Below are positions 1 to 64,000 of a DNA stretch of 64,000 bases, piece after piece. Each line of letters starts with the position of its first letter. Within the stretch, counting starts at the first letter, position 1. The translations under genes and the position numbers were made by a program. The notes below the pieces were generated by a model, which was not told where the DNA came from, made no database searches, and saw only the letters and a list, made by a program, of their open reading frames with translations. The stretch is taken from NCBI RefSeq assembly GCF_000417875.1, contig NW_006920871.1, positions 665,239-729,238 on the forward strand, given 5' to 3'. The stretch comes from Pseudozyma flocculosa PF-1 (lineage: Eukaryota; Basidiomycota; Ustilaginomycetes; Ustilaginales; Ustilaginaceae).

Positions 1-687
1 GTCCTGGACGCAGCCGTGCGGCACGAATCGTTCGCCGAGCTCTGGAAGGAACGCGTCGAGCCTACCGGGTGGCTCGCCGACTCGAATCCCGACGATCGCG
101 ACCCACACTGCACTTGGAATCGCCTGTGGAAGCGGTACTTGCGGGCGTGGTCCTCGGATGTCGCCAACGGCCGGTCGTCGACGGGATCGCGAGCGTCGAC
201 GGAGCCCTGGAAGGTTCTCTCCGACTGCATCACATCGATCACCTTCATGCTCGGTAGGCTCCAACGCAGCCGGTTCCATCGCAGACCTTTTGACACCCTC
301 GTCAGCGAAAAGGGTCTGGTGCGGGCGATGCTGCATGCAGCCGCCGTCGGAGGAAGATGGACCAATGACCAGACGCCGGACTCGGCGACGCGATCAGTGG
401 CGCGGATCGACAGGGTCCTTCGGCTCTTCAGTTTGGCCCGGGTACGACCACGGATCTGGAGTCTAGCCCGCAGCATACTGGTAGAGTACGGAAATCGGCA
501 GGAGCGGCCGCAGCTTGCCCCGTCAGCCTTGGCGGAGGTGCTGCGATTGCTGAACGAGTACAGCCGTGACCAGGCCGCGCCGCCGGCAGACCTCGGCGAG
601 ACCAGGGCAGGGGGCCCGCTCGGTGCCGCGGACACATCGACGCTGCGCACGCAAGGTCAAAAGCAAGTCGGGGAAGCGAGTAATTGA
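1..687 (+). CDS. Unknown protein, C-terminal part (5' end outside window)
   Basis: The reading frame is open from base 1 to TGA at 685-687, so at least 228 residues of a longer protein are present; the GTG at 16 is not a convincing start. The visible part is probably alpha-helical, with Leu/Arg/Ala-rich stretches such as LARVRPRIWSLARSILVEYG and ALAEVLRLLNEYSRD, and ends in a low-complexity Gly/Thr/Gln tail. I recognise no catalytic motif, membrane segment or named domain. It converges on the next gene, with 226 bp between the two stop codons. It could be an organellar helical-repeat protein, but that is only an impression. Confidence 0.5.
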   Translation, partial: VLDAAVRHESFAELWKERVEPTGWLADSNPDDRDPHCTWNRLWKRYLRAWSSDVANGRSSTGSRASTEPWKVLSDCITSITFMLGRLQRSRFHRRPFDTLVSEKGLVRAMLHAAAVGGRWTNDQTPDSATRSVARIDRVLRLFSLARVRPRIWSLARSILVEYGNRQERPQLAPSALAEVLRLLNEYSRDQAAPPADLGETRAGGPLGAADTSTLRTQGQKQVGEASN

Positions 688-913
688 ACGCGGGTGGAAG
701 CCGCTGCCACGCCTAGCCTCGATGCGATCCACCAGTGGAAATCTGCTCGCCCGTCCTCTGTGTTGGTGATGCGGCGCATGCGTGGGTCGAAAGTGCATGT
801 GCATCCGACCCAACCTAACCTTCGCAGATGCTTTGCTGCTCTGTACTGCCAGTTGAGAAGCTGCAGGGCTTGCGGAGCCCGCGGTCCCAGATCCTCGCCG
901 GGCCTGGCCCAGC

Positions 914-3817
914 TCACAGCTCATCACGCACCCTGGACATGGCGTCCTGGAATGCTTCCTCCACTTTCTTTCCGGCATGCTCGATGCGTTCGGCCGCACC
1001 CTCCGGGGAAGGTGTGGCCCGAGCCGCACTTTGCAAGGACCTCGTCGCGTGGTGTACGGCGCTCTTGAGGGTTTCGACGGCCGGGTCAACGAACCGGCTC
1101 GAGGAATCGACGACTTTGGCAGATATGGGTGAGACGATCGGTGCAGCGGCGTCCGCGGCCGCGTTGAGGCCGGATGCCACCTCGTCCCGGGCAAGGGCAA
1201 TGATCTGATCGGCGCCTTCGTTGAGCGTGTCGGGCCGGGGGGTTCCTCCGGCAGCAATTACGCCAACTTTCGAGGCGTCGTGCGCGAGACTCGAGACAGA
1301 GGCGCTTGCCGCCGAGACCCCTGATTTCACCTTGGTCGCTGCGCTCGAGAGGCGGTCTGTCGCTGCGGTTGCTCGTGTCGGGATGCCAGCGGCAGAAGCG
1401 AGGTCCACGTAGACGGCCGAGGCGCCGGAGGCAGCGGCACCAAGGACCGAAGCGGCAGTCTCCTGCGGCTGAGCCTGCACGACGAAAGACTGTGCGTCGA
1501 CCACGGCATTCGACGCAGCAGAAGCGATGGAAGACGCCACGCTGCTTGCTCGCGACGCGACGGACTCGACGTGTTCGGCCGGTGCCTCTGGGGTTGGCTC
1601 GATTCCAAAAACTTCGCCCAGGCTGCGCGTAGCCTGGTGCAGTGCCGCCGGGGCGGCCGCAGCGTCGCCGATTGAAGACGCCAAGGAAGCAGCAGAATCG
1701 CGAAGCCCCTGAGCGGAGTCAGCCAGCGAGTCGGGCGTGAAGGATGCGCCAACTACGGAAGCTGCGCTCCTAGTAGCATGATGAACGGCGCCAGAGACGT
1801 CGTTGGCGTACGACGAGGCGGATGTTGCAGCCGCAGAGGCCACCTTGTCTCCAGCTGATCGCACCTGGCCAAGGATCGATCCTGCTCCCTTCCCGACTGC
1901 GTCGACTGCCTCGGCTTGGGACGTGGTGACGTCGCTAGCGGCCTGTTTTGCCGATGTGATGGTGTTTTGAGCGTAGGCCCTTGCGCGTGCGAAGTAGCCA
2001 TCGGTCGCCGCCGGTTCCCTCAGACCCAGCTTTTCGCGCGCCAGAGCCACTGCGGCGAGCATCCCAGATGCGGCCTCGAGGCTGATGTTGGTGGCCTGAT
2101 CAGCGACAGCGTCTGCAACGTCTGAGATCTTGGCGATGATGCCGTTGCCCTCGAGCTGGGACAGACCGGTCTCGCCAAACTTTTCGACCTCCCGGCGCGC
2201 TGCAGAGAAGAGGCGTTCAGCGTGCTTTCGCAGCGCAGCAATTTCGGGTGCCAAGCGAGGGGCCTCGCTGTCAAGGTCGCGAGCTCCACTGTCCGCATTC
2301 ACCCGACGTTCCCCTCGCTGGACCTCGCCCAGATCCTCGAGGTAGAGGCTCGCCCGCTTCCGGACGCCCTTGTCCCAGCCCTCCCATTCGTCCATTGTCG
2401 CGGCAAACTTGCAGTCGGCCATGATGCCATCGTAGGTCTTCTTTGCGGCATCGGCGAAGCGGACGATTTCTTGGAAGCTGGTCTCCACGACCTGCCGCTC
2501 CTGGCTGAGCAGGTCCTCGTGAAAAGCGGCGATGCGCCTCTTGGTGTCCTCGGCCGACTGATCGAGCTTGGCGAGCTGCTGTGAGATGAGAGCCCGGCCC
2601 TTGGCAGGACGTGCGGCGGCTGGTTCGACCTTGGCCAGCTTCCGCAGGCCTCGTTCGATCCGACTCAGAACGAGCGCAACTTCGTCCTCGACGAACGTCT
2701 CAGACGTAGTTCCGAAGCGATCCGGCAGGTCAGCCATGGCGCGGTTGCGCAGGTCGATTAGACGGCTCACGGCGAGCGCGTACTCGCGTCGAATGAGGGC
2801 GCCCATCTCTGTCTCCCATGCCTCAAGCTGTTGCTCGACCCTAGCTCCTTCGGCGTCCAACTCTGCGTCCAGCTTCGCCGTCTCAACGCGATCCTGGCCG
2901 TCGTCGCCGGCGAAGACTGCATCTTTTGCCTGCCTGATCTTGTCCATCAGGGAAGGATCCTGTTGCGCCTTGAGGGCGGCCTCCTCGGCTGCATTGATGG
3001 CGGCCTTTGTCTGAGCATCTGCATCTCTGCCGAGCCTGCTGCTCTCGGCCTGGGCCGCTTTGATGGCGTCCGATCCGATCCAGTGAGCCTTTTGCTCGTA
3101 CAGCCGGGCGACCAGCTTCGCGACTTGCGGTCGGACGTAAATGCTGAGAAAGCGGCGCAGGGCCGGATCCACGTGGAGAACGAGGAAGCGGTGGAGCAGT
3201 TGTAGCGCCTTGACAATGTGTGGGTGGACCGCGTCAACGTAGAACGCATAGAGGGCATGGCTGGACTGCACGCCGTACCGATAGGCCAGCACGACGTGGG
3301 GCGCGACATCGCGTTGATAGATGTCCTGATAAGGCCGAACATGGCGCTGGAATGAGTCAACTTGGGGCTGCACATGACGGTCGTACTGAGCGTAGACCTG
3401 CCTCAGGTACGGATCGGCTTCTGCCTTGGCTCGCTTGATGGCGCGCTTGCGGGCAGGGTCGATGTGCTTCTTGTAAATCAGCCTGCCGCGCCGCTGAGCC
3501 GACCTATAATAGGGTCGCGAGACCTTCCACGCCCTTTGTGCGTAGGGCGAGACAGCGTCGAAGGCTGGCTTGGTGTAGGGCTCTGCGGCGACCTGGACCT
3601 TGTGCGCGTACGGGGAGATGACGGGAGCGAGCTGCTGGTGCATCTGTGCGATAGTGCGACAGACGGGACGGACATCCTTGGTAGAGTAGTCGAAAGCAAA
3701 GGGCCTGGATGGACAGTGCCAGAGGGCAGCAAAGACCTTGGAACACAACAGGGAAGGCAGGGCAACGACGACCGATAGCAGATGAGCACCACAGTGTTTG
3801 CCCCCGACCTTTGCCAT
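914..3817 (-). CDS. Large secretory-type protein with Pro-Tyr repeats, Ala/Ser-rich tail and C-terminal RDEL
   Basis: A single open frame of about 967 residues from ATG at 3817 to TGA at 914. Residues 1-40 carry a hydrophobic stretch (LLSVVVALPSLL) that looks like a signal peptide. Residues about 60-200 repeat a PY motif (ISPYAHK, AEPYTKP, VSPYAQR, SRPYYRS, VRPYQD). A charged, probably coiled-coil region follows (about 230-540), then a long Ala/Ser/Thr-rich region in which [VL]H[HQ]ATRS occurs three times. The last residues are RDEL, a possible ER-retrieval signal. An alternative 5' end exists: ATG at 3905 opens a short exon ending at 3829 before a GTGAGT donor, and an AG at 3705-3706 would join it in frame at 3704. 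That version replaces the signal peptide with an Arg-rich, mitochondria-like leader. Function unknown; RDEL favours the signal-peptide form. Confidence 0.7.
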   Translation of the reverse strand: MAKVGGKHCGAHLLSVVVALPSLLCSKVFAALWHCPSRPFAFDYSTKDVRPVCRTIAQMHQQLAPVISPYAHKVQVAAEPYTKPAFDAVSPYAQRAWKVSRPYYRSAQRRGRLIYKKHIDPARKRAIKRAKAEADPYLRQVYAQYDRHVQPQVDSFQRHVRPYQDIYQRDVAPHVVLAYRYGVQSSHALYAFYVDAVHPHIVKALQLLHRFLVLHVDPALRRFLSIYVRPQVAKLVARLYEQKAHWIGSDAIKAAQAESSRLGRDADAQTKAAINAAEEAALKAQQDPSLMDKIRQAKDAVFAGDDGQDRVETAKLDAELDAEGARVEQQLEAWETEMGALIRREYALAVSRLIDLRNRAMADLPDRFGTTSETFVEDEVALVLSRIERGLRKLAKVEPAAARPAKGRALISQQLAKLDQSAEDTKRRIAAFHEDLLSQERQVVETSFQEIVRFADAAKKTYDGIMADCKFAATMDEWEGWDKGVRKRASLYLEDLGEVQRGERRVNADSGARDLDSEAPRLAPEIAALRKHAERLFSAARREVEKFGETGLSQLEGNGIIAKISDVADAVADQATNISLEAASGMLAAVALAREKLGLREPAATDGYFARARAYAQNTITSAKQAASDVTTSQAEAVDAVGKGAGSILGQVRSAGDKVASAAATSASSYANDVSGAVHHATRSAASVVGASFTPDSLADSAQGLRDSAASLASSIGDAAAAPAALHQATRSLGEVFGIEPTPEAPAEHVESVASRASSVASSIASAASNAVVDAQSFVVQAQPQETAASVLGAAASGASAVYVDLASAAGIPTRATAATDRLSSAATKVKSGVSAASASVSSLAHDASKVGVIAAGGTPRPDTLNEGADQIIALARDEVASGLNAAADAAAPIVSPISAKVVDSSSRFVDPAVETLKSAVHHATRSLQSAARATPSPEGAAERIEHAGKKVEEAFQDAMSRVRDEL

Positions 3818-3905
3818 CAAGCACTCACCGTGTAAAAGAGCGCAACGCGGAGGCTAAACGAAGACAGCGAGCTCCAAAAGCCGCCCTAGTCAAGAGTGGA
3901 AGCAT

Positions 3906-4550
3906 CACAGATCAAGCCGAACAGATCGCGATCAGCCTTGTTACACCTCGAAAACCAAGCTCCAGAGCACGTCACGGATACTCACCTTCTTCGTGGTCCG
4001 ACGCTGCGGATCTTCCTGCTGAGGCGGTCCGGGACAAAGGGTCAGGCAGAGAGCTTCAGCAAGCGAAGTCCAGGGTATGTATCGGTGCCGGATCGTGAGC
4101 ATAGGCTCACAGCAAACTTGATCGGAGGGATCGCAACATTTCGCCTCGCCGAAGCCGTGGCGGGAGTGCTGCGCCTCGCCATTGTCGCAAGGGTGGTGGC
4201 CTCGCCCCTCCAAGCGTCCGAGATGGAAAGTTTTAAGGGGGCAGCCGCGACGTCTCTCTGGGAAATCGTTCTGGATCCGTTGGCTGATCGATGATGGTTG
4301 CAGTCGGTGGATCGTGGTATGGCAGAGGCGAGCTCTGAGACTGCTAGAGCGGTGTGGTGTTGCCCCGCCAAGATCGTGGCTTGTGCAGCAGCGATGACGC
4401 TCGCTCGCGCTCGGACCCAGGTCGTTTTCTCGTGCGGTTCGACCCAGTGCACGACCAGTGCGATCAAAATTCGGGAGTCGGATTCAGGGCGAGCCAAAAT
4501 CGCCTGCCGCGGCACGCCCCTCCAGGCTACACGGCGCTGGAAACTGTGAA
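3906..4550. other. Intergenic, no gene seen
   Basis: Upstream of the RDEL protein gene. Short overlapping ORFs on both strands show no recognisable motif and no splice-compatible extension. Probably holds that gene's promoter. Confidence 0.5.
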
Positions 4551-4551
4551 G

Positions 4552-5021
4552 TAGGGACATTTCGGCATCACTCCAGACCAATGGCTGGACCGATAGGTAG
4601 AAATTCATGCTTCCTCTGGACCGGTACGGCCTCAAAGCGTTTGAATACCCCAGCCAACATTCGAACGCCTCTGGACTAACCTAATAGCCTCTGCAATGCA
4701 ATGCGATGCGATGCCATGCAATGCAATGCCTTGACAACTGCATATGCGAGCCTCAACCTGCCTAAAGCAGATGATGTTGCCGCAGCCGCTGTTGCTTGAT
4801 GGTGGATGCGCCGAGATGGTCTGAAGATGATCCCTACACCCGCGTCATTGCCACCTTTGCCTGTCCTGTCAAAGATCCAACAGAGCATTGGCAAAGCACC
4901 GCCGCTTTGCCCAGCTAGTGGTCCAGCCCAATCTCGACGCGAAACGACATTTGTACCAATAGCTGGACTGTTAGCTGGAGCGGTCCAGCCATCGGTCTGG
5001 AGTGATGCTGAAATGCCCCTA
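4552..5021. mobile_element. MITE-like element with 39-bp terminal inverted repeats and TA flanks
   Basis: The left end (4554-4592, starting GGGACATTTCGGCATCACT) and the reverse complement of the right end (4981-5019) match at 36 of 39 positions. Each end is bordered by TA (4552-4553 and 5020-5021). The roughly 466-bp interior has no coding capacity. A TA duplication with long inverted repeats is typical of non-autonomous Tc1/mariner elements; that class assignment is inference. The interior includes a short degenerate TGCAA/TGCGA tandem repeat near 4690-4735. Confidence 0.75.
4690..4735. repeat. Degenerate pentanucleotide tandem repeat
   Basis: Units of TGCAA, TGCGA and TGCCA follow one another for about 45 bp inside the TA-flanked MITE. 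Confidence 0.6.
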
Positions 5022-5087
5022 CTATGTACTGTGGATGGTGGAAGCATGCAAGGTAGGAGGACATGGAGACCAACTAGGGTCACCAGA

Positions 5088-6120
5088 CATAGCTAGCGTC
5101 AGAGATAGCTACGCTTTGGGCCGTAGGAATCCTTCGGCCCTGAACTCGGGATTCGGAAGTGTCCTTTGGCCTTTTTGGGCCGCCAGGGTCCTTTGGCCGG
5201 ATTTCGGAGGACTCCTGCGGCCCAAAAAGGCCGAAGGACCCCTACGGCCAGGAATTGGAGGCCATTTGCACTGCTTTCAGCCGCAGGCTTTGTACAGCCG
5301 AGAAAATGGCTCTGCTTATGTCAGCTCAGGAGGCCTTGCGCGCGCACGCTGGCCCCTTTGCCACCTGGCCCTTTGCAAAATCCATCCGCCTGCCGGCCCA
5401 TCTCTCCTGCCCTCCTACCAACACCACCCGATGCCAGCCGCCCGCTAGCCGCCAGTTGCCAACCCCAGGCCAGTCGCAAGGCCCTGCCAGCACCTGCCAG
5501 CTGCCCGCCAGCCAGCCAGCCAGCCAGCCGTGCCGCCACCCAAGCCAGCCAGCCAGCCGCCAGCCCAGCCCAGCTGCGCGGCTCAACCAGCACCCAAGCC
5601 AGCCAGCCAGCTAGCCGCCAGCCCAGCCAGTCACCCGGTGAGCTGCCAGCCACCGCTGCTTCCGCCCCGCTGCCGCCGTCAATCATCGGAGACTTTGGAG
5701 AGGTCTCCTCCGGTGTCTCCGATGATTGAGACCACTGACAGCCTTGCTTCTGCTCCACCTGCATGCACAGCCAACCTTGCCGTTGTCTGCTAGTCTGCTG
5801 CTGCTCTTGTGAGTTGACTGTTGCCGCTCTTCTTCTGCCACTTTGCTGCGCACCGTTGCTGACTCCTTTGCTCCCCTCTACTTGCCTGCTCCTCCCTCAC
5901 CGCCTTACTTTGCTGCTGACAATGCTCTGCCGCTGTCGCTGCTGCCGCCTTGCTCTACCGCCGTTGGTGCTGCCCTTGTAGGTAGCATAGTATTGCAATG
6001 GAATCGTAGATAGGATACAGCTGTGGGTGCGTGCTGTGCCTGCGTTGTGGGAGCGACGCCATCCTACGGCCCTTGGTGCGTAGAGGTCCTGCGGCCCTGT
6101 AGAGTGTAGGAGTCCTACGG
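5088..6120 (-). mobile_element. CATAGCTAG-family element, inverted copy (copy A)
   Basis: Starts with CATAGCTAGCGTC at 5088 and runs as the reverse complement of the copy at 11179-12631. Shared landmarks, in order, are the segment around GCTTATGTCAGCTCAGG, a CCAGC tandem tract (about 5500-5630), the 51-bp hairpin at 5679-5729, and a block ending near GTATTGCAATGG at about 5990. The outer end beyond about 6050 is diverged and I could not fix a matching terminus or target duplication. No transposase is encoded. Confidence 0.65.
5679..5729. repeat. Conserved 51-bp palindromic hairpin (copy 1)
   Basis: Outer arms TCAATCATCGGAGAC and GTCTCCGATGATTGA are perfect inverted repeats, with a less regular inner stem. 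The same palindrome occurs at 7666-7716, 10936-10985 and 11704-11755. Confidence 0.8.
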
Positions 6121-6636
6121 CCCAAAGGCCAAAGATGTAGACCGGCTGAGTACAGCCCTGGGGATGCGAAGGAGTTCTCCGACTCCCGAGGCCATAGCTA
6201 AATCTCTGCCGCTAGGTATGATAGCTAGCAGCAGAGTTGGGCCCAATTTGGGTCGTATGCAGGCTACAATCTAAAATCAAGGATTGATACCTGTCTTCGA
6301 TTTTTCTGATGTGCAGCCTACCCATTGCTAGTGTCAAAGGTACCTACGTTCTGGGCTGTTGGGGTCCCTCGGCCCTGGGCTCAATATTTAGGAGTGTCCT
6401 TTGGCTTTTTTGGGCCACCAGGGTCCTTCAGCTGGAAAATGGAGGACTCCTGCGGCTTTTTTGGGCCACACAGGCCCTGCGCACACAAAACGGCAGGGTC
6501 TTGCGCTGTTTTGGGCCTCAGCACTCATAGCTAGGGGCAGGCTTTTGGCCTACGATTTTGGAAATCGTATGTCTTGTACGATATGGCAGTGCTTTAGGAG
6601 ATCGTTAATCCCCTACGACACCGGGTGCCGTAGGAG

Positions 6637-7331
6637 TGTCACAGCCCTGGCCCAATTGGGGCTGAGCGGCGCGGGCCAGCGGAGCAGAGGATTCCGGAGC
6701 CGAGGTGAATTCTCTCCGCGCGGCCGCGGAGAGGAATCATCAGGCTGCTAGCAATCCTCTGCGCGCCGGGCGACGTCGGCACGCACCGTGCGGCTCCGCA
6801 GTTGCTCCTGCTGGCAGGAGGATGCTTCGGATCCGCACCGAGGGCCAAGGGCTAGGCTTCGGGCATGACGGTGGCGTCCCACCTCGGAGCAACGCCTTGG
6901 GATGACAATGGAGGACAATAGGACAATAGAGGCCATTCCTGATTGGTCAAGGCAGGGATGTCTCGACGCTGTAGGTAGACAGTATATAGCCTAGTCCTCC
7001 TCTGCGTCGGTAGACTGGATGAGGGGCATCCAGTCTAGTCAATACCAGTCCTCACAGCTTGCTTGTCTTCCATCGACGTGAGAGCCCAAGGCTACCGTTG
7101 CCTAGCAAATACGACGCCTATCGACAGATCACCTCGCCAGCTCACTTCTGTAGTAATCCTTGACCGTGGACGCCTGCCAACGGTGCTCACAGCCGCCCTC
7201 GGTATCGACCCGCCGTTCCCGAACCTCGCTCGCGCCTCTGACGGGAGCACCAAAGCGATCGCCCTCCGACGCGCAGAGACTTCTCTGCCCCTCAGATACT
7301 CCTCTGCGCACTTGCCAGGTCGACCGTTACA
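6637..7331 (+). mobile_element. Solo LTR with 5-bp target duplication
   Basis: Begins TGTCACAGCC and ends CCGTTACA (TG...CA), with AGGAG directly repeated at 6632-6636 and 7332-7336. Comparison with the uninterrupted copy at 11179-12631 shows an insertion at exactly this point. Inside are a reversed CCAAT box (ATTGG, 6942-6946), a TATATA at 6983-6988 and a hairpin with 11-bp arms (7011-7021/7027-7037), all expected of an LTR promoter and R region. No internal retrotransposon sequence flanks it. Confidence 0.8.
6942..6988 (+). promoter_or_regulatory. Putative LTR promoter (CCAAT and TATA boxes)
   Basis: ATTGG (reverse CCAAT) at 6942-6946 lies about 40 bp upstream of GTATATAGC at 6982-6990. 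The same arrangement is kept in the second LTR copy (ATTGG near 9096, GTATACATAGCC near 9132). Confidence 0.55.
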
Positions 7332-7665
7332 AGGAGGACCTACGGCACTTTTGGCCGTAGGCATCCTACGGCCTGCTTACCATAGGTCTACCCCCAAACC
7401 CACAGCCACATGTATCTACGGACATTGTATTGCAAAATCTGAACACTAATATGCGGCAGCGTGGCGACAGCATTGGTGAGTGGCGGGGCGAGCAGGCAGG
7501 AAGGCAGGCGGCAGCAGGCAGCAGCGGCAGAGCATTGTTGGCAGCAAAGAAAGGCGGCGAGGGAGGAGCAGGCAAAAGGGAGACGGGAGCGAAGGAGTCA
7601 GCAACGGCAATCAAGAAGGACAAGAGCGGCACAAACTCACATGAGGCGGAGCGGAAGCAAGGGCC

Positions 7666-7716
7666 TCAATCATTGGAGACGTCGGAGAGGGCCTCTCCGA
7701 CGTTTCCGATGATTGA
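7666..7716. repeat. Conserved 51-bp palindromic hairpin (copy 2)
   Basis: Arms of 24 bp with two mismatches around a GGC centre, in copy B. See 5679-5729. Confidence 0.8.
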
Positions 7717-7783
7717 CAGCGGCTGCTGGCGGAAGCAGCGGCAGGGCGGCTGCTGGTGGGTGGCCGGCTGGCAGGTCTTGCTC

Positions 7784-8389
7784 NNNNNNNNNNNNNNNNN
7801 NNNNNNNNNNNNNNNNNNNNNNNNNNNNNNNNNNNNNNNNNNNNNNNNNNNNNNNNNNNNNNNNNNNNNNNNNNNNNNNNNNNNNNNNNNNNNNNNNNNN
7901 NNNNNNNNNNNNNNNNNNNNNNNNNNNNNNNNNNNNNNNNNNNNNNNNNNNNNNNNNNNNNNNNNNNNNNNNNNNNNNNNNNNNNNNNNNNNNNNNNNNN
8001 NNNNNNNNNNNNNNNNNNNNNNNNNNNNNNNNNNNNNNNNNNNNNNNNNNNNNNNNNNNNNNNNNNNNNNNNNNNNNNNNNNNNNNNNNNNNNNNNNNNN
8101 NNNNNNNNNNNNNNNNNNNNNNNNNNNNNNNNNNNNNNNNNNNNNNNNNNNNNNNNNNNNNNNNNNNNNNNNNNNNNNNNNNNNNNNNNNNNNNNNNNNN
8201 NNNNNNNNNNNNNNNNNNNNNNNNNNNNNNNNNNNNNNNNNNNNNNNNNNNNNNNNNNNNNNNNNNNNNNNNNNNNNNNNNNNNNNNNNNNNNNNNNNNN
8301 NNNNNNNNNNNNNNNNNNNNNNNNNNNNNNNNNNNNNNNNNNNNNNNNNNNNNNNNNNNNNNNNNNNNNNNNNNNNNNNNNNNNNNNNN
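7784..8389. other. Assembly gap (606 N) inside copy B
   Basis: The flanks are GGCTGGCTGG-type repeat on the left and GCAGGAAGGGCCATTTTCTGCGC on the right in two pieces. The same sequences bound the CTGG tract of copy C (about 11810-12350), so the hidden sequence is most likely that GC-rich tract. Confidence 0.8.
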
Positions 8390-8786
8390 GCAGGAAGGGC
8401 CATTTTCTGCGCAGGGTAGGGTGGTTGGCCCAGGCCGTGCGAGACCCTACGGCTGGGAATGCCGTGGCTGCCCCTCAGAAAATGGTCGTGGGTGGCCCTA
8501 CGGCCAAAATTGTCGCAGATGCCCCTCAAAAAACGGCCGCAGGCAGCCCTACGGCCCAAAATTATCGTAGGAGATCGCCGATTTTGGCCGTAGGGCTGCC
8601 TACGGTCAATTTTAGCGTAGATGTCCCCCGATCTCCCGATTTCAGGCTGTAGGCTGGCGTACAGCCAAAAACCACCTGTCTTTTGACGCTAGCTATGACT
8701 GGTGTGGCCAAAAGAACAACTTTTTTTGCTTATGTCAGCTCAGGGGTCCGCCCTGCTGTTGTGCGCGCGCTGGCCCCCCATCCGGC

Positions 8787-9185
8787 TGTCACAGCCTGTC
8801 CCAATCAGGGCTCAGCGGCGCAGGCCATTGGGGCAGAGGATTTCCGGAGCCAAGGTGAAAGCTCTCCGTGCGGCTGCAGAGAGGAATCATTGGTACCCTA
8901 GCAATCCTCTGTGCGTCGGGCAATGTTGGCGCACGTCGTGTGGCTCTGCAGTTGCTCCTGCTGGCAGGAGGACACCTCAGACCCGCTCTTTAGACCACAG
9001 GCAAGGCCTTGGGGCATGTCAGTGGTGTCCCACCTTGGAGCAACGCCTTGGGATGACAATGGAGGACAATAGGACAATAGAGGCTAGTTCTGATTGGTCG
9101 AGGCAGGAGATGCCTCGACACTGTAGGTAGACAGTATACATAGCCTAGCCCTCCTGCACATTGGTAGACTGGATCATATCCAGCA
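8787..9185 (+). mobile_element. Truncated copy of the LTR
   Basis: Starts TGTCACAGCCTG at 8787 and is clearly similar to the solo LTR 6637-7331 through the GCTCCTGCTGGCAGGAGGA block, the CCAAT and TATA regions and TAGACTGGAT. It breaks off at about 9185, where a hairpin array begins. No target duplication could be identified. Confidence 0.7.
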
Positions 9186-9490
9186 GCAGGGCCTACCTAC
9201 AATTCTTTTCAGATTGTAGGTAGGCGTAGCCAATAATCGATTTTCAGATTGTAGGTAGGCCTTCTACACAAACAATTCCAGAATGCAGACAGGCCGTGCC
9301 GATTTCTAGATTGTATACTAGCTACGATTTTCAGATTGTAGCTGTTTGATTAGCTACAATTTTCAGATTGTAGCTAGGCCAGCCTACCTACAATTTCGAG
9401 ATCGTAGATACTTGTCAGCGTAGCTACAATTTTTCGGATCATAGCTACGCCAATCTAGCTACGATTTTTCGGATCGTAGGTATGCCAGCA
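9186..9490. repeat. Array of short imperfect hairpins
   Basis: About eight units of roughly 40 bp, each an inverted repeat such as TAGCTACAATTTTCAGATTG followed by TAGCTA, or CTACGATTTTTCGGATCGTAG. In reverse orientation it corresponds to the array at 13540-13735, suggesting both are subterminal regions of the same element type. Confidence 0.65.
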
Positions 9491-10935
9491 AGCTTTGGGT
9501 TGCAACCAGGGTACGATGTTTGGGTCGCAGGCAGGCAGCGAGGTTAGGGCAGAGTGCTAAGCTAGGATGAATGGGATTGAATACTGGTTTCAATTGCAGA
9601 GTTGTATCCTACCTACGCTACTAGAAACTACGATACAATTGCGCCTGCAGATCGTAGCAGGGGCAAGCGCACAACAGCATGCGGGGTAAGGATGCAGGAG
9701 GCGGCAGAGAGGAGGCAGGCAGAAAAAAGGTCAGCGGCAGGCTCAGCAGGCATTGCCGGCAACAGGTGGTGTTGCCAACTCACCAAGACAGGGACATACC
9801 TTCAAGGGCACGGTGGCTGCGGGCAGCAATTGGGTGGCAATGGCAGTGGCGGTTAAAAAGGAAGGCGTGCAAGGATGAAGGCAAGGACTGAGGGTGGTGA
9901 GGCAGCAGTGCCAATGTTGTCTGGCGGTGGCAGCAGGCCGCAGATCAATGCACTCACCTGCCCAGTGTTGGCAGGCAAACTGCTATGTGGCGCCAAGGAT
10001 GCGTCTGACGGTCTTGATCTGTGGCCTCAGCAGGGCATTGAGTGGTGGTGGCAGCGGCTGCCAGTGAAAAGGGGAGAGAGAGGCATAAGTGTTGTCAGCA
10101 TCGTGCAAGGGTAAACTGGGTGCAGAGGTTGTCCACGCGATAGGTGCGATGGAAATGGTGGCTGCAACTCACCTGCAAACATCTTGACGATGTCCAAAGG
10201 CCTGTGGCAGTCAGATGAAGGTGGCTGTTCTTGTGCAGAGGGGCAGAGGTGGAGCAAGCAGAGAACCAAAGTCAGCGCCCAGTATCAGCAGATGGCGACT
10301 GCGAGCGGACAGCTTCGTGACTCACGCAAACAGGAAGCGGCCGGCGTCGTATGGGTGGTGGCGGCAAGTTGGCGATGGTGGTGGCGGCGAACCTAGACTC
10401 GAGTCTGCAAAAAAGGCCAAAGAGGAGCGAGATGTCAGCAAGCCTACTTCAGCACGGAGCAATGGCGCAAGGGCGGAGCGGAACTGAGCCAAACCTGTAG
10501 CTGGTGGGAGAGGCGGTGGCATTGGCGAAGATTGTGTGCGGGGTGTTGGCGATGTTGAGAACGGTCGGGTGGTGCAGGGTTGAGGGCAGCTGGGGTGGGA
10601 CAGGGCGGCTGGGGCGGATGCTGGCAGGTGGCGTCGATGTTGGTCAGGTGGCAGTGGCGGGCGAAGGGTTGATGATAGGGATTGGGAGGGAAGGAGCAAG
10701 AGCGGACAATGCAAGACTTTATACTCACTGAGGCAGGCAGGCAGGCGGTCAGAGAGCCTAGCCTGCGTGGGCACGCCTGCTAGGCAGAGAGCGTGCATGC
10801 CTACCCAAGCCACCCAGCGTGGCCTCCACATTTTCTTTGCGCATCCGTCTGCCAGCCAGCCAGCCAGCCAGCCAACTTGCTCGACTGACTGCTCAACGTG
10901 CGGAAGGCTCGGCAGCAAAAACAGGCGGACGGCTG
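9491..10935 (-). mobile_element. Diverged transposon-derived sequence (inverted relative of 12772-13789)
   Basis: A segment around 9945-9967 (CAGATCAATGCACTCACC) is the reverse complement of the segment near 13065-13083, and the hairpin array on its left matches the right part of that element. The remainder is Gln/Gly-rich when translated, with short overlapping ORFs and no recognised protein. The right terminus is not identified. From about 10735 it carries CAGG and CCAG tandem tracts. Confidence 0.45.
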
Positions 10936-10985
10936 TCAATTATCGGAGTCTTCAGAGAAAGCTCTCCGACAACTCCGATGATTGA
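10936..10985. repeat. Conserved 50-bp palindromic hairpin (copy 3, degenerate)
   Basis: Outer arms TCAATTATCGGAG and CTCCGATGATTGA, preceded by a CCAG tandem tract as in copy A, so this is probably a fragment of the same element family. Confidence 0.7.
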
Positions 10986-11178
10986 GGTTGTGGGCGAGGG
11001 CAAGCAGAATCTTCGGCATCATCAAGATCGTCCCTGAGAGCAAGCAATTGGAGGATGGCAGCGTCAAGCTGCATGGCGGGGCCTGGTGTGGTGGCTAGGC
11101 GGCCGTCTGAAAGTGCAGGCGCGTCGCCCAGCCTTCCCCTTTGTCCACCATCACCCCAGCACCACCTGCCCAGCCATG

Positions 11179-12631
11179 CATAGCTAGGGGCAGGCTTTTG
11201 GCCTACGATTTTGGAAATCGTAGGTCTTGTACGATATGGCAGTGCCGTAGGAGATCGTTAATCCCCTACGGCACCCAGATGCCGTAGGACCACCTACGGC
11301 ATTTTTGGCCGTAGGCACCCTACGACCTGCTTACCGTAGGCCCTCCCTCGCACCCACAGCCGTATGTATTCTACCGGCATTGTATTGCAAAATCTAGTTA
11401 CACTGGTGTGCGGTGGCACAGCGACAGCATTGGTGGGTGGCAGGGCAAGGAGGCAGGAAGGCAGGTGGTTGCGTGCGGCAACAGGGCAGCAGCAGCGGCG
11501 GCGGCAGAGCGTCAGCAGCAAAGCAAGGGGATGAGGGAGGAGCAGGCAAGTGGAGGGGAGCAAAGGAGTCAGCAACAGCGCGCAGCGGAGCGGCAGAAGA
11601 AGAGCGGCAACAGTCAACTCACCAGAGCGGCAGCAGACCAGCAGGCATCGGCAAGGGCTGTGCACGCAGGCGGAAAGGAGCAGAAGCACGGCAGTCAGTG
11701 GTCTCAATCATCGGAAACGTCGGAGAGGCCCTTCTCCGACGTTTCCGATGATTGACGGCGGCAGCAGGGTGAAAGCAAGCAGTGCGGAGCAGCAGCAGCT
11801 GGCGGCTCACCGGGTGGCTGGCTGGGCCGGCTGGCGGCTGGCTCGGGCAGCTGGCTGGCAGCTGGCTGGCTGGCTGGCTCGGCGGCGGCTGGCTGGCAGC
11901 TGGCTGGCTGGCTGGCTCGGGTACCAGCTGAGCCACACGGCTGGGCTGGGCTGGCGAGCGGCTGGCGGGTGCTGGCTGCCAGGCGGCTGGATTGGGCTGG
12001 CGGGTGGCTGCGCTGGGCGGCAGGCAGAGCTGGCGGCTGGCTGGCTCGGCTGGCTGGCTGACGGCTGCTGGCTGCGCTGACGGCTGCGCTGAACGAGCGG
12101 CTGGCTGGGCCAGGCAGCGGCTGCTGGCCTGAGGGGGCAGGGCCAGGCAACTGCGCCGGGCGGTTGGCTGGTGGCTGGCTCAGGTGGCGGCTGGCGGCTG
12201 GATGGCTGGGCCGAGTGGGTGGGTGGCTGGCGGCTGGCGTCGGGTGGTGGTGGTAGGAGGGCAGGAGATGGGACGGGCGGGTGGATGGATTTGGCAAAGG
12301 GCCGGGTGGCCAGCGCGCGCGCAAGCAGGCCCCTGAGCTGACGTAAGCAGAAAGGGCCATTTTCTGCGCAGGGTAGGGTTGGCCCAGGCTGTGGGGGGCC
12401 CCACGGCCAAAAATGCCGTGGCTGCCCCTCAGAAAATGGCTGTAGGGCCCCCTACGGCCAAAATGCCGTAGCTGCCCCTCAGCAAATGGCCGTAGGTAGC
12501 CCTACAGCCCCGATTTTCTGGCCGTAGGTGGCCCTACGGCCATTTTTAGCGTAGATGACCCCCGATTTCACAATTTCAGGCCGTACGCGAGCCTACGGCC
12601 AAAATCCAGGTGCCCTTTGACGCTAGCTATG
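11179..12631 (+). mobile_element. CATAGCTAG-family element with 3-bp target duplication (copy C, uninterrupted)
   Basis: Left end CATAGCTAGGGGCAGG at 11179, right end GACGCTAGCTATG ending at 12631, with ATG duplicated at 11176-11178 and 12632-12634. At 1,453 bp it is the reference copy of the family. It has a left CCTACGGC-rich part, a conserved 52-bp hairpin (11704-11755), a long GGCTGGCTGG tract (about 11810-12230), and a right subterminal array of about 45-bp units containing CCCTACGGCCAAAATGCCGTA-like inverted pieces (12363-12600). ORFs across it are low-complexity translations of the repeats. Confidence 0.8.
11704..11755. repeat. Conserved 52-bp palindromic hairpin (copy 4, perfect arms)
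   Basis: Arms of 23 bp are perfectly complementary around GGCCCT. Differences from the other copies tend to be matched on the opposite arm. Confidence 0.85.
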
Positions 12632-12771
12632 ATGTCCACCGCTACCATGGCTTCGAGGAGCGACAAAGGAGGCTCAGCCAGCAGGGGTTGCAGGGGCAGG
12701 GCCAGCTCGACAACTGGCTCTTTGCTCCTGCCCCCACCCCCGCCCAAGAGGGCCAAGGTCACAACCCCACT

Positions 12772-13789
12772 CATAGCTAGCAGCAAAAGTATTTCCCGAT
12801 TTTTTCTATCGCACAGGCTGTGCGATCCAGGATTTGAGAGTTGTTATACAAGTGCGATCTAAAATCCTGGCCACTATGAGTGGATTTCAGATCGCACGCA
12901 GGAAAAATTCAGGATCTCAGATCGCAGCTGATCGCATGCCTGCTGCAATCTGAGAAGTCGCACAAGCTGGCTGCAGCTGGATCTTCAAATCATTGTACAT
13001 GTGCGATTTTTTTTTTCACACAGGATCCTGCTGCTAGCTTTGAGTTGCACTCTCCGATGCCACTTGGGTGAGTGCATTGATCTACGGTGTGCTGCCACCA
13101 CCAAATATCAGCGCTGACACCTTATTGCGCTCCACCTTTGCCCTCACCCTTGCCGCCGTCCAGCAGCATACCCCAGCTGCAGCAATGCCAACTTGTCTCT
13201 GTCATCAAGAGCGCCACTGCTGTCATTCACTCTGGTCAGTATTGTTGCCACCGCGCTCTTCTGCCATCGCTCTGTTGCTGCACGCTGATCATCTGCTCCT
13301 TCCTCTTCCTCAGATCTATTGACTGCTCCGCGCTGCGCTGCACCGCGCCCTGCATCAACGTGTCGCCGCCACCACCCATTGATGCCGTCCCCGGCCAGCC
13401 CTGTGAGTGTCTCCTTGCCATCGCAGTATTACTGCCACGCCATGCTACCCAGTCAGCGTCGTTTCTAGTAGCTTAGATAGCGTTTCATGCTGCAATAAAG
13501 CCATTATCTGATCCAGTTGACCGTAGCTGCATTTTTGATCATTCCCTGGCTACGATCTGAAAAATTGTAGGTAGAGACCAGTCTAGCTACGATCTGAAAT
13601 CGTAGGTAGTATACGACTGAACAATCCACACGCGTTGTCCAGATCCATAAATCGTTTGTGTAGAAGGATCATCTACGATCTGAAAATCGTAGACAAGCTA
13701 CGCCTAGCTACGATCTGCCAGATCGTAGGTTGGCCCTGCTGCTAGCTATGAATCGGAGAAATCGGGAGTTCCCTTTGCTGCTAGCTATG
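12772..13789. mobile_element. CATAGCTAG-family element with perfect 16-bp inverted termini (type D)
   Basis: CATAGCTAGCAGCAAA at 12772-12787 is the exact inverse of 13774-13789, and ACT is duplicated outside (12769-12771, 13790-13792). The 1,018-bp element differs internally from copies B and C: it has GCGATC-rich inverted motifs near the left end, a middle segment shared in reverse with about 9945-10300, and a hairpin array (13540-13735). A second GCTGCTAGCTATG at 13738-13750 suggests a duplicated right end. No transposase. Confidence 0.75.
13540..13735. repeat. Array of CTACGATCTGAAAATCGTAG hairpins
   Basis: Four to five inverted units, for example TAGCTACGATCTGAAATCGTA and CTACGATCTGAAAATCGTAG in two pieces, spaced 40-60 bp, in the right part of the type D element. 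Confidence 0.65.
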
Positions 13790-13999
13790 ACTCATGACTC
13801 TCGCGAGGTGAAGGTCAGCATTTATCGGGAACGGGGCACTGGATATCCTATTCATCGAGTCAGACGGGATGGAAGTTCAAGAGGGAAGGGTGGGTGGCAA
13901 CGACGGGCGGCGGAAGTCTTCAACAACGGGCCATCGCAGCTGAATGCGATCTGAGCTGCTCGCTTCCCGGCCGGAATGGTGGAAAGGAGGACCAAGCAA

Positions 14000-15500
14000 T
14001 CAAGGGATCGGAACGGGTTCGCCGTGCTCGTCGCGGACCACGACGACCTCCACGTCGGCGCGCTCGCCATTGTCCATAAAGGTGACCGAGGTCATGTCGA
14101 CGGGATCGGTGCGCACGCCTCGCTTCTCCATGAAGCTGCGGCCAAGGATGACGGGGAAGTAGCTGTCCTCGGCGAGCATCACGGTGCACGGGACTGCCTT
14201 GGAGCCCACCTGGACGGGCCACTTGCCGAGGTTGGTGATGCCGTTGAAGCCGTACGTGCCGGGCGTCGTATCTTTGGGGATGAATCCGTGCGTCAGAGCA
14301 AAGCTGCGGCTGACGTAGACGTGTCGGTACCCCGACTTGAGCATCATTGGAACGTCCTGAACGGGTCCGATGCTGCCCTTGAGGAGGCGGACGCCGAGCT
14401 GCGAGTGGAATTCCTGGAAGGCAATCTTGTGCGACGGTGTGCTCGAGGCGGCCGTCTGGGTTGTCTTTTTCGTCTTGCTAGTGCGGACGCTGGCGGCGTC
14501 GAACTGCTGCTGCGAAGTCGACGAAGGATACTCGGGGACGACGGGCTTGCTGAAGCCAGGCTGAGCGGCTGGCTCGCGCGGAGGCGGGTAGAGGATCGAG
14601 TCCCGGCCGCCGGCGCTGACTCCGCCGGCCTCGGTGAATTCATCGACCGATGCGATCGTGGGAGCCTGCACGCGGTGGATGCTGATTGCTCCGCCTTTGC
14701 CTCGACCTGGCGTCCTGTGGACCAAGGTAGACTCGTCGACGACGGGGACATTGGGCGCCTGCTCGATGGTGCCATCATCCGAATCAGCAGCACTGCGCGA
14801 AGGAATCTCGGGCGATTCGAGGTAGACTGAAGCGATTGCGACGTTGTCGAAAGCGGTCCATCAGGTGCAACACAGAGGGCAAATGGCGTCAGCGGCAAGG
14901 CAAAGTAAGAATACGATCGGCAAGGCAGCACTCACGATCGGCTTCTTTTTCGTTTCCGAAGCGCTCGAGAAAGATGTCGAAGTCATCGCCTATAACAGAT
15001 GCCCGAGCGTGAGGGCAAGGGGCGTCGCCGGGTGTTTCGGATCAGTTTGGCGTCAGAGTGGAGCCTGAGCTCTCCGAGGCCGGTGGTAGAAAGCATCGAC
15101 TCGACTCACCGTCCTCGAGGGTGTAGCTTTCAGCGCCCCAGCCGTACTTCATGACGAGGGGGATGCCGTCCGAGAGCTGCAGCCGGATCTTCTTCGCAGC
15201 TCGAGACTTGAGGCTGTTGGGCGGAAGCAAGTTCTGCGTCAGCGGGCCGGCTTCGGCGCCAAAACGAGCGTTTGCTGGGTCCATGGGACGCCTGGTGTCT
15301 GGATGGTGTTGCCCACTCACGACTCAAGGTTGTCGTCTGCTTTGAGCCTGAGGGCAAAGCTCGGCAGCGAGCCGGCGTGGAACTGGCAGGATGGCGCGAC
15401 GCAAGGTTAAGGGTTGGTCGATGGATCCGAAAGCGCCGATCCAAGGCTGGCCTGGCACGGAAGCCATGGCTGGTGTACTCACGTTGAGGATGGGCGCCAT
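14000..15500 (-). CDS. Retropepsin-like-fold protein without catalytic Asp, five exons
   Basis: Exons read 15500-15483, 15382-15321, 15213-15110, 14989-14936, 14826-14000, giving 354 residues. The second intron has a CTGAC branch point. The C-terminal part (about 200-354) has the layout of a retroviral-type aspartyl protease: a KSG where the active D(T/S)G is expected (MMLKSGYRHVYVS), then a conserved PVILGRSFMEKRG segment and a closing beta-strand with TSVTF. The catalytic Asp is absent, so proteolysis is unlikely. The N-terminal 90 residues contain IRLQLSDGIPLVMKYGW, faintly like the end of PCNA. It lies beside the transposon block, so a domesticated retroelement fragment is possible. Function unknown. 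Confidence 0.65.
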
Positions 15501-16521
15501 GATTGTTGGTGTGCGGGTGTGCAGGTGGTATGTGTTTGTGCCTGGGAATGGATGGCGAGAGGAAGGTCAAAGAGAGTGTGGTGGCCGCGCAAAGGAGGTG
15601 CACGATACGTGGAGGGGATCTGCGTGTGCGACGGGCGGGTTGATGGTGGTGGGTCCGAAGAGGGATTTGGGGGAGAGAGGTTGGTCGTGCCTGCCGCACG
15701 GCGCTCTGCTTCCGGCCTGGGCTCTGATGCGGAACGTACGGGCGTGTCTAGGCTGTGGATGGAGTGAGCGGCCAGACTCTTGAACTCCTGCCCAAAGCAC
15801 GGCAGCCAGCCCAGCCGAAGGGGCCCATCCGAGCTTCGGCACGATGACGCACGTTCCACAAACGTCCATCTCGGCCCGTTGGGGCCAGCTACTCTATCTG
15901 TAGCGCAGCGGCAGCAGCAAGCAGCAGCAGCATAGACGGCCGGCCTCTGCTCGCAGATCCCGCTGCTCGCTTGACCTTCGGTACGCCGGTAGGCATATTA
16001 TTGCAAGCGGGGACGACCACAGGCTCTAGGCCTCCTGCCTGGCATTATTTTGATATTTATGTATTCTAATTCTTCGGCCCTGCCATCCAGCTTGCTGGCC
16101 GTTGGCTGGCCTGCATCAAACATGCATGCACGAGCCGTCCTCGCTTGCAGACTATGACTTACACTGCGCTTCGAGGCTGGCTGGGGCCATGCGGAGCCGA
16201 TGACAGCCGATTTGAAAATCAGGCTGGAAGCCCGATTATTGGGCTGAGCTCTAGTCGCCCGTGACCGCGTGAAAGCCAGCGCAGGATCGGGTCAGGCGCT
16301 GGAAGCGACCGGGCCTGGAGAGGAGGAGAGGCCAGACTCCACACGTCTGGTCTTGTCACCGCCGGCTCCTTCTTTCCCCAAACCCCCCTCCCCCCCCTTT
16401 CTTCCATCTGCTCGTCCGCCACGATTCGCCAACAAGCTTGCTCCGAGGCTTGTCCAACTCTGCGTTTCCACCCCTAGACACCTTCGAGCGCCTGCGATAC
16501 CGAACGGAACCCTGAGACACG
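15501..16521. other. Intergenic between divergent genes, no gene seen
   Basis: Divergent promoter region between the retropepsin-like gene and SHR3. ORFs here are short and lack motifs. An AT-rich stretch lies near 16048-16072. Confidence 0.55.
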
Positions 16522-17467
16522 ATGGGTTTCCGAACCGGCCTGATTATCGGATCGACCTCGTTCCTTCTTGGTAGGTCCGCCGCCGTAAGGCCACTTTGCC
16601 AACCATCTCGCACGACTTCACCGGCTGAAATCCCTCTCCTTCAATCCAACCCCCCGCTCCACTAGGAACCCTGGCGATCCACTGGACGGCGGACCATCTC
16701 ATCTTGTGGCAGACTCCAGTGACGCACGACTCGCTCAGGACCGCGCACGTCTACTACCAGAACACCATGGTCGATATGTCGGCCAACTTCAGCAAGGCGC
16801 TCCACGGCGTTGGGCTCATCGGCGCGCTGCTGCTCATCTCAAAGGCACTCGGAGGCCGCGAGAGCAACTGGCTCTTTGACGGCGCCAGCCTCTGTACGTA
16901 CACACCTCCGCAGCGCCCGATCCTCCGCCAGTACGACGCCGGTGACCGGATAGCTTCATGGCCCGCTCCCCCTCGAACCCATCGACACAGTCCTTTTCGG
17001 CGCTTCCGGAGTCCTCTATTACCAGAAGGTCGTTCCGAGTGAGTCGCTTGCCCGCGTCTCGTCGTTGCAGCAGCTAGGGCGCCCCGTTGGGCCCTGCCTG
17101 TGCCTCGTCTGTCCTCCAAGCCGTGCTGACCTGCTTTACCCGCTCGATGCACCGACAAAAACGCACAGGTCTGCGCTCGCTACCTCCCATGTCCTCGAGC
17201 GGCCGCTCCGGTACGGTTGATGCTCGCGACGCCACCTTCACCCCTCTGCGGGAGATCGCCAGCTCGCACGCCGTCCTCGCGGTCGCACTGGTCGGCGTGA
17301 TTCTGTTGCAGAGCGGACAATACTACAGCGAGCGGCTGGCGGAGCGTGAGCGGATCGAGGAAGACGAGGCCAGGATCCGACGCCGACAGCGCCGCAGAGA
17401 GCAGGAGGAAAAGGAGAAGGCAAAGCGGCTCGGAAACCAAGGCACGTCGAGCGCAGTCGCCTCCTGA
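16522..17467 (+). CDS. SHR3: SHR3-family ER membrane chaperone for amino acid permeases
   Basis: Exons 16522-16570, 16666-16893, 16991-17038 and 17169-17467 join in frame to 207 residues. The N-terminus, MGFRTGLIIGSTSFLLG continuing TLAIHWTADHLILW, matches the characteristic first membrane segment and lumenal loop of SHR3. Further matches are the LFGASGVLYYQKVVP and REIASSHAVLAVALVGVILL segments near the third and fourth membrane helices. The C-terminus is a charged cytosolic tail rich in Arg/Glu. SHR3 proteins act in the ER membrane to fold and package amino acid permeases into COPII vesicles (family knowledge). The length fits the family. Confidence 0.93.
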
Positions 17468-17669
17468 CGAGCTGAGTCTGGCACGCCCGGGGAGGGGCCA
17501 AGAGGCGATGCTCGGCTCACCGCAATGCATCGCAATGAGGATCTTGCAATGGACGATGACCTCGTTCGTGAGTTCTCCCTGCAGCTCGAGGGGCGGCGAT
17601 CAAGATTGGAACTAGGACGTCGGATCTCGACAAGTACATGTGCTGCTGCTGCGGCGAGCTGGGATTCAC

Positions 17670-19736
17670 CTAGCGATTGGCAGCGGCGACCGCCTGCTGC
17701 GTCGATCTTTCTTCCACGTGGCGCTGCGATGGCATCGCCCTCTGCTCCTCCCTGTTGGCCACTTGCATCGTTGCCATGCCAAGCATCCTACCGAGCAGCC
17801 TCGACGCCTCGGGAAGGAAGTGGCTCTGCTGGAGGATCTTGTCCAGGTTGCTCGGGTGCCTTTGCTTGATCTCTTCCCAGTGCTGCAGCGCGTACTCGAG
17901 CTGCATCTCACGAACCTTGGGATAGCGCAGCGTAAAGGGGCTGAACAGCTCGCAGAGGACATTGGACGGGCGCAGCTGCGAGCAGATGTGGGCAAGAGCG
18001 AGATCCTGCAGCTCCGTCAGCTGGAACGTCTCCGCCAGTCGATAGACGGACTTGGCGCTGGCGGGCGCGGGATGGTCGGGGTGAGAACGGAGGTAGGCCT
18101 GAACGAAGCCGTCGCGGGTCTGCCACGGAGAGTCGGTGGGCATCGTGGCACCGTACGGGGTCGGGCGCAAACCAGGGACACTGGCGACGCCCTCGTCCTC
18201 TGCGACCTGCTGAGCGCTCGAGAGAGGAGCGAAGACGATCTGATCCGTTTCGAGCCACAGAACGACGCGGCTGAACGTGGTGAACGCCGCGTCCCGGATG
18301 GCGATGTATCTGATGGGCTGCCCCGCCCCGATGCCGTCGCATGGCGTCGCCCCTCGAAGCGGATCGGAGCTCGTTGCTGCGGAGCGCGTCACCGTGGTGG
18401 TGGGATCTTCGTCGAGGCCGAGGTCGAACAAGTCGATGCTCGCATCCAGCGTGGCATTGTGCTGTTGCTTGAGCTTGCGTGGACGGAAGCGGCCGAAGGC
18501 GAGGGTGCGGCCGGTGCTCGGGTGACTGCGAGCGGGACTCGGGGCTCCTGGGTCGGCTCGGTAGCAATCCACGCGTCCTCCGTCGACGTCCTGCTCGGTG
18601 AAGCGCGAGGAGGGTGACATCGGCGTCGAAGACCTCGCCTGGGATCCGCGTGGACTCTCGGCGCCGCTTCCATTGAGAACGAGTCCGTAGTCTGAGTCGG
18701 CCACCTCATGAGGAAAGCGCTGCTGCTCGAGACCTTTGTCGGCCGATCTCTTGCCATCGATCAAGGCCTCGATCGCGTCCTGCACACTGCTCCTGCCTGC
18801 CTCTTCTATCAGGCGACGCAGATGGAGCGAGCGGCTGCCGATAAGCTTGGAGTTGCCGTAGACGGAGGCAAAATCGCGATTCGAGCCGGGGTCCTTGAGG
18901 ACGAAGCAGACGTCGCCCCAAGCCCCTCCGTTCAGGGTCGAAGCAATCGTGTCGAGCGTCGCCTCCGGCAGAGTGACGAGGCCGAACGCACGGATGCTAG
19001 CACGATCGCTGACGCCGTCCTGCGCGGCCGTCGCGGCTGGAGCGATCGATGAGCCAGGCTGTGCATGCTTGCCGTTCCGACCTGCCGGCTGATGCTTCAC
19101 TTCCGGACTCCAAGGAGAGGGCACCGCCACCAGGCCCGGCTCATGCAAGGTGAAGACGAAGTCGATGTCAAAGCCGTGCGCCGTCCTTTCCGGATAGAAG
19201 AGTCCCATGGACGCGGGGAACTCGAAGTCACGATCGAGGCCGTTGGCCCCGAAGAAGACCGACGACCGCTTCAGGCTCGCCGTGGCGGAGGGATGGTTGT
19301 GACTGCGGAAGTCGTTGAGGATGGCATCGATGCGGACATCGACGTGACGGCACCAGCCGCCGACGTTTTCCTCTGCTTTTGTCGGGACGGCACTGAGCCG
19401 CACCGTGATGCCAGGCTTGCGACCGTCAGAAAGGGTTGGCGCGTCGCGGACAACGGACGGCGACGGCTCACCCACGGCAGGGGTCTCACCGCCGACAAGC
19501 GTGGGCGAATCGACCAGACGCGCAGCGCGAGCGTTGACGGCGATGAATGGCGCGAACTCGACGCTCCAAGTGGACCCGCCGAGTACCTCCAGCTTGAGCA
19601 ACGACGCCGGGGCGACAACGCCGCCCGCATGATCATGGAAGGCTTCTTGGGCCTGCGAGGAGAGGAAGCGGTTGGCGTGGTGCAGCGTCACCTTGAAGCT
19701 CTCAAAAGGAGCAGTGCTGCTCAAGTAGCTAGCCAT
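17670..19736 (-). CDS. BTB/POZ-domain protein with interrupted BTB fold
   Basis: Uninterrupted frame of 688 residues from ATG at 19736. The N-terminal third contains beta-rich segments (WSVEFAPFIAVNARA, DIDFVFTLHEPG) that may be a MATH-like domain. The BTB part begins with WGDVCFVLKDPGSNRDFASV and SKLIGSRSLHLRRLIEEA. It resumes with YIAIRDAAFTTFSRVVLWL about 160 residues later and ends in SVYRLAETFQLTELQDLALA plus a helical back-like region. The intervening Ser/Pro-rich stretch is an insertion in the fold. Such fungal proteins are usually of unknown role; CUL3 adaptor activity is possible but unproven. Located upstream of and codirectional with neither neighbour's operon-like unit. Confidence 0.75.
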   Translation of the reverse strand: MASYLSSTAPFESFKVTLHHANRFLSSQAQEAFHDHAGGVVAPASLLKLEVLGGSTWSVEFAPFIAVNARAARLVDSPTLVGGETPAVGEPSPSVVRDAPTLSDGRKPGITVRLSAVPTKAEENVGGWCRHVDVRIDAILNDFRSHNHPSATASLKRSSVFFGANGLDRDFEFPASMGLFYPERTAHGFDIDFVFTLHEPGLVAVPSPWSPEVKHQPAGRNGKHAQPGSSIAPAATAAQDGVSDRASIRAFGLVTLPEATLDTIASTLNGGAWGDVCFVLKDPGSNRDFASVYGNSKLIGSRSLHLRRLIEEAGRSSVQDAIEALIDGKRSADKGLEQQRFPHEVADSDYGLVLNGSGAESPRGSQARSSTPMSPSSRFTEQDVDGGRVDCYRADPGAPSPARSHPSTGRTLAFGRFRPRKLKQQHNATLDASIDLFDLGLDEDPTTTVTRSAATSSDPLRGATPCDGIGAGQPIRYIAIRDAAFTTFSRVVLWLETDQIVFAPLSSAQQVAEDEGVASVPGLRPTPYGATMPTDSPWQTRDGFVQAYLRSHPDHPAPASAKSVYRLAETFQLTELQDLALAHICSQLRPSNVLCELFSPFTLRYPKVREMQLEYALQHWEEIKQRHPSNLDKILQQSHFLPEASRLLGRMLGMATMQVANREEQRAMPSQRHVEERSTQQAVAAANR

Positions 19737-20366
19737 GGCGACGTGGACTGCGGACCCCGCAAACTCGAGCGAGGCAGAGGGATGTAGAAGCGGTCGCGAG
19801 GTCGAGGAAAGAGATGTCTAGGAAGGGAAGGAAGGGATCGGCGCAGAGTGCAGGCTTTATGGGCGGCGCCGCTGCGGGCGGAATCGATGACGGCCGGATT
19901 GTAGCAGAGAGGAGGCGCAGGATCAAACCTTGCTTCAGGCTGGGCCAGCTCAGCGGCCGCCTCTCTGCACAAGCCAGGACTTGTGCCGCCTTGCGCAGGA
20001 CGGAAGGCTAGTTGTAAGCAGGGCGGTGGGTGCCGCTCCGTGCCGCGCCGCCTCCGACCGCCGTCCGTCGGCGGGCGGACCGCACGATTCAGCAAATGAA
20101 GTCTACATGCTCTACTCTGGCCGCGCCATGCATGAGATTTCCCTTATTCGCAGCAGGCCAGCCTCTTCACAACTGCCGGCGCTCAACGAGCGCAAGACAC
20201 CGGTTCCTCTGCGTACCGGCAGGCAGATGCGGGAGAACTAGTCCCTTTGTGATTCGCGGAACATCTGCGCAGACAACCCTCCGTGGGCCGTACATTGGCA
20301 CGCTGGATCTTGAATGCCACATCCGAGCTGAGGGGGAGCTCACCGTCACCGTTGAAGCGGTAACGT
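19737..20366. other. Intergenic, no gene seen
   Basis: Separates the BTB gene start from the MMS2 stop, both on the minus strand, so it holds the BTB gene promoter and the MMS2 3' UTR. Confidence 0.55.
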
Positions 20367-21331
20367 CTAGTAGGCGGTCCCCTCGGCCGGTTGAGGAAGC
20401 TTTCGGTTGCTCGACGAGGCCATCTCACTGCGATTGAACCCGAGCCCCGTTGACCGCAAGTGGGAGCAAAGCGGCTCTGTCAGCAGGCGGCACGCTCGTT
20501 GAACGGGGACCGTGCGCTCGAGACGTAGAAGAGTCACTCACCGCCTCAGCGACAGCAGGATTGTCTCGATCGTGTTGTCGCGGTTCCAGTTGGCAAAGAT
20601 GGGAAGCGCCGATGCATCAACCTGCATCGAGTCAGGCGTCGGGGCCGCGTTCCGTGTCAGAAGCCATACAGCGTCAGCACCATCGGTGATGCTGGTGGAG
20701 TGGCATCGGCTCAGCGAGCATGGGTGGCAAGAGCCGCACCACGTACCTTTCCATCGGCCTTGACGCAAGGCAAGTTGATCTTGGTCAAGAAGCTGACCTC
20801 GGGTGCCTTGTCCGGATAGCTGGGACCACAGTGGATCTTGAGCGAGTAGATGCGGTTCTCAAAGACCGAGTGGCCCGGGCCGATGATTGTGGCGTTCCAG
20901 TTGGTCATCGCTGGGATGGGCGAGAGGAGGTAGGGACAATCGAGCCAGCCGGCATCAGCACTCGCACCAATCAGGCATGCTTCGATAGACCACGATGATG
21001 ACCCTTCTCGACGGGAGAAGGTTCGCTCCGAGGTATCGAACAGCGCGGGCTGCTACTCACTCAGATCATCGCCGTCGGCCATTCCGTAAGAGCAGCTTCC
21101 GTCGCCGATGCCCTTCTCGCCCTTTTCCAGCTCTTCAAGAAGCCTAAAGTTGCGCGGTACTGTTCCGGTCGGGTCGAGCCGACGGATGCGAGCGGAAGCA
21201 ATCCGGTCAAGAAGATGAGGGGCGCGGGTTTAGCCATCGGTCGGCGTCGTCTTCGTCGTCGCCAGCGGTATCAATGTCGCAGCCACCTCGCTTCACGAGA
21301 GGGGCCCAGCGGGGTTCTCACCTTTGGCCAT
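20367..21331 (-). CDS. MMS2: Ubiquitin E2 variant MMS2
   Basis: Five exons (21331-21322, 21159-21061, 20910-20747, 20621-20542, 20427-20367) give 137 residues. The start [20 protein letters not shown] and the following [17 protein letters not shown] are nearly those of yeast and animal MMS2. They are followed by [20 protein letters not shown] and KINLPCV. The active-site Cys region of true E2 enzymes is absent, as expected for a UEV. With UBC13 it builds Lys63-linked chains on PCNA in error-free post-replication repair (family knowledge). The first coding exon is only 10 nt. A branch-point CTGAC precedes the fourth exon. Confidence 0.95.
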
Positions 21332-23196
21332 CTTGCCGGGTGCAACGAACTGAAACGAGCAGCCGCTATGTTCAATCTCTGCTCAGGTCGAAGGTCGAAA
21401 GTGTAGTAGTAGAGCAGTCAGCGATAGCTGCGACAACCTCGTCTGCCAGCAGCGTTGGTGAGGGAGGGTTTCCTCCCTCAGCGTGCAGGCCATGCCCCCC
21501 CTGCTCTCCGACCGCACGTCACCTTCGCACTCACAGAAAGAGGAGCCCGGCTGGCGTGACGATATCTGATGGACTATGCGATTCGAGGTGTCGCGAGAGC
21601 TGAGGGCGAGGTGCCGTATCGAGGATGCGGAAAGTATCCGGCTTGCGAAGGACGTGTTGGTTGCGGGTATGGTAGCAGTGGTGGTGGAGGGAGACCACCC
21701 GGGCCACAGATGGCGGTCCGCACCCGGCGGGCACCACCGCACACGCGAGCAATTTCGCAGCGCCGGGAAAATGGAAGCGGCCCCAGCAAGGTGGCGCGTG
21801 CGCGCGATGCAGGCCCAGTCAGGGCGACCCTGATCCGCCTTGCCTGCCTCGCACGGCGGCAGACGCACGAAGCTTCGCTCTCTCAGCTACGACGTAACTT
21901 AGGAGCCAAGCAAGCAGGCCAGGCCGGCTGAACAAGCAGGCTAGGCTAGGCAAGGCAAGGCAAAGCAAAGCAAGCAACACCAAGCGGCCAGCAAGCAAGA
22001 TAAGAAGACTGGAAGGTCGGGCTTGCCGGACGGTGCCTATCTGGCTGGCTAAGCCTGCCCCGGCAGCAGCTCCGACACCGGAAACTCCCGCGTCGGCGAA
22101 GACCGACAAGCCCTCATGCCGGCCTCACGAGATGAAATGCAGGCAGGCAGACATCGCCCCGAGAGGCCGAGGAGCCGACCCAGGCTCGATGCACACAGAT
22201 CGAGCGACCTTTCCTAAGGAATAAGCTCGCGGCAGCCCCGCGGCGCGCCGCCACCTGCTCGGCCACGACCCGTCTGGTCGACGAGAGATCGAGAGAGAGG
22301 CAGGCAGGGATTAGAGCGACCGTTTGAGGTTAAGTCTGAGCATCGATGAGGAACGCTGCGCCGGTCGCGCTCTGGAGCAGAGTACTACGTACACTCTCGC
22401 TGACGTCGACGCGATGGGCTTCACGCCCGCTTGGCTCCATCGCATATAATTGGACCGCAGCCTGAGCCAAACCCTTTCTCCTGCATCGAGCCGGGTCTGC
22501 TGGCCGGGCGGGATCAAGGCGTGACGGAAGTTACGAGACAAGCAGCGAGGCTTATCTGGCCGGGATATAAGCGAAGCCAGGCCGTCAGCCACGACGCTCC
22601 GACACACTCATGGCGGTCTCCCCGGGCCTACGGCTTAGCTTGCTGGCCATCCACCGGCCGACTGCTCTCGCTACCTATCGCCGATGTGTCCTGGCGATCG
22701 ATACCATCTGGGGCAGCATGTGAAAATCTGCGCGCCGGCGGTGCTCCTCGGGAGGGTTCCGGCTAGAAAGCTGAGGAGAAAGAGGCGGACGGGCAGTGAG
22801 GTCAGGTCGTGGACAGGGCGAGCCGGCCATCTTCGGCTTATTGTCGTCTCGGGCGGTGCTGGTTTTTCTGCTGCTGCCGCTGCGGGGGAGGAACTCGCCC
22901 CCATCCGAGGCGCCTGAGTCGGTCACCTTGTTCAGCCCGGCCCAACAGAGAGATATAAAGAGACGCCCGGTCGCCATCAGCCGGGGCTTTTCCCCGCTCC
23001 AACCTTTTCCTCCCCATCCCCTCTCGCCAGCGTCCGCCATCCCAATCTTCTCGCCGCCCACTTTCGGCCCGTCTAATCCTCCGCCAGCACGATCATCAAA
23101 GCTCCACCCAGCTGATCCAACCCACATCCGCCAGCTTCGGCTCAAGTCCAACCACCATCATCGGGGTCATCGAGCGTGCACCACGATCGTTTCATC
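21332..23196. other. Long intergenic region between divergent genes
   Basis: About 1.9 kb between MMS2 and the dioxygenase gene. ORFs are short, mutually overlapping and motif-free. It contains a GGCAA/GGCTA low-complexity run at about 21940-21985 and, nearer the dioxygenase, the TATA-like motif listed separately. The length is compatible with a strongly regulated promoter. Confidence 0.55.
22953..22960 (+). promoter_or_regulatory. TATA-like box upstream of the dioxygenase gene
   Basis: ATATAAAG about 240 bp before the proposed ATG at 23197, followed by a pyrimidine-rich leader (about 22985-23060), as is common in fungal promoters. Confidence 0.45.
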
Positions 23197-26100
23197 ATGG
23201 CTCAGGTATGTGCTGAAGGCCGCAACGGTACCTGTGTGCTTACGGTCCTCGTGTCTGGCCCGACGGCCAGTGCTGTCGACCCTTTCCAGCTTAGAGTCGA
23301 GGTCTCTGGTCGGTGACGCGTGCCGACATCTTCAGTCAATCAATGTCTTACATTTCGTCCCGCCCCTCCCTCTGCCGGCGTGCTGACAGATCGCCCACTA
23401 TCTGCAGGACCAGCTGCAGAGCATGGCTCAAGCGTCGACCAAAGCGCCCGGCATGGCGGCCATGAACCTTAAAGAGCTGCAGGACCGCGCGGCAGTGACT
23501 GCCACCACTGCCTACCAGCAGACGGCCCAGTCGATGCAGGGTCCACTCGAGCAGATCAGCCACCTCGCCGACATGGTCAAGAAGAACCGCCTCGTCGATG
23601 ATGCGAAGCTGGTTTCCATGATCCCGGGTGCAGTCGTGAGTGGCGGGATAAGGCGAGCTTTTGCTCCTCGGCGCCGAGCCGGATGTTGCGCTCATGCTCG
23701 GTCGTTGCACCACCTATTACCCACCCCTCGCACCTCTGCATAGGCATCGGTGTTGACCGGAGGGGGTCTTGATGACCGCAAGCTGCTGCTTGAGCAAGTC
23801 ATCACAATCCTGTCGATGCTGCCTCCGGTGAGTAGAACCTCATGCTGGCGTTGCACAGCGTCCGCGGCTCTTGTTGGCGCCCTGACCTCGCTGTCTCGGG
23901 GTGACCTGTCGCCTCCTCGTATCGAACGCCTCATTTTCAGGACTCGCCGGTCAGCCGCACGCTTTCGAACAGCCTCATCGGCATCATCTGGGGCGACCTG
24001 CCGCACCCTCCGGTGTCGTTCATGGATGAGAGATCGCGTGTCCGCCGGCCGGACGGGTCGCACAACAACTTCTTCGTACCGGACCTCGGCCGCTCTAGCA
24101 AGCCGGTGAGCGAGCCGCGGTCGATGTCTCGCTGGCTCGCACGGCTGGCTACATCTGCCTGACCCTTTGCGGCACCTGCCGGCCCATCTTTCGCCTCGGT
24201 CCGACCAGTACGCCCGCAATGTGGCGCGTACCCAGCCTGAGCCCATCGACGTTCCCGATGTCGGCACGGTCTTCGACCTCCTTCTGGCTCGTGACAAATT
24301 GTGAGGGCGGTCTCCCAGGCCACGACGTCGCTTTCGTGGTCCGCGACTCGACTGACTGATCATGCTCCTCTCCCAATGTTGACGCTCTCGTCTGCTGCAG
24401 CGTGCCTCATCCGTCGGGCATTAGCGCCCTGTTGTTCCATTTTGCGAACATCATCATCCACGACATGTGAGTCGCCAGGGACGGGAGACCCTCGCACGTC
24501 CGCGGTTTTGCTCTTGATCCGAACCCAGGTCCCTGCTCGTGGCGCCATCGATCGTCCTTCACAGCTTCGCCACCCGGCACGAGAATCCGGCCATCAACAA
24601 TCACTCGTCGTATCTCGATCTGCAGGTCGTGTATGGCAGCGATGCAGAGACGATGCACAAGGCACGAACCCATCAGGAGGGCCTGCTGAAGCCCGACGTC
24701 ATCTCGGATTGGAGGCTGGCAATGATGCCTCCGGCGACCTCGGCGCTTGCGGTGCTCTTCAGCCGCTCGCACAACTACATCGCCAAGCGGCTGCTGCAGG
24801 TGAACGAGCGCAATCAGTTTGACAGCCTCGAGCCAAAGGAGCTCGATGAGAAGCTCTTCAACATCGGTACGTCATCATCGAGCAGGCCCCTTTGATCCTC
24901 CTGTCTCCATGTCCAGCCGCTAACCAGGGCGACGATCTCCACCCCGGACCGCTGCAGCGAGGCTGTGCAACTGTGGCCTATTCATCAACATCATCCTTCG
25001 CAGCTACATTCCTGCCATCCTCAACACGCCGACCTCCGAGTTTTTCGTCAATCCGCTGCCAGACATCCACAACGCCGGCCAGCCGGGCAAGGTGCCCAGG
25101 GGTGTCGGCAACGCGGTCGCCTCGGAGTTCTCCGTGCTGTACAGGTGAGAAGAACCTGATTTCTGGGCGGTCATCGCGTGGCCTGCTTCAGAGGGAGGGA
25201 TCCGCCTGGCCCTAGCCGCAAAGGCAGTGCTGATGAACCTCTGGCTCTTGTCGGCGCCTCATGAATCGGCTTCGCTTGATGCGTGTCCAGATGGCACTCG
25301 ACCGTCTCAATGGCAGATGAAAAGTGGATGGACCAGATGTTTTCGGAACGCATGCCGGGAAAGCGTCCTGACGACGTGACGCCGGACGACTTCAAGCGCC
25401 TTGCGGCACAGATCAAGCAGGGCTACGAGGGCAAGGATCCGAGCGAGTGGAACGTCCACGACTGGCCCAGGGACCGCGACGGCAAGTACTCGGACGATCT
25501 ACTGGCCAAGATCATCAAAGACGCGACAGTGAGTGACGGCGTGCGCCAGAGTCCGGGTCGGGTCCGCGAGCCGCGAATGACCGCGAAGCGAGCGAGCGAG
25601 GCCGACATGTACGAGCTGATCCTCACGCCCTTCTCCACCGTCATTGTCCACCGGCCCTCCGCAGTGCGAGGTGGCGGCGGCGTTCAAGGCCCGAGGCAGT
25701 CCTGCCTGGTTCCGCGCCGTCGACATGCTGGGCCAGATCCAGGCCCGCGAAACTTGGGCGCTCTGCACGCTCAACGAGTTCCGCTCATTCCTCGGCCTCA
25801 AGAAGCTCGAGTCGTTCGCCGAGTGGAACAATGACACCGACGTTGCCAAGGCAGCCGAGATGCTCTACGGCGACATCGACAACCTCGAGCTCTTCCCTGG
25901 CCTGCTGGCCGAGGAGGCCAAGCCGAGCATGACTGGCAGCGGCCTCTGTCCCGGCTACACCATCTCGCGGGCTATCCTCAGCGACGCGGCGGCCCTTACC
26001 CGCGGCGATCGCTTCTACACGCTCGACTATTCAACATCGACGATGACGACGTACGGCCTTGAATACGCCAACACGCCCCAGCCTGGCTCGCGCGGCTCGA

Positions 26101-27853
26101 TCGGCAAGCTGTTGATGACGACGCTTCCTGGCCAGTACAAGTACAACTCGACGTATGCGCTCTACCCTTTCATGATTCCCAGCCGTACCATTGAGATCCT
26201 CCGCCGCGATGGCACGCTCGACCATTACGACACCGCCTATCCGACGCCTCCGCACCGCTGGCTGACGATTGAGTCGTACGCCGCCTGCAAAGAGGTGCTC
26301 GTCAACGAGCGCTACATGACCACCCTGCCGGGCCACGGCTACGACGAGGAGATGATGGCATCCGCCCTCTTTTCGATCCCGCGCTGGAAGGACGAGGTCG
26401 CCGACTTCTACGCCACAAGCATGGCCAAGGCGATCGAGGCCAACAGCATCCGCTACCACACGCATGGCAAGACGCGCATGCTGGACCTGACCGACGTGAT
26501 CAACCTCGTATCGGCCCAGTTTACTGCCACCCTGTTCGCGCTACCGGTCCAGCACAACGGCGGCGCTGTCGGCATGTCGCCGCGCGAGCTCCACCTTGCC
26601 CTCGCCCGCCCGCTCGCCTTCGATCTGGCCGGCTCGTTCAGCTTCGTCGGTCACCACAGCTGGAAGCTCGAGGAGCAGTCCGAGTCGGCGACGCGCGCTC
26701 TGATGACCATCGTCCGCGCCCGCGTCTACAGCCTTATGCGGCTGTTCGCGCCCCTCGTTGCGGTCCTCCAGGGCCTCTCCAACATCGTCAGTGGACCCGA
26801 CAATCTTGCGCCTGGCAAGCTCGCTAAGCACTTCTACGGCCAGCTGTTCGCGACGGGCAAGCGGTACGAGGAGATCGTCAACGGCTGCTTCCGCATGATG
26901 GTGGCCATGACCAGCTGTCAGACCCTCATTCTGATGCGAGCCATCCAGTGGCTCGTTCAGCCGGACAACCGCGAGATTCACCACAGGATGCACAGCCTCG
27001 CCCTCCGCTCTGATCCCGGCTCGGCCGCCGACTTTCGCTCCTACATCTTGGAGGCTTGTCGGATCAGCAGGTGAGCAGCATTCCGCGATCTCAAAGCAAG
27101 AGGCATGCGCTTCATCGGAAGCGGGCTGACCCAATACCCCGACTTTGCTTGCTACGCTTTCTCCCCCTCGCGCCGGCCAGCGAGACCCCGCTCCCAGCCC
27201 GCTTCGCAGTCGGCCCGGTCAACGTGTCGGACGGCAAGGGCAACACAGTGCAGCTTCAGGCCGGCGACGGTGTCTTTATCCCTGCCCGCGCCGTCTACCG
27301 TGACCCCAAGGTGTACGACGAGGCCGATGCATTTGACCCGGCCAACTCGTCGCCTTTGACTTTTGGCCTCGGCGACCGACCTAGTCAGGCGATCCTAGAC
27401 GTGGCGCTTCCCGCCATGGCCCGTGAGGTAAAGATCGAATCTCGCAGTCTAGCTTGCACGCGGCGCTATTCAGTCCCAGAGCACTGAAGCCATGGCCACC
27501 TGGCTCTCTCACTTTATCGCGCACATCACCAGATCCTAAAGCTGCGCAACCTGCGCCTCGCCCCTTCCGGACAGCCCAGGACGGTGACGAACCGAGGACC
27601 GAGTGGCAGGGATGAGGCCATCAGCTTCGTCAGCAGCACTGGACAGGAGAACCCGCTGCCGCTCAACACAGCCATGCACATCCTCGTGAGTCCGCGGTGC
27701 GAGACGGTGCGAGGCGAGGTCGGCTGCTGAGCGCAGCAATTCACCGCAAGGAAAGCATTTCCGGATGCGAGCTGACGCCTCCGCCGCGTCTTTTAACTAC
27801 CTCCTTTTGCGGTCCTACTCATCCTCGGTCAGTACGATGAGGCGAGGTCCTGA
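23197..27853 (+). CDS. Ppo-type fatty acid dioxygenase (heme peroxidase + degenerate P450 domain)
   Basis: Thirteen exons give 1,071 residues: 23197-23205, 23390-23635, 23744-23827, 23941-24105, 24209-24300, 24401-24466, 24565-24866, 24958-25144, 25291-25528, 25665-27070, 27181-27427, 27533-27685, 27833-27853. The first half is a linoleate dioxygenase domain: distal His about 219 in IIIHDIFATRHENPA, SSYLDLQVVYG, RSHNYIA, and the YRWH motif (Tyr383, His386) made by joining exons 8 and 9. The second half is P450-like. In its heme loop, FGLGDRPSQ, the thiolate Cys is replaced by Ser (about 1000). Related enzymes make 8- or 10-hydroperoxy fatty acids (psi factors) that steer sporulation. Here the isomerase half is probably inactive or altered. 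The 9-nt first exon is the least certain part. Confidence 0.9.
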
Positions 27854-28166
27854 CTGCGGATCGCGCCATATAGCGGCAATACTGTGTTCGCAGTCCAAAG
27901 CCCGACGAGCGCTCAGAGCCCAACCCAAAACCAGCGGCTGTGAGGGAAGCAACGCGATCCAGACGCAGACGAGATGCGGACGCAACCTGAGCGACAGGCC
28001 GGCACGGGGTCGCGTGCCAAGCGTCGGCGATGGCACTCGCACTCCCAGAATCTCGACTTTCTCGCGGCGATGACACCTGTATCCCCGCATGTCTTTCCAG
28101 TGACTTGAGCGCCCAAACGACTTTGCGGCCGCCGACGACATGCGATCGATGAACGGAACCATGCTC
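27854..28166. other. Short convergent intergenic region
   Basis: 3' ends of the dioxygenase (+) and the HIT-finger gene (-). Nothing else seen. Confidence 0.6.
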
Positions 28167-30501
28167 TCAGCTGGTCGGCAGAATGCTGACGGCATCGTGA
28201 TCCCTGACCAGCACCTTTGCCATCGCTGCGTGACGGGCAGCGTCGTCTTGATCCCGTAGCTCGGAGGCCAACCTCTGCATCTCCAACTGTGCGCTTGCTA
28301 GCAGCTTTGCGGCACAAGCACCGCTGTGCACCGATCGATCTTGCGGTGTGAGGAAGGCCTTGCTCGCATAGTACGCGAGCTTCTGCCCTGCCACTTTCGC
28401 CCTCTTCTGCAGAGCGGCGGCGGGAACTTGAGGGTCGATGCCGTCTTGAGGCATGTGCACAGTCAAGGATGACGGTAGGCGCTCGAGGAAGTGGAAGATG
28501 TCCCAGATGGCGTTGAGGGCGAGCGCGTGTTGCGACGCGGAAAAGCGGGCCGATTCGGGCTGAATGGTTGAGGCGACATGGTATCGGGGCGCACCGTCGG
28601 GCTCAGCAACAACCTTCTCCGTCTGTAGAAGAAGCTCGACGTCGCGCAGCAGGTGGAGCAGGAGCTTGGCAGCCTGCGGCACGGTGACAGGTACAAAGGA
28701 GGTCAGCTATCTGCCCTGCCCTTCGCCCCATCACTACTCTTGCCCGCGCTTGTCTGTGCGCGGCCAGACGCCTGTCTCCCACTCACATTATCGCCCGCCT
28801 GATCCTCTTGAAGCCTGGCCAGAAGGAACAAGGATGCGTCGTTGGCACTTTCGAGCACGAGGCGGCTCAGGTCGGAAGGCATGCCAGACGAGTCTTTTGC
28901 GAAGGATTGCTTCGAGATTGGCGATCGCACTGGCGACGCCGGCAGCGCGGTGAGAAAGGGCGTGAGCTGGTCTAGCAGCTGGAAGGCCTCAAGGCCCGTC
29001 TGAACACGCTGCCAGGATCCGTCGTTGCGAGGTGGTGCCGTCTCTTTCGATGCTGACGTACAGGCAGCAAGAGGCATTCGGGCTGTATTGTCTCGTGATG
29101 CTGACTGCCGGAGTGGAGTTGGCGATGCGGTACAAGGAGGGATGTCGGGCTCGAGGGGCGGCATGTCGTCGTCTTCTTTTTCTTTTCCCGCTCTGTTCAG
29201 CGCCGCCGGGTCGCGAGAAGGGACCACGTCAGACCACTGCGCTGCTGATGCCTTTGAGGATTCCAAGGAAGTGGGCTGCGGCAGCAGAGATGAGAGGCTG
29301 GTCTGATTGAGGTGTCGGAGGATGTAGGCATAGGCCGTCCTGACGGGCAGTCAATCCAGCACGTAGATCGCGAGGTCGAGAATGAGTCTTCATCAGCACC
29401 AATGCTGTCCTCGACGCCAGATCCTGACAGCGCCTGTTTCAGCTTGACTCACAACACGGCCAGTAGATTGTAGCTAAGGTCAGGCGCCCTCTCAGGTGTA
29501 GAGAGGGCCGACGAAGCTGGGGAGGCAGTGAGAATCTTGCGGATGGCGGTCGCGAACAGTCTGAAGGGGTCCGGGTCTCCAAGCAGCTTGGGCGGCACGG
29601 GAGAAAGGTCGGATGTCTCCCACCAAGCCTGTTGCTGCCAGATGCTGGCGACTGGCGGCTCGAACTCGTCGCTTTTGACCGATCGCTGCTGGACCAGGGA
29701 AGACGGGGTCATTTCTGGAAGTGAGACGCTCGGACTGATGGAGCCGGCTGGCAGAGCGAGGCGTGCGGCTTTGCGTTCCAGCTCGTCCATCAGCTGCTGC
29801 GCCCTCTGCGGATCCGAGAGGGAAAGCTCAAACTTTTGGCGCTCGTCGGGGCTGAGCAAAGCGAGGAGCTGATCTGGCGACATGGCATCTGTGGCAAGAC
29901 AATGTGCGGGCAAAGACGCGCGGGGGAGTGTGAGGATGAAGAAGGCGCATATGATGCGGAGAGGATAGTCCACAGGCGTACATACCTAGCTCGTCTGTGC
30001 TGACCTCACGGCCGCCGAAGCTAGCGTCCTGCTCGCCGTCGTCCTGGCCATCGTCGTCGTCGTCGCTTTCGTCGACGGGCAGCGTGGGGTCCTGCAGCCG
30101 TCGGAGGATGTCCATCGTCTTGGTCCTTTCGGCGTCATCTGCGATGACTTCTTCGGGTGCGAGCTCGGAACGGAGCGTTGCAACGGAGAATCTTGTGGAG
30201 CATTCGCGGTGCGCCTCGGAGCGGAAGCAGGCGAGGGAGCAGTAAGGGGCGTTGCAACTCGGGCACGTGTAGGCGGCGCGGTTGGCGTAGCATCTGGCGG
30301 GAGTCAGAGGGTCGCGAACGGTGCAGACACGCTTCAGCGGGGGAGCTGACTCGGAGGGCCAAGAGGCGGAGAGGTGACGCACATGTTGCACAGCCTGGAC
30401 GTGATGCCGGTGGATGAGGTGGGGTCCGGGAGCGAGAGTAGCGAAGTCTCTCGGGAGCGAGCGATGCTCGACTTGATGTTGTACAGGTCCGAGATCGACA
30501 T
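28167..30501 (-). CDS. HIT-type zinc finger protein, ZNHIT2-like
   Basis: Modelled exons 30501-30379, 30331-29986, 29888-29453, 29339-28787 and 28673-28167 give 654 residues in one frame. Near the N-terminus are CNMC, then YTCPSCNAPYCSLACFRSEAHREC, a zf-HIT domain given here in parts: YTCPSC, YCSLAC and HREC supply the remaining zinc ligands. A downstream acidic run, MDILRRLQDP, and the QQQAWWE segment match the ZNHIT2 branch, whose members work with the R2TP/HSP90 system in assembling U5 snRNP (family knowledge). The protein is longer than animal ZNHIT2. The first intron needs a GTCACC donor, which is poor, so the join at the first zinc ligands is uncertain. Confidence 0.75.
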
Positions 30502-31289
30502 GCTCTTCAGGCGTGTCCGTTGATGGGGAGGAGGGAGCGCATCGAGGCGTGTGAGCGTGTGGCTAGACGTCAAGCGGGGATGCTGGTGGAGCCAAGAAAT
30601 AACACCCAAAGTTGGTGGGCCGAAGAACAGGCAGCCTACGAGGGCCTCTGAACCGTAAAGACTCGATACTCATGTGGAGAAGCCAGCCTGGCCCGATCTC
30701 AAGGAGCCGGGGCACTTCCAGAAGATCCCGATGATTGCTTGGTGGATCGGGGCCGATCCTCTGCGAGTCGGAAGCGAGAAAGCGAGTAGTGGGGCAGGCG
30801 CCGGAGCCTGAGCCTGGCAGGCAGCCTGGCAGCCAGGAAGAAGAGAAAAAAAAATTGCCGAAAATTTGGGCGGGGCCGGAGGGCAGCGGGCAGCGGGCTG
30901 TGGGCTGCCTGGGCGCTCACTGCCTTGTTGGCTTGCGGCGCAGGCGTGACCGCCCGGCTTGAGGCCAACCAATACTCCTTCCGACGACGTCGACCACTCC
31001 CACCATACCGCCGCACACAAGAGGGTTTCATTGGAGATTCATCTCCCACCACCCTTCCACACTTTCGTTCGCCTTCAGCATCGCCAACTCGTCATCGGCT
31101 TTGCTCGAAACTAGCCGGCTCCCGTCAGATCCACGCTGCCTGCACAACAGCGGCGACCCAGGGTCCCATCACCACCTCGCCTGACACTCATTTGCATTCA
31201 GGCCTACCGGCACGGCATAGGATTAAACGCCTGCCGCTCTTGATTCAACTCGCTCTACTGCGTTCAACACAACCCGACAAGCACTTGAC
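30502..31289. other. Divergent promoter region
   Basis: Lies between the HIT-finger gene and GAR1. It contains a CAGGC-rich low-complexity stretch and an A-run near 30845. No gene seen. Confidence 0.55.
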
Positions 31290-32549
31290 ATGTCGTTCCG
31301 CGGCGGAGGACGCGGCGGAGGCGGAGGAGGAGGTCGAGGCGGTGGCTTTGGTGGCCGAGGCGGCGGAGGCGACCGGGGCTACGGCTCCAGAGGCGGTCGA
31401 GGCGGTGGAAGGGGTGGCTTTGCCAACGCCGGACCTCCAGAGTACGTCCAGCCCATGGGCACCTTTTGCCACGCCGTAGAGGGCGAGATGCTCTGCCAGT
31501 CCACCGACCCCAAGCACGTCCCCTACTTCAACGCGCCCATCTTGTGAGTGGCCGGCGCGCCAACGGCGGCAACATGGCGTCGCTCATGGCGAGCGAGCAG
31601 AGGCTGATCTCTCCTTCACCCTATCAACCCCGTGTCTCAGCCTCGAGAACAAATCCCAGATCGGCAAAGTCGACGAGATTCTCGGTCCGATCAACGAGGT
31701 GTACTTTACCATCAAGATGGACCCCGGCATGGTCGCGACATCCTTCAAGGAGAACGACAAGGTGTACATTAGCGGAGAGAAGCTTCTTCCCATCGAGAGA
31801 TTCCTTCCGAAACCAAAGAGCGTCTTCAAGGGTGAGTCGATGCACGCCGTGGCGGACGGCCTCCTTGGCGCCTGTCCGCTCAAGAAAGCCTACTGGACGG
31901 CTCGAGCTCACATCGTTCCTGTCCTCGCCACCCGTAAAAAAAAACAGCGCCCAAGCGTGGCAAGTCGGGACCAGGCGGCGGCCGCGGAGGGCCAGGCGGT
32001 CGCGGCGGCGCGCGGGGCGGTTTCGGTGGCCGCGGNNNNNNNNNNNNNNNNNNNNNNNNNNNNNNNNNNNNNNNNNNNNNNNNNNNNNNNNNNNNNNNNN
32101 NNNNNNNNNNNNNNNNNNNNNNNNNNNNNNNNNNNNNNNNNNNNNNNNNNNNNNNNNNNNNNNNNNNNNNNNNNNNNNNNNNNNNNNNNNNNNNNNNNNN
32201 NNNNNNNNNNNNNNNNNNNNNNNNNNNNNNNNNNNNNNNNNNNNNNNNNNNNNNNNNNNNNNNNNNNNNNNNNNNNNNNNNNNNNNNNNNNNNNNNNNNN
32301 NNNNNNNNNNNNNNNNNNNNNNNNNNNNNNNNNNNNNNNNNNNNNNNNNNNNNNNNNNNNNNNNNNNNNNNNNNNNNNNNNNNNNNNNNNNNNNNNNNNN
32401 NNNNNNNNNNNNNNNNNNNNNNNNNNNNNNNNNNNNNNNNNNNNNNNNNNNNNNNNNNNNNNNNNNNNNNNNNNNNNNNNNNNNNNNNNNNNNNNNNNNN
32501 NNNNNNNNNNNNNNNNNNNNNNNNNNNNNNNNNCAGAGGCGGTTACTGA
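31290..32549 (+). CDS. GAR1: H/ACA snoRNP protein GAR1 (RGG tail hidden by gap)
   Basis: Exons 31290-31543, 31641-31831 and 31948 onward. The product opens with a Gly/Arg-rich [20 protein letters not shown] segment. The conserved GAR1 core follows: [50 protein letters not shown] and [18 protein letters not shown]. Then comes a C-terminal RGG region ([18 protein letters not shown]). The frame enters the N gap 32036-32533. After it, AGA GGC GGT TAC TGA (32535-32549) reads RGGY-stop, a typical GAR1 end. GAR1 is a core subunit of the H/ACA particles that guide rRNA pseudouridylation in the nucleolus (family knowledge). Confidence 0.92.
32036..32533. other. Assembly gap (498 N) in the GAR1 RGG domain
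   Basis: Both flanks encode Gly/Arg repeats, so the hidden sequence is GGCGGNCG-type repeat. The gap size is probably only an estimate. Confidence 0.85.
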
Positions 32550-32778
32550 GCGCTCCTCATCCAGGCAGCACCAGCTTCCTCGTCCGTCCGCGCTTCGCTT
32601 GTTCCGCTGCACCTCTCCATCCCCTGCCCCGCTCGTTCCGCCTTCCGTCGTCTCCTGTACCATGTGTCAATACTCAGCCCAAAGGTTCCGGTCTCGCTCC
32701 ACTCTCCCTCGCGCCAACGTCAAGCGCCTCTGTTCGGCTCTCGCCTCGTCTGCCATTGCGCATCTCGATACGGCTATG

Positions 32779-35700
32779 CTACGTGGCCGAAGCAGGGGCC
32801 CCAGGCCCCACCGCAGGCTTGCAGTACTCGCTGTCGCTGCTTGGGTTCCCCGCCCAGTTCGGGATGGGCCCGGACCACCTCATGATGGTGACGCTGAGCA
32901 AGAAGATGGCCAGCGCGTTGACCGACGCGCCGGCGTCCAGGGCGGCCGAGACGACGTAGTTGAAGCGCTCGAACCATTTCGGGTGCCTCGTACGGAGGTG
33001 CTTCTGCGACAGCCAGCTGAGAGCGAAGCCAGTCATGATGACGTTGGTCGGGATCGTCGGCGGTGCGCAGGCGCCGTGAAGGATGATGGGCCAGGCCACC
33101 TTGTTCCACATCTTGCCGCCGTAGCGCTTATGGAGAAGGTAGGGGATCAGGGGTAGCAGCGCGCCGATGAGGAAGCCGGCGTAGAGGATGCGGTACTCGC
33201 CCGCAAAGAATTCGGCCGGTCCAATGAGGCCCCAGATAACCGAGGCCGAGAAGAAGATGTGCACCTTCCTGCCGTCCCACTGGCCGCTCGGATCCTCGAC
33301 AGTGCCGTCGAGGAAGCCGCGGTAGCCCGAAGCAGGGTCGAGGATGATGTTGACCACGACGAGGTTGACGACGCAGCCGATGGCGGTGCCCACGAGCTGC
33401 GACACGAACATGTGCTTGGGCGGCACCTTGAGGTAGTGACCGCACTTCAGGTCGGTCAGTAGATCCAGCGCCTGGGCGAGCGACATGTAGGCCATGATTT
33501 TGAAGAGGACATTGCCGATCGGGTTGCCCGGCATGATGTAGCCGATGACGAATTCGGAGATGACGTTGAGCCCGACACCGGTGTCGGATACGGCGCGGAG
33601 GATGCCGACGGGCACAAGGAAGATCGGGCCCATGAAGATCGCCATCAGCAGCGCCCAAACCGGGAGCTGGAGCGACGGCGTGGTGACGACTAGGATGCAA
33701 GCTGCCATCGTCGTCAGACCGAACGTCGTCCAGTACCACGAGCGCGGCACGGGCGCGTAGGCCCTCATCAGGCGGTTGTGGATGTCCTGCATGTTTGGGA
33801 GGAGGCGCGCGATGGCGGACGCGAAAGCATCGGGTGTCGGAGGCGATCGTAGCGTCAGTCCGCGTCCAGGCGGTTTTGCTTGGCGCAGCAGCGGCTCCCA
33901 GACTCACGTCGTGTTCATGGCGATTGACAGCCCGCTTGATGTCATTCCAGTGCCAAAGCAACGTGTGCGTGAGCACGCTGGTGAGGGTGGCGAAGCTCAG
34001 GCCATAGGTGAGGGCAAAGAAGGGCGTCAGGAGCATCGGCTTCGACTCCTCCCATTTGTCGCGATCCAACGTGCTGTCCGGGTTCAGCAGGCCGGTAACG
34101 TCGAACTTGGTAAAGTTTTGGTGGTAGAGTCCCGAGCCCAGGACATCAGGAAAGGACCGCGCCTGCCACATGTTGAAGCCGAAGTAGTAGAGCGGTGCGA
34201 TGATCCAGCACATCCCCGCAATGCCGCCGTAGAAGTTGAGCGCTGCCCACTGCCAGAGGATATCGATTTCCGGGAGTCAAAGGAACGCCTCAGGTGCAAA
34301 GGCTCAGCGAAGGCTGTGCTGCACCGCGTCGCAACGCTGGCACCGCCTGGCTCACCCAGGGCTGGTAGAAGGGTCCCGTCATGCCAGCGGCGTTCCAGTC
34401 GAGGGTGAAGTTGAGAAGCCCGAGGCCATGATACCCGCTGCTGAGGATGCGGAACGTCTGGTTCTGGTTGTTGACGAGGCAGAGGACGGCAATGCTGCTC
34501 AACGTCGGCGCGATCATCGCCGGTAGGAACTGGTACACCTGCAGCGGGCAGAGCCACCGTGAGGAACAAGGTCCGATCGGTTACACGTCAGCCCACCGCT
34601 CAGCAACTGCACCGTCGTGGGCATCGACTTACGAAGATGGCAATGAAGACGAGGAAGAACATGCGCAGCCTCGCTTTGTTGTAGGGAGATTTGCCGTCAT
34701 GCAGCGTGTGAAAGAGGCTAGTCGTGACCAACGTGCTAGGCCACAGCATCGACGGCGGCTCTGCGAACGCGTCGCCGTGGCTTGCGCCGTTGGCAGTCAG
34801 GAAATCTCAGTTGCGCTCGATTGCCAAACCCGTCAGTCGTTGCCATGCCACTCACTGACAAGCAGATCCGTCACCAGGCCCGCCCAGCCAAAGCCGAGAA
34901 CCTGCGACGAGATAAGGAGCGTCAGGGACGCCAGCCACGGCATTCGTTGGTGGCTGTCAAGAACGAACATCGCAGCGCGCGGCGATGAGCAACCTCGCTA
35001 ATGACCCCTATGCTTCTGCGCTCGAGCTCACTAGAAGAGTTCTGCGTGCCGGTAGAGGGGGAGAGGGTGAGGCCAGGTGGTGAGGTTGTGAGGTTGTGAC
35101 ACTGAGCAAGCGCCGCAAAGCTGTCGCAGCACTTGCAGCCTCGCGCAGCATCATCGGCACTCACCTTGAATGTTGATGATGTCCGTCGCACCGGCCGAAG
35201 AAGCGCCAGAAGACGATATGATGGCCACGAGCATGTGCTCCCTGCACAAATGAAAGGACACGATCTCCTGCCTCAGTCGCCTCCGCCCTTGCTAATCTGT
35301 CACGCATGTAGGAACCCGACGGCGTCGACCACTCACTTGATGCTAAAGGGCCCGGGGTTCAGCTCGAACGACCAAGGCCCGATCCAGATTGTCTTGTCCG
35401 GTAGCTTCCGGGCAAGCCATTTGCCCACCGGCAGCGAGATCAGGATGACAAAGTAGGTGCTGAAAGAAGGCCTGTGGGTTCACAGATCAGCGGCGCGGAC
35501 AACGATGCACGAAGCCGTAGGCGTACCCGTCAGTCCAGCCACTGGATCACTTATCTGGATCAGCGCGGGACACAGAACATTTCCACGCACGAGTTGGACT
35601 TGTAGAAGAAGAGCTTTCAGAGCAAAGCAGCAAGCGGCGGACCAGAGGGATGCATGCCGACGGATTTGCATTGCAGAGGGAAGCGCAAACAAACGCAGCC

Positions 35701-36407
35701 GGGCACAAGGCATCAGCGGATCAGAAGGCCTCGTTGCCGCAAGACCTCCATCCGCAGACGCACACGTCCGGGGTCTCTCCTCGTCAGGCATCCGCGAGAG
35801 GGAGAGGCTGTTTACTCACCTGGCTAACGGCCGCGCCGATGACACAGAAGAAGCTGCCGATTACGAGCGCCCTCCAGGTGAGGGCGGGCAAGCTGGGATC
35901 GTCATCCTCTGGGACAGCCTTGCTGACGAGGAAGAGGGGGTCGTCCTTGTCGTACTTCGCAGACAGGCTGCCGGTTGGCCGGTGGCCTCTTGCCCTGGCG
36001 ATGCGCCTCTTAACGCGTTTGGCCGCTGTCGGACCGAGCTCGATGGCACCGTCGTCGTCCTCGCGCAGGTCGGATGTCGAGGCCGAAGCGGGGTCCAGCA
36101 TCAATGCGGCCTCATCGTCGATGTCATCCTCGTCGTAATCATCTTGACTGTCGATGCTGTGAGGGCGGCGGCCGTCGGAGCGCCGGGTATTGTCGATGTT
36201 GCTCGATTGTGCGCTCCCGGGGGCCAAGCCAAGCGAGGGTGGCGATGCGGGCGCATCCTGCGAATCTCTGCCGATGTCAAAGACAGCATGAGTCGATCCT
36301 TCCGAGGCCACTGTCGCCTTCGTGTGACGATTGGGCCTTCGTGCAATGTATGAAAGGCTGGGACTGGCCGGCGCATCGTCGGTCTCGGCTTGCGGTGCGG
36401 GACGCAT
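32779..36407 (-). CDS. OPT-family oligopeptide transporter
   Basis: Nine exons join to 888 residues: 36407-35820, 35613-35591, 35471-35337, 35241-35165, 34993-34856, 34805-34633, 34538-34356, 34249-33908, 33786-32779. A Ser/Asp-rich cytosolic N-terminus (about 180 residues) precedes SLPALTWRALVIGSFFCVIG. Family landmarks follow: FFYKSNSPSFSTYFV, LPVGKWLA, FELNPGPFSIKEH, QVLGFGWAGL, WPSTLVTTSLFHTLH, YQPWWAALNFYGG, VGLNVISEFVIGYIMPGNPI and the late NVIMTGFALSWL. About 14-16 hydrophobic segments are visible. OPT proteins are proton-coupled plasma-membrane carriers of small peptides, glutathione or metal chelates; the substrate cannot be read from the sequence. The second exon is a 23-nt microexon. 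The exon 4/5 junction (acceptor before 34993) is the least certain. Confidence 0.9.
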
Positions 36408-37310
36408 GCTGCCGAGCAGGTGGGGGGTGCGCGGCGAGCCGGTCGGGCGATGCTGATGTTGGGGGAGCCAGAGGGCACGAAAGACGACGCCGGTGAGTCG
36501 AATACAGCTCTCCTTTTGAGAAAGACGGAGGTGGTGGTGGTGGTCTCGGTGGTGGTGGTGGTGGTGGGCTATTAGAGCTGCGCTGCGACTCGAGGGAAAG
36601 GCGTTTGCCAGCAAAGCACAACTCTGGCCTGCATATGCAGGGTCGCTGCACCGTGCGAGGGCTTCTTCCTTCTCGTGGCTATGGGGCCGGAATCGGGGTC
36701 GAGGTTGGAATCGGGGTCGAGGCTTGGAATCGGGTTGCAGGGTCGATCACGAATTGAAGCTTTGCGAAGATGTCGGGCCTCCCTCCACACGCCGCTCAGC
36801 CGCTGCCCTGCCCCCCAGACCAGGTCAGGCCAGACCAGGCCAGGCTGGAAAGGCGCAGGCAGCCAAGGCCAAGAGAGAGGCTGGCCTGCCCCCCAGCCAA
36901 GCCGAGGCTAGGCAGGCAAGGCCAGGCCAGGCTCAATCACCCGCCCCATGCGCCCACACACACACACGCACGCTCGCACGCCCGCCAGCCGGTCACGGTC
37001 ACAAGCAGGCCAGAGGGCCGGGTCAAAGGGGCCTATGCCACGCTTGCTTGACGCCAGCTGCTCAGCCCTTGTCGCTTGGCCTGTTGAGCTCCACTCGTCA
37101 CCAACATCACCACCACCACCACCACCACCACCACCACCACCACCACCACCACCACCACCACCACCACCACCACCACCACCACCACCACCACCACCACCAC
37201 CACTGCGACCACCTCGCCTCTGCGCTGCCTTTTCCACCCGCCACCCACTTTCCTGCACTCCATCACCCAAACCCTTCCCGGCACAGCCCCCTCCACCGAC
37301 GCCGCCCACC
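36408..37310. other. Divergent promoter region between OPT gene and SKP1
   Basis: Contains purine/pyrimidine-skewed stretches: GGTGGTGGT at about 36530-36570, AGGCCAGGCC at about 36830-36930, ACACACAC at about 36957-36972, and the long CAC repeat listed separately. No gene seen. Confidence 0.55.
37105..37203 (+). repeat. (CAC)n microsatellite upstream of SKP1
   Basis: An almost pure CAC/ACC repeat of about 32 units, ending 108 bp before the SKP1 ATG, therefore probably in the promoter or 5' leader. Confidence 0.9.
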
Positions 37311-38272
37311 ATGGTCAGCCTCACCACCTCGGACAACGAGCAGTTCACCGTCGACAAGGACGTCGCAGAGCGCTCCGTTCTCATCAAGCAGATGCTCGAG
37401 GGTGAGCTCGAGACACGCTCGCAGCAGCCACACGCTCACTCTGCTGCCTCTTGCTGACTTGCTCCGCCTTGCACATCCTCCCGCCCTCACCTGCCCCCCA
37501 ACTCAACCCGCCACCAGACATTGGCGATACCGACCAACCCATCCCTCTGCCCAATGTCTCGTCTAACGTTCTCAAAAAGGTGAGCCCAGCGGCCTCCTCC
37601 CTTGCGACACCGCCCCCACAACCACTGACGAGCCCACTTCACCCAACAACCCCTCTCCTCTCATCCGACCCAGGTGCTCGAGTACTGCGCCCACCACCGC
37701 AACGACCCCCCTCCGCCCGCCGACGACGCCGAAGAGTCGCGAAGGAGGACCACCGACATCTCGGAATGGGACTCCAAGTTTATCCAGGTCGACCAGGAGA
37801 TGCTCTTTGAAATCATCCTCGCCGCAAACTACCTCGACATCAAGCCCCTCCTCGACGTCGGCTGCAAGACTGTGTAAGTATCTGTGCCGACGTCAAGCGG
37901 ACAGCGGGCGCAGCAAGCGGGGCATCGCTCCTCCATGCGGCACGCCGACTGACCCACCTCGACACCCACCGCCTCCGTCTCCGCTCGCAGCGCCAACATG
38001 ATCAAGGGCAAGACGCCCGAAGAGATCCGCAAAGTCTTCAACATCCAGAACGACTTCAGCCCCGAGGAGGAGGCGCAGATCAGGAAGGAGAACGTGAGTG
38101 CTCCCGGCGCATGTGGCAGCGCAGGTCGAATCGGCCCGCCAGTGCACCGGCCCCTCGCCACAGCCAGGACTCCTGCACGGACCGCGAGCGAGGCAGGTCG
38201 AGCGATTGCTAACCGTGCCAAACCTCTTGTTTCATCCCTGTCTTTCTCCAGGAATGGGCCGAGGACCGCTAA
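37311..38272 (+). CDS. SKP1: SKP1, SCF ubiquitin ligase core subunit
   Basis: Exons 37311-37401, 37518-37579, 37674-37873, 37991-38093 and 38252-38272 give 158 residues, the usual size. The N-terminal BTB-like fold starts [20 protein letters not shown]. Family signatures follow: [58 protein letters not shown], and the end [16 protein letters not shown] ... ENEWAEDR. SKP1 links cullin 1 to F-box proteins and also serves other F-box complexes (family knowledge). All four introns have standard donors. Confidence 0.97.
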
Positions 38273-39607
38273 ACGATGCCGACGGAAAAAGTGCCGGCGC
38301 TGGCCGAAGTGCCGCGCCGCGCTGCACCGCATCGCACCATGCCTGCTGCGCGCTGGTGTGACTAGCCCGGCCGCCACTCAGAATCGCTCTCGCTCCACGT
38401 TCAAAGGCCTCGACCGATGGGTCCAGCCAGGTCTTCTGCGACTTGAAGGGTCTCCATCCGGCATGTACTTCTATTCCCCACTCCTGCGCGCAAACAGTTG
38501 CGAGCCGACCAGCCGATCCCATTCCGACTTCATGATCATCGCTGCCTCTCCCCTTGCCCACTAACTCTCCCAGCCCACGGCAGGGTCCCCGGACGTTGCC
38601 GATCCAGCGGGACCCGGCAGGGCCACCGCAGGAGCTCTTCGCATCAGCCTTGGATTTGCCAGTTTCGGTGATGCCAAACCCGAGCTGCAATGTCGTCGCC
38701 GTGCGGCGATGTAGCTGGACGGAGTCCGGAAGATCCGCTGTCAAGCCTGCGCAGATCGATACCTGCGCAGCGGCAGGCTGGTCACCCACTGATGTGGGCC
38801 GACGGCGGCCTCACCAGCGGCGCAGCCCTGCTGTCGACCACCCTTGACGAGCTTTCTGAAGGGTCTTCCGGTGTCTCTGCGCACTCGCTCTGGACCGACG
38901 CCCCGCCCTGGTGCCCAAGGAGGGCTCCAGAAATGAAGTCGACAGGTGCGAGCACAGGCCAGGCGGCGGGAGGACCCGCGCCGATCTCCGCCCATGTTCG
39001 CTCCCTTCGCCCATGTTCGGGCCTCCAGTACCGATCCTGGGGTCGGGCGCCAGGCAAGCGGATCCAATCTGCGTCCGGTCCGCATGCGCGGGTGCGGGTG
39101 CGGCTGGCCATTCGGCAGGGCCTCGGTAGATGTTCAAGATATCGCCGGCTGCTGGCCTTCACTGACCCCCGCCACTCTTCTCGTCCACGCTCTGCTTTCC
39201 TGATCTGCCCCGTCCGCACCACCTGTCACGAACCTGATCAAGAACCACGACGCCGCCGCCGTCCCAACCTCTTGTGCAAGCGGATGCAGCGCTTCCGCAC
39301 GCTGCCCGGTCCCGACATGCCCTTTCGCCTGCCCGCACGGCGACCCCAGGCGGCGCGGAAGGGCACCGAGCCTGTTCCCCGGCTGATCCGTCCGGCTCGG
39401 TCGCTGCTGCTGTGCGGGCGATGCGGCCGACGAGGCTAGCCAGGCATGCTTGCTGTGTACACTCCCCCGGGCCAGGTTCTTCGCCGAAGCGTCGCCGCAC
39501 AGTCGGCATTGGATAGGTATAAAGCTGCGAGGCGAAGACAGGACGATCCTGGGCTCGTCGCCATCGAGCAGGCACACGAAAAGCCCCTCGCCCTTCAAGC
39601 TGCCGAC
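38273..39607. other. Intergenic, no convincing gene
   Basis: About 1.3 kb between SKP1 and the Zn2Cys6 gene. Several ORFs of 100-250 codons overlap on both strands, as expected for GC-rich DNA. They share no domain, splice structure or codon pattern that favours one of them. Confidence 0.5.
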
Positions 39608-40712
39608 ATGTGCGCCGAGGCCACAGCAAGCGACTCTGTACCGACGCAGCGCGACCCGCCAGCTCTGGGTTCTCGAATGGCTCCAGGCGTGGGGGGACGG
39701 GGATCCTCTGCGACGTCCACCAGTGGCAGCGATCCCGAGCTCGGCTGCTCTGTCAATCTTTCTCGGGGCTCGACTGCGGCCGGCGACGCGACCGACTCGT
39801 CCACCTCGACCGCCTCACCGCCTCCAGAGGGCAGCAAGGACGTGCCGAGACGCATCGTCAAGGCATGCGACCAGTGTTGTGGGTATCCTCTCTACCTTCG
39901 CGATGTCGCACCCCTGCGGCGCACGGTGCCGACGCTGATCATCTTCGACCTCCCTTCTGGTTCCCGTTGGGCGCATCGCATTGGTACTGGTGCACAGACA
40001 AGCTCAAGCGGCGCTGCTTTTCCGAGAGCGACGACGCCACCTCGTGCTCGCGTTGCCTCCGCCTCAAGAAGAAGTGCACGTGGGACCAGGTGCCGTCGCG
40101 CGTGGCGCGGCCCAACGCGCGGGCGCCACCGCAGTCGACATCTGCCCAAGGCGGCGGCGAAGCGGGCGCGCTGAGATACGTGCCGCCCAATCGTCGCAAG
40201 AGAGGGTTGCAGGCATCGCTCGAGGCGCAGCAGAAGCGGCAGGCGGCGACGGTGACCAAGAAGCGCAAGATCCAAGCTACATCTCTCGCCGGCGCCGATC
40301 AGAAGGCGAGCCGGGCGGCCAAGGGCGACGTCGCGAGCAAGGCGACAGAGGGCGGTGCGTTCGTCCAAGCGCCGATGGCGACGGCAGCGCTGACCAGCGA
40401 GGAGCTGAATCAGCGTCTCGCCGAGACCGTCTGGACGAGCGAGGGCGGATGGAGCACCTACCGCTCTCCCTGTCCTCCCCCTCATCTCTCAACGAGTCTC
40501 GACCTTTCGAGCCTACCTCCGCTTCCACCGCCACCGGCATCGACAACGGCGTCCCCGTACGACTACAGCGCCGCCGCCATTATGCCGTCGTCTCAGCTCC
40601 CCCCGCTGACATCGTGGCAAGATCTGTACGGGACGCAGGTCGATCCTCCCGCCCCGTCCGCATCGTCGGTTGGTCCAGGTAAGGCCGGCGCGCCGTGGCC
40701 ACCGACGCTGCT

Positions 40713-40743
<31 letters not shown>

Positions 40744-41547
40744 TCGTCCTCTCTGCCGCCGAGCGGACCTGCTCCTCCGACACGGTCGTCCCAGGCGGTT
40801 CCGACGTATTTCAACGCCTGCAGGAGCCTGGCGGCCGAGCATGGTTTGATACTCCTCTCGCTGCCCCTTGCCTCGCACCGATCGCGGCCCACAAGCGGCG
40901 AAGGCAGTACCGTCGTCGTCGATCCAATGACACCGCCTCCTTCCACCACATCTTCCACCGCATCGTCGTCATCGTCGCCATCGACACCGGATGGAGACGT
41001 TGCGGGCGCGGGTGCGGGGTACCTGCGCGCCAACGGAACGACGCTCTTCTACCCACCTCACCTCGTCCCGCCGCCTATACGCCGACGGGCCGACGAAGAG
41101 TCGCTCGTCTCGGCCCTCCTCGAAGCTCTCGCCCCCGCACCATCGTCTTGGTCGCGCAACGTCATCACGTCCAGCGGCAGCGCAGAAGGTCCCTCAAGCG
41201 TCACTGAGACAGCGACGGCGACGGCGTCAGCGACAGCGACGTGTCTGCCTCGCTTCGACCCGCGTAGCATGGCACTCCGGACAACTCTCGAGGAAGACGA
41301 AGTCGACTTCGCCGGGCCAAACCGACTTCGAGGATCGCAGCCCGTCGTGGACGCATCGACCTGCACGGCCGTCGTCGACAACCCCGGCGTCGGTTTCAAG
41401 AGGGAACCGCACGATGACGTTGTCTCCCTCTGCCTCTCTCGTCCCCTCGTCACGGCGGCACAGACAGGGGCAGGGGCAGACGTCGACGAGTACGACCGTC
41501 AGATCTGGCGCTCAGACGCCATTGCCAGCGCCATGGATTGGCTTTGA
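39608..41547 (+). CDS. Zn2Cys6 (Gal4-type) transcription factor
   Basis: Two exons, (39446 or 39608)-39878 and 39998-41547. Joining them creates the binuclear zinc cluster ACDQCYKLKRRC ... SCSRCLRLKKKCTWD, split by the intron inside the first Cys pair region; all six Cys are present. Starting at 39608 the product has 606 residues; the in-frame ATG at 39446 would add 54. The rest is low-complexity: a basic region with KKRKIQ, Pro runs, Ser/Thr-rich stretches, and an acidic C-terminus. No fungal middle-homology domain is obvious. It is a nuclear DNA-binding regulator by family; targets unknown. The start is uncertain. Confidence 0.85.
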
Positions 41548-41772
41548 CCCGACCCCCGGCTAAATTCCCCTTTTTGAGGCGCGGCCATGGTCAGATCGAC
41601 GAGTGGTGAATGCGAGAACAAGGGGTGCGTCTTGGGTTGCGCTTTCTTTTGACCAGTGTACGTACTTCTACGTCGCCATCCCGCAGGAGCGGCCAGAGCC
41701 GAGGTGTCGCTGTGTGTGCTCCCTCTGCAATCTCGACGGGCTGCGAAGGCATCTTCTCGTCCCACCTCCCGC

Positions 41773-44271
41773 TTACTCTTCGTCGACGTCCATGCCCGTG
41801 TCTTCACCTCGCGTTTGCTCATCGGCAGCCTGCTCCTCACCACCAGCCTCCTCTGCACCGCCATCACCGTCGCCAGCCGCCGCTGAAGCGGATGCCGTCG
41901 TCCTGCTACGTCTGGATCGGCGTCCTCCCCCCTCGCCCTCGTCGGCCGCCACGTCGCCCGAATCGCCCGCACCGGCCGCCTCGGCCTGGAGCGCCGCGAG
42001 CTCCTCGTCGCCGTCGATGGACCCGGCATCCTCGTCGTCGGTCCCGTCGTCGTCGCGGCCGCTCTCGTCGTTGCCGCTCTTGCTCCCCGCCTCGTCGTCG
42101 TCGTCGTCATGGTTGTCTCGCGCACCGCCTCGCGTCTGCTCGTCCTCGTCCTCGTTCTCGCCGTCCGCTTCCGCTTCCGCTTCCGCATCCGCATTGGCAT
42201 CTGCGTCGGCATCCGCATCCCGTCGCGCTGCTTGCTGCTGCTGTGCCGCCACGGCCGCCTCCTCGTCGTCGTCCTCGTCGTCGTCTCCAAAGATCCGACG
42301 CGATTCGTCGGCGGCGTCGTCCGCACCGTTGGGCGAGCCCTCGGCCGCCGCATCGGCCGCCTCAACCGGCGCCGCCTCGTGCTCCTCGTCGCCGTCGACG
42401 TCGTCTTCGGCCTCGTCTGCGCTGCTCTCGTACGGGTCGAGCGCGCCCATGTCGTCGACCTGGCTGCGCAGGTGGTAGCGACGCAGCTTCTCGCGCTCCG
42501 TCATGTCGCGGTTCGAGAGCGTAATCACATCCCACTTGCCCGGGTAGCGCCGGTCCTTGTTGCGCAGCTTTTCGTTCTTGGCCACCTGCACGTGATTCGC
42601 GACCGGGTAAAGGATGTCGGAGGTGGACAAGGTAAGTCGAGGCCGTCCTAATCGGCAGACCCTTTCTCGAGCATCGGTGACGAGCTGCCGCCGTCTCGTC
42701 GCACGCGGCTGACTGCAACTTACCCTCGATCGCCACACGCGCAGCGTGAAGCGCATCCCGACCTTGTGGTAGTACGCCTTTGGCTTGGACTTGAACGCCA
42801 GCGTGGCGCCCGTGCCGTCCGGCGCCGCGTCGCGCTCCTTGCCCTTGGTGAGCTCGCTCCTCCGGCTCCGCTTCCGCCTCTCGTGCTCGGCCTGCGGCAC
42901 CGCTGTCGTCTGCACGCCGCCATCCGCCCCGTCCTCGTCGTCGTCGTCGCCGCCAAAGAGGTCGTCGTCATCATCGTCGTCGCCAGCGCCACCAGGACCG
43001 CCGCGGGATCGTTTGGCACCTTTGATCGGATCGATGTCGGCATCCGGATCCTCGTCCGGCACGCCGTCGTCGAGGCTGAGGAGCAGCACGTCGTGCGAGC
43101 TCTCGGCCGTGTCCTTGGGCACGTAGTCGCGGATCCACTTGTAGGCGGTGCCCACCTCGTTGCGCGAGGCGCCCTCGCCCTCGCCATCGCCGTCGGCATC
43201 GGCATCGGCGCCATTGATCTTGGCCGCTGGGAACTTGCCCGTCCGCCTGCGCTTGCGCAGCCGCCTCGACTTTTCGTCCTCGAGCGCAATGTCCTCGAGC
43301 AGCGACATGGGCGCGTCTGGGTCGTCGGGCAGGTCCTCGCCGGTGGGGAGGTAGTAGGAGACGCGCTGCTCGTTGTTGACGGTGACGGGTCGGAGGAGTG
43401 CGACGTCGAGGCGCGGGTCGACGATGGGCACGCCGTTGACGATGCGGCCGGGCGGGTCGATGAAGCGGACAACGTGGTAGTCGGTGGCCCAGGTGTCGGG
43501 GTCGGGCAGCAGCTCGAACGACGAGACAGCCGTGACGCCGCGCTTGGTCGGGTGCACGAGGCGGTCGAGGGGCTTTTGGGCGTCGCGGAACGACTGCTGG
43601 ATCTTGTTGACCTGTGCCTCGCGCGAGGTGTTGACGGCCTCGACGTGGCGGGGCTTCTGGACGGCCTGCTGGGCGCGTTTCTGCTCGGCGGAGAGGTACT
43701 CTGTGCGCCTTAGCCAGGTGACGTCGTCTGCGGCGAGCGTCGTCTTGGCGTTGGGCCCGATGGCCGAGGCGTGGCGTTGTTGGAGGGCGGCGGCGAGGGT
43801 GGCTGCCGAGGCGGGGTCGTCGGATGCGTGGAGCGAGGTGACGATGCCGATGGCGCCATTGGGGGCGGCGGTGCCGGCGGCGGGGAGCGCCGAGGCAAAG
43901 TCCTGGAGGAGGAAGGCGTCTGCGTCGTCGAGCGAGTCCTGGTCGAGCCTGTCTGTGGGTGCGACCGAGACTTCGGAGAGGTCGCCCTCCCAGAGGTCCT
44001 GGAAGCGCGCGAGGTCGATGGGCATGCCGGCATGGGCGTCGACGAGGACGGGGAGCGGGTGGGCCGAGGCGAGGCGGTCGGCAAAGTGCGGGTTGGCGTA
44101 GCGCGCCGGGTCAGTTGCGACCTTGACGAGCTTGGGGGCGTAGGGCGGGAGCGGGATGGGGTTGGGGTAGCGTACGCGGTCGATGAGCTCGCGCTTGCGC
44201 GACGACGACGACGACGACGAGGTCGAGGTCGACGAGGCGGCGATGCCTCTGGAGCCCGACGACGACGACAT
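41773..44271 (-). CDS. PAF1: PAF1-like subunit of the RNA polymerase II-associated PAF complex
   Basis: Exons 44271-42724 and 42585-41773 give 786 residues. The intron (GTAAGT ... GCAG) is in frame and easily missed as coding sequence. After a Ser run comes RKRELIDRVRYPNPIPLPPY and APKLVKVATDPARY, the conserved N-terminal PAF1 signature. The homology continues through RPVTVNNEQRVSYYLP and the exon-spanning MRFTLRVWRSRVAKNEKLRN region. The C-terminal third is extremely Asp/Glu/Ser-rich and ends MDVDEE. PAF1 acts with CTR9, LEO1, CDC73 and RTF1 in transcription elongation and histone modification (family knowledge). Its last 60 bp recur as an assembly artefact at 48298-48357. Confidence 0.85.
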   Translation of the reverse strand: MSSSSGSRGIAASSTSTSSSSSSSRKRELIDRVRYPNPIPLPPYAPKLVKVATDPARYANPHFADRLASAHPLPVLVDAHAGMPIDLARFQDLWEGDLSEVSVAPTDRLDQDSLDDADAFLLQDFASALPAAGTAAPNGAIGIVTSLHASDDPASAATLAAALQQRHASAIGPNAKTTLAADDVTWLRRTEYLSAEQKRAQQAVQKPRHVEAVNTSREAQVNKIQQSFRDAQKPLDRLVHPTKRGVTAVSSFELLPDPDTWATDYHVVRFIDPPGRIVNGVPIVDPRLDVALLRPVTVNNEQRVSYYLPTGEDLPDDPDAPMSLLEDIALEDEKSRRLRKRRRTGKFPAAKINGADADADGDGEGEGASRNEVGTAYKWIRDYVPKDTAESSHDVLLLSLDDGVPDEDPDADIDPIKGAKRSRGGPGGAGDDDDDDDLFGGDDDDEDGADGGVQTTAVPQAEHERRKRSRRSELTKGKERDAAPDGTGATLAFKSKPKAYYHKVGMRFTLRVWRSRVSCSQPRATRRRQLVTDARERVCRLGRPRLTLSTSDILYPVANHVQVAKNEKLRNKDRRYPGKWDVITLSNRDMTEREKLRRYHLRSQVDDMGALDPYESSADEAEDDVDGDEEHEAAPVEAADAAAEGSPNGADDAADESRRIFGDDDEDDDEEAAVAAQQQQAARRDADADADANADAEAEAEADGENEDEDEQTRGGARDNHDDDDDEAGSKSGNDESGRDDDGTDDEDAGSIDGDEELAALQAEAAGAGDSGDVAADEGEGGGRRSRRSRTTASASAAAGDGDGGAEEAGGEEQAADEQTRGEDTGMDVDEE

Positions 44272-45448
44272 GGCGTGGTGGCAGCCGCGGGGTCGCGCGG
44301 TCGAGACGGGGGGGTCGAGGGAGGGGTAGGAGAGTGTGCGGGCGTAGGGCTGTGACGCTGGTTGGTGTGCCAGGTGGAAGCTGGTGGTGGTGGTGGCGGA
44401 CGGGGTTGGCGCGTTGCGAAGATTGGTTGGTTGGTCTTGTTGGGCTGGGCTGGGCTGGGCTGGGCTGGGCTGGTGGCCGATGCCGGCGTGGAAAGATGTC
44501 CGAGGCACGGCTGGGCTGCGTGGTTCGGATCCGAGCTTGCAAAGATGCGGTGGGGTGCTCGCTTGCAGCCCGCTGAGGTTTTTTGCTCCACACGCGATGT
44601 CAAAAGGAGGCCTGTGGCCTGCAGGCCCACGGACCTGTCGACGGCTCAGGGCAGCCTGAGCAGGGGGGGGGGGGGATTATTGGCCTCAAGGTGCAGGGGA
44701 GGCCGCCGTCGGTCAGTCGGATCGCGTCCGCCCCCTTGGCCTTGGCTCGAGGGATGGCCTGTGTGTTGGCTGCCAGACGGGGCAGAGCTAGGTGCAGCCT
44801 GGCCGCCGTTTTTTGAAAGTGGGTGGGGGCCACCCGCCGCCGCCGCCGTTGCAGCCGCCACCACCCACCATCACCACCATCTCGACCCCACACACCAACC
44901 ACAAGCAGCTAGTGACCATACGGCAGCCGCCGCCGCACTTCGTCTCTCTCTCTGAGCAAGCACCCCTTGCTGCCCTCCTCGCTCTTCCCCGCGCCAAACT
45001 ACCGCCACAGACACACAGCCACCCGCCGCGGACCTGCCCACCATCTCCCTCCCCTCCTCGCGCCCATCACCACACTGCCCCTGCTTCCTTGCCTCCGTCC
45101 ATCCCTCGGAGAGCATCCCATCGGCCTGATGCCTGTCGCACGTCGCGATCGACTCCGACACACGCGACCCCCCTCGAGGCGGATCTGAGCAAGTCCACCC
45201 CTCCCCCTTGCCCTTACCCAAGCCCTTTCGCTTTATCCCTACCCCACCTCACCTAGACAAGCCGCTCGTACTACCCCCTCGTCGCACAGGATCCGCTAGA
45301 GCTCACAGAGCAGTCTGTCCTCTTTCCTCTTGATCTCTGTCTTTGCGCCACCTTACGCCGCCCCTTGGCCCGCCGGCCCACCCGCCACCAGTCCGACCTT
45401 GGCATCCCTCCTCCTCTGTCATCAATCGGTGCCCGCCCCGCACCCACC
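44272..45448. other. Divergent promoter/5' leader region
   Basis: Between PAF1 and the CUE/CCCH/Smr gene. Contains a GGGCT tandem (about 44445-44470), a 14-base G run (44661-44674), and a long pyrimidine-rich leader (about 44975-45445) leading to the ATG at 45449. No gene seen. Confidence 0.6.
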
Positions 45449-48400
45449 ATGGCTGGCCCAATGACAACCGCTGCCTCGTACAACTCTGGCCATGCAAAGG
45501 CGCTGCTCGAATCCCTCCTCGTCAGCGGCACCACGCCTTCGTCGGCCACTCACAGCACCGCCAGCAGCAGCAGCCATACCACCAGCAACAACAACAACAG
45601 CAACAACAACGGTGGCGGCGGTAGCGCCCGATCCACCTCGCTCACCACCAGCAGCGCCGCACCCTCATCGTCCTCGGTCTCGATCTTGCCTAACCCCCTC
45701 TCGTCGTCGGCCGCATCGTCGTCCAACACGAGCGCTAGCGTAAACGGTCAGCTGCACCTCACGCCCACCTTTCGCCCGCATAAGCCCTCGTCGCTCTCGT
45801 CCTCGGCGTCCGCGTCGGCTTCGGAAGAGGACAGCGGCGGCCGCGCCGCTCGCCGTGCCCTCGATGGAAACGCAGGCGCCGCTTACGGTGTCGACGGCGA
45901 CGACGACCAGGACGACGACGACGATGAAGGCGACGACGACAGCGAGATGGCCACCTCGCCCCCCTTTTCAGCCTCGTTCAAGGCGGCGCAGCTATCGATG
46001 CAGGCGCTCCACAATCACCATCGAGCACCCCCCGCCGCCGCCGCCGCCGCTGCCGCCATCGCACCGTCCGCCCCGATGTCGCATGGACCCACGCCCCAGG
46101 CCCAGGTCGCCGAGATCCTCGCGCTGCTCAACGACACTCGCCTCGACGAAGAGGAGCGCATCGACCGCGTCCGCTCCGCGCTCACCACGTCCCTCTTTAG
46201 CAGGGAGGGCGTCGTCTCGACCCCCTCCCGCCTCGACAGCCTCGTCCTCGAGCTCCTCCACCGCCACCGCGAGGATGTCAACCCGACCGGCGCCTCGTTT
46301 GCCCCGCCGCTGTCGGCAGCATCGCCCGCCCGAAGGCCGGCCAGCATCCGTTCGTTTTCATCCTCGAGGCCCTGGACGCCCTCGAAGCCATCGTTCGTCT
46401 CGACCCACTCTAACCCCGGCCCACCAGGCTTCGAGGGCGGCATGAGCAGCAGCACCAGCAGCAGCGGCGCCGGCTTCCCGCACCAGGCCACCTCGCCCCT
46501 CATGACGAGCGTCGGCATCCCCCCACCGACCGCGCTTTCGGCTTCTGGCAGCCCCAAGCCGCACCCTGGCGTCATCGGCTCCGGTTCGCCGCGCGCCTCT
46601 CCTCGGCCCTGGAATCGGACCCTCTCCAACCTGTCGACCACGAGCGTGTCGTCGTCGCTCGGCGGCGAGACCAGCGTCGGCTCGCCCATCTCGTCGGTCC
46701 CGCCTGGCCTCAGCGCCGCTAGCACCAGCCGCCCGGCCTCGCCGTCGCCGTTTGGCTCGCCGCGCCTAAACGTGGCCGCCACCGAGTTCCGGCCCAAGGG
46801 GACGCCCACCGCCAGCTTCGGCTCGGGCGCGGCTCTGACGCCAACGCGGCCAGCGCCCTGGCTGACGCGGCGGCCCAGCTCCAACGCCAGCAGCACTAAT
46901 CTCGCGCTGGCCAACAAGAGCCACGCCGGCGCCGGTGACGACGACGACGACGAGTTTTCGCCATTCGGCTCCACCAAGCCGGTACCGTGGTCCTCGTCGC
47001 AGGCCCAATACGGCGTTGCGGACACCGGTGATAGCAACTGGTACAGCAGCGGCGCCAGCACGACGTCGTCCAACGGCGGCTGGGAGCCCGGGCCCGGGAC
47101 TGTGCCCGCGTCAACGACCGGCAGCGGCGGCGGCGGCGGTTTCGCCCGCTCTGGCGTGCCTGGACACCCGGAAGGTGACGACGAGGCGGCCGGTTTTGGC
47201 GCCGCTGGCATGACACCCTTCGACCTGCTCTACTCGATCCTCGTCACCGGAACCAAGCATGGCATGGCCGAGTGGAGTCCGGAGCAGGTCGACGAAGCGC
47301 TCATGGCCAACGGCTACGACTTTGAGAGGACGCTCGCCGCCATTTCCGAGAATGGCGGCAAGCCCCTCGGAGACGGCTCGCAGTCGATCCTGTCGGGCCC
47401 ACTCCGGGCCCGGCGGGCAGGCCAAGCCGTGGGCCCCGCCGCCGGCTCACCCCGAGTCGAGCATGCCACCGGCGCCCCTGGTGCTGCTGCTGCTGGGCCG
47501 GCCGCCGTGACGCCAAACATTCGCGCCGGCGTCAACGTCCTGACCCGCGAGGCGTTCTCGTCGATGCACCGGAATGGCAGCGGCTTTGGCGCTAGTGCCG
47601 CGAGATTCGGCGCAGCTGCTCGAGGACTCAGCGCGAGCCCCGCAGCGGCGTCTGCATCGTCACCGAGGAGCCCTGGCCTGGCGCCCGCAGGTCTCGCAGG
47701 TGCTCTGCACGGCGCCAAGGTCTGTCGCTACTTTATCGCTGGCGAGTGCCGCCGTAGCGACTGCAAGTTCTCCCACGACCTCGGTCGCGCCGTCTGCCGC
47801 TACTGGCTCAAGGGACAGTGCGCGCACAACCCGTGCAACTTCCTGCACGACTACGACGCGCTCAACGCGCTCGCCGTTGGCATCACCGGGGTCCAGGTCG
47901 ATCCGTCCGCCGCCGAGGGCGGTGCTGCGGCTCCGGATCAGGCGCCGCAGAGCAAGCCGGCCAACGACGACTTTCCCGAGCTCGGCTTGGGTGCGGCTGC
48001 AGGCGGGGCCAAGGCGGCCGCCTCCCGCGGCCGGTGGTCGGCAGCGCTGCAGCGGAGCAACAACCCGAACCCGCTCACCCTCGCGCAAAAGGAGGGCCAA
48101 GGCGTCATCCACCTGCACGGTCGGGGCAACCTTGCCAGGCCTGCTGCCGACGCGGGCGGGAGCGGGCGCCGGCTCACAGAGGGCCAACAGCTCGGGCGGA
48201 GGCCCGCGGGGATCTGCGCGCGTGGCGCTGCGTGCACCGCTGCTGCTGCCCAGATTGTCGTATAACTTCGATAATGTATGCTATCGAAGTTATTACGCTT
48301 ACTCTTCGTCGACGTCCATGCCCGTGTCTTCACCTCGCGTTTGCTCATCGGCAGCCTNNNNNNNNNNNNNNNNNNNNNNNNNNNNNNNNNNNNNNNNNNN

Positions 48401-49145
48401 NNNNNNNNNNNNNNNNNNNNNNNNNNNNNNNNNNNGTGCACCGCTGCTGCTGCCCACGATTGCTACGGGAAAGCAGGCCGCCCTGTCGTACGCCACGCAC
48501 CGGGGCGACTCGCTGGCGCTGGCCGAGCAGCGCAACAAGCTGCTGGCGCGCGCCTCGGACGCGTTCAGGCGCGGCGACTTTGCGGCGGCCAAGAAGTGGA
48601 GCCGCGAGGCGGCCGAGATGAACGAGCGCTTCCAGGACCAGTCTCGCGGTGCGGCCCGCGACATCCTGCGCGAGCGGATGAATGCGCTGCGCACCCGGCT
48701 CACCGACCCCGTCGAGGCCGGCCCGAGCGTCACGGCCAACCAGAGCGACGAGCCGGGTGCGCGCGGCATGCGGGGCAAGGTCGTGGGCAACGGCCTCGGC
48801 GTCTGCCTCGGCGTGGTGAAGCCGGCCGCGCTGCAGGCGTCGATGCCCTCGGCGATGGCGTCCCACCTTTCGGTCGACGAGCGGACCGAGTGCTTCCTCG
48901 ACCTCCACGGCCTGCACTCGCAGGAGGCGGTCGAGCTGGTAGAAGAGTTCCTGCTCGGGCTCGAGTCCGAGGGACTGCAGGGGCTCGCCTACCTCGCCAT
49001 CGGCCGCGAGAGGCACAGCAGCAAGGAGACCGACAAGCGTCGCGTCAAGGTGGCCGGCTTTGTCAAGCAATTCCTCAGCGGCTACAGCTATCCCTTTGCC
49101 GAGTGGGACGGCGTCCTCGTCGTCGACCACTGCACTCACGTCTAG
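45449..49145 (+). CDS. CUE-like / CCCH zinc-finger / DUF1771-Smr protein, broken by an assembly artefact
   Basis: The first part reads from ATG 45449 in one frame. A long Ser/Pro-rich N-terminus is followed by a CUE/UBA-like helix bundle (about 591-632, WSPEQVDEALMANGYDFERT) and two CCCH fingers (about 757-803: CRYFIAGECRRSDCKFSH, CRYWLKGQCAHNPCNFLH). The second part (48436-49145) encodes a DUF1771 helix pair (GDSLALAEQRNKLLARASDA) and an Smr domain (LDLHGLHSQEAVELVEEFL) up to the stop. Between them lie a sequencing linker, a foreign 60-bp piece and 78 N; the naive frame stops at 48265. After removing them, one frame step remains between about 48100 and 48230, probably base-call errors. Fungal relatives are linked to RNA binding and no-go decay; the Smr domain may be a nuclease (inference). 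Confidence 0.85.
48258..48297. other. Untrimmed loxP-type mate-pair linker (sequencing artefact)
   Basis: Contains ATAACTTCG, the loxP spacer ATGTATGC and CGAAGTTAT as an inverted repeat. It is bordered by TCGT on the left and TACG on the right, as in the 454 Titanium paired-end linker. Compared with that linker as I remember it, one T and one A are missing (40 instead of 42 bp). Confidence 0.92.
48298..48357. other. Misplaced 60-bp copy of the PAF1 3' end
   Basis: Identical to 41772-41831, in the same orientation, directly after the linker and directly before the N run. It is the mate half of a chimeric read, not a genomic duplication. Confidence 0.92.
48358..48435. other. Spurious assembly gap (78 N)
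   Basis: The sequence after the gap (48436-48456) repeats 48232-48252 base for base, so the two contigs actually overlap and no sequence is missing. Confidence 0.88.
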
Positions 49146-50070
49146 CAGCCCGGCAGCAGGCTTGGCGAGATGAAGGAGAGGACAGCAGGCGCGGGACACT
49201 CGAGGCGGCAGAGGTGGTGGGTTGGAAACAATGGCGAGCGGGCGGGCGCGGTTGCTTGCGCCAATGAGCGTCGCGGCGGGTACCCAGGCGGTCGCTGCGG
49301 GGGTATGCCGACCGACACGCAGGCTTTTCCACATACGCGCAGACCTGAGATGGACCCATTGCGTCGGGCTGGGGCTTCGTCGTCGTCGTCGTCGTCGTCG
49401 TCGCGGCAGCGGCCACTAGGGATCAAGGGAAAGGTGTCGAGGGGTTTGAGACGGACGGGTGGCAGGCGTAGGTTATGCGAGGACAGCAATGGACACTCTG
49501 CGAAACAGATGCGATCCAGAGGAGGCGCCCGAGGAGCGCTCGGATGCGGCCTGACCTCGTTCGTGTGTGTCGACAGCGTCCGTCCGTGCTGACGCTGCCC
49601 GCGGCGAGCTGAGCTGGCTGCGAGGTTCTGGCTGACGGCAGAGCGATGGCGGGAAGAGGCAAAGTCGCCGAGGCCAGCCGGGTTGGCAGGTCAGGGTTCA
49701 CTCTGCTGCTGCACCTCAAAAGCAAGCAAAAAAGAGGAGGGCATCTCGGCTGGATAACGGCTTTCTTCTCGCCACCACCACCACCATCATCCCTCCTCCC
49801 TCCTTTTCGGGGACCTGCCTACTCGACTGACGCACGGAGCGCGGCGTCACCCTCACCGAGACGCCAGAGGCTTGAATGGCATCCGGAGCGCGCCTGCCGC
49901 TATCGCTGCCACCATCGCCGCTGCGCGCTCTCCGCCCCCGCCTCCCCTGGGCTCGACCCTCGCCTGACTCATCGACAGACCTTGGCGGCCTCTCCCGACA
50001 CCCGCCTGATACACGTCGATCCAGCTCCACGCTTCCGGAACGCATCAACATCCGCAGGCTCAGACACACG
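49146..50070. other. Intergenic; possible upstream start of the next gene
   Basis: Contains a CGT trinucleotide run at about 49378-49403. From 49876 the frame of the pseudouridine synthase is already open (see that entry). Confidence 0.55.
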
Positions 50071-52022
50071 ATGGACGTCCACGAGCGGTACCAGTCGTGG
50101 TCCAAGCAGAACCTCGTGCAGCGCATCGCTGAGCTCGAGGCACAGGCCCTGCAGCACAAGGGCCCGTCGCCCGCTCCTTCTGCCGGCTCAGCTGTTCCTC
50201 AGGCTCAGGATGGAGGGCAAGAGCAGGACGGGCACGGCGCGGCGGCGGCGGCGCCTTCCACGTCGAAAAAGCGCGTGAGGCCGGGCAAGAAGGACAAGGT
50301 GGCTCGCGAGTTCGACATCTCCAACCACCCGTGCCGCAAGATTGCGCTGCGCTTCTCTTACGAAGGCAGCGGCTACAGCGGACTGGCCGCCCAGAACGGC
50401 CCACAGGGCGCTGCGTCGCCCCTCCCGACCGTCGAGGCGGTGCTGTGGGAGGCGCTCGCCACCGCCCGGCTGGTCGACCCAAAGGCCAGCATGGAGGCCG
50501 CCGGCTGGACCCGCTGCGGGCGCACGGATAGGGGCGTGTCGGCTGCCGGGCAGGTCGTGTCGTTCTGGATTAGGAGCAAAAAGGTCGACGAGTGGCCTCT
50601 GCGGCGGCAGCAGGAGAGGGAGCGGGAGGAGGCGCTCGCACGCCGGGCCGGCCAGCTCCCCTCGGACGGTGCGACGAAAGTGGACAGTGTTGCGACACCG
50701 TCGTCCGAAGCGGCCGACCCTGCACAGTCTGAGCCATCACCTGCCCGCGGCGCCGTCAAGCTCGAGTCCGAGGAGCTGCCCTACGTGGCGATGCTCAACC
50801 GGATACTGCCTCCCTCGATCCGGGTGCAGGCTTGGTCGCCAGTGCGGCCCGACTTCTCCGCCCGCTTCGACTGCACCTACCGGCACTACAAGTACTTCTT
50901 CACCGCCGGGCCCTCGTCGCTCCTGTTCCCCGCCACCGAGCGAGGCGCCGACGAGGCGAGGGCCAAGCGCCTCGACATTGCCGCGATGCGGGGTGCCGCC
51001 CGCCGCCTGCTCGGGGAGCACGACTTCCGCAACTTGTGCAAGATCGACGCCTCCAAGCAGATCACAAACTACCGCAGGAGGATCGACGGCGTCGACATCG
51101 ACCTCGTCTCGCGCGGCTGGCCCTCGGCTTCGACCGGGCGGCCGTCGGACGCCGATGTCGGCGAGCACGACGAGCCGCTCTACGTCCTCAACCTGCGCGG
51201 TACCGCATTCCTCTACCACCAGGTCCGTAACATCATGGCCGTCCTCTTCCTCGTCGGCGCCAGGCTCGAGCGGCCGGAGGTGGTCGACGAGCTGATGAAC
51301 GTCGAGCGCGGTCAGATCGCCCGCGACCGGATCCAGATGAGGGCGGCCGCGCTCAAGGGCGTCCGGCAGACGGCCAACTCTGCTGAACCTTCGGCGGGCC
51401 CGTCGCAAGGCCGGGGCGGTGACGAGGCGGAAGACGCAGCGAGCAAGTGGTGGCTGCCCTTCCGTGCCACTGCGTCCGCGGGTGAGAATAAAGAGTGGGG
51501 GCGGCCACAGTGGATGGACACGGCACTATCGTGGACCGACGACTCTTCCGCCAACGACGACGACGACGACGACGACGCGCTGGCTGTCTACGACACCAAG
51601 CCGAACTACGAAATGGCCTCGGACCGGCCTCTGGTGCTGTGGGAGTGCGGCTTCCTGCCCAGCGATATTGGCTGGCGCGCCGGCACCTTTGACGGGCCGC
51701 TGATGGAGCGCGATGACCACGAGGACGACGACGAGAGCAACAACAGCAACAAGCTCACGGCCGCCGCGGAAGGACAGGGCGACGGCGGCGACGAGGAGAG
51801 CGCTCGGATAGCATCGTCGACGGTTCAGGGCTTGCACGAGCTGTGGACGCAGATGTCGATCAAGGCCGAGCTACAGCGCCACTTTATCCTGGCCTCGGCC
51901 TCGCCGCGGACGGGCAGGCTGGCGTGCCGCACCGAGTTTGAGAGCGGACGGTGGCCCGTGTTTGACGAGGGGCGCTCGATTGGCGTCGAACGGGCGCAGT
52001 CGGACTCGGTGGCGCCGGCGGC

Positions 52023-52053
<31 letters not shown>

Positions 52054-52245
52054 CAAGGCTACATCCCGCTCGGGTACGGCATCGAGCGAGGCGCGCTGAG
52101 GTACATCCCGCTCGACAAGCGTACCAGGGAAGAGGGCTTCGAGGAGAAGAACCGGCGCTGGCTCGATACGACGGGCAAGCGGAGGGCGGAGCGCGAGCAG
52201 ACCAAGGCGGCGGACCCGGCCACCCCCGTCGACGACGACGAGTGA
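50071..52245 (+). CDS. PUS3: tRNA pseudouridine synthase, DEG1/PUS3 type
   Basis: One exon, 724 residues from ATG 50071. The N-terminal coiled segment, SKQNLVQRIAELEAQ, is typical of DEG1/PUS3. The catalytic motif GRTDRGVSAAGQVVSF carries Asp153. Other TruA-fold signatures are ALRFSYEGSGYSGLA, DFSARFDCTYRHYKYFF, GEHDFRNLCKIDASKQITNY and FLYHQVRNIMAVLFLVG. The family modifies U38/U39 in the tRNA anticodon arm. There is a Ser/Glu-rich insertion after the catalytic region (about 170-230) and an acidic C-terminal extension. An in-frame ATG at 49876 would add 65 residues rich in Arg, Leu and Ser with few acids, resembling a mitochondrial leader. Confidence 0.92.
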
Positions 52246-52612
52246 TACGATGGTGCTGCGAGCGCAATAGAAGTACAGCCGACATCACGTCTCGCCGCTG
52301 CTGCATACAACGAGACCCCTTTGCTGTGAATCGACGTTGAGCTCGACGACGACGGGGGCAGCGGCGACGACGACGACGAAGATGCTGACTAAGCGTGGCC
52401 GGGTGGAGGAAGAAGCCAGCTGCGAGCAGGGGAGCCAGGACCCAGGCCAAACGAAAAATGTTGGCGGCGCTCTGCCAGGGGAGTCGGGGCAGGGCTGGCT
52501 CTCTCTCGTCTGCCGGCCAGCCCGCCTCCCTCTCGCCGCCACCACCACCACCCCACCGTGACTTTATCGAATCTCACCACCCTGCACCCCTCTACCAATC
52601 CCGCTCGCCGAC
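52246..52612. other. Intergenic, no gene seen
   Basis: Tandem spacing between PUS3 and the fusion ORF. Holds CGACGA-type low complexity near 52340-52380 and a pyrimidine-rich leader before ATG 52613. Confidence 0.6.
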
Positions 52613-55600
52613 ATGCTGTCGAGATCATCGGCAGCCGCATCGCGAGCCGCGGCATCCTCCCGCGCCGTCGCTCTCTCGGCGGGCGCCAGTCGGGCGGGCC
52701 ACGCGCAGAGGATCGTACCAGCATGCCCTAGCTGCTCGAGGACGCTGAGCTCGACACGGCCCGCACCGCTGCCGAGGCAGGTCAGCCGCCAGCTGCTTGC
52801 CGGCGGAAGCGCAGCCTCTAGGCAGAAGCAGCTGGCGCAACAGGAACGCGACGAGGACGAGCCGGAGCACTTTGCGCCCTCCTCGAGCCGCCCGGCCTCG
52901 GCGGTCCCCGGAGAGGAGACCGACATCCCTTGGTTCATGGAGGAGGAGCAGGTCGACCCGGCAGAGTACCGCACCGAGCTCGAAGACGTCGCTGCGACAG
53001 AGACCTCCAAGACGCTCGAGGCGAGGCAGAGCGAGCATTTCGAGTTTATCCCAGAATCGGCGGCCGACGACATCCCCGCCGCCATCCTCAACCTCCAGGA
53101 CCACCTCCTCCACGGCCCCGCCTCCAACCTGCTCGCCCGTCCGCCAGCCGCCGACGAGGACCTGCCCTCACCCATCACCTTCATCCACCCTTACTCCCTC
53201 TCCGCCGACCCCAGCAACGATGCGTACGGCAGGACCGACTACGTCGTCATCGTCCAGGTCAAAAGCTCAGCGGCAGGCAGCGTCCGCAAGGTCGCTCAGG
53301 ACGTCGGCAACTTCCTCAAGCGCCAGCCGCCTCCGCCCGTGGAGCCGCAGACTGCTGTCGCACTCGATGACCTGCTCGGTCCGGACCGCGGCAAGGAGCG
53401 CTACCAGCGCACGTCCGAGTCCGATACCGCGGCCGACGCCGCCAAGACGCCAGCCACGCCCAGGCCCAAGGGTATGTCGCGCATCGAGCACGAGCTAGGC
53501 AAGAAGCTCCCGGACTGGGCCGTCCACCGCATCGCTCTCTCGCGCAAGTTTCCGGACGGCTGGAAGCCGCCCAAGATTCTCTCGAGGGAGGCCCAGGACG
53601 GCCTGCGCCTACTTCACCGATCCGACCCGGACAAGTTCAGCATCGAGGAACTGGCCTCGCGCTTCCGCATCTCGACGGAGAGCGTGCGGCGCATCCTCAG
53701 GGGCGGCAAGTGGAACGTCTCGAACGAGACGAGGGCGAGGCAGGATCAGCGGGCAAAGGAGCGCATCGCCAACAGCATCTACGGCCGCCCGGAACGATGG
53801 GGACGCGAGGAGAGCGAGCTTGCCGAGATCCGGCGGTTGCAGGAGGAAGGCAGCGAGCTGGTGCAGGACGGCGAGAGCCCGGTCATCGAGAACGATGGCG
53901 AGGCCGAGCCGGACGCTGGCGAGATGCAGGCTGCCGGCCACGACGATGCCAAGCGCCCAAGCTACCCGGTCCGGTATGAGGGCCTCGTTGTTGCCGCCGG
54001 AGATGCTGCGGCTGCCGGCATGACAGCAAAGGGGCCGAGCAAGAGCAGCCACGTCTCGCGCGGAGACGGGCACTGGTGCCTCGTCGACGCCGAGTGGTGC
54101 ATGGTCCACGTCATGACTGAGCAGGCCCGCTTCCGGTACGACATCGAGGGCATGTGGCGCGAGCTCGAGGCCGACAAGGACGCCACGTCCCGCCTGCCGG
54201 CCGGGCACTCGCTCACCTCGGATGCCGTCACGAGCACCGCCCGCAGCAAGAAGTCGATCTTTGGCCAGAACCTCAATGCGCGGCGCGGGTCCGCGAGGTC
54301 CAAGGCCAACGGCGGCACCGGCAGCAGCACCTTCCGCACCTTTTCCACCAGCTGCCGCATTCGCGCCAAGGAGTCGAGCACGGTCTCGACCTCAACGGCG
54401 GGGTCGCGGGAACGCCTGGATCTGCCAGAATCGCTCGACCAGCTCGTGACGAGGTGCAGCCGGGCCCTCCTCGCGAGCTCTGAGCCAGCAACGGCCGCCG
54501 GTAGCAGCGAGGGCATCCCCGTCGTTGCCCAGGGCTGGCTGCGTTCCGCGAGAAAGCAGAAGTCGGTCACGTTCCTCGAAGTGACGGACGGAACGCTGGT
54601 CGGCAGCCGAGCGCTGCAGGCCGTCATCCGCCACGGCAAGGACAAGCACGTCGCCGAGGCATCTTCGGCGCACCCTGACCTGTCGCACCTGACGACGGGC
54701 GCCGCGCTCCGGCTCGAGGGCCTGCTGAAAAAAGGCCGGGGCTCGAAGAAGGGCCAGGAGGTTGAGCTGGACGTCAAGAGCTTCGAAGTGCTGGGATCGT
54801 GCGATGCTGTGAGCTTCTAGAGATGATCGCCGGCCCCGAGGACCTGTTCCCGCACCTTCCTCTCTCCCCCTCTTGTACAACAGCGTCCTTCTGACACAGC
54901 TCTCTTTCTCGTCTGTCTTGCAATCGCTGGGCCGGTTCGATGGCGCGCTTGGCAGACCTACCCGCTCGCCATCCAGCAGCAGCAGCAGCAGAGCGGCAGC
55001 GGTCCCAAGCAGCAGCGAGCGCAGCCGGACGACGAAGATGCCGAATCGAGCGCAGCTGGCGGTGCCTTTCAGGCGAGCCAGGCGGAGCGGAGATCGCCTC
55101 ACCTGCGCAGCCGGTTGCCGCGGCACGGCGCCGTGTTGAGGACGCGGCAGCGGCTCGAGAGCGGCATGGCCGACTGGTTCGAGGTGGGTTCCCGCCCCGA
55201 TACCCCACTGGTGCCGACGACCGCCTGCCGACGGTGACATCGTGCTGACTCTGGTGCCTGTCTTACACTCGGTCCCCACCAGCGCCACGACTTTACCAAG
55301 GTCACTTGCCCCGTCCTCACCTCGTCCGACTGCGAAGGAGCAGGCGAGGTGTTCCAGGTCGTCGCCGAGTCCGATGTCCGCTCCCTCTCGTCCTCGTCGC
55401 CGTCGTCGTCCTCGCCCGCGTCCGCCCCGTCGCCGGCAGGGCTTGTCTCGACTTCGCTGCAGCAACGGCTGTCGTCGTTCTGGTCGTCGGCACCGGCCTA
55501 CCTGACGGTGTCGTCGCAGCTGCACCTCGAGGCCATCGGTCTGGGCCTGTCGCGGGTGTGGACGATGAACCCGGCCTTCCGGGCCGAGGGGAGCGCGACC

Positions 55601-56431
55601 AATCGGCACCTGGCCGAGTTCTGGATGCTCGAGGCCGAACTGTACTGGACCACGCTGGGCGCCGACGAGGGCAACGCGGCGGCCCTCGGACGGCTGATGG
55701 ACTGCTGCGAGGGCGTCATCAAGGCCGGCATCCGCCGGGCGCTCGAGGGCAGCGAAAGGGCCCAGGAGGACATGGAGCTCCTCGCCCCACCCGCTCCGCC
55801 TCCGAGCGACGGAGGTGGACGAGCGGCGAGCGAGGGACACGTCGAGATGCTGCGGCGCATCCTCTTGCAGCCGAGCTGGAAGCGGCTCAGCTACACGGAC
55901 GCCATCGAGCTTCTGCGCAGGCACCACCACTCGCAGCCGGGCACCGGCGAGAATGGCGGCGTGTTCGCCTTTGAACCCAGGTGGGGCGAGGGGCTGGCGT
56001 CGGAGCACGAGCGGTACCTCGCCTCCCCCCTTGCGTTTGACGGGCCGGTCTTTGTTACCGACTTTCCTCGGTCGATCAAGGCGTTTTACATGCGCGCCAA
56101 CGACGATGCGGATGCGCAGCCGCAGCAGCAGCAGGAAGAGGCGGCGCGACGCGAGGGGACGGTGGCGTGCTTTGACCTGCTCATCCCCAAGGTGGGCGAG
56201 CTGGTGGGCGGCAGCCTGCGCGAGGAGCGTCGAGAGGTGCTCGAGTCGCGCGCGGCGGGCGGCGACGTCTCGGCGCTGCGGTGGTACACCGACGACCTGC
56301 GGCGGTACGGCGGCGCTCCGCACGGCGGCTTTGGCCTGGGCATGGAGCGCCTCGTCGCCTGGGTGTCCAACACGGAAAACGTCCGCGACGTCAACACGTT
56401 TGCGAGGACGAAGGGACCCGTGCGGTTTTGA
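52613..56431 (+). CDS. Fusion: RsfS-type ribosome silencing factor + Rrg9 domain + mitochondrial asparaginyl-tRNA synthetase
   Basis: Exons 52613-54808, 54956-55183 and 55283-56431 join in one frame to 1,190 residues. The Ser/Ala/Arg-rich start looks like a mitochondrial leader. Residues about 204-240 (RTDYVVIVQVKSS ... VAQDVGNFLKR) match the first half of RsfS. Residues about 298-366 (LPDWAVHRIALSRKFPDGWK, LLHRSDPDKFSIEELASRF, VRRILRGGKW) match Rrg9/neugrin. About 484-520 (HWCLVDAEWCMVHVMTEQAR) match the second half of RsfS. From about 625 an OB-fold (VVAQGWLRSARKQKSVTFLE) begins, then the class II AsnRS core: TSSDCEGAGEVFQV, RHLAEFWMLEAEL, FGLGMERLVAWVSNTENVRD. No in-frame ATG separates the Rrg9/RsfS part from AsnRS. 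Expected role: mitochondrial translation. Confidence 0.82.
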
Positions 56432-58149
56432 AGGCGCGACGGCGGCGGCGGCACGTCATCCATCCCGTAGACGACATGGAGGTGAAAGACGACAATCGTA
56501 GACGCTCAAACCATCGAGATCCGCTTCGAAGGGGCCACGATAAGGACGGCATGGCCGATGCAGATGACCCAACCCGATGTATCCCTTGTGACGCTCGCGG
56601 CGAGAGCCGGGACGCGCGCCAGCGACGCAGACGAAGAGCTCATCGTAGGCGCTGCCTGCCATGCTGTGGCGCACCTGGACCTGTCATGCTGCCATGTGCG
56701 AGGGCCGTCCGATGGCTCCCTTGCCTGTCCATGGCTAGCCTACTTGAGCATTTAGATTTTTAGGCTCGAGGTTCGTGGCGGCTTCTATTTCGAGGACATC
56801 CTCCAACCGCCGGCACCAGCGCGCCTCGAGCCTCTGCCTGGCGGTGCGGTGCGGTGCGGTGCGGGTTCGATGGAAGACGCCGAACTGACGGATCCTATCG
56901 ACTGGCTCTCGATGTCCATGTCCTGCCGGCCTGATCCCGAGCGGGCACCTCCTTGCACTCGGACCCACCTCATCAGGCCGGGAAGGGCCACCCGCAGGCT
57001 ATGCACGTTTCGACGAGCTGGCCAGCCGGCCGGCCGATGGCGCCGTTCCCCTGCAGAGAAGAGAGGATGCACCCTGCGTAACCAGCTAGCTAACTCATGT
57101 ACTTAGCCTGCCGGCCTCCGTCTTCGTCCTCATCTCCCTGCCGCCAGCTCCCGACGTCGAGCGCGCAGCCATCGCATCGCATCATGTCGCTCCGGCATCT
57201 GCCTGCCTGCCTGCCAGCCCGTCGGTCTGGCTCCGCCCTTTGCGCTTCCTGACTCGAGCGCCATCTGCCTTGCCTGCCTTTCCCTATTCGAGGCCGCGCC
57301 GCTCCTGCCGTTCTGCGTGCGCCCACCTCGCCGTCCTTCATGCGATAGCTCTACCTTCGAACCGGACACTCCATGGCCAGGCGGACCATTCGCCGTCAAC
57401 CCACCGCCCGGAAGGATGCAGGAGCTACCCGTATTCATACGCGCTCTAGGATCCGCTCCCGGCACCCCCGGCATCGGAGGCCCGAGTTCTACACATACGC
57501 CTGCTGCCGCTGTCATACGGGTCAATGGCACAGTAGCTCGCCGCTACTGACTGTAGCTGATGAACCAAGGTGCTAGAGGTCGACCTGCCCCCTTTCGAGC
57601 TCGTTAGCGTCCAGCGGGCAGAGGTCATTACTCAACTTGGCGCACACGCCGACATCCCTCCCGTCAACGCGCCAGCGCCAAGCTTCAGCCAGCAGCATGC
57701 CTTCGTGCCCGCCCGCACCGCCTTGGTCGCTCCCTCGACGATAAGGACTCGTCGGTTTGGAAGCCGCTCATCAAGGATGCGGGGCCAGCGGGTCCAAGGG
57801 ACCACCATCCATCTCCCCCTCCCTCGCCCCGAGACCATCGACCCGCTCGCTGCGACCGCGGACCGCCCTTCCTTCGCCCTTCAGAAGCATACCATCCCGA
57901 ACAGCCTGTCCTCGACCCACCATTCTTACATCAATCTCGAGCCTCGGGCTGCTTGGACACACAAAGACGGTCCTCGCTCCGTCCAACCCTCTTTCATCAC
58001 CGCGAGCGACGCCTCATCTTCCATCCTAGCCCTGCGCCGCCGCCGCCGTGCGCACGGAAAGCGAGGCGCCCCATCCGCATTCGCATCCGCATCGCATCCC
58101 ATTGCATCATTATTGGGCCGCCAGCGTCTCGCTCCGCACCGCCCAGACC
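56432..58149. other. Intergenic, no convincing gene
   Basis: About 1.7 kb between the fusion gene and the membrane protein. Contains a GGTGC tandem (about 56843-56866). ORFs such as 57570-58163 are motif-free and probably lie in the leader of the next gene. Confidence 0.5.
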
Positions 58150-60918
58150 ATGAACAGCCGTGAAGCACAGAGGGCGCCACACAATGGACCCCCGCCCGGA
58201 CAACCGGACTACTGCCGCCTAGCTCGGGACGAGTCGCGACACAGCCTCGAGCGCCCGGGCTCGCCCGTCGACGCCAGCTTCGTCCGTGCCCGCTCGGCAG
58301 GCTATATAGGCCAGGACGGCCAGGACGGCAGCTGCGTGCCCGTCGACGCAGATCACCACGAATCTGCCTCCTCTTTCCACGGCAACGACGGCGATATCAC
58401 GATGCTCAACCTCGACCGCTTCCAGAGCAGGGCCTCGACCCTCATCGACAGGCCTTACGTGCTCACCGGCCAGTCCGGGGACGCGCCGGACGACGAGCCC
58501 CGGCATCACAAGCTCGACATGCCGACACCGGGTCCGTCGGGCGGCGCAACACCGACCACGGCGGCCGCCGACGACGGGCAGCTTCTGTACATAGCCAAGG
58601 GCGACAAGAAGTTCCAGCCGCCGTGGTTCCTGCTTGGGCCATCGGTCGCTGTGCTGCTCCTCACGGCGGGGCTGGCGACGATTATGGTCGTCTGGATCCA
58701 GACGCACCGGCTGCCGCTCGAGAGCGAGGGCGTCATCTTTGTGCGCGAGGGCGTCGAGGACGAGCCGGACCGACCATATACCAACCCGTCGATCGGGCGC
58801 GACAACGAGCTGCGCTTCAACACCCAGATTGCGCACAGCACGGGCCTCAGCTTCTCGACGGTCATTTCGACGGTTGCCGGCGCCTCCATCTACCCGTACA
58901 TGGCGCTGATCGCCTACAGCCTGGCCACCGACTGGCTCATCCTCCAGGCGCGCGTCGCCGAGAGCCCTTCGGCGGCGCTGCGCGAGAAGCTGCCGACGCC
59001 GATGCAGTACGCGCTGCTCCTCCAGCTCTGCAGCAGCCAGTCGCTCGAAGCCGTGTGGAACACGCTGCGCCACATCTTCCTCGATCGCGGCTCGCGCGCC
59101 ACCGTGCCCGGCCTGCTGAAAAAGGCCGTCACCTGGCTGATTGTGCTCCTTCTCGTCAACACGGCCATCGCCTGGACCGACTTCTGGCTCCACGAGACGG
59201 TCAAGATTGTCCAGATCGTCCACGTCGATCCGCAATCCGAGATGCGCGGGTACGGCACGGCGCTCAACACCACCCTCTGTCCCGAGTTGGAGCTGTCGCA
59301 GGGGCCCGACGCTGCGGCGCCGCTGCCCTGCCTGGTCAGCATCGACCCGACGACGGGGCAGCCCACGTTTGCCGAGGGTCCGGATCTCGAGTCGCTGCAG
59401 GTCAGATCCGAAGGGTCGCTGACCTTTGAAGGCCTCTCGACGACGCACGCCGTCGACGACCTGAGCCTGCCCGAGCAGACGTCGCGCCTGGATCGACTGC
59501 GCATGCGCTTCTCGCCGAGTGCGGTGGCCAAGAACGACTCGCTGGTCTTTGCGACGGCGCCAGGCATCGATGGCGGCCAGATCTTCCACATGCCCACCAT
59601 CGGCCTCGAGACCGAGTGCCAGATGATTGCCACGTCCTGCGCCCACGACCCGACCTCGTTCGACTGCACCAACGCCGGCTATCCAGAAATTCGCAGCGAG
59701 CTGGGCTTGGACCTCGCCGCGCGGTTGCAGCTGGTCACGCTCGCCGACCGGTCCCAAAGCGCGGCCGACGGCTCTACTCATGTCGCCTTCAAGCCGGCCA
59801 ACCCGATCCGGGTGGGCGTGGTGACGAGCTACATGGACTCGAACACGAGCGACGTCGCGGGCACCGGCTTCGAGACGATGCAGCAATCGCAGCAAGGCGG
59901 CGGCGGTGGCAGCGTTCACTTTGTCTACTCGATCGCCGTCTGCAGCCTGAGCTTCTACGAGCTCGACGTCGACTTCTTCAACTCCACCTTTAGCCTGCGC
60001 GGCGACCGACGGCTGGCTCCCGACTCGCTGGCGTTCCAGCTGTCGGGCCCGCTCGTCTCTGGGCGCGTGGGGCGCACGCTGGGCTCGGCGCTGTCGGCCG
60101 TGACGGGGCGGCTCGAGGGCGAGCACTTTGCGGCTGAGCTCGGGTACACGCTGGGCTACGCGCTGCTGTCGGAGGCGTCGGGCCTGCTGGCGCCCGTCGA
60201 TGTGGCCGTGCTGCAGTCGGAGCGCGTGCTGGCGAGCCAGTACCCGGTCGTGGCCCTCTACTTCTACTTTGGGCTGCTCTACTCGTATGCGCTCGTGGCG
60301 CTGATCCTGTTTGCGTGGGCGTGGAGCTCGTCGTCGGACTCGGTGGCCTACGACTGCCCGCGGACGGGGAGGCGCGTCGAGATGCCCGCCGCCACGCTGG
60401 CGCAGCGCGTCCTCATGGACCCGGGCCGCCTGATTGCGAGCCACCTGGGCGGCAACCAGACGCACGCCCACGGCGCCACGCTCGCATCGGTCGCCACGAT
60501 GCTCGCCCACGCCGCGCCGGGTGTCGGGGGCACCAACAGCGAAAAGGCCGGCATCCAAGACTCGGCGACGTCGACGGGCGTGCAGGCGGGGATCCTGCCG
60601 CTGAACCGTCAAGCCGTTTTGCGGACGACGGCGACGGACATGTTGGATCTGTTCGACGAACCGGTGCACCAGGAGCGCCTCGTCATTGGCCTCGAGACGG
60701 GCGGTCGAGGCTTTGGCGTTTGGCCCGTGTCGCAGGCGACCGGAGCCGTGGGCCAGGCTGGTGGTGGCGGTGGGCGGAGCGGCAAGCGCGACAGCCTGAT
60801 CCGCGCCTCGAACCTGTTGCACCACCCGCTCCAGAACCACCAACAGCATTGCGACCAGCCTGTTTGCAATCGCGATCAGGACCAGGACTTTGCGCCGGCT
60901 GGTGGCCGTTACCGCTGA
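58150..60918 (+). CDS. Multi-pass membrane protein of unknown function
   Basis: One exon, 922 residues from ATG 58150; the frame extends to 58048 without a stop but this ATG starts the conserved-looking part. The hydrophilic N-terminus (about 155 residues) is followed by membrane segments at about 158-183 (FLLGPSVAVLLLTAGLATIM), 245-265, and 320-342 (WLIVLLLVNTAIAWTDFWL). Next comes a large, probably extracellular region with several Cys and N-glycosylation sites (NTT, NDS, NTS, NST). A last membrane segment lies at about 715-740 (ALYFYFGLLYSYALVALILF), before a cytosolic Gly/His-rich tail. The architecture is common among filamentous-fungal hypothetical proteins; no function can be assigned. 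The antisense frame is also open by codon bias and is not a gene. Confidence 0.8.
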   Translation: MNSREAQRAPHNGPPPGQPDYCRLARDESRHSLERPGSPVDASFVRARSAGYIGQDGQDGSCVPVDADHHESASSFHGNDGDITMLNLDRFQSRASTLIDRPYVLTGQSGDAPDDEPRHHKLDMPTPGPSGGATPTTAAADDGQLLYIAKGDKKFQPPWFLLGPSVAVLLLTAGLATIMVVWIQTHRLPLESEGVIFVREGVEDEPDRPYTNPSIGRDNELRFNTQIAHSTGLSFSTVISTVAGASIYPYMALIAYSLATDWLILQARVAESPSAALREKLPTPMQYALLLQLCSSQSLEAVWNTLRHIFLDRGSRATVPGLLKKAVTWLIVLLLVNTAIAWTDFWLHETVKIVQIVHVDPQSEMRGYGTALNTTLCPELELSQGPDAAAPLPCLVSIDPTTGQPTFAEGPDLESLQVRSEGSLTFEGLSTTHAVDDLSLPEQTSRLDRLRMRFSPSAVAKNDSLVFATAPGIDGGQIFHMPTIGLETECQMIATSCAHDPTSFDCTNAGYPEIRSELGLDLAARLQLVTLADRSQSAADGSTHVAFKPANPIRVGVVTSYMDSNTSDVAGTGFETMQQSQQGGGGGSVHFVYSIAVCSLSFYELDVDFFNSTFSLRGDRRLAPDSLAFQLSGPLVSGRVGRTLGSALSAVTGRLEGEHFAAELGYTLGYALLSEASGLLAPVDVAVLQSERVLASQYPVVALYFYFGLLYSYALVALILFAWAWSSSSDSVAYDCPRTGRRVEMPAATLAQRVLMDPGRLIASHLGGNQTHAHGATLASVATMLAHAAPGVGGTNSEKAGIQDSATSTGVQAGILPLNRQAVLRTTATDMLDLFDEPVHQERLVIGLETGGRGFGVWPVSQATGAVGQAGGGGGRSGKRDSLIRASNLLHHPLQNHQQHCDQPVCNRDQDQDFAPAGGRYR

Positions 60919-61650
60919 CCCGAGGGCCGGCGATGATGGACGTCGCTTCCTCTCTCGTCTGCTCTCTCTCTCTCTTTCTCGATTCTGTCTACTCGATATA
61001 CCACACCGCACCTTCTTTTGCGTACGCTTCGTTCTGTACCATACCATAGGCATCCCCCTTGCTGCCATGAAAGCCAGATAGAGGGTCACCCCGATGCTTG
61101 CAGTCGCGCGCGTTGGTCAGTGGTGGGGGAAGGGGCGGGGGAGCCAATCAGGAGCGGCGCATTTTGCGGGCGGCTGAGCGTGGGCTAGCTGGTTTGCCTC
61201 CACTCGAGCCGGCTGGCACCGGCAGACAGTCGAGCCGGTTGAAAGGTGGCAGCGGGCAGCCAAACAGCGGGCGCCTTTGCTCGCTCGCTCGCCTGGCTGC
61301 CTGGCTGCCTGCCTGGCTGCCTGCGCCCAGATCGGCGGCTCGCTTGGTGCGGGGGAGGGCACAGAGAGAGAGAGGCAGAGTGGCAGCACGACCTCGTTGA
61401 CGCTCCCGCCACCACCACCACCACCACCACCACCACCACCACCACCACCACCAACACCAACACCACCATCCTCCTACCCAGCCTCTTGAGCCTGTCGCTC
61501 CTCGTCGCCGTCTGCATCCACCACCACCACCACCACCACCGTCCGGCCCCTCGATCGCCCGACATCTCTGGCATCCGATTCGCACTCGACACGTTTCCCT
61601 TGCAGCCCCTACCGCGCAGCGCCACACCCGCCACCGCCACCACTGTCAAC
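60919..61650. other. Intergenic/5' leader of cytochrome b5 gene
   Basis: Contains CTGGCTGCCTG repeats (about 61285-61325) and two CAC/ACC repeats (61409-61455 and 61517-61545) shortly before ATG 61651. No gene seen. Confidence 0.6.
61409..61455 (+). repeat. (CCA)n microsatellite upstream of cytochrome b5
   Basis: About 15 CCA units, with a second, shorter CAC tract at 61517-61545, about 110-240 bp before the ATG. Confidence 0.85.
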
Positions 61651-62163
61651 ATGGCCAAGTCTGTCGATGCCAACGAGCTCAAGCAGCACAAGTCTGGTGA
61701 GCAGGCGCGATGAGGATGGCGAGACGGTACCCGATGCCCCGCGAGGGCATGAACTGGACCAAAGTCGACGGATGCTGATTGCGCCCCCTCATCCTCTTTC
61801 CCCCTCTGCTGCCACCGCCTGCTGTCACCGCCAGACGAGTCGGCCTGGGTCGTCGTCGACGGCAAGGTGTACGACGTGACCGACTTCCTCGACGACGTGA
61901 GCACCGCAGCGGCGACCACCTGTCCCCGCCCCCGGGCCCATGACCGACACCGACTGCTGACCCATGCCATCCTCTCATCCGCCCATATCCCTCGCCTTGC
62001 CGTTCGCCCCGCCGCGCAGCACCCCGGTGGCAAAAAGATTCTGCTCAAGAACTGCGGCAAGGACGCCAGCGAGGCCTTCTGGACGTACCACAGCGAGAAG
62101 ATTCTGGAAAAGGTGGCAAAGGACATGGAGATTGGCGAGTTCAAGGACTCGGCCAAGCTCTAG
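61651..62163 (+). CDS. Cytochrome b5-like heme protein, soluble form
   Basis: Exons 61651-61696, 61835-61896 and 62020-62163 give 83 residues. The cytochrome b5 core is present: [21 protein letters not shown] with the first axial His in HPGG, then DASEAFWTYHS with the second axial His. The protein ends at FKDSAKL, so the C-terminal membrane anchor of microsomal cytochrome b5 is absent and there is no N-terminal leader. It probably works as a soluble cytosolic electron carrier; the partner reductase is unknown. Both introns have GTGAGC donors. Confidence 0.92.
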
Positions 62164-63122
62164 CGTCCCGTCCCAGCTGCCCTCTGTAGACGCGGCGTGC
62201 GTTGTTCAATCTTGCCTGCCTTGTTGCCTGTTTGCGTGCCTCGACGCCTTTGTGTGTTTGCCACCCGTGCCTTTGGCTTGCTCCTTTGGCCGTTGCGTGC
62301 GGTGTGAGCCCGGCTGGCGTGGTTTGGACGCCTGTGTGTTGGTGGACGAGGTGCGCCTGTCGAGGTGGCCCACGGTTGCTGCTGGCCCGTCGGGTTGAGC
62401 CACGGTGTCCGGCTCGGAACGGCGGCGGGGCCCTACTTAGGGCGGTCGGTGGCTGAGGCAAGCGTGTTGAGACGTGGATGCATCGAGCGGCAGGCGGGGC
62501 AGGCGGGCAGGTTGGGCAGGCCAGGCCAGGCCAGGCCAAGCCTCGCCTGTGGCAGGCGTACGTGCGTGTTGGTCTCTGTCGCCCGGCTCTCTCTTGTCAG
62601 CAGGGGGAAGGCCCCACCCAGCCTGGCACACGATGGCGGGCCACCCACCCACCTTTGGGAAAAAGAAAAAGACACACAGAGAGCCGCTGGCCTGGCCTGG
62701 CTGGGCCTCCACTCGACGTCAGAGGGAGGCCAGGCCAACCAACGGCCTTGGTTGCGCGTGGCTTTGAGCAGCCTCCGTTCATCCCATCAACCACGATTCC
62801 TTTCCCCGCTACTTCTGGTCCTTTTTTCTCTACGCCACTCCGCCGCTCGCCACCGTCACCCTCGTCGCTGCGACCGCTGCTCAGCTGCTGCTCAAGGATG
62901 CTTCCCTAGCCGGCCCTCGATTCTCTCGACAAGGATACACCTTCCTGCGGTCACCGCTGGCCCGTCCCTCTCATCGCTCCTTTGTCCCACGCCACGCCAC
63001 GCCTCGCCTGTCGCCAGCGCACTCCACGACTGCTTCACTTGCACGCTTCCGCCTGCATATCCCTTCCCTAGCCCCTTGCGAACCGGCATTCAGCGGCATC
63101 GGCCGCAAAGCGCTCGGCGCTC
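62164..63122. other. Intergenic, no gene seen
   Basis: Contains CAGGC/CCAGGCCAGG low-complexity sequence (about 62490-62540) and a pyrimidine-rich leader (about 62780-62880) in front of the NYN gene. Confidence 0.55.
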
Positions 63123-64000
63123 ATGTCGTCCACGACGCTCCCCGGCCACAATGCCGCCCTAGCCTCGCTCAGGGCGCTGCCGGCAAAGCTGGTGCAGCCC
63201 CCCTACCGCTTCCTCGTCCTCGCAGGACTCGGCACCGCATCGCTCCTCCTGGCACAGCGCCACACCCACTCCATCTGGTCCATCTTTGCCTCCATACTCG
63301 GCCGCCTCAATGACAAATCAAGCAGCAACATCAACGACAACGGCAACCGCAAAAACGACGCCACAGATGCCACCTCGTCGTCTCCCCCCTCACAGCCCGC
63401 CCGCGACCCAGCGAGGCCCCAAAAGGGCAGGATCGCAGACAAGTACTCGGTCAAGGAGGACGCTGACCCCGTAGCCATCTTCTGGGACGTCGACAACTGC
63501 TCGCCGCCTACCGGCTCCTCGGGCAGGGCCGTCGCCCAGGCAATCCGCTCCTCTATGCAGAACCTCGAGCTCGGCCCCATTGTCAGTTTCAAGGCCTACC
63601 TCGAGCTCTCCAGCGAAACCCTCGCGCCCAACGCGCAGCAGGTCCAGCTCCGCAGCGAGCTCCAGGGAAGCGGCGTCAGCCTCATCGACACCCCAAAGAG
63701 CGGCCGCAAGGACGTGGCCGACAAGATGATGATCACCGACCTCCTCGCCTTTGCCATCGACCAGCCCGCACCCGCCACCATTGTCCTCATCTCGGGCGAC
63801 CGCGACTTTGCCTACCCGCTCGGCCTCTTGCGCAACCGCGGCTATGAAATCGTCCTCATCACGCCCCCCGTCGGCGCCGTCCCCATCCTCGAGGCCTCGG
63901 CCAACGTCGTCCTCACCTGGCGCCAGGACGTGCTCGGCATGGAACGAGCCTCCAATGGGCGGCCCTACGCCTCGGCCAACGGGCCGGGCACCCCGAGCAA
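63123..64000 (+). CDS. NYN-domain (MARF1/limkain-type) protein, N-terminal part
   Basis: The frame is open from ATG 63123 to the window end, at least 292 residues. The N-terminus has a possible membrane segment (RFLVLAGLGTASLLLAQ) and a low-complexity Asn/Ser linker. The NYN domain starts with VAIFWDVDNCSPP, whose acidic residues are the expected metal ligands. It continues with KDVADKMMITDLLAFAID and ATIVLISGDRDFAYPLGLLR, the second acidic cluster. NYN domains are PIN-like ribonuclease folds. The MARF1 group, with this WDVDNC signature, often adds OST-HTH repeats further on, beyond this window. RNA cleavage is therefore plausible, not shown. Confidence 0.85.
   Translation, partial: MSSTTLPGHNAALASLRALPAKLVQPPYRFLVLAGLGTASLLLAQRHTHSIWSIFASILGRLNDKSSSNINDNGNRKNDATDATSSSPPSQPARDPARPQKGRIADKYSVKEDADPVAIFWDVDNCSPPTGSSGRAVAQAIRSSMQNLELGPIVSFKAYLELSSETLAPNAQQVQLRSELQGSGVSLIDTPKSGRKDVADKMMITDLLAFAIDQPAPATIVLISGDRDFAYPLGLLRNRGYEIVLITPPVGAVPILEASANVVLTWRQDVLGMERASNGRPYASANGPGTPS

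Follow-up and report, generated by a model that had tools for sequence, protein, structure and literature searches.

The window, by which we mean the whole 64-kb stretch of DNA analysed here, carries on its minus strand an open reading frame that holds the gene for Paf1 (Pfam PF03985). All 786 residues of the protein PFL1_01347 from Pseudozyma flocculosa PF-1 are matched by the translated frame without a mismatch; the alignment has 46 gap positions, which a retained intron would produce. The match, to one protein, bears out the description of the DNA as a fungal scaffold in an earlier sequence-only reading, P. flocculosa being a member of the Ustilaginaceae in the Basidiomycota. On the plus strand lies a gene for a CCCH zinc-finger/DUF1771 protein, which is split by a lox-like linker, a short copied tag and an assembly gap. 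The two tRNA genes of the window, at 11863 and 55109, are far from the linker, and no Rfam family matched within the window at gathering scores. The features that concern us are as follows.

41772..41831, plus strand: site to which the mate tag belongs; left end of the implied circularised fragment, antisense to the last Paf1 codons
41773..44508, minus strand: open reading frame holding the Paf1 gene
46955..49145, plus strand: CCCH zinc-finger/DUF1771 protein gene, its extent taken from homology and the last stop, with no gene model
48232..48257, plus strand: left contig end; overlaps the right contig start at 26 of 27 positions, one base being missing in the left copy
48258..48297, plus strand: synthetic Roche/454 paired-end (Cre-lox) linker, 40 of 42 nt, each lox arm minus one base
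48298..48357, plus strand: misplaced mate tag, from the opposite end of the sheared fragment; identical to 41772..41831
48358..48435, no strand: false gap of 78 N between overlapping contigs
48436..48462, plus strand: right contig start, with the second copy of the overlap

The interrupted gene

Pfam places the CCCH fingers to the left of the junction and DUF1771 to its right. Three homologues (P0037, P0041 and P0042), chosen out of 22, were compared with the sequence as assembled and with a collapsed sequence from which linker, tag, gap and one copy of the overlap are gone. On the collapsed sequence their alignments cross the junction in one frame, although the change of frame further left leaves only about eight clearly conserved residues to its left that are in frame with the right half. 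On the assembled sequence the matches of all three in the junction frame begin past the gap, and P0041 gives one separate weak piece that ends at the linker. Read in the frame of the second half, 47574-49145 is one open reading frame that no stop interrupts in the linker, the tag or the Ns, so that a gene caller could take in the artificial stretch.

The CCCH half and the DUF1771 half are in different frames, and the change falls at 48120-48215, to the left of the junction and near the left contig end. An intron could account for it, and so could a base error where coverage thins out towards the contig end.

Linker, copied tag and contig overlap

Alignment of 48258-48297 with the 42-nt Roche circularisation linker gives no substitutions, no insertions and two single-base deletions, one in each arm. 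The loxP spacer ATGTATGC is present, together with the TCGT/TACG borders that the sequence-only reading had pointed out, and the synthetic TCG...CG borders stand outside the lox core. The two deletions occupy mirror positions, and a perfect 12-bp inverted repeat remains. No linker-like stretch within eight edits was found in five mononucleotide shuffles of the window, read on one strand. The 42-nt linker and its reverse complement are printed in PMC5199103 in the list of screened adaptors, the mate-pair libraries of that study having been made with Roche circularisation adaptors and Cre, and PMC3253782 and PMC3532085 set out the Cre-loxP procedure, in which the linker marks the junction. The sequence at 48258-48297 shares with the linker as printed in PMC5199103 the spacer, both arms and the TCG and CG borders, and differs from it in lacking one base in each arm; like that linker, it joins two ends of one fragment. 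It had been described as lying between a genomic end and an N gap. Both are there, but 60 bases (48298-48357) separate the linker from the gap.

If the sequence is a linker, then the other end of one sheared fragment is to be expected beyond it, on the same strand and an insert length away; a natural lox site makes no such prediction. The 60 bases that follow the linker are identical at 60 of 60 positions to 41772-41831, on the same strand and 6.5 kb upstream, and a search of the whole assembly for this tag found these two places, a count that is a lower bound. The implied fragment, 41772..48257, measures 6,486 bp in assembly coordinates. The observed order, with the right end of the fragment followed by the linker and then by the left end, is the order that circularising it would produce.

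The left contig ends in GTGCACCGCTGCTGCTGCCCAGATTG at 48257, the last base before the linker, and the right contig begins with GTGCACCGCTGCTGCTGCCCACGATTG at 48436. The 21-mer previously noticed to be identical at 48232-48252 and 48436-48456 is indeed so, and the identity extends to 26 of 27 positions, reaching the edge of the linker. Since the contig ends overlap, the 78 N stand for no true gap, and the assembly is too long by the 204 bases that collapsing the overlap removes. The suggestion that the gap separates overlapping contigs is therefore supported both by the overlap and by the three homologues that align across the collapsed junction. Of the three N runs in the window, the other two (7784-8389 and 32036-32533) have no linker, and their 100-base flanks show no convincing overlap.

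Remnants in this and other assemblies

The sequence-only reading had proposed that the whole assembly be searched with the linker sequence. We searched its 23,045,585 bases, in 33 contigs, with three exact or near-exact linker patterns, and obtained 12 rows that represent nine distinct places: two on contig C3 and one each on C4, C6, C7, C9, C21, C23 and C27. Reversed-pattern controls gave no matches in the whole assembly. Because copies with errors in both halves escape the patterns, there are at least nine remnants, a result that favours an artefact. With the linker spans set by hand, all nine have an N run at a distance of 0 to 60 nt. The eight further remnants (C4:31019, C6:514491, C7:239253, C9:243884, C21:522707, C23:31556, C27:189369 and C3:348430) are each within 47 bases of one; the linker thus recurs at contig ends of the same assembly. 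No perfect 42-mer is left in the assembly. At four of the nine places the gap truncates the linker to 25 or 26 nt. A comparison of the five long remnants by eye shows errors of several kinds: two deletions in the copy at 48258-48297 and in that on C7, an insertion on C9, a substitution and a lost end on C4, and an N on C21.

Tags of at least 19 bases are kept by four of the nine remnants, the other five keeping at most two bases and hence no usable tag. For all four usable tags the mate was found where side and strand had been predicted, at distances of 3.4-6.5 kb, so that every testable linker is flanked by the ends of a single fragment, an insert length apart on the same strand. For C21 the mate lies 4.1 kb upstream, at 518560 on the same strand, and is identical to the tag at 19 of 19 positions. 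The tags on C7 and C9 found no second place by patterns allowing up to three mismatches, and their mates needed gapped alignment. The 47-nt C7 tag has its mate at 235834, 3.4 kb upstream on the same strand (41 alignment columns, 95.1%). The C9 tag aligns over its whole 47 nt in 49 columns (95.9%) with a mate that ends at 249821, 5.9 kb downstream on the same strand; since this tag stands to the left of its linker, downstream is the predicted side. The geometry of the mate tags and the recurrence of the linker at N runs together support the earlier proposal of a synthetic mate-pair linker and no natural recombination site.

Overlapping contig ends are found likewise at C6, where they agree at 28 of 28 positions across a 20-N gap. 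At five of the seven gaps tested (C27, C21, C7, C9 and the second place on C3) a convincing overlap was absent, and a false gap is accordingly shown only at 48358-48435 and at C6.

The same linker occurs in other public assemblies. A search pattern with two places of variable length (40 to 46 nt in total) identified four IMG/VR and 109 GTDB stretches, with ten organisms named among the latter. In the loci retrieved from IMG/VR and GTDB, each of the 143 matches to the pattern is exactly the 42-mer, the pattern letting only two places vary in length. The linkers of these assemblies are perfect largely owing to the pattern, whereas the P. flocculosa assembly keeps no perfect copy. The 109 GTDB stretches hold 138 intact linkers, and for 35 of these an exact second copy of a flanking 30-mer is present elsewhere in the stretch. 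In a count of direction made by hand, eight of these 35 rows, from the tandem linker arrays L023 and L048, were dropped. Among the 27 left, 26 agree wholly with the direction that circularisation predicts, the copy of a right flank lying upstream or that of a left flank downstream, on the same strand; one, L042, is mixed. The distances between flank and copy range from about 0.1 to 7.4 kb; as the GTDB stretches are at most 8 kb long, many mates are out of view. An N run is found within 200 bases of 63 of the 138 linkers, contig ends being left out of this count.

Several individual records may be mentioned in their own right. In Litoribacter populi, scaffolds 5 and 4 (L023 194-622 and L048 147-557) each have an unusual array of four intact linkers in a row near the scaffold start, spaced at 129 and 123 bases, respectively. 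A Nonomuraea record (NZ_LT559118.1, H1) has the full 42-nt linker at eight places, and four E. coli records (H30-H33), two of them of K-12 GM4792, also contain it in full. The record of Lactococcus phage Q33, titled as a complete genome, carries the linker up to base 41 of 42 (JX564242.1 17544-17584; L147 1501-1541), and the last eight bases of its annotated portal gene fall within this copy; this copy is probably the same artefact.

Origin of the lox-like sequence

From the linker match, the duplicated tag and its geometry, the overlap and the recurrence in the assembly, all of which are observed, we consider it nearly certain that the lox-like sequence is a remnant of a paired-end linker that came with a misplaced tag and a false gap through the course of reading, trimming and assembly proposed here. 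Judged by its sequence, it is an assembly artefact of a well-known kind. A paired-end library would have been made with Roche/454 Cre-lox circularisation adaptors and most likely read on a 454 machine; 454 reads were presumably used for the P. flocculosa assembly. In such a library the DNA would be sheared and ligated to adaptors bearing loxP, Cre would close the fragments into circles, and the circles would be broken and their junctions sequenced. One read would have run from the right end of the fragment (to 48257) through the linker into the left end at 41772-41831, which is seen again at 48298-48357. Short of two bases in the read or in the consensus, the linker would have been missed by trimming and would have remained attached where the left contig ends. 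This chimeric tail would then have masked the overlap of 26-27 bases, and the assembly software would have placed 78 N between contigs that truly overlap.

Trimming would on this account have taken the intact linkers and missed the damaged ones, which would explain the odd 40-nt form without any special biology. What counts against the account is that deletions at mirror positions are rarely expected from independent errors; because the errors of the other long remnants, compared by eye, sit elsewhere, we read the mirror symmetry as coincidence.

The same artefact may have arisen on another machine, from a Roche adaptor library of Cre-lox mate pairs that was read on Illumina and not on 454. 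Illumina reading would leave the same linker, and PMC5199103 and PMC3507753 describe Roche circularisation adaptors combined with Illumina reads. The single-base indels in three of the five long remnants (L115, L123 and L124, by eye) nevertheless suit 454 chemistry better, and we regard this variant as improbable. The literature searched yielded no description of the sequencing behind the P. flocculosa assembly; PMC5897528 cites Lefebvre et al. 2013 for PF-1.

A loxP scar left in an engineered strain after marker removal is a possible laboratory origin of a lox site in a fungus, but it has next to no probability here and was rejected, since at least nine remnants at nine places all lie at assembly gaps, which truncate four of them to 25 or 26 nt, and a scar brings no copy from 6.5 kb away in the geometry of fragment ends.

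Equally remote is a natural lox-type site in the genome, be it phage P1 loxP or a fungal relative. The spacer and arms at 48258-48297 are the same as those of P1 loxP, from which the linker was designed; positions 4-38 of the 40-mer are matched by sites that P1 and P7 records annotate as lox, and the perfect inverted repeat fits a lox-type site. The synthetic borders are, however, present as well. Among the best 15 of 690 matching records, four E. coli records cover all 42 positions and 11 cover positions 4-40, and for plasmids, again for the best 15 of 690, one covers all 42 and 14 cover 4-40. The sites in phage, plasmid and E. coli records mostly come without the full borders; the sequence at 48258-48297 has the borders and is one base short in each arm. 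An intact 34-bp loxP site, as a P1-type site would have, gave no match with up to three mismatches, one base being missing from each arm. Nor was a Cre-like recombinase found, a search of the genome for PF00589 in six frames without intron modelling giving no match; the control search with PF00589 was positive in 14 of 14 genomes, all of them prokaryotic. The borders, the mate-tag geometry, which speaks against a natural site, and the lack of a PF00589 match are the grounds on which natural loxP was rejected.

The combined test of linker, tag and mate is applicable to other assemblies. We would give even chances to the wider proposition that damaged paired-end linkers are a systematic and underestimated source of false gaps and short false duplications in public assemblies. 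On that view, copies with an error at one or two bases would slip past trimming and so collect at contig ends, where each could be recognised, and its true fragment recovered, from the mate tag alone, without the reads. For P. flocculosa, the CCCH/DUF1771 gene model at this locus is to be regarded as unreliable, and recognising the linker keeps a lox site from being wrongly reported for a fungus.
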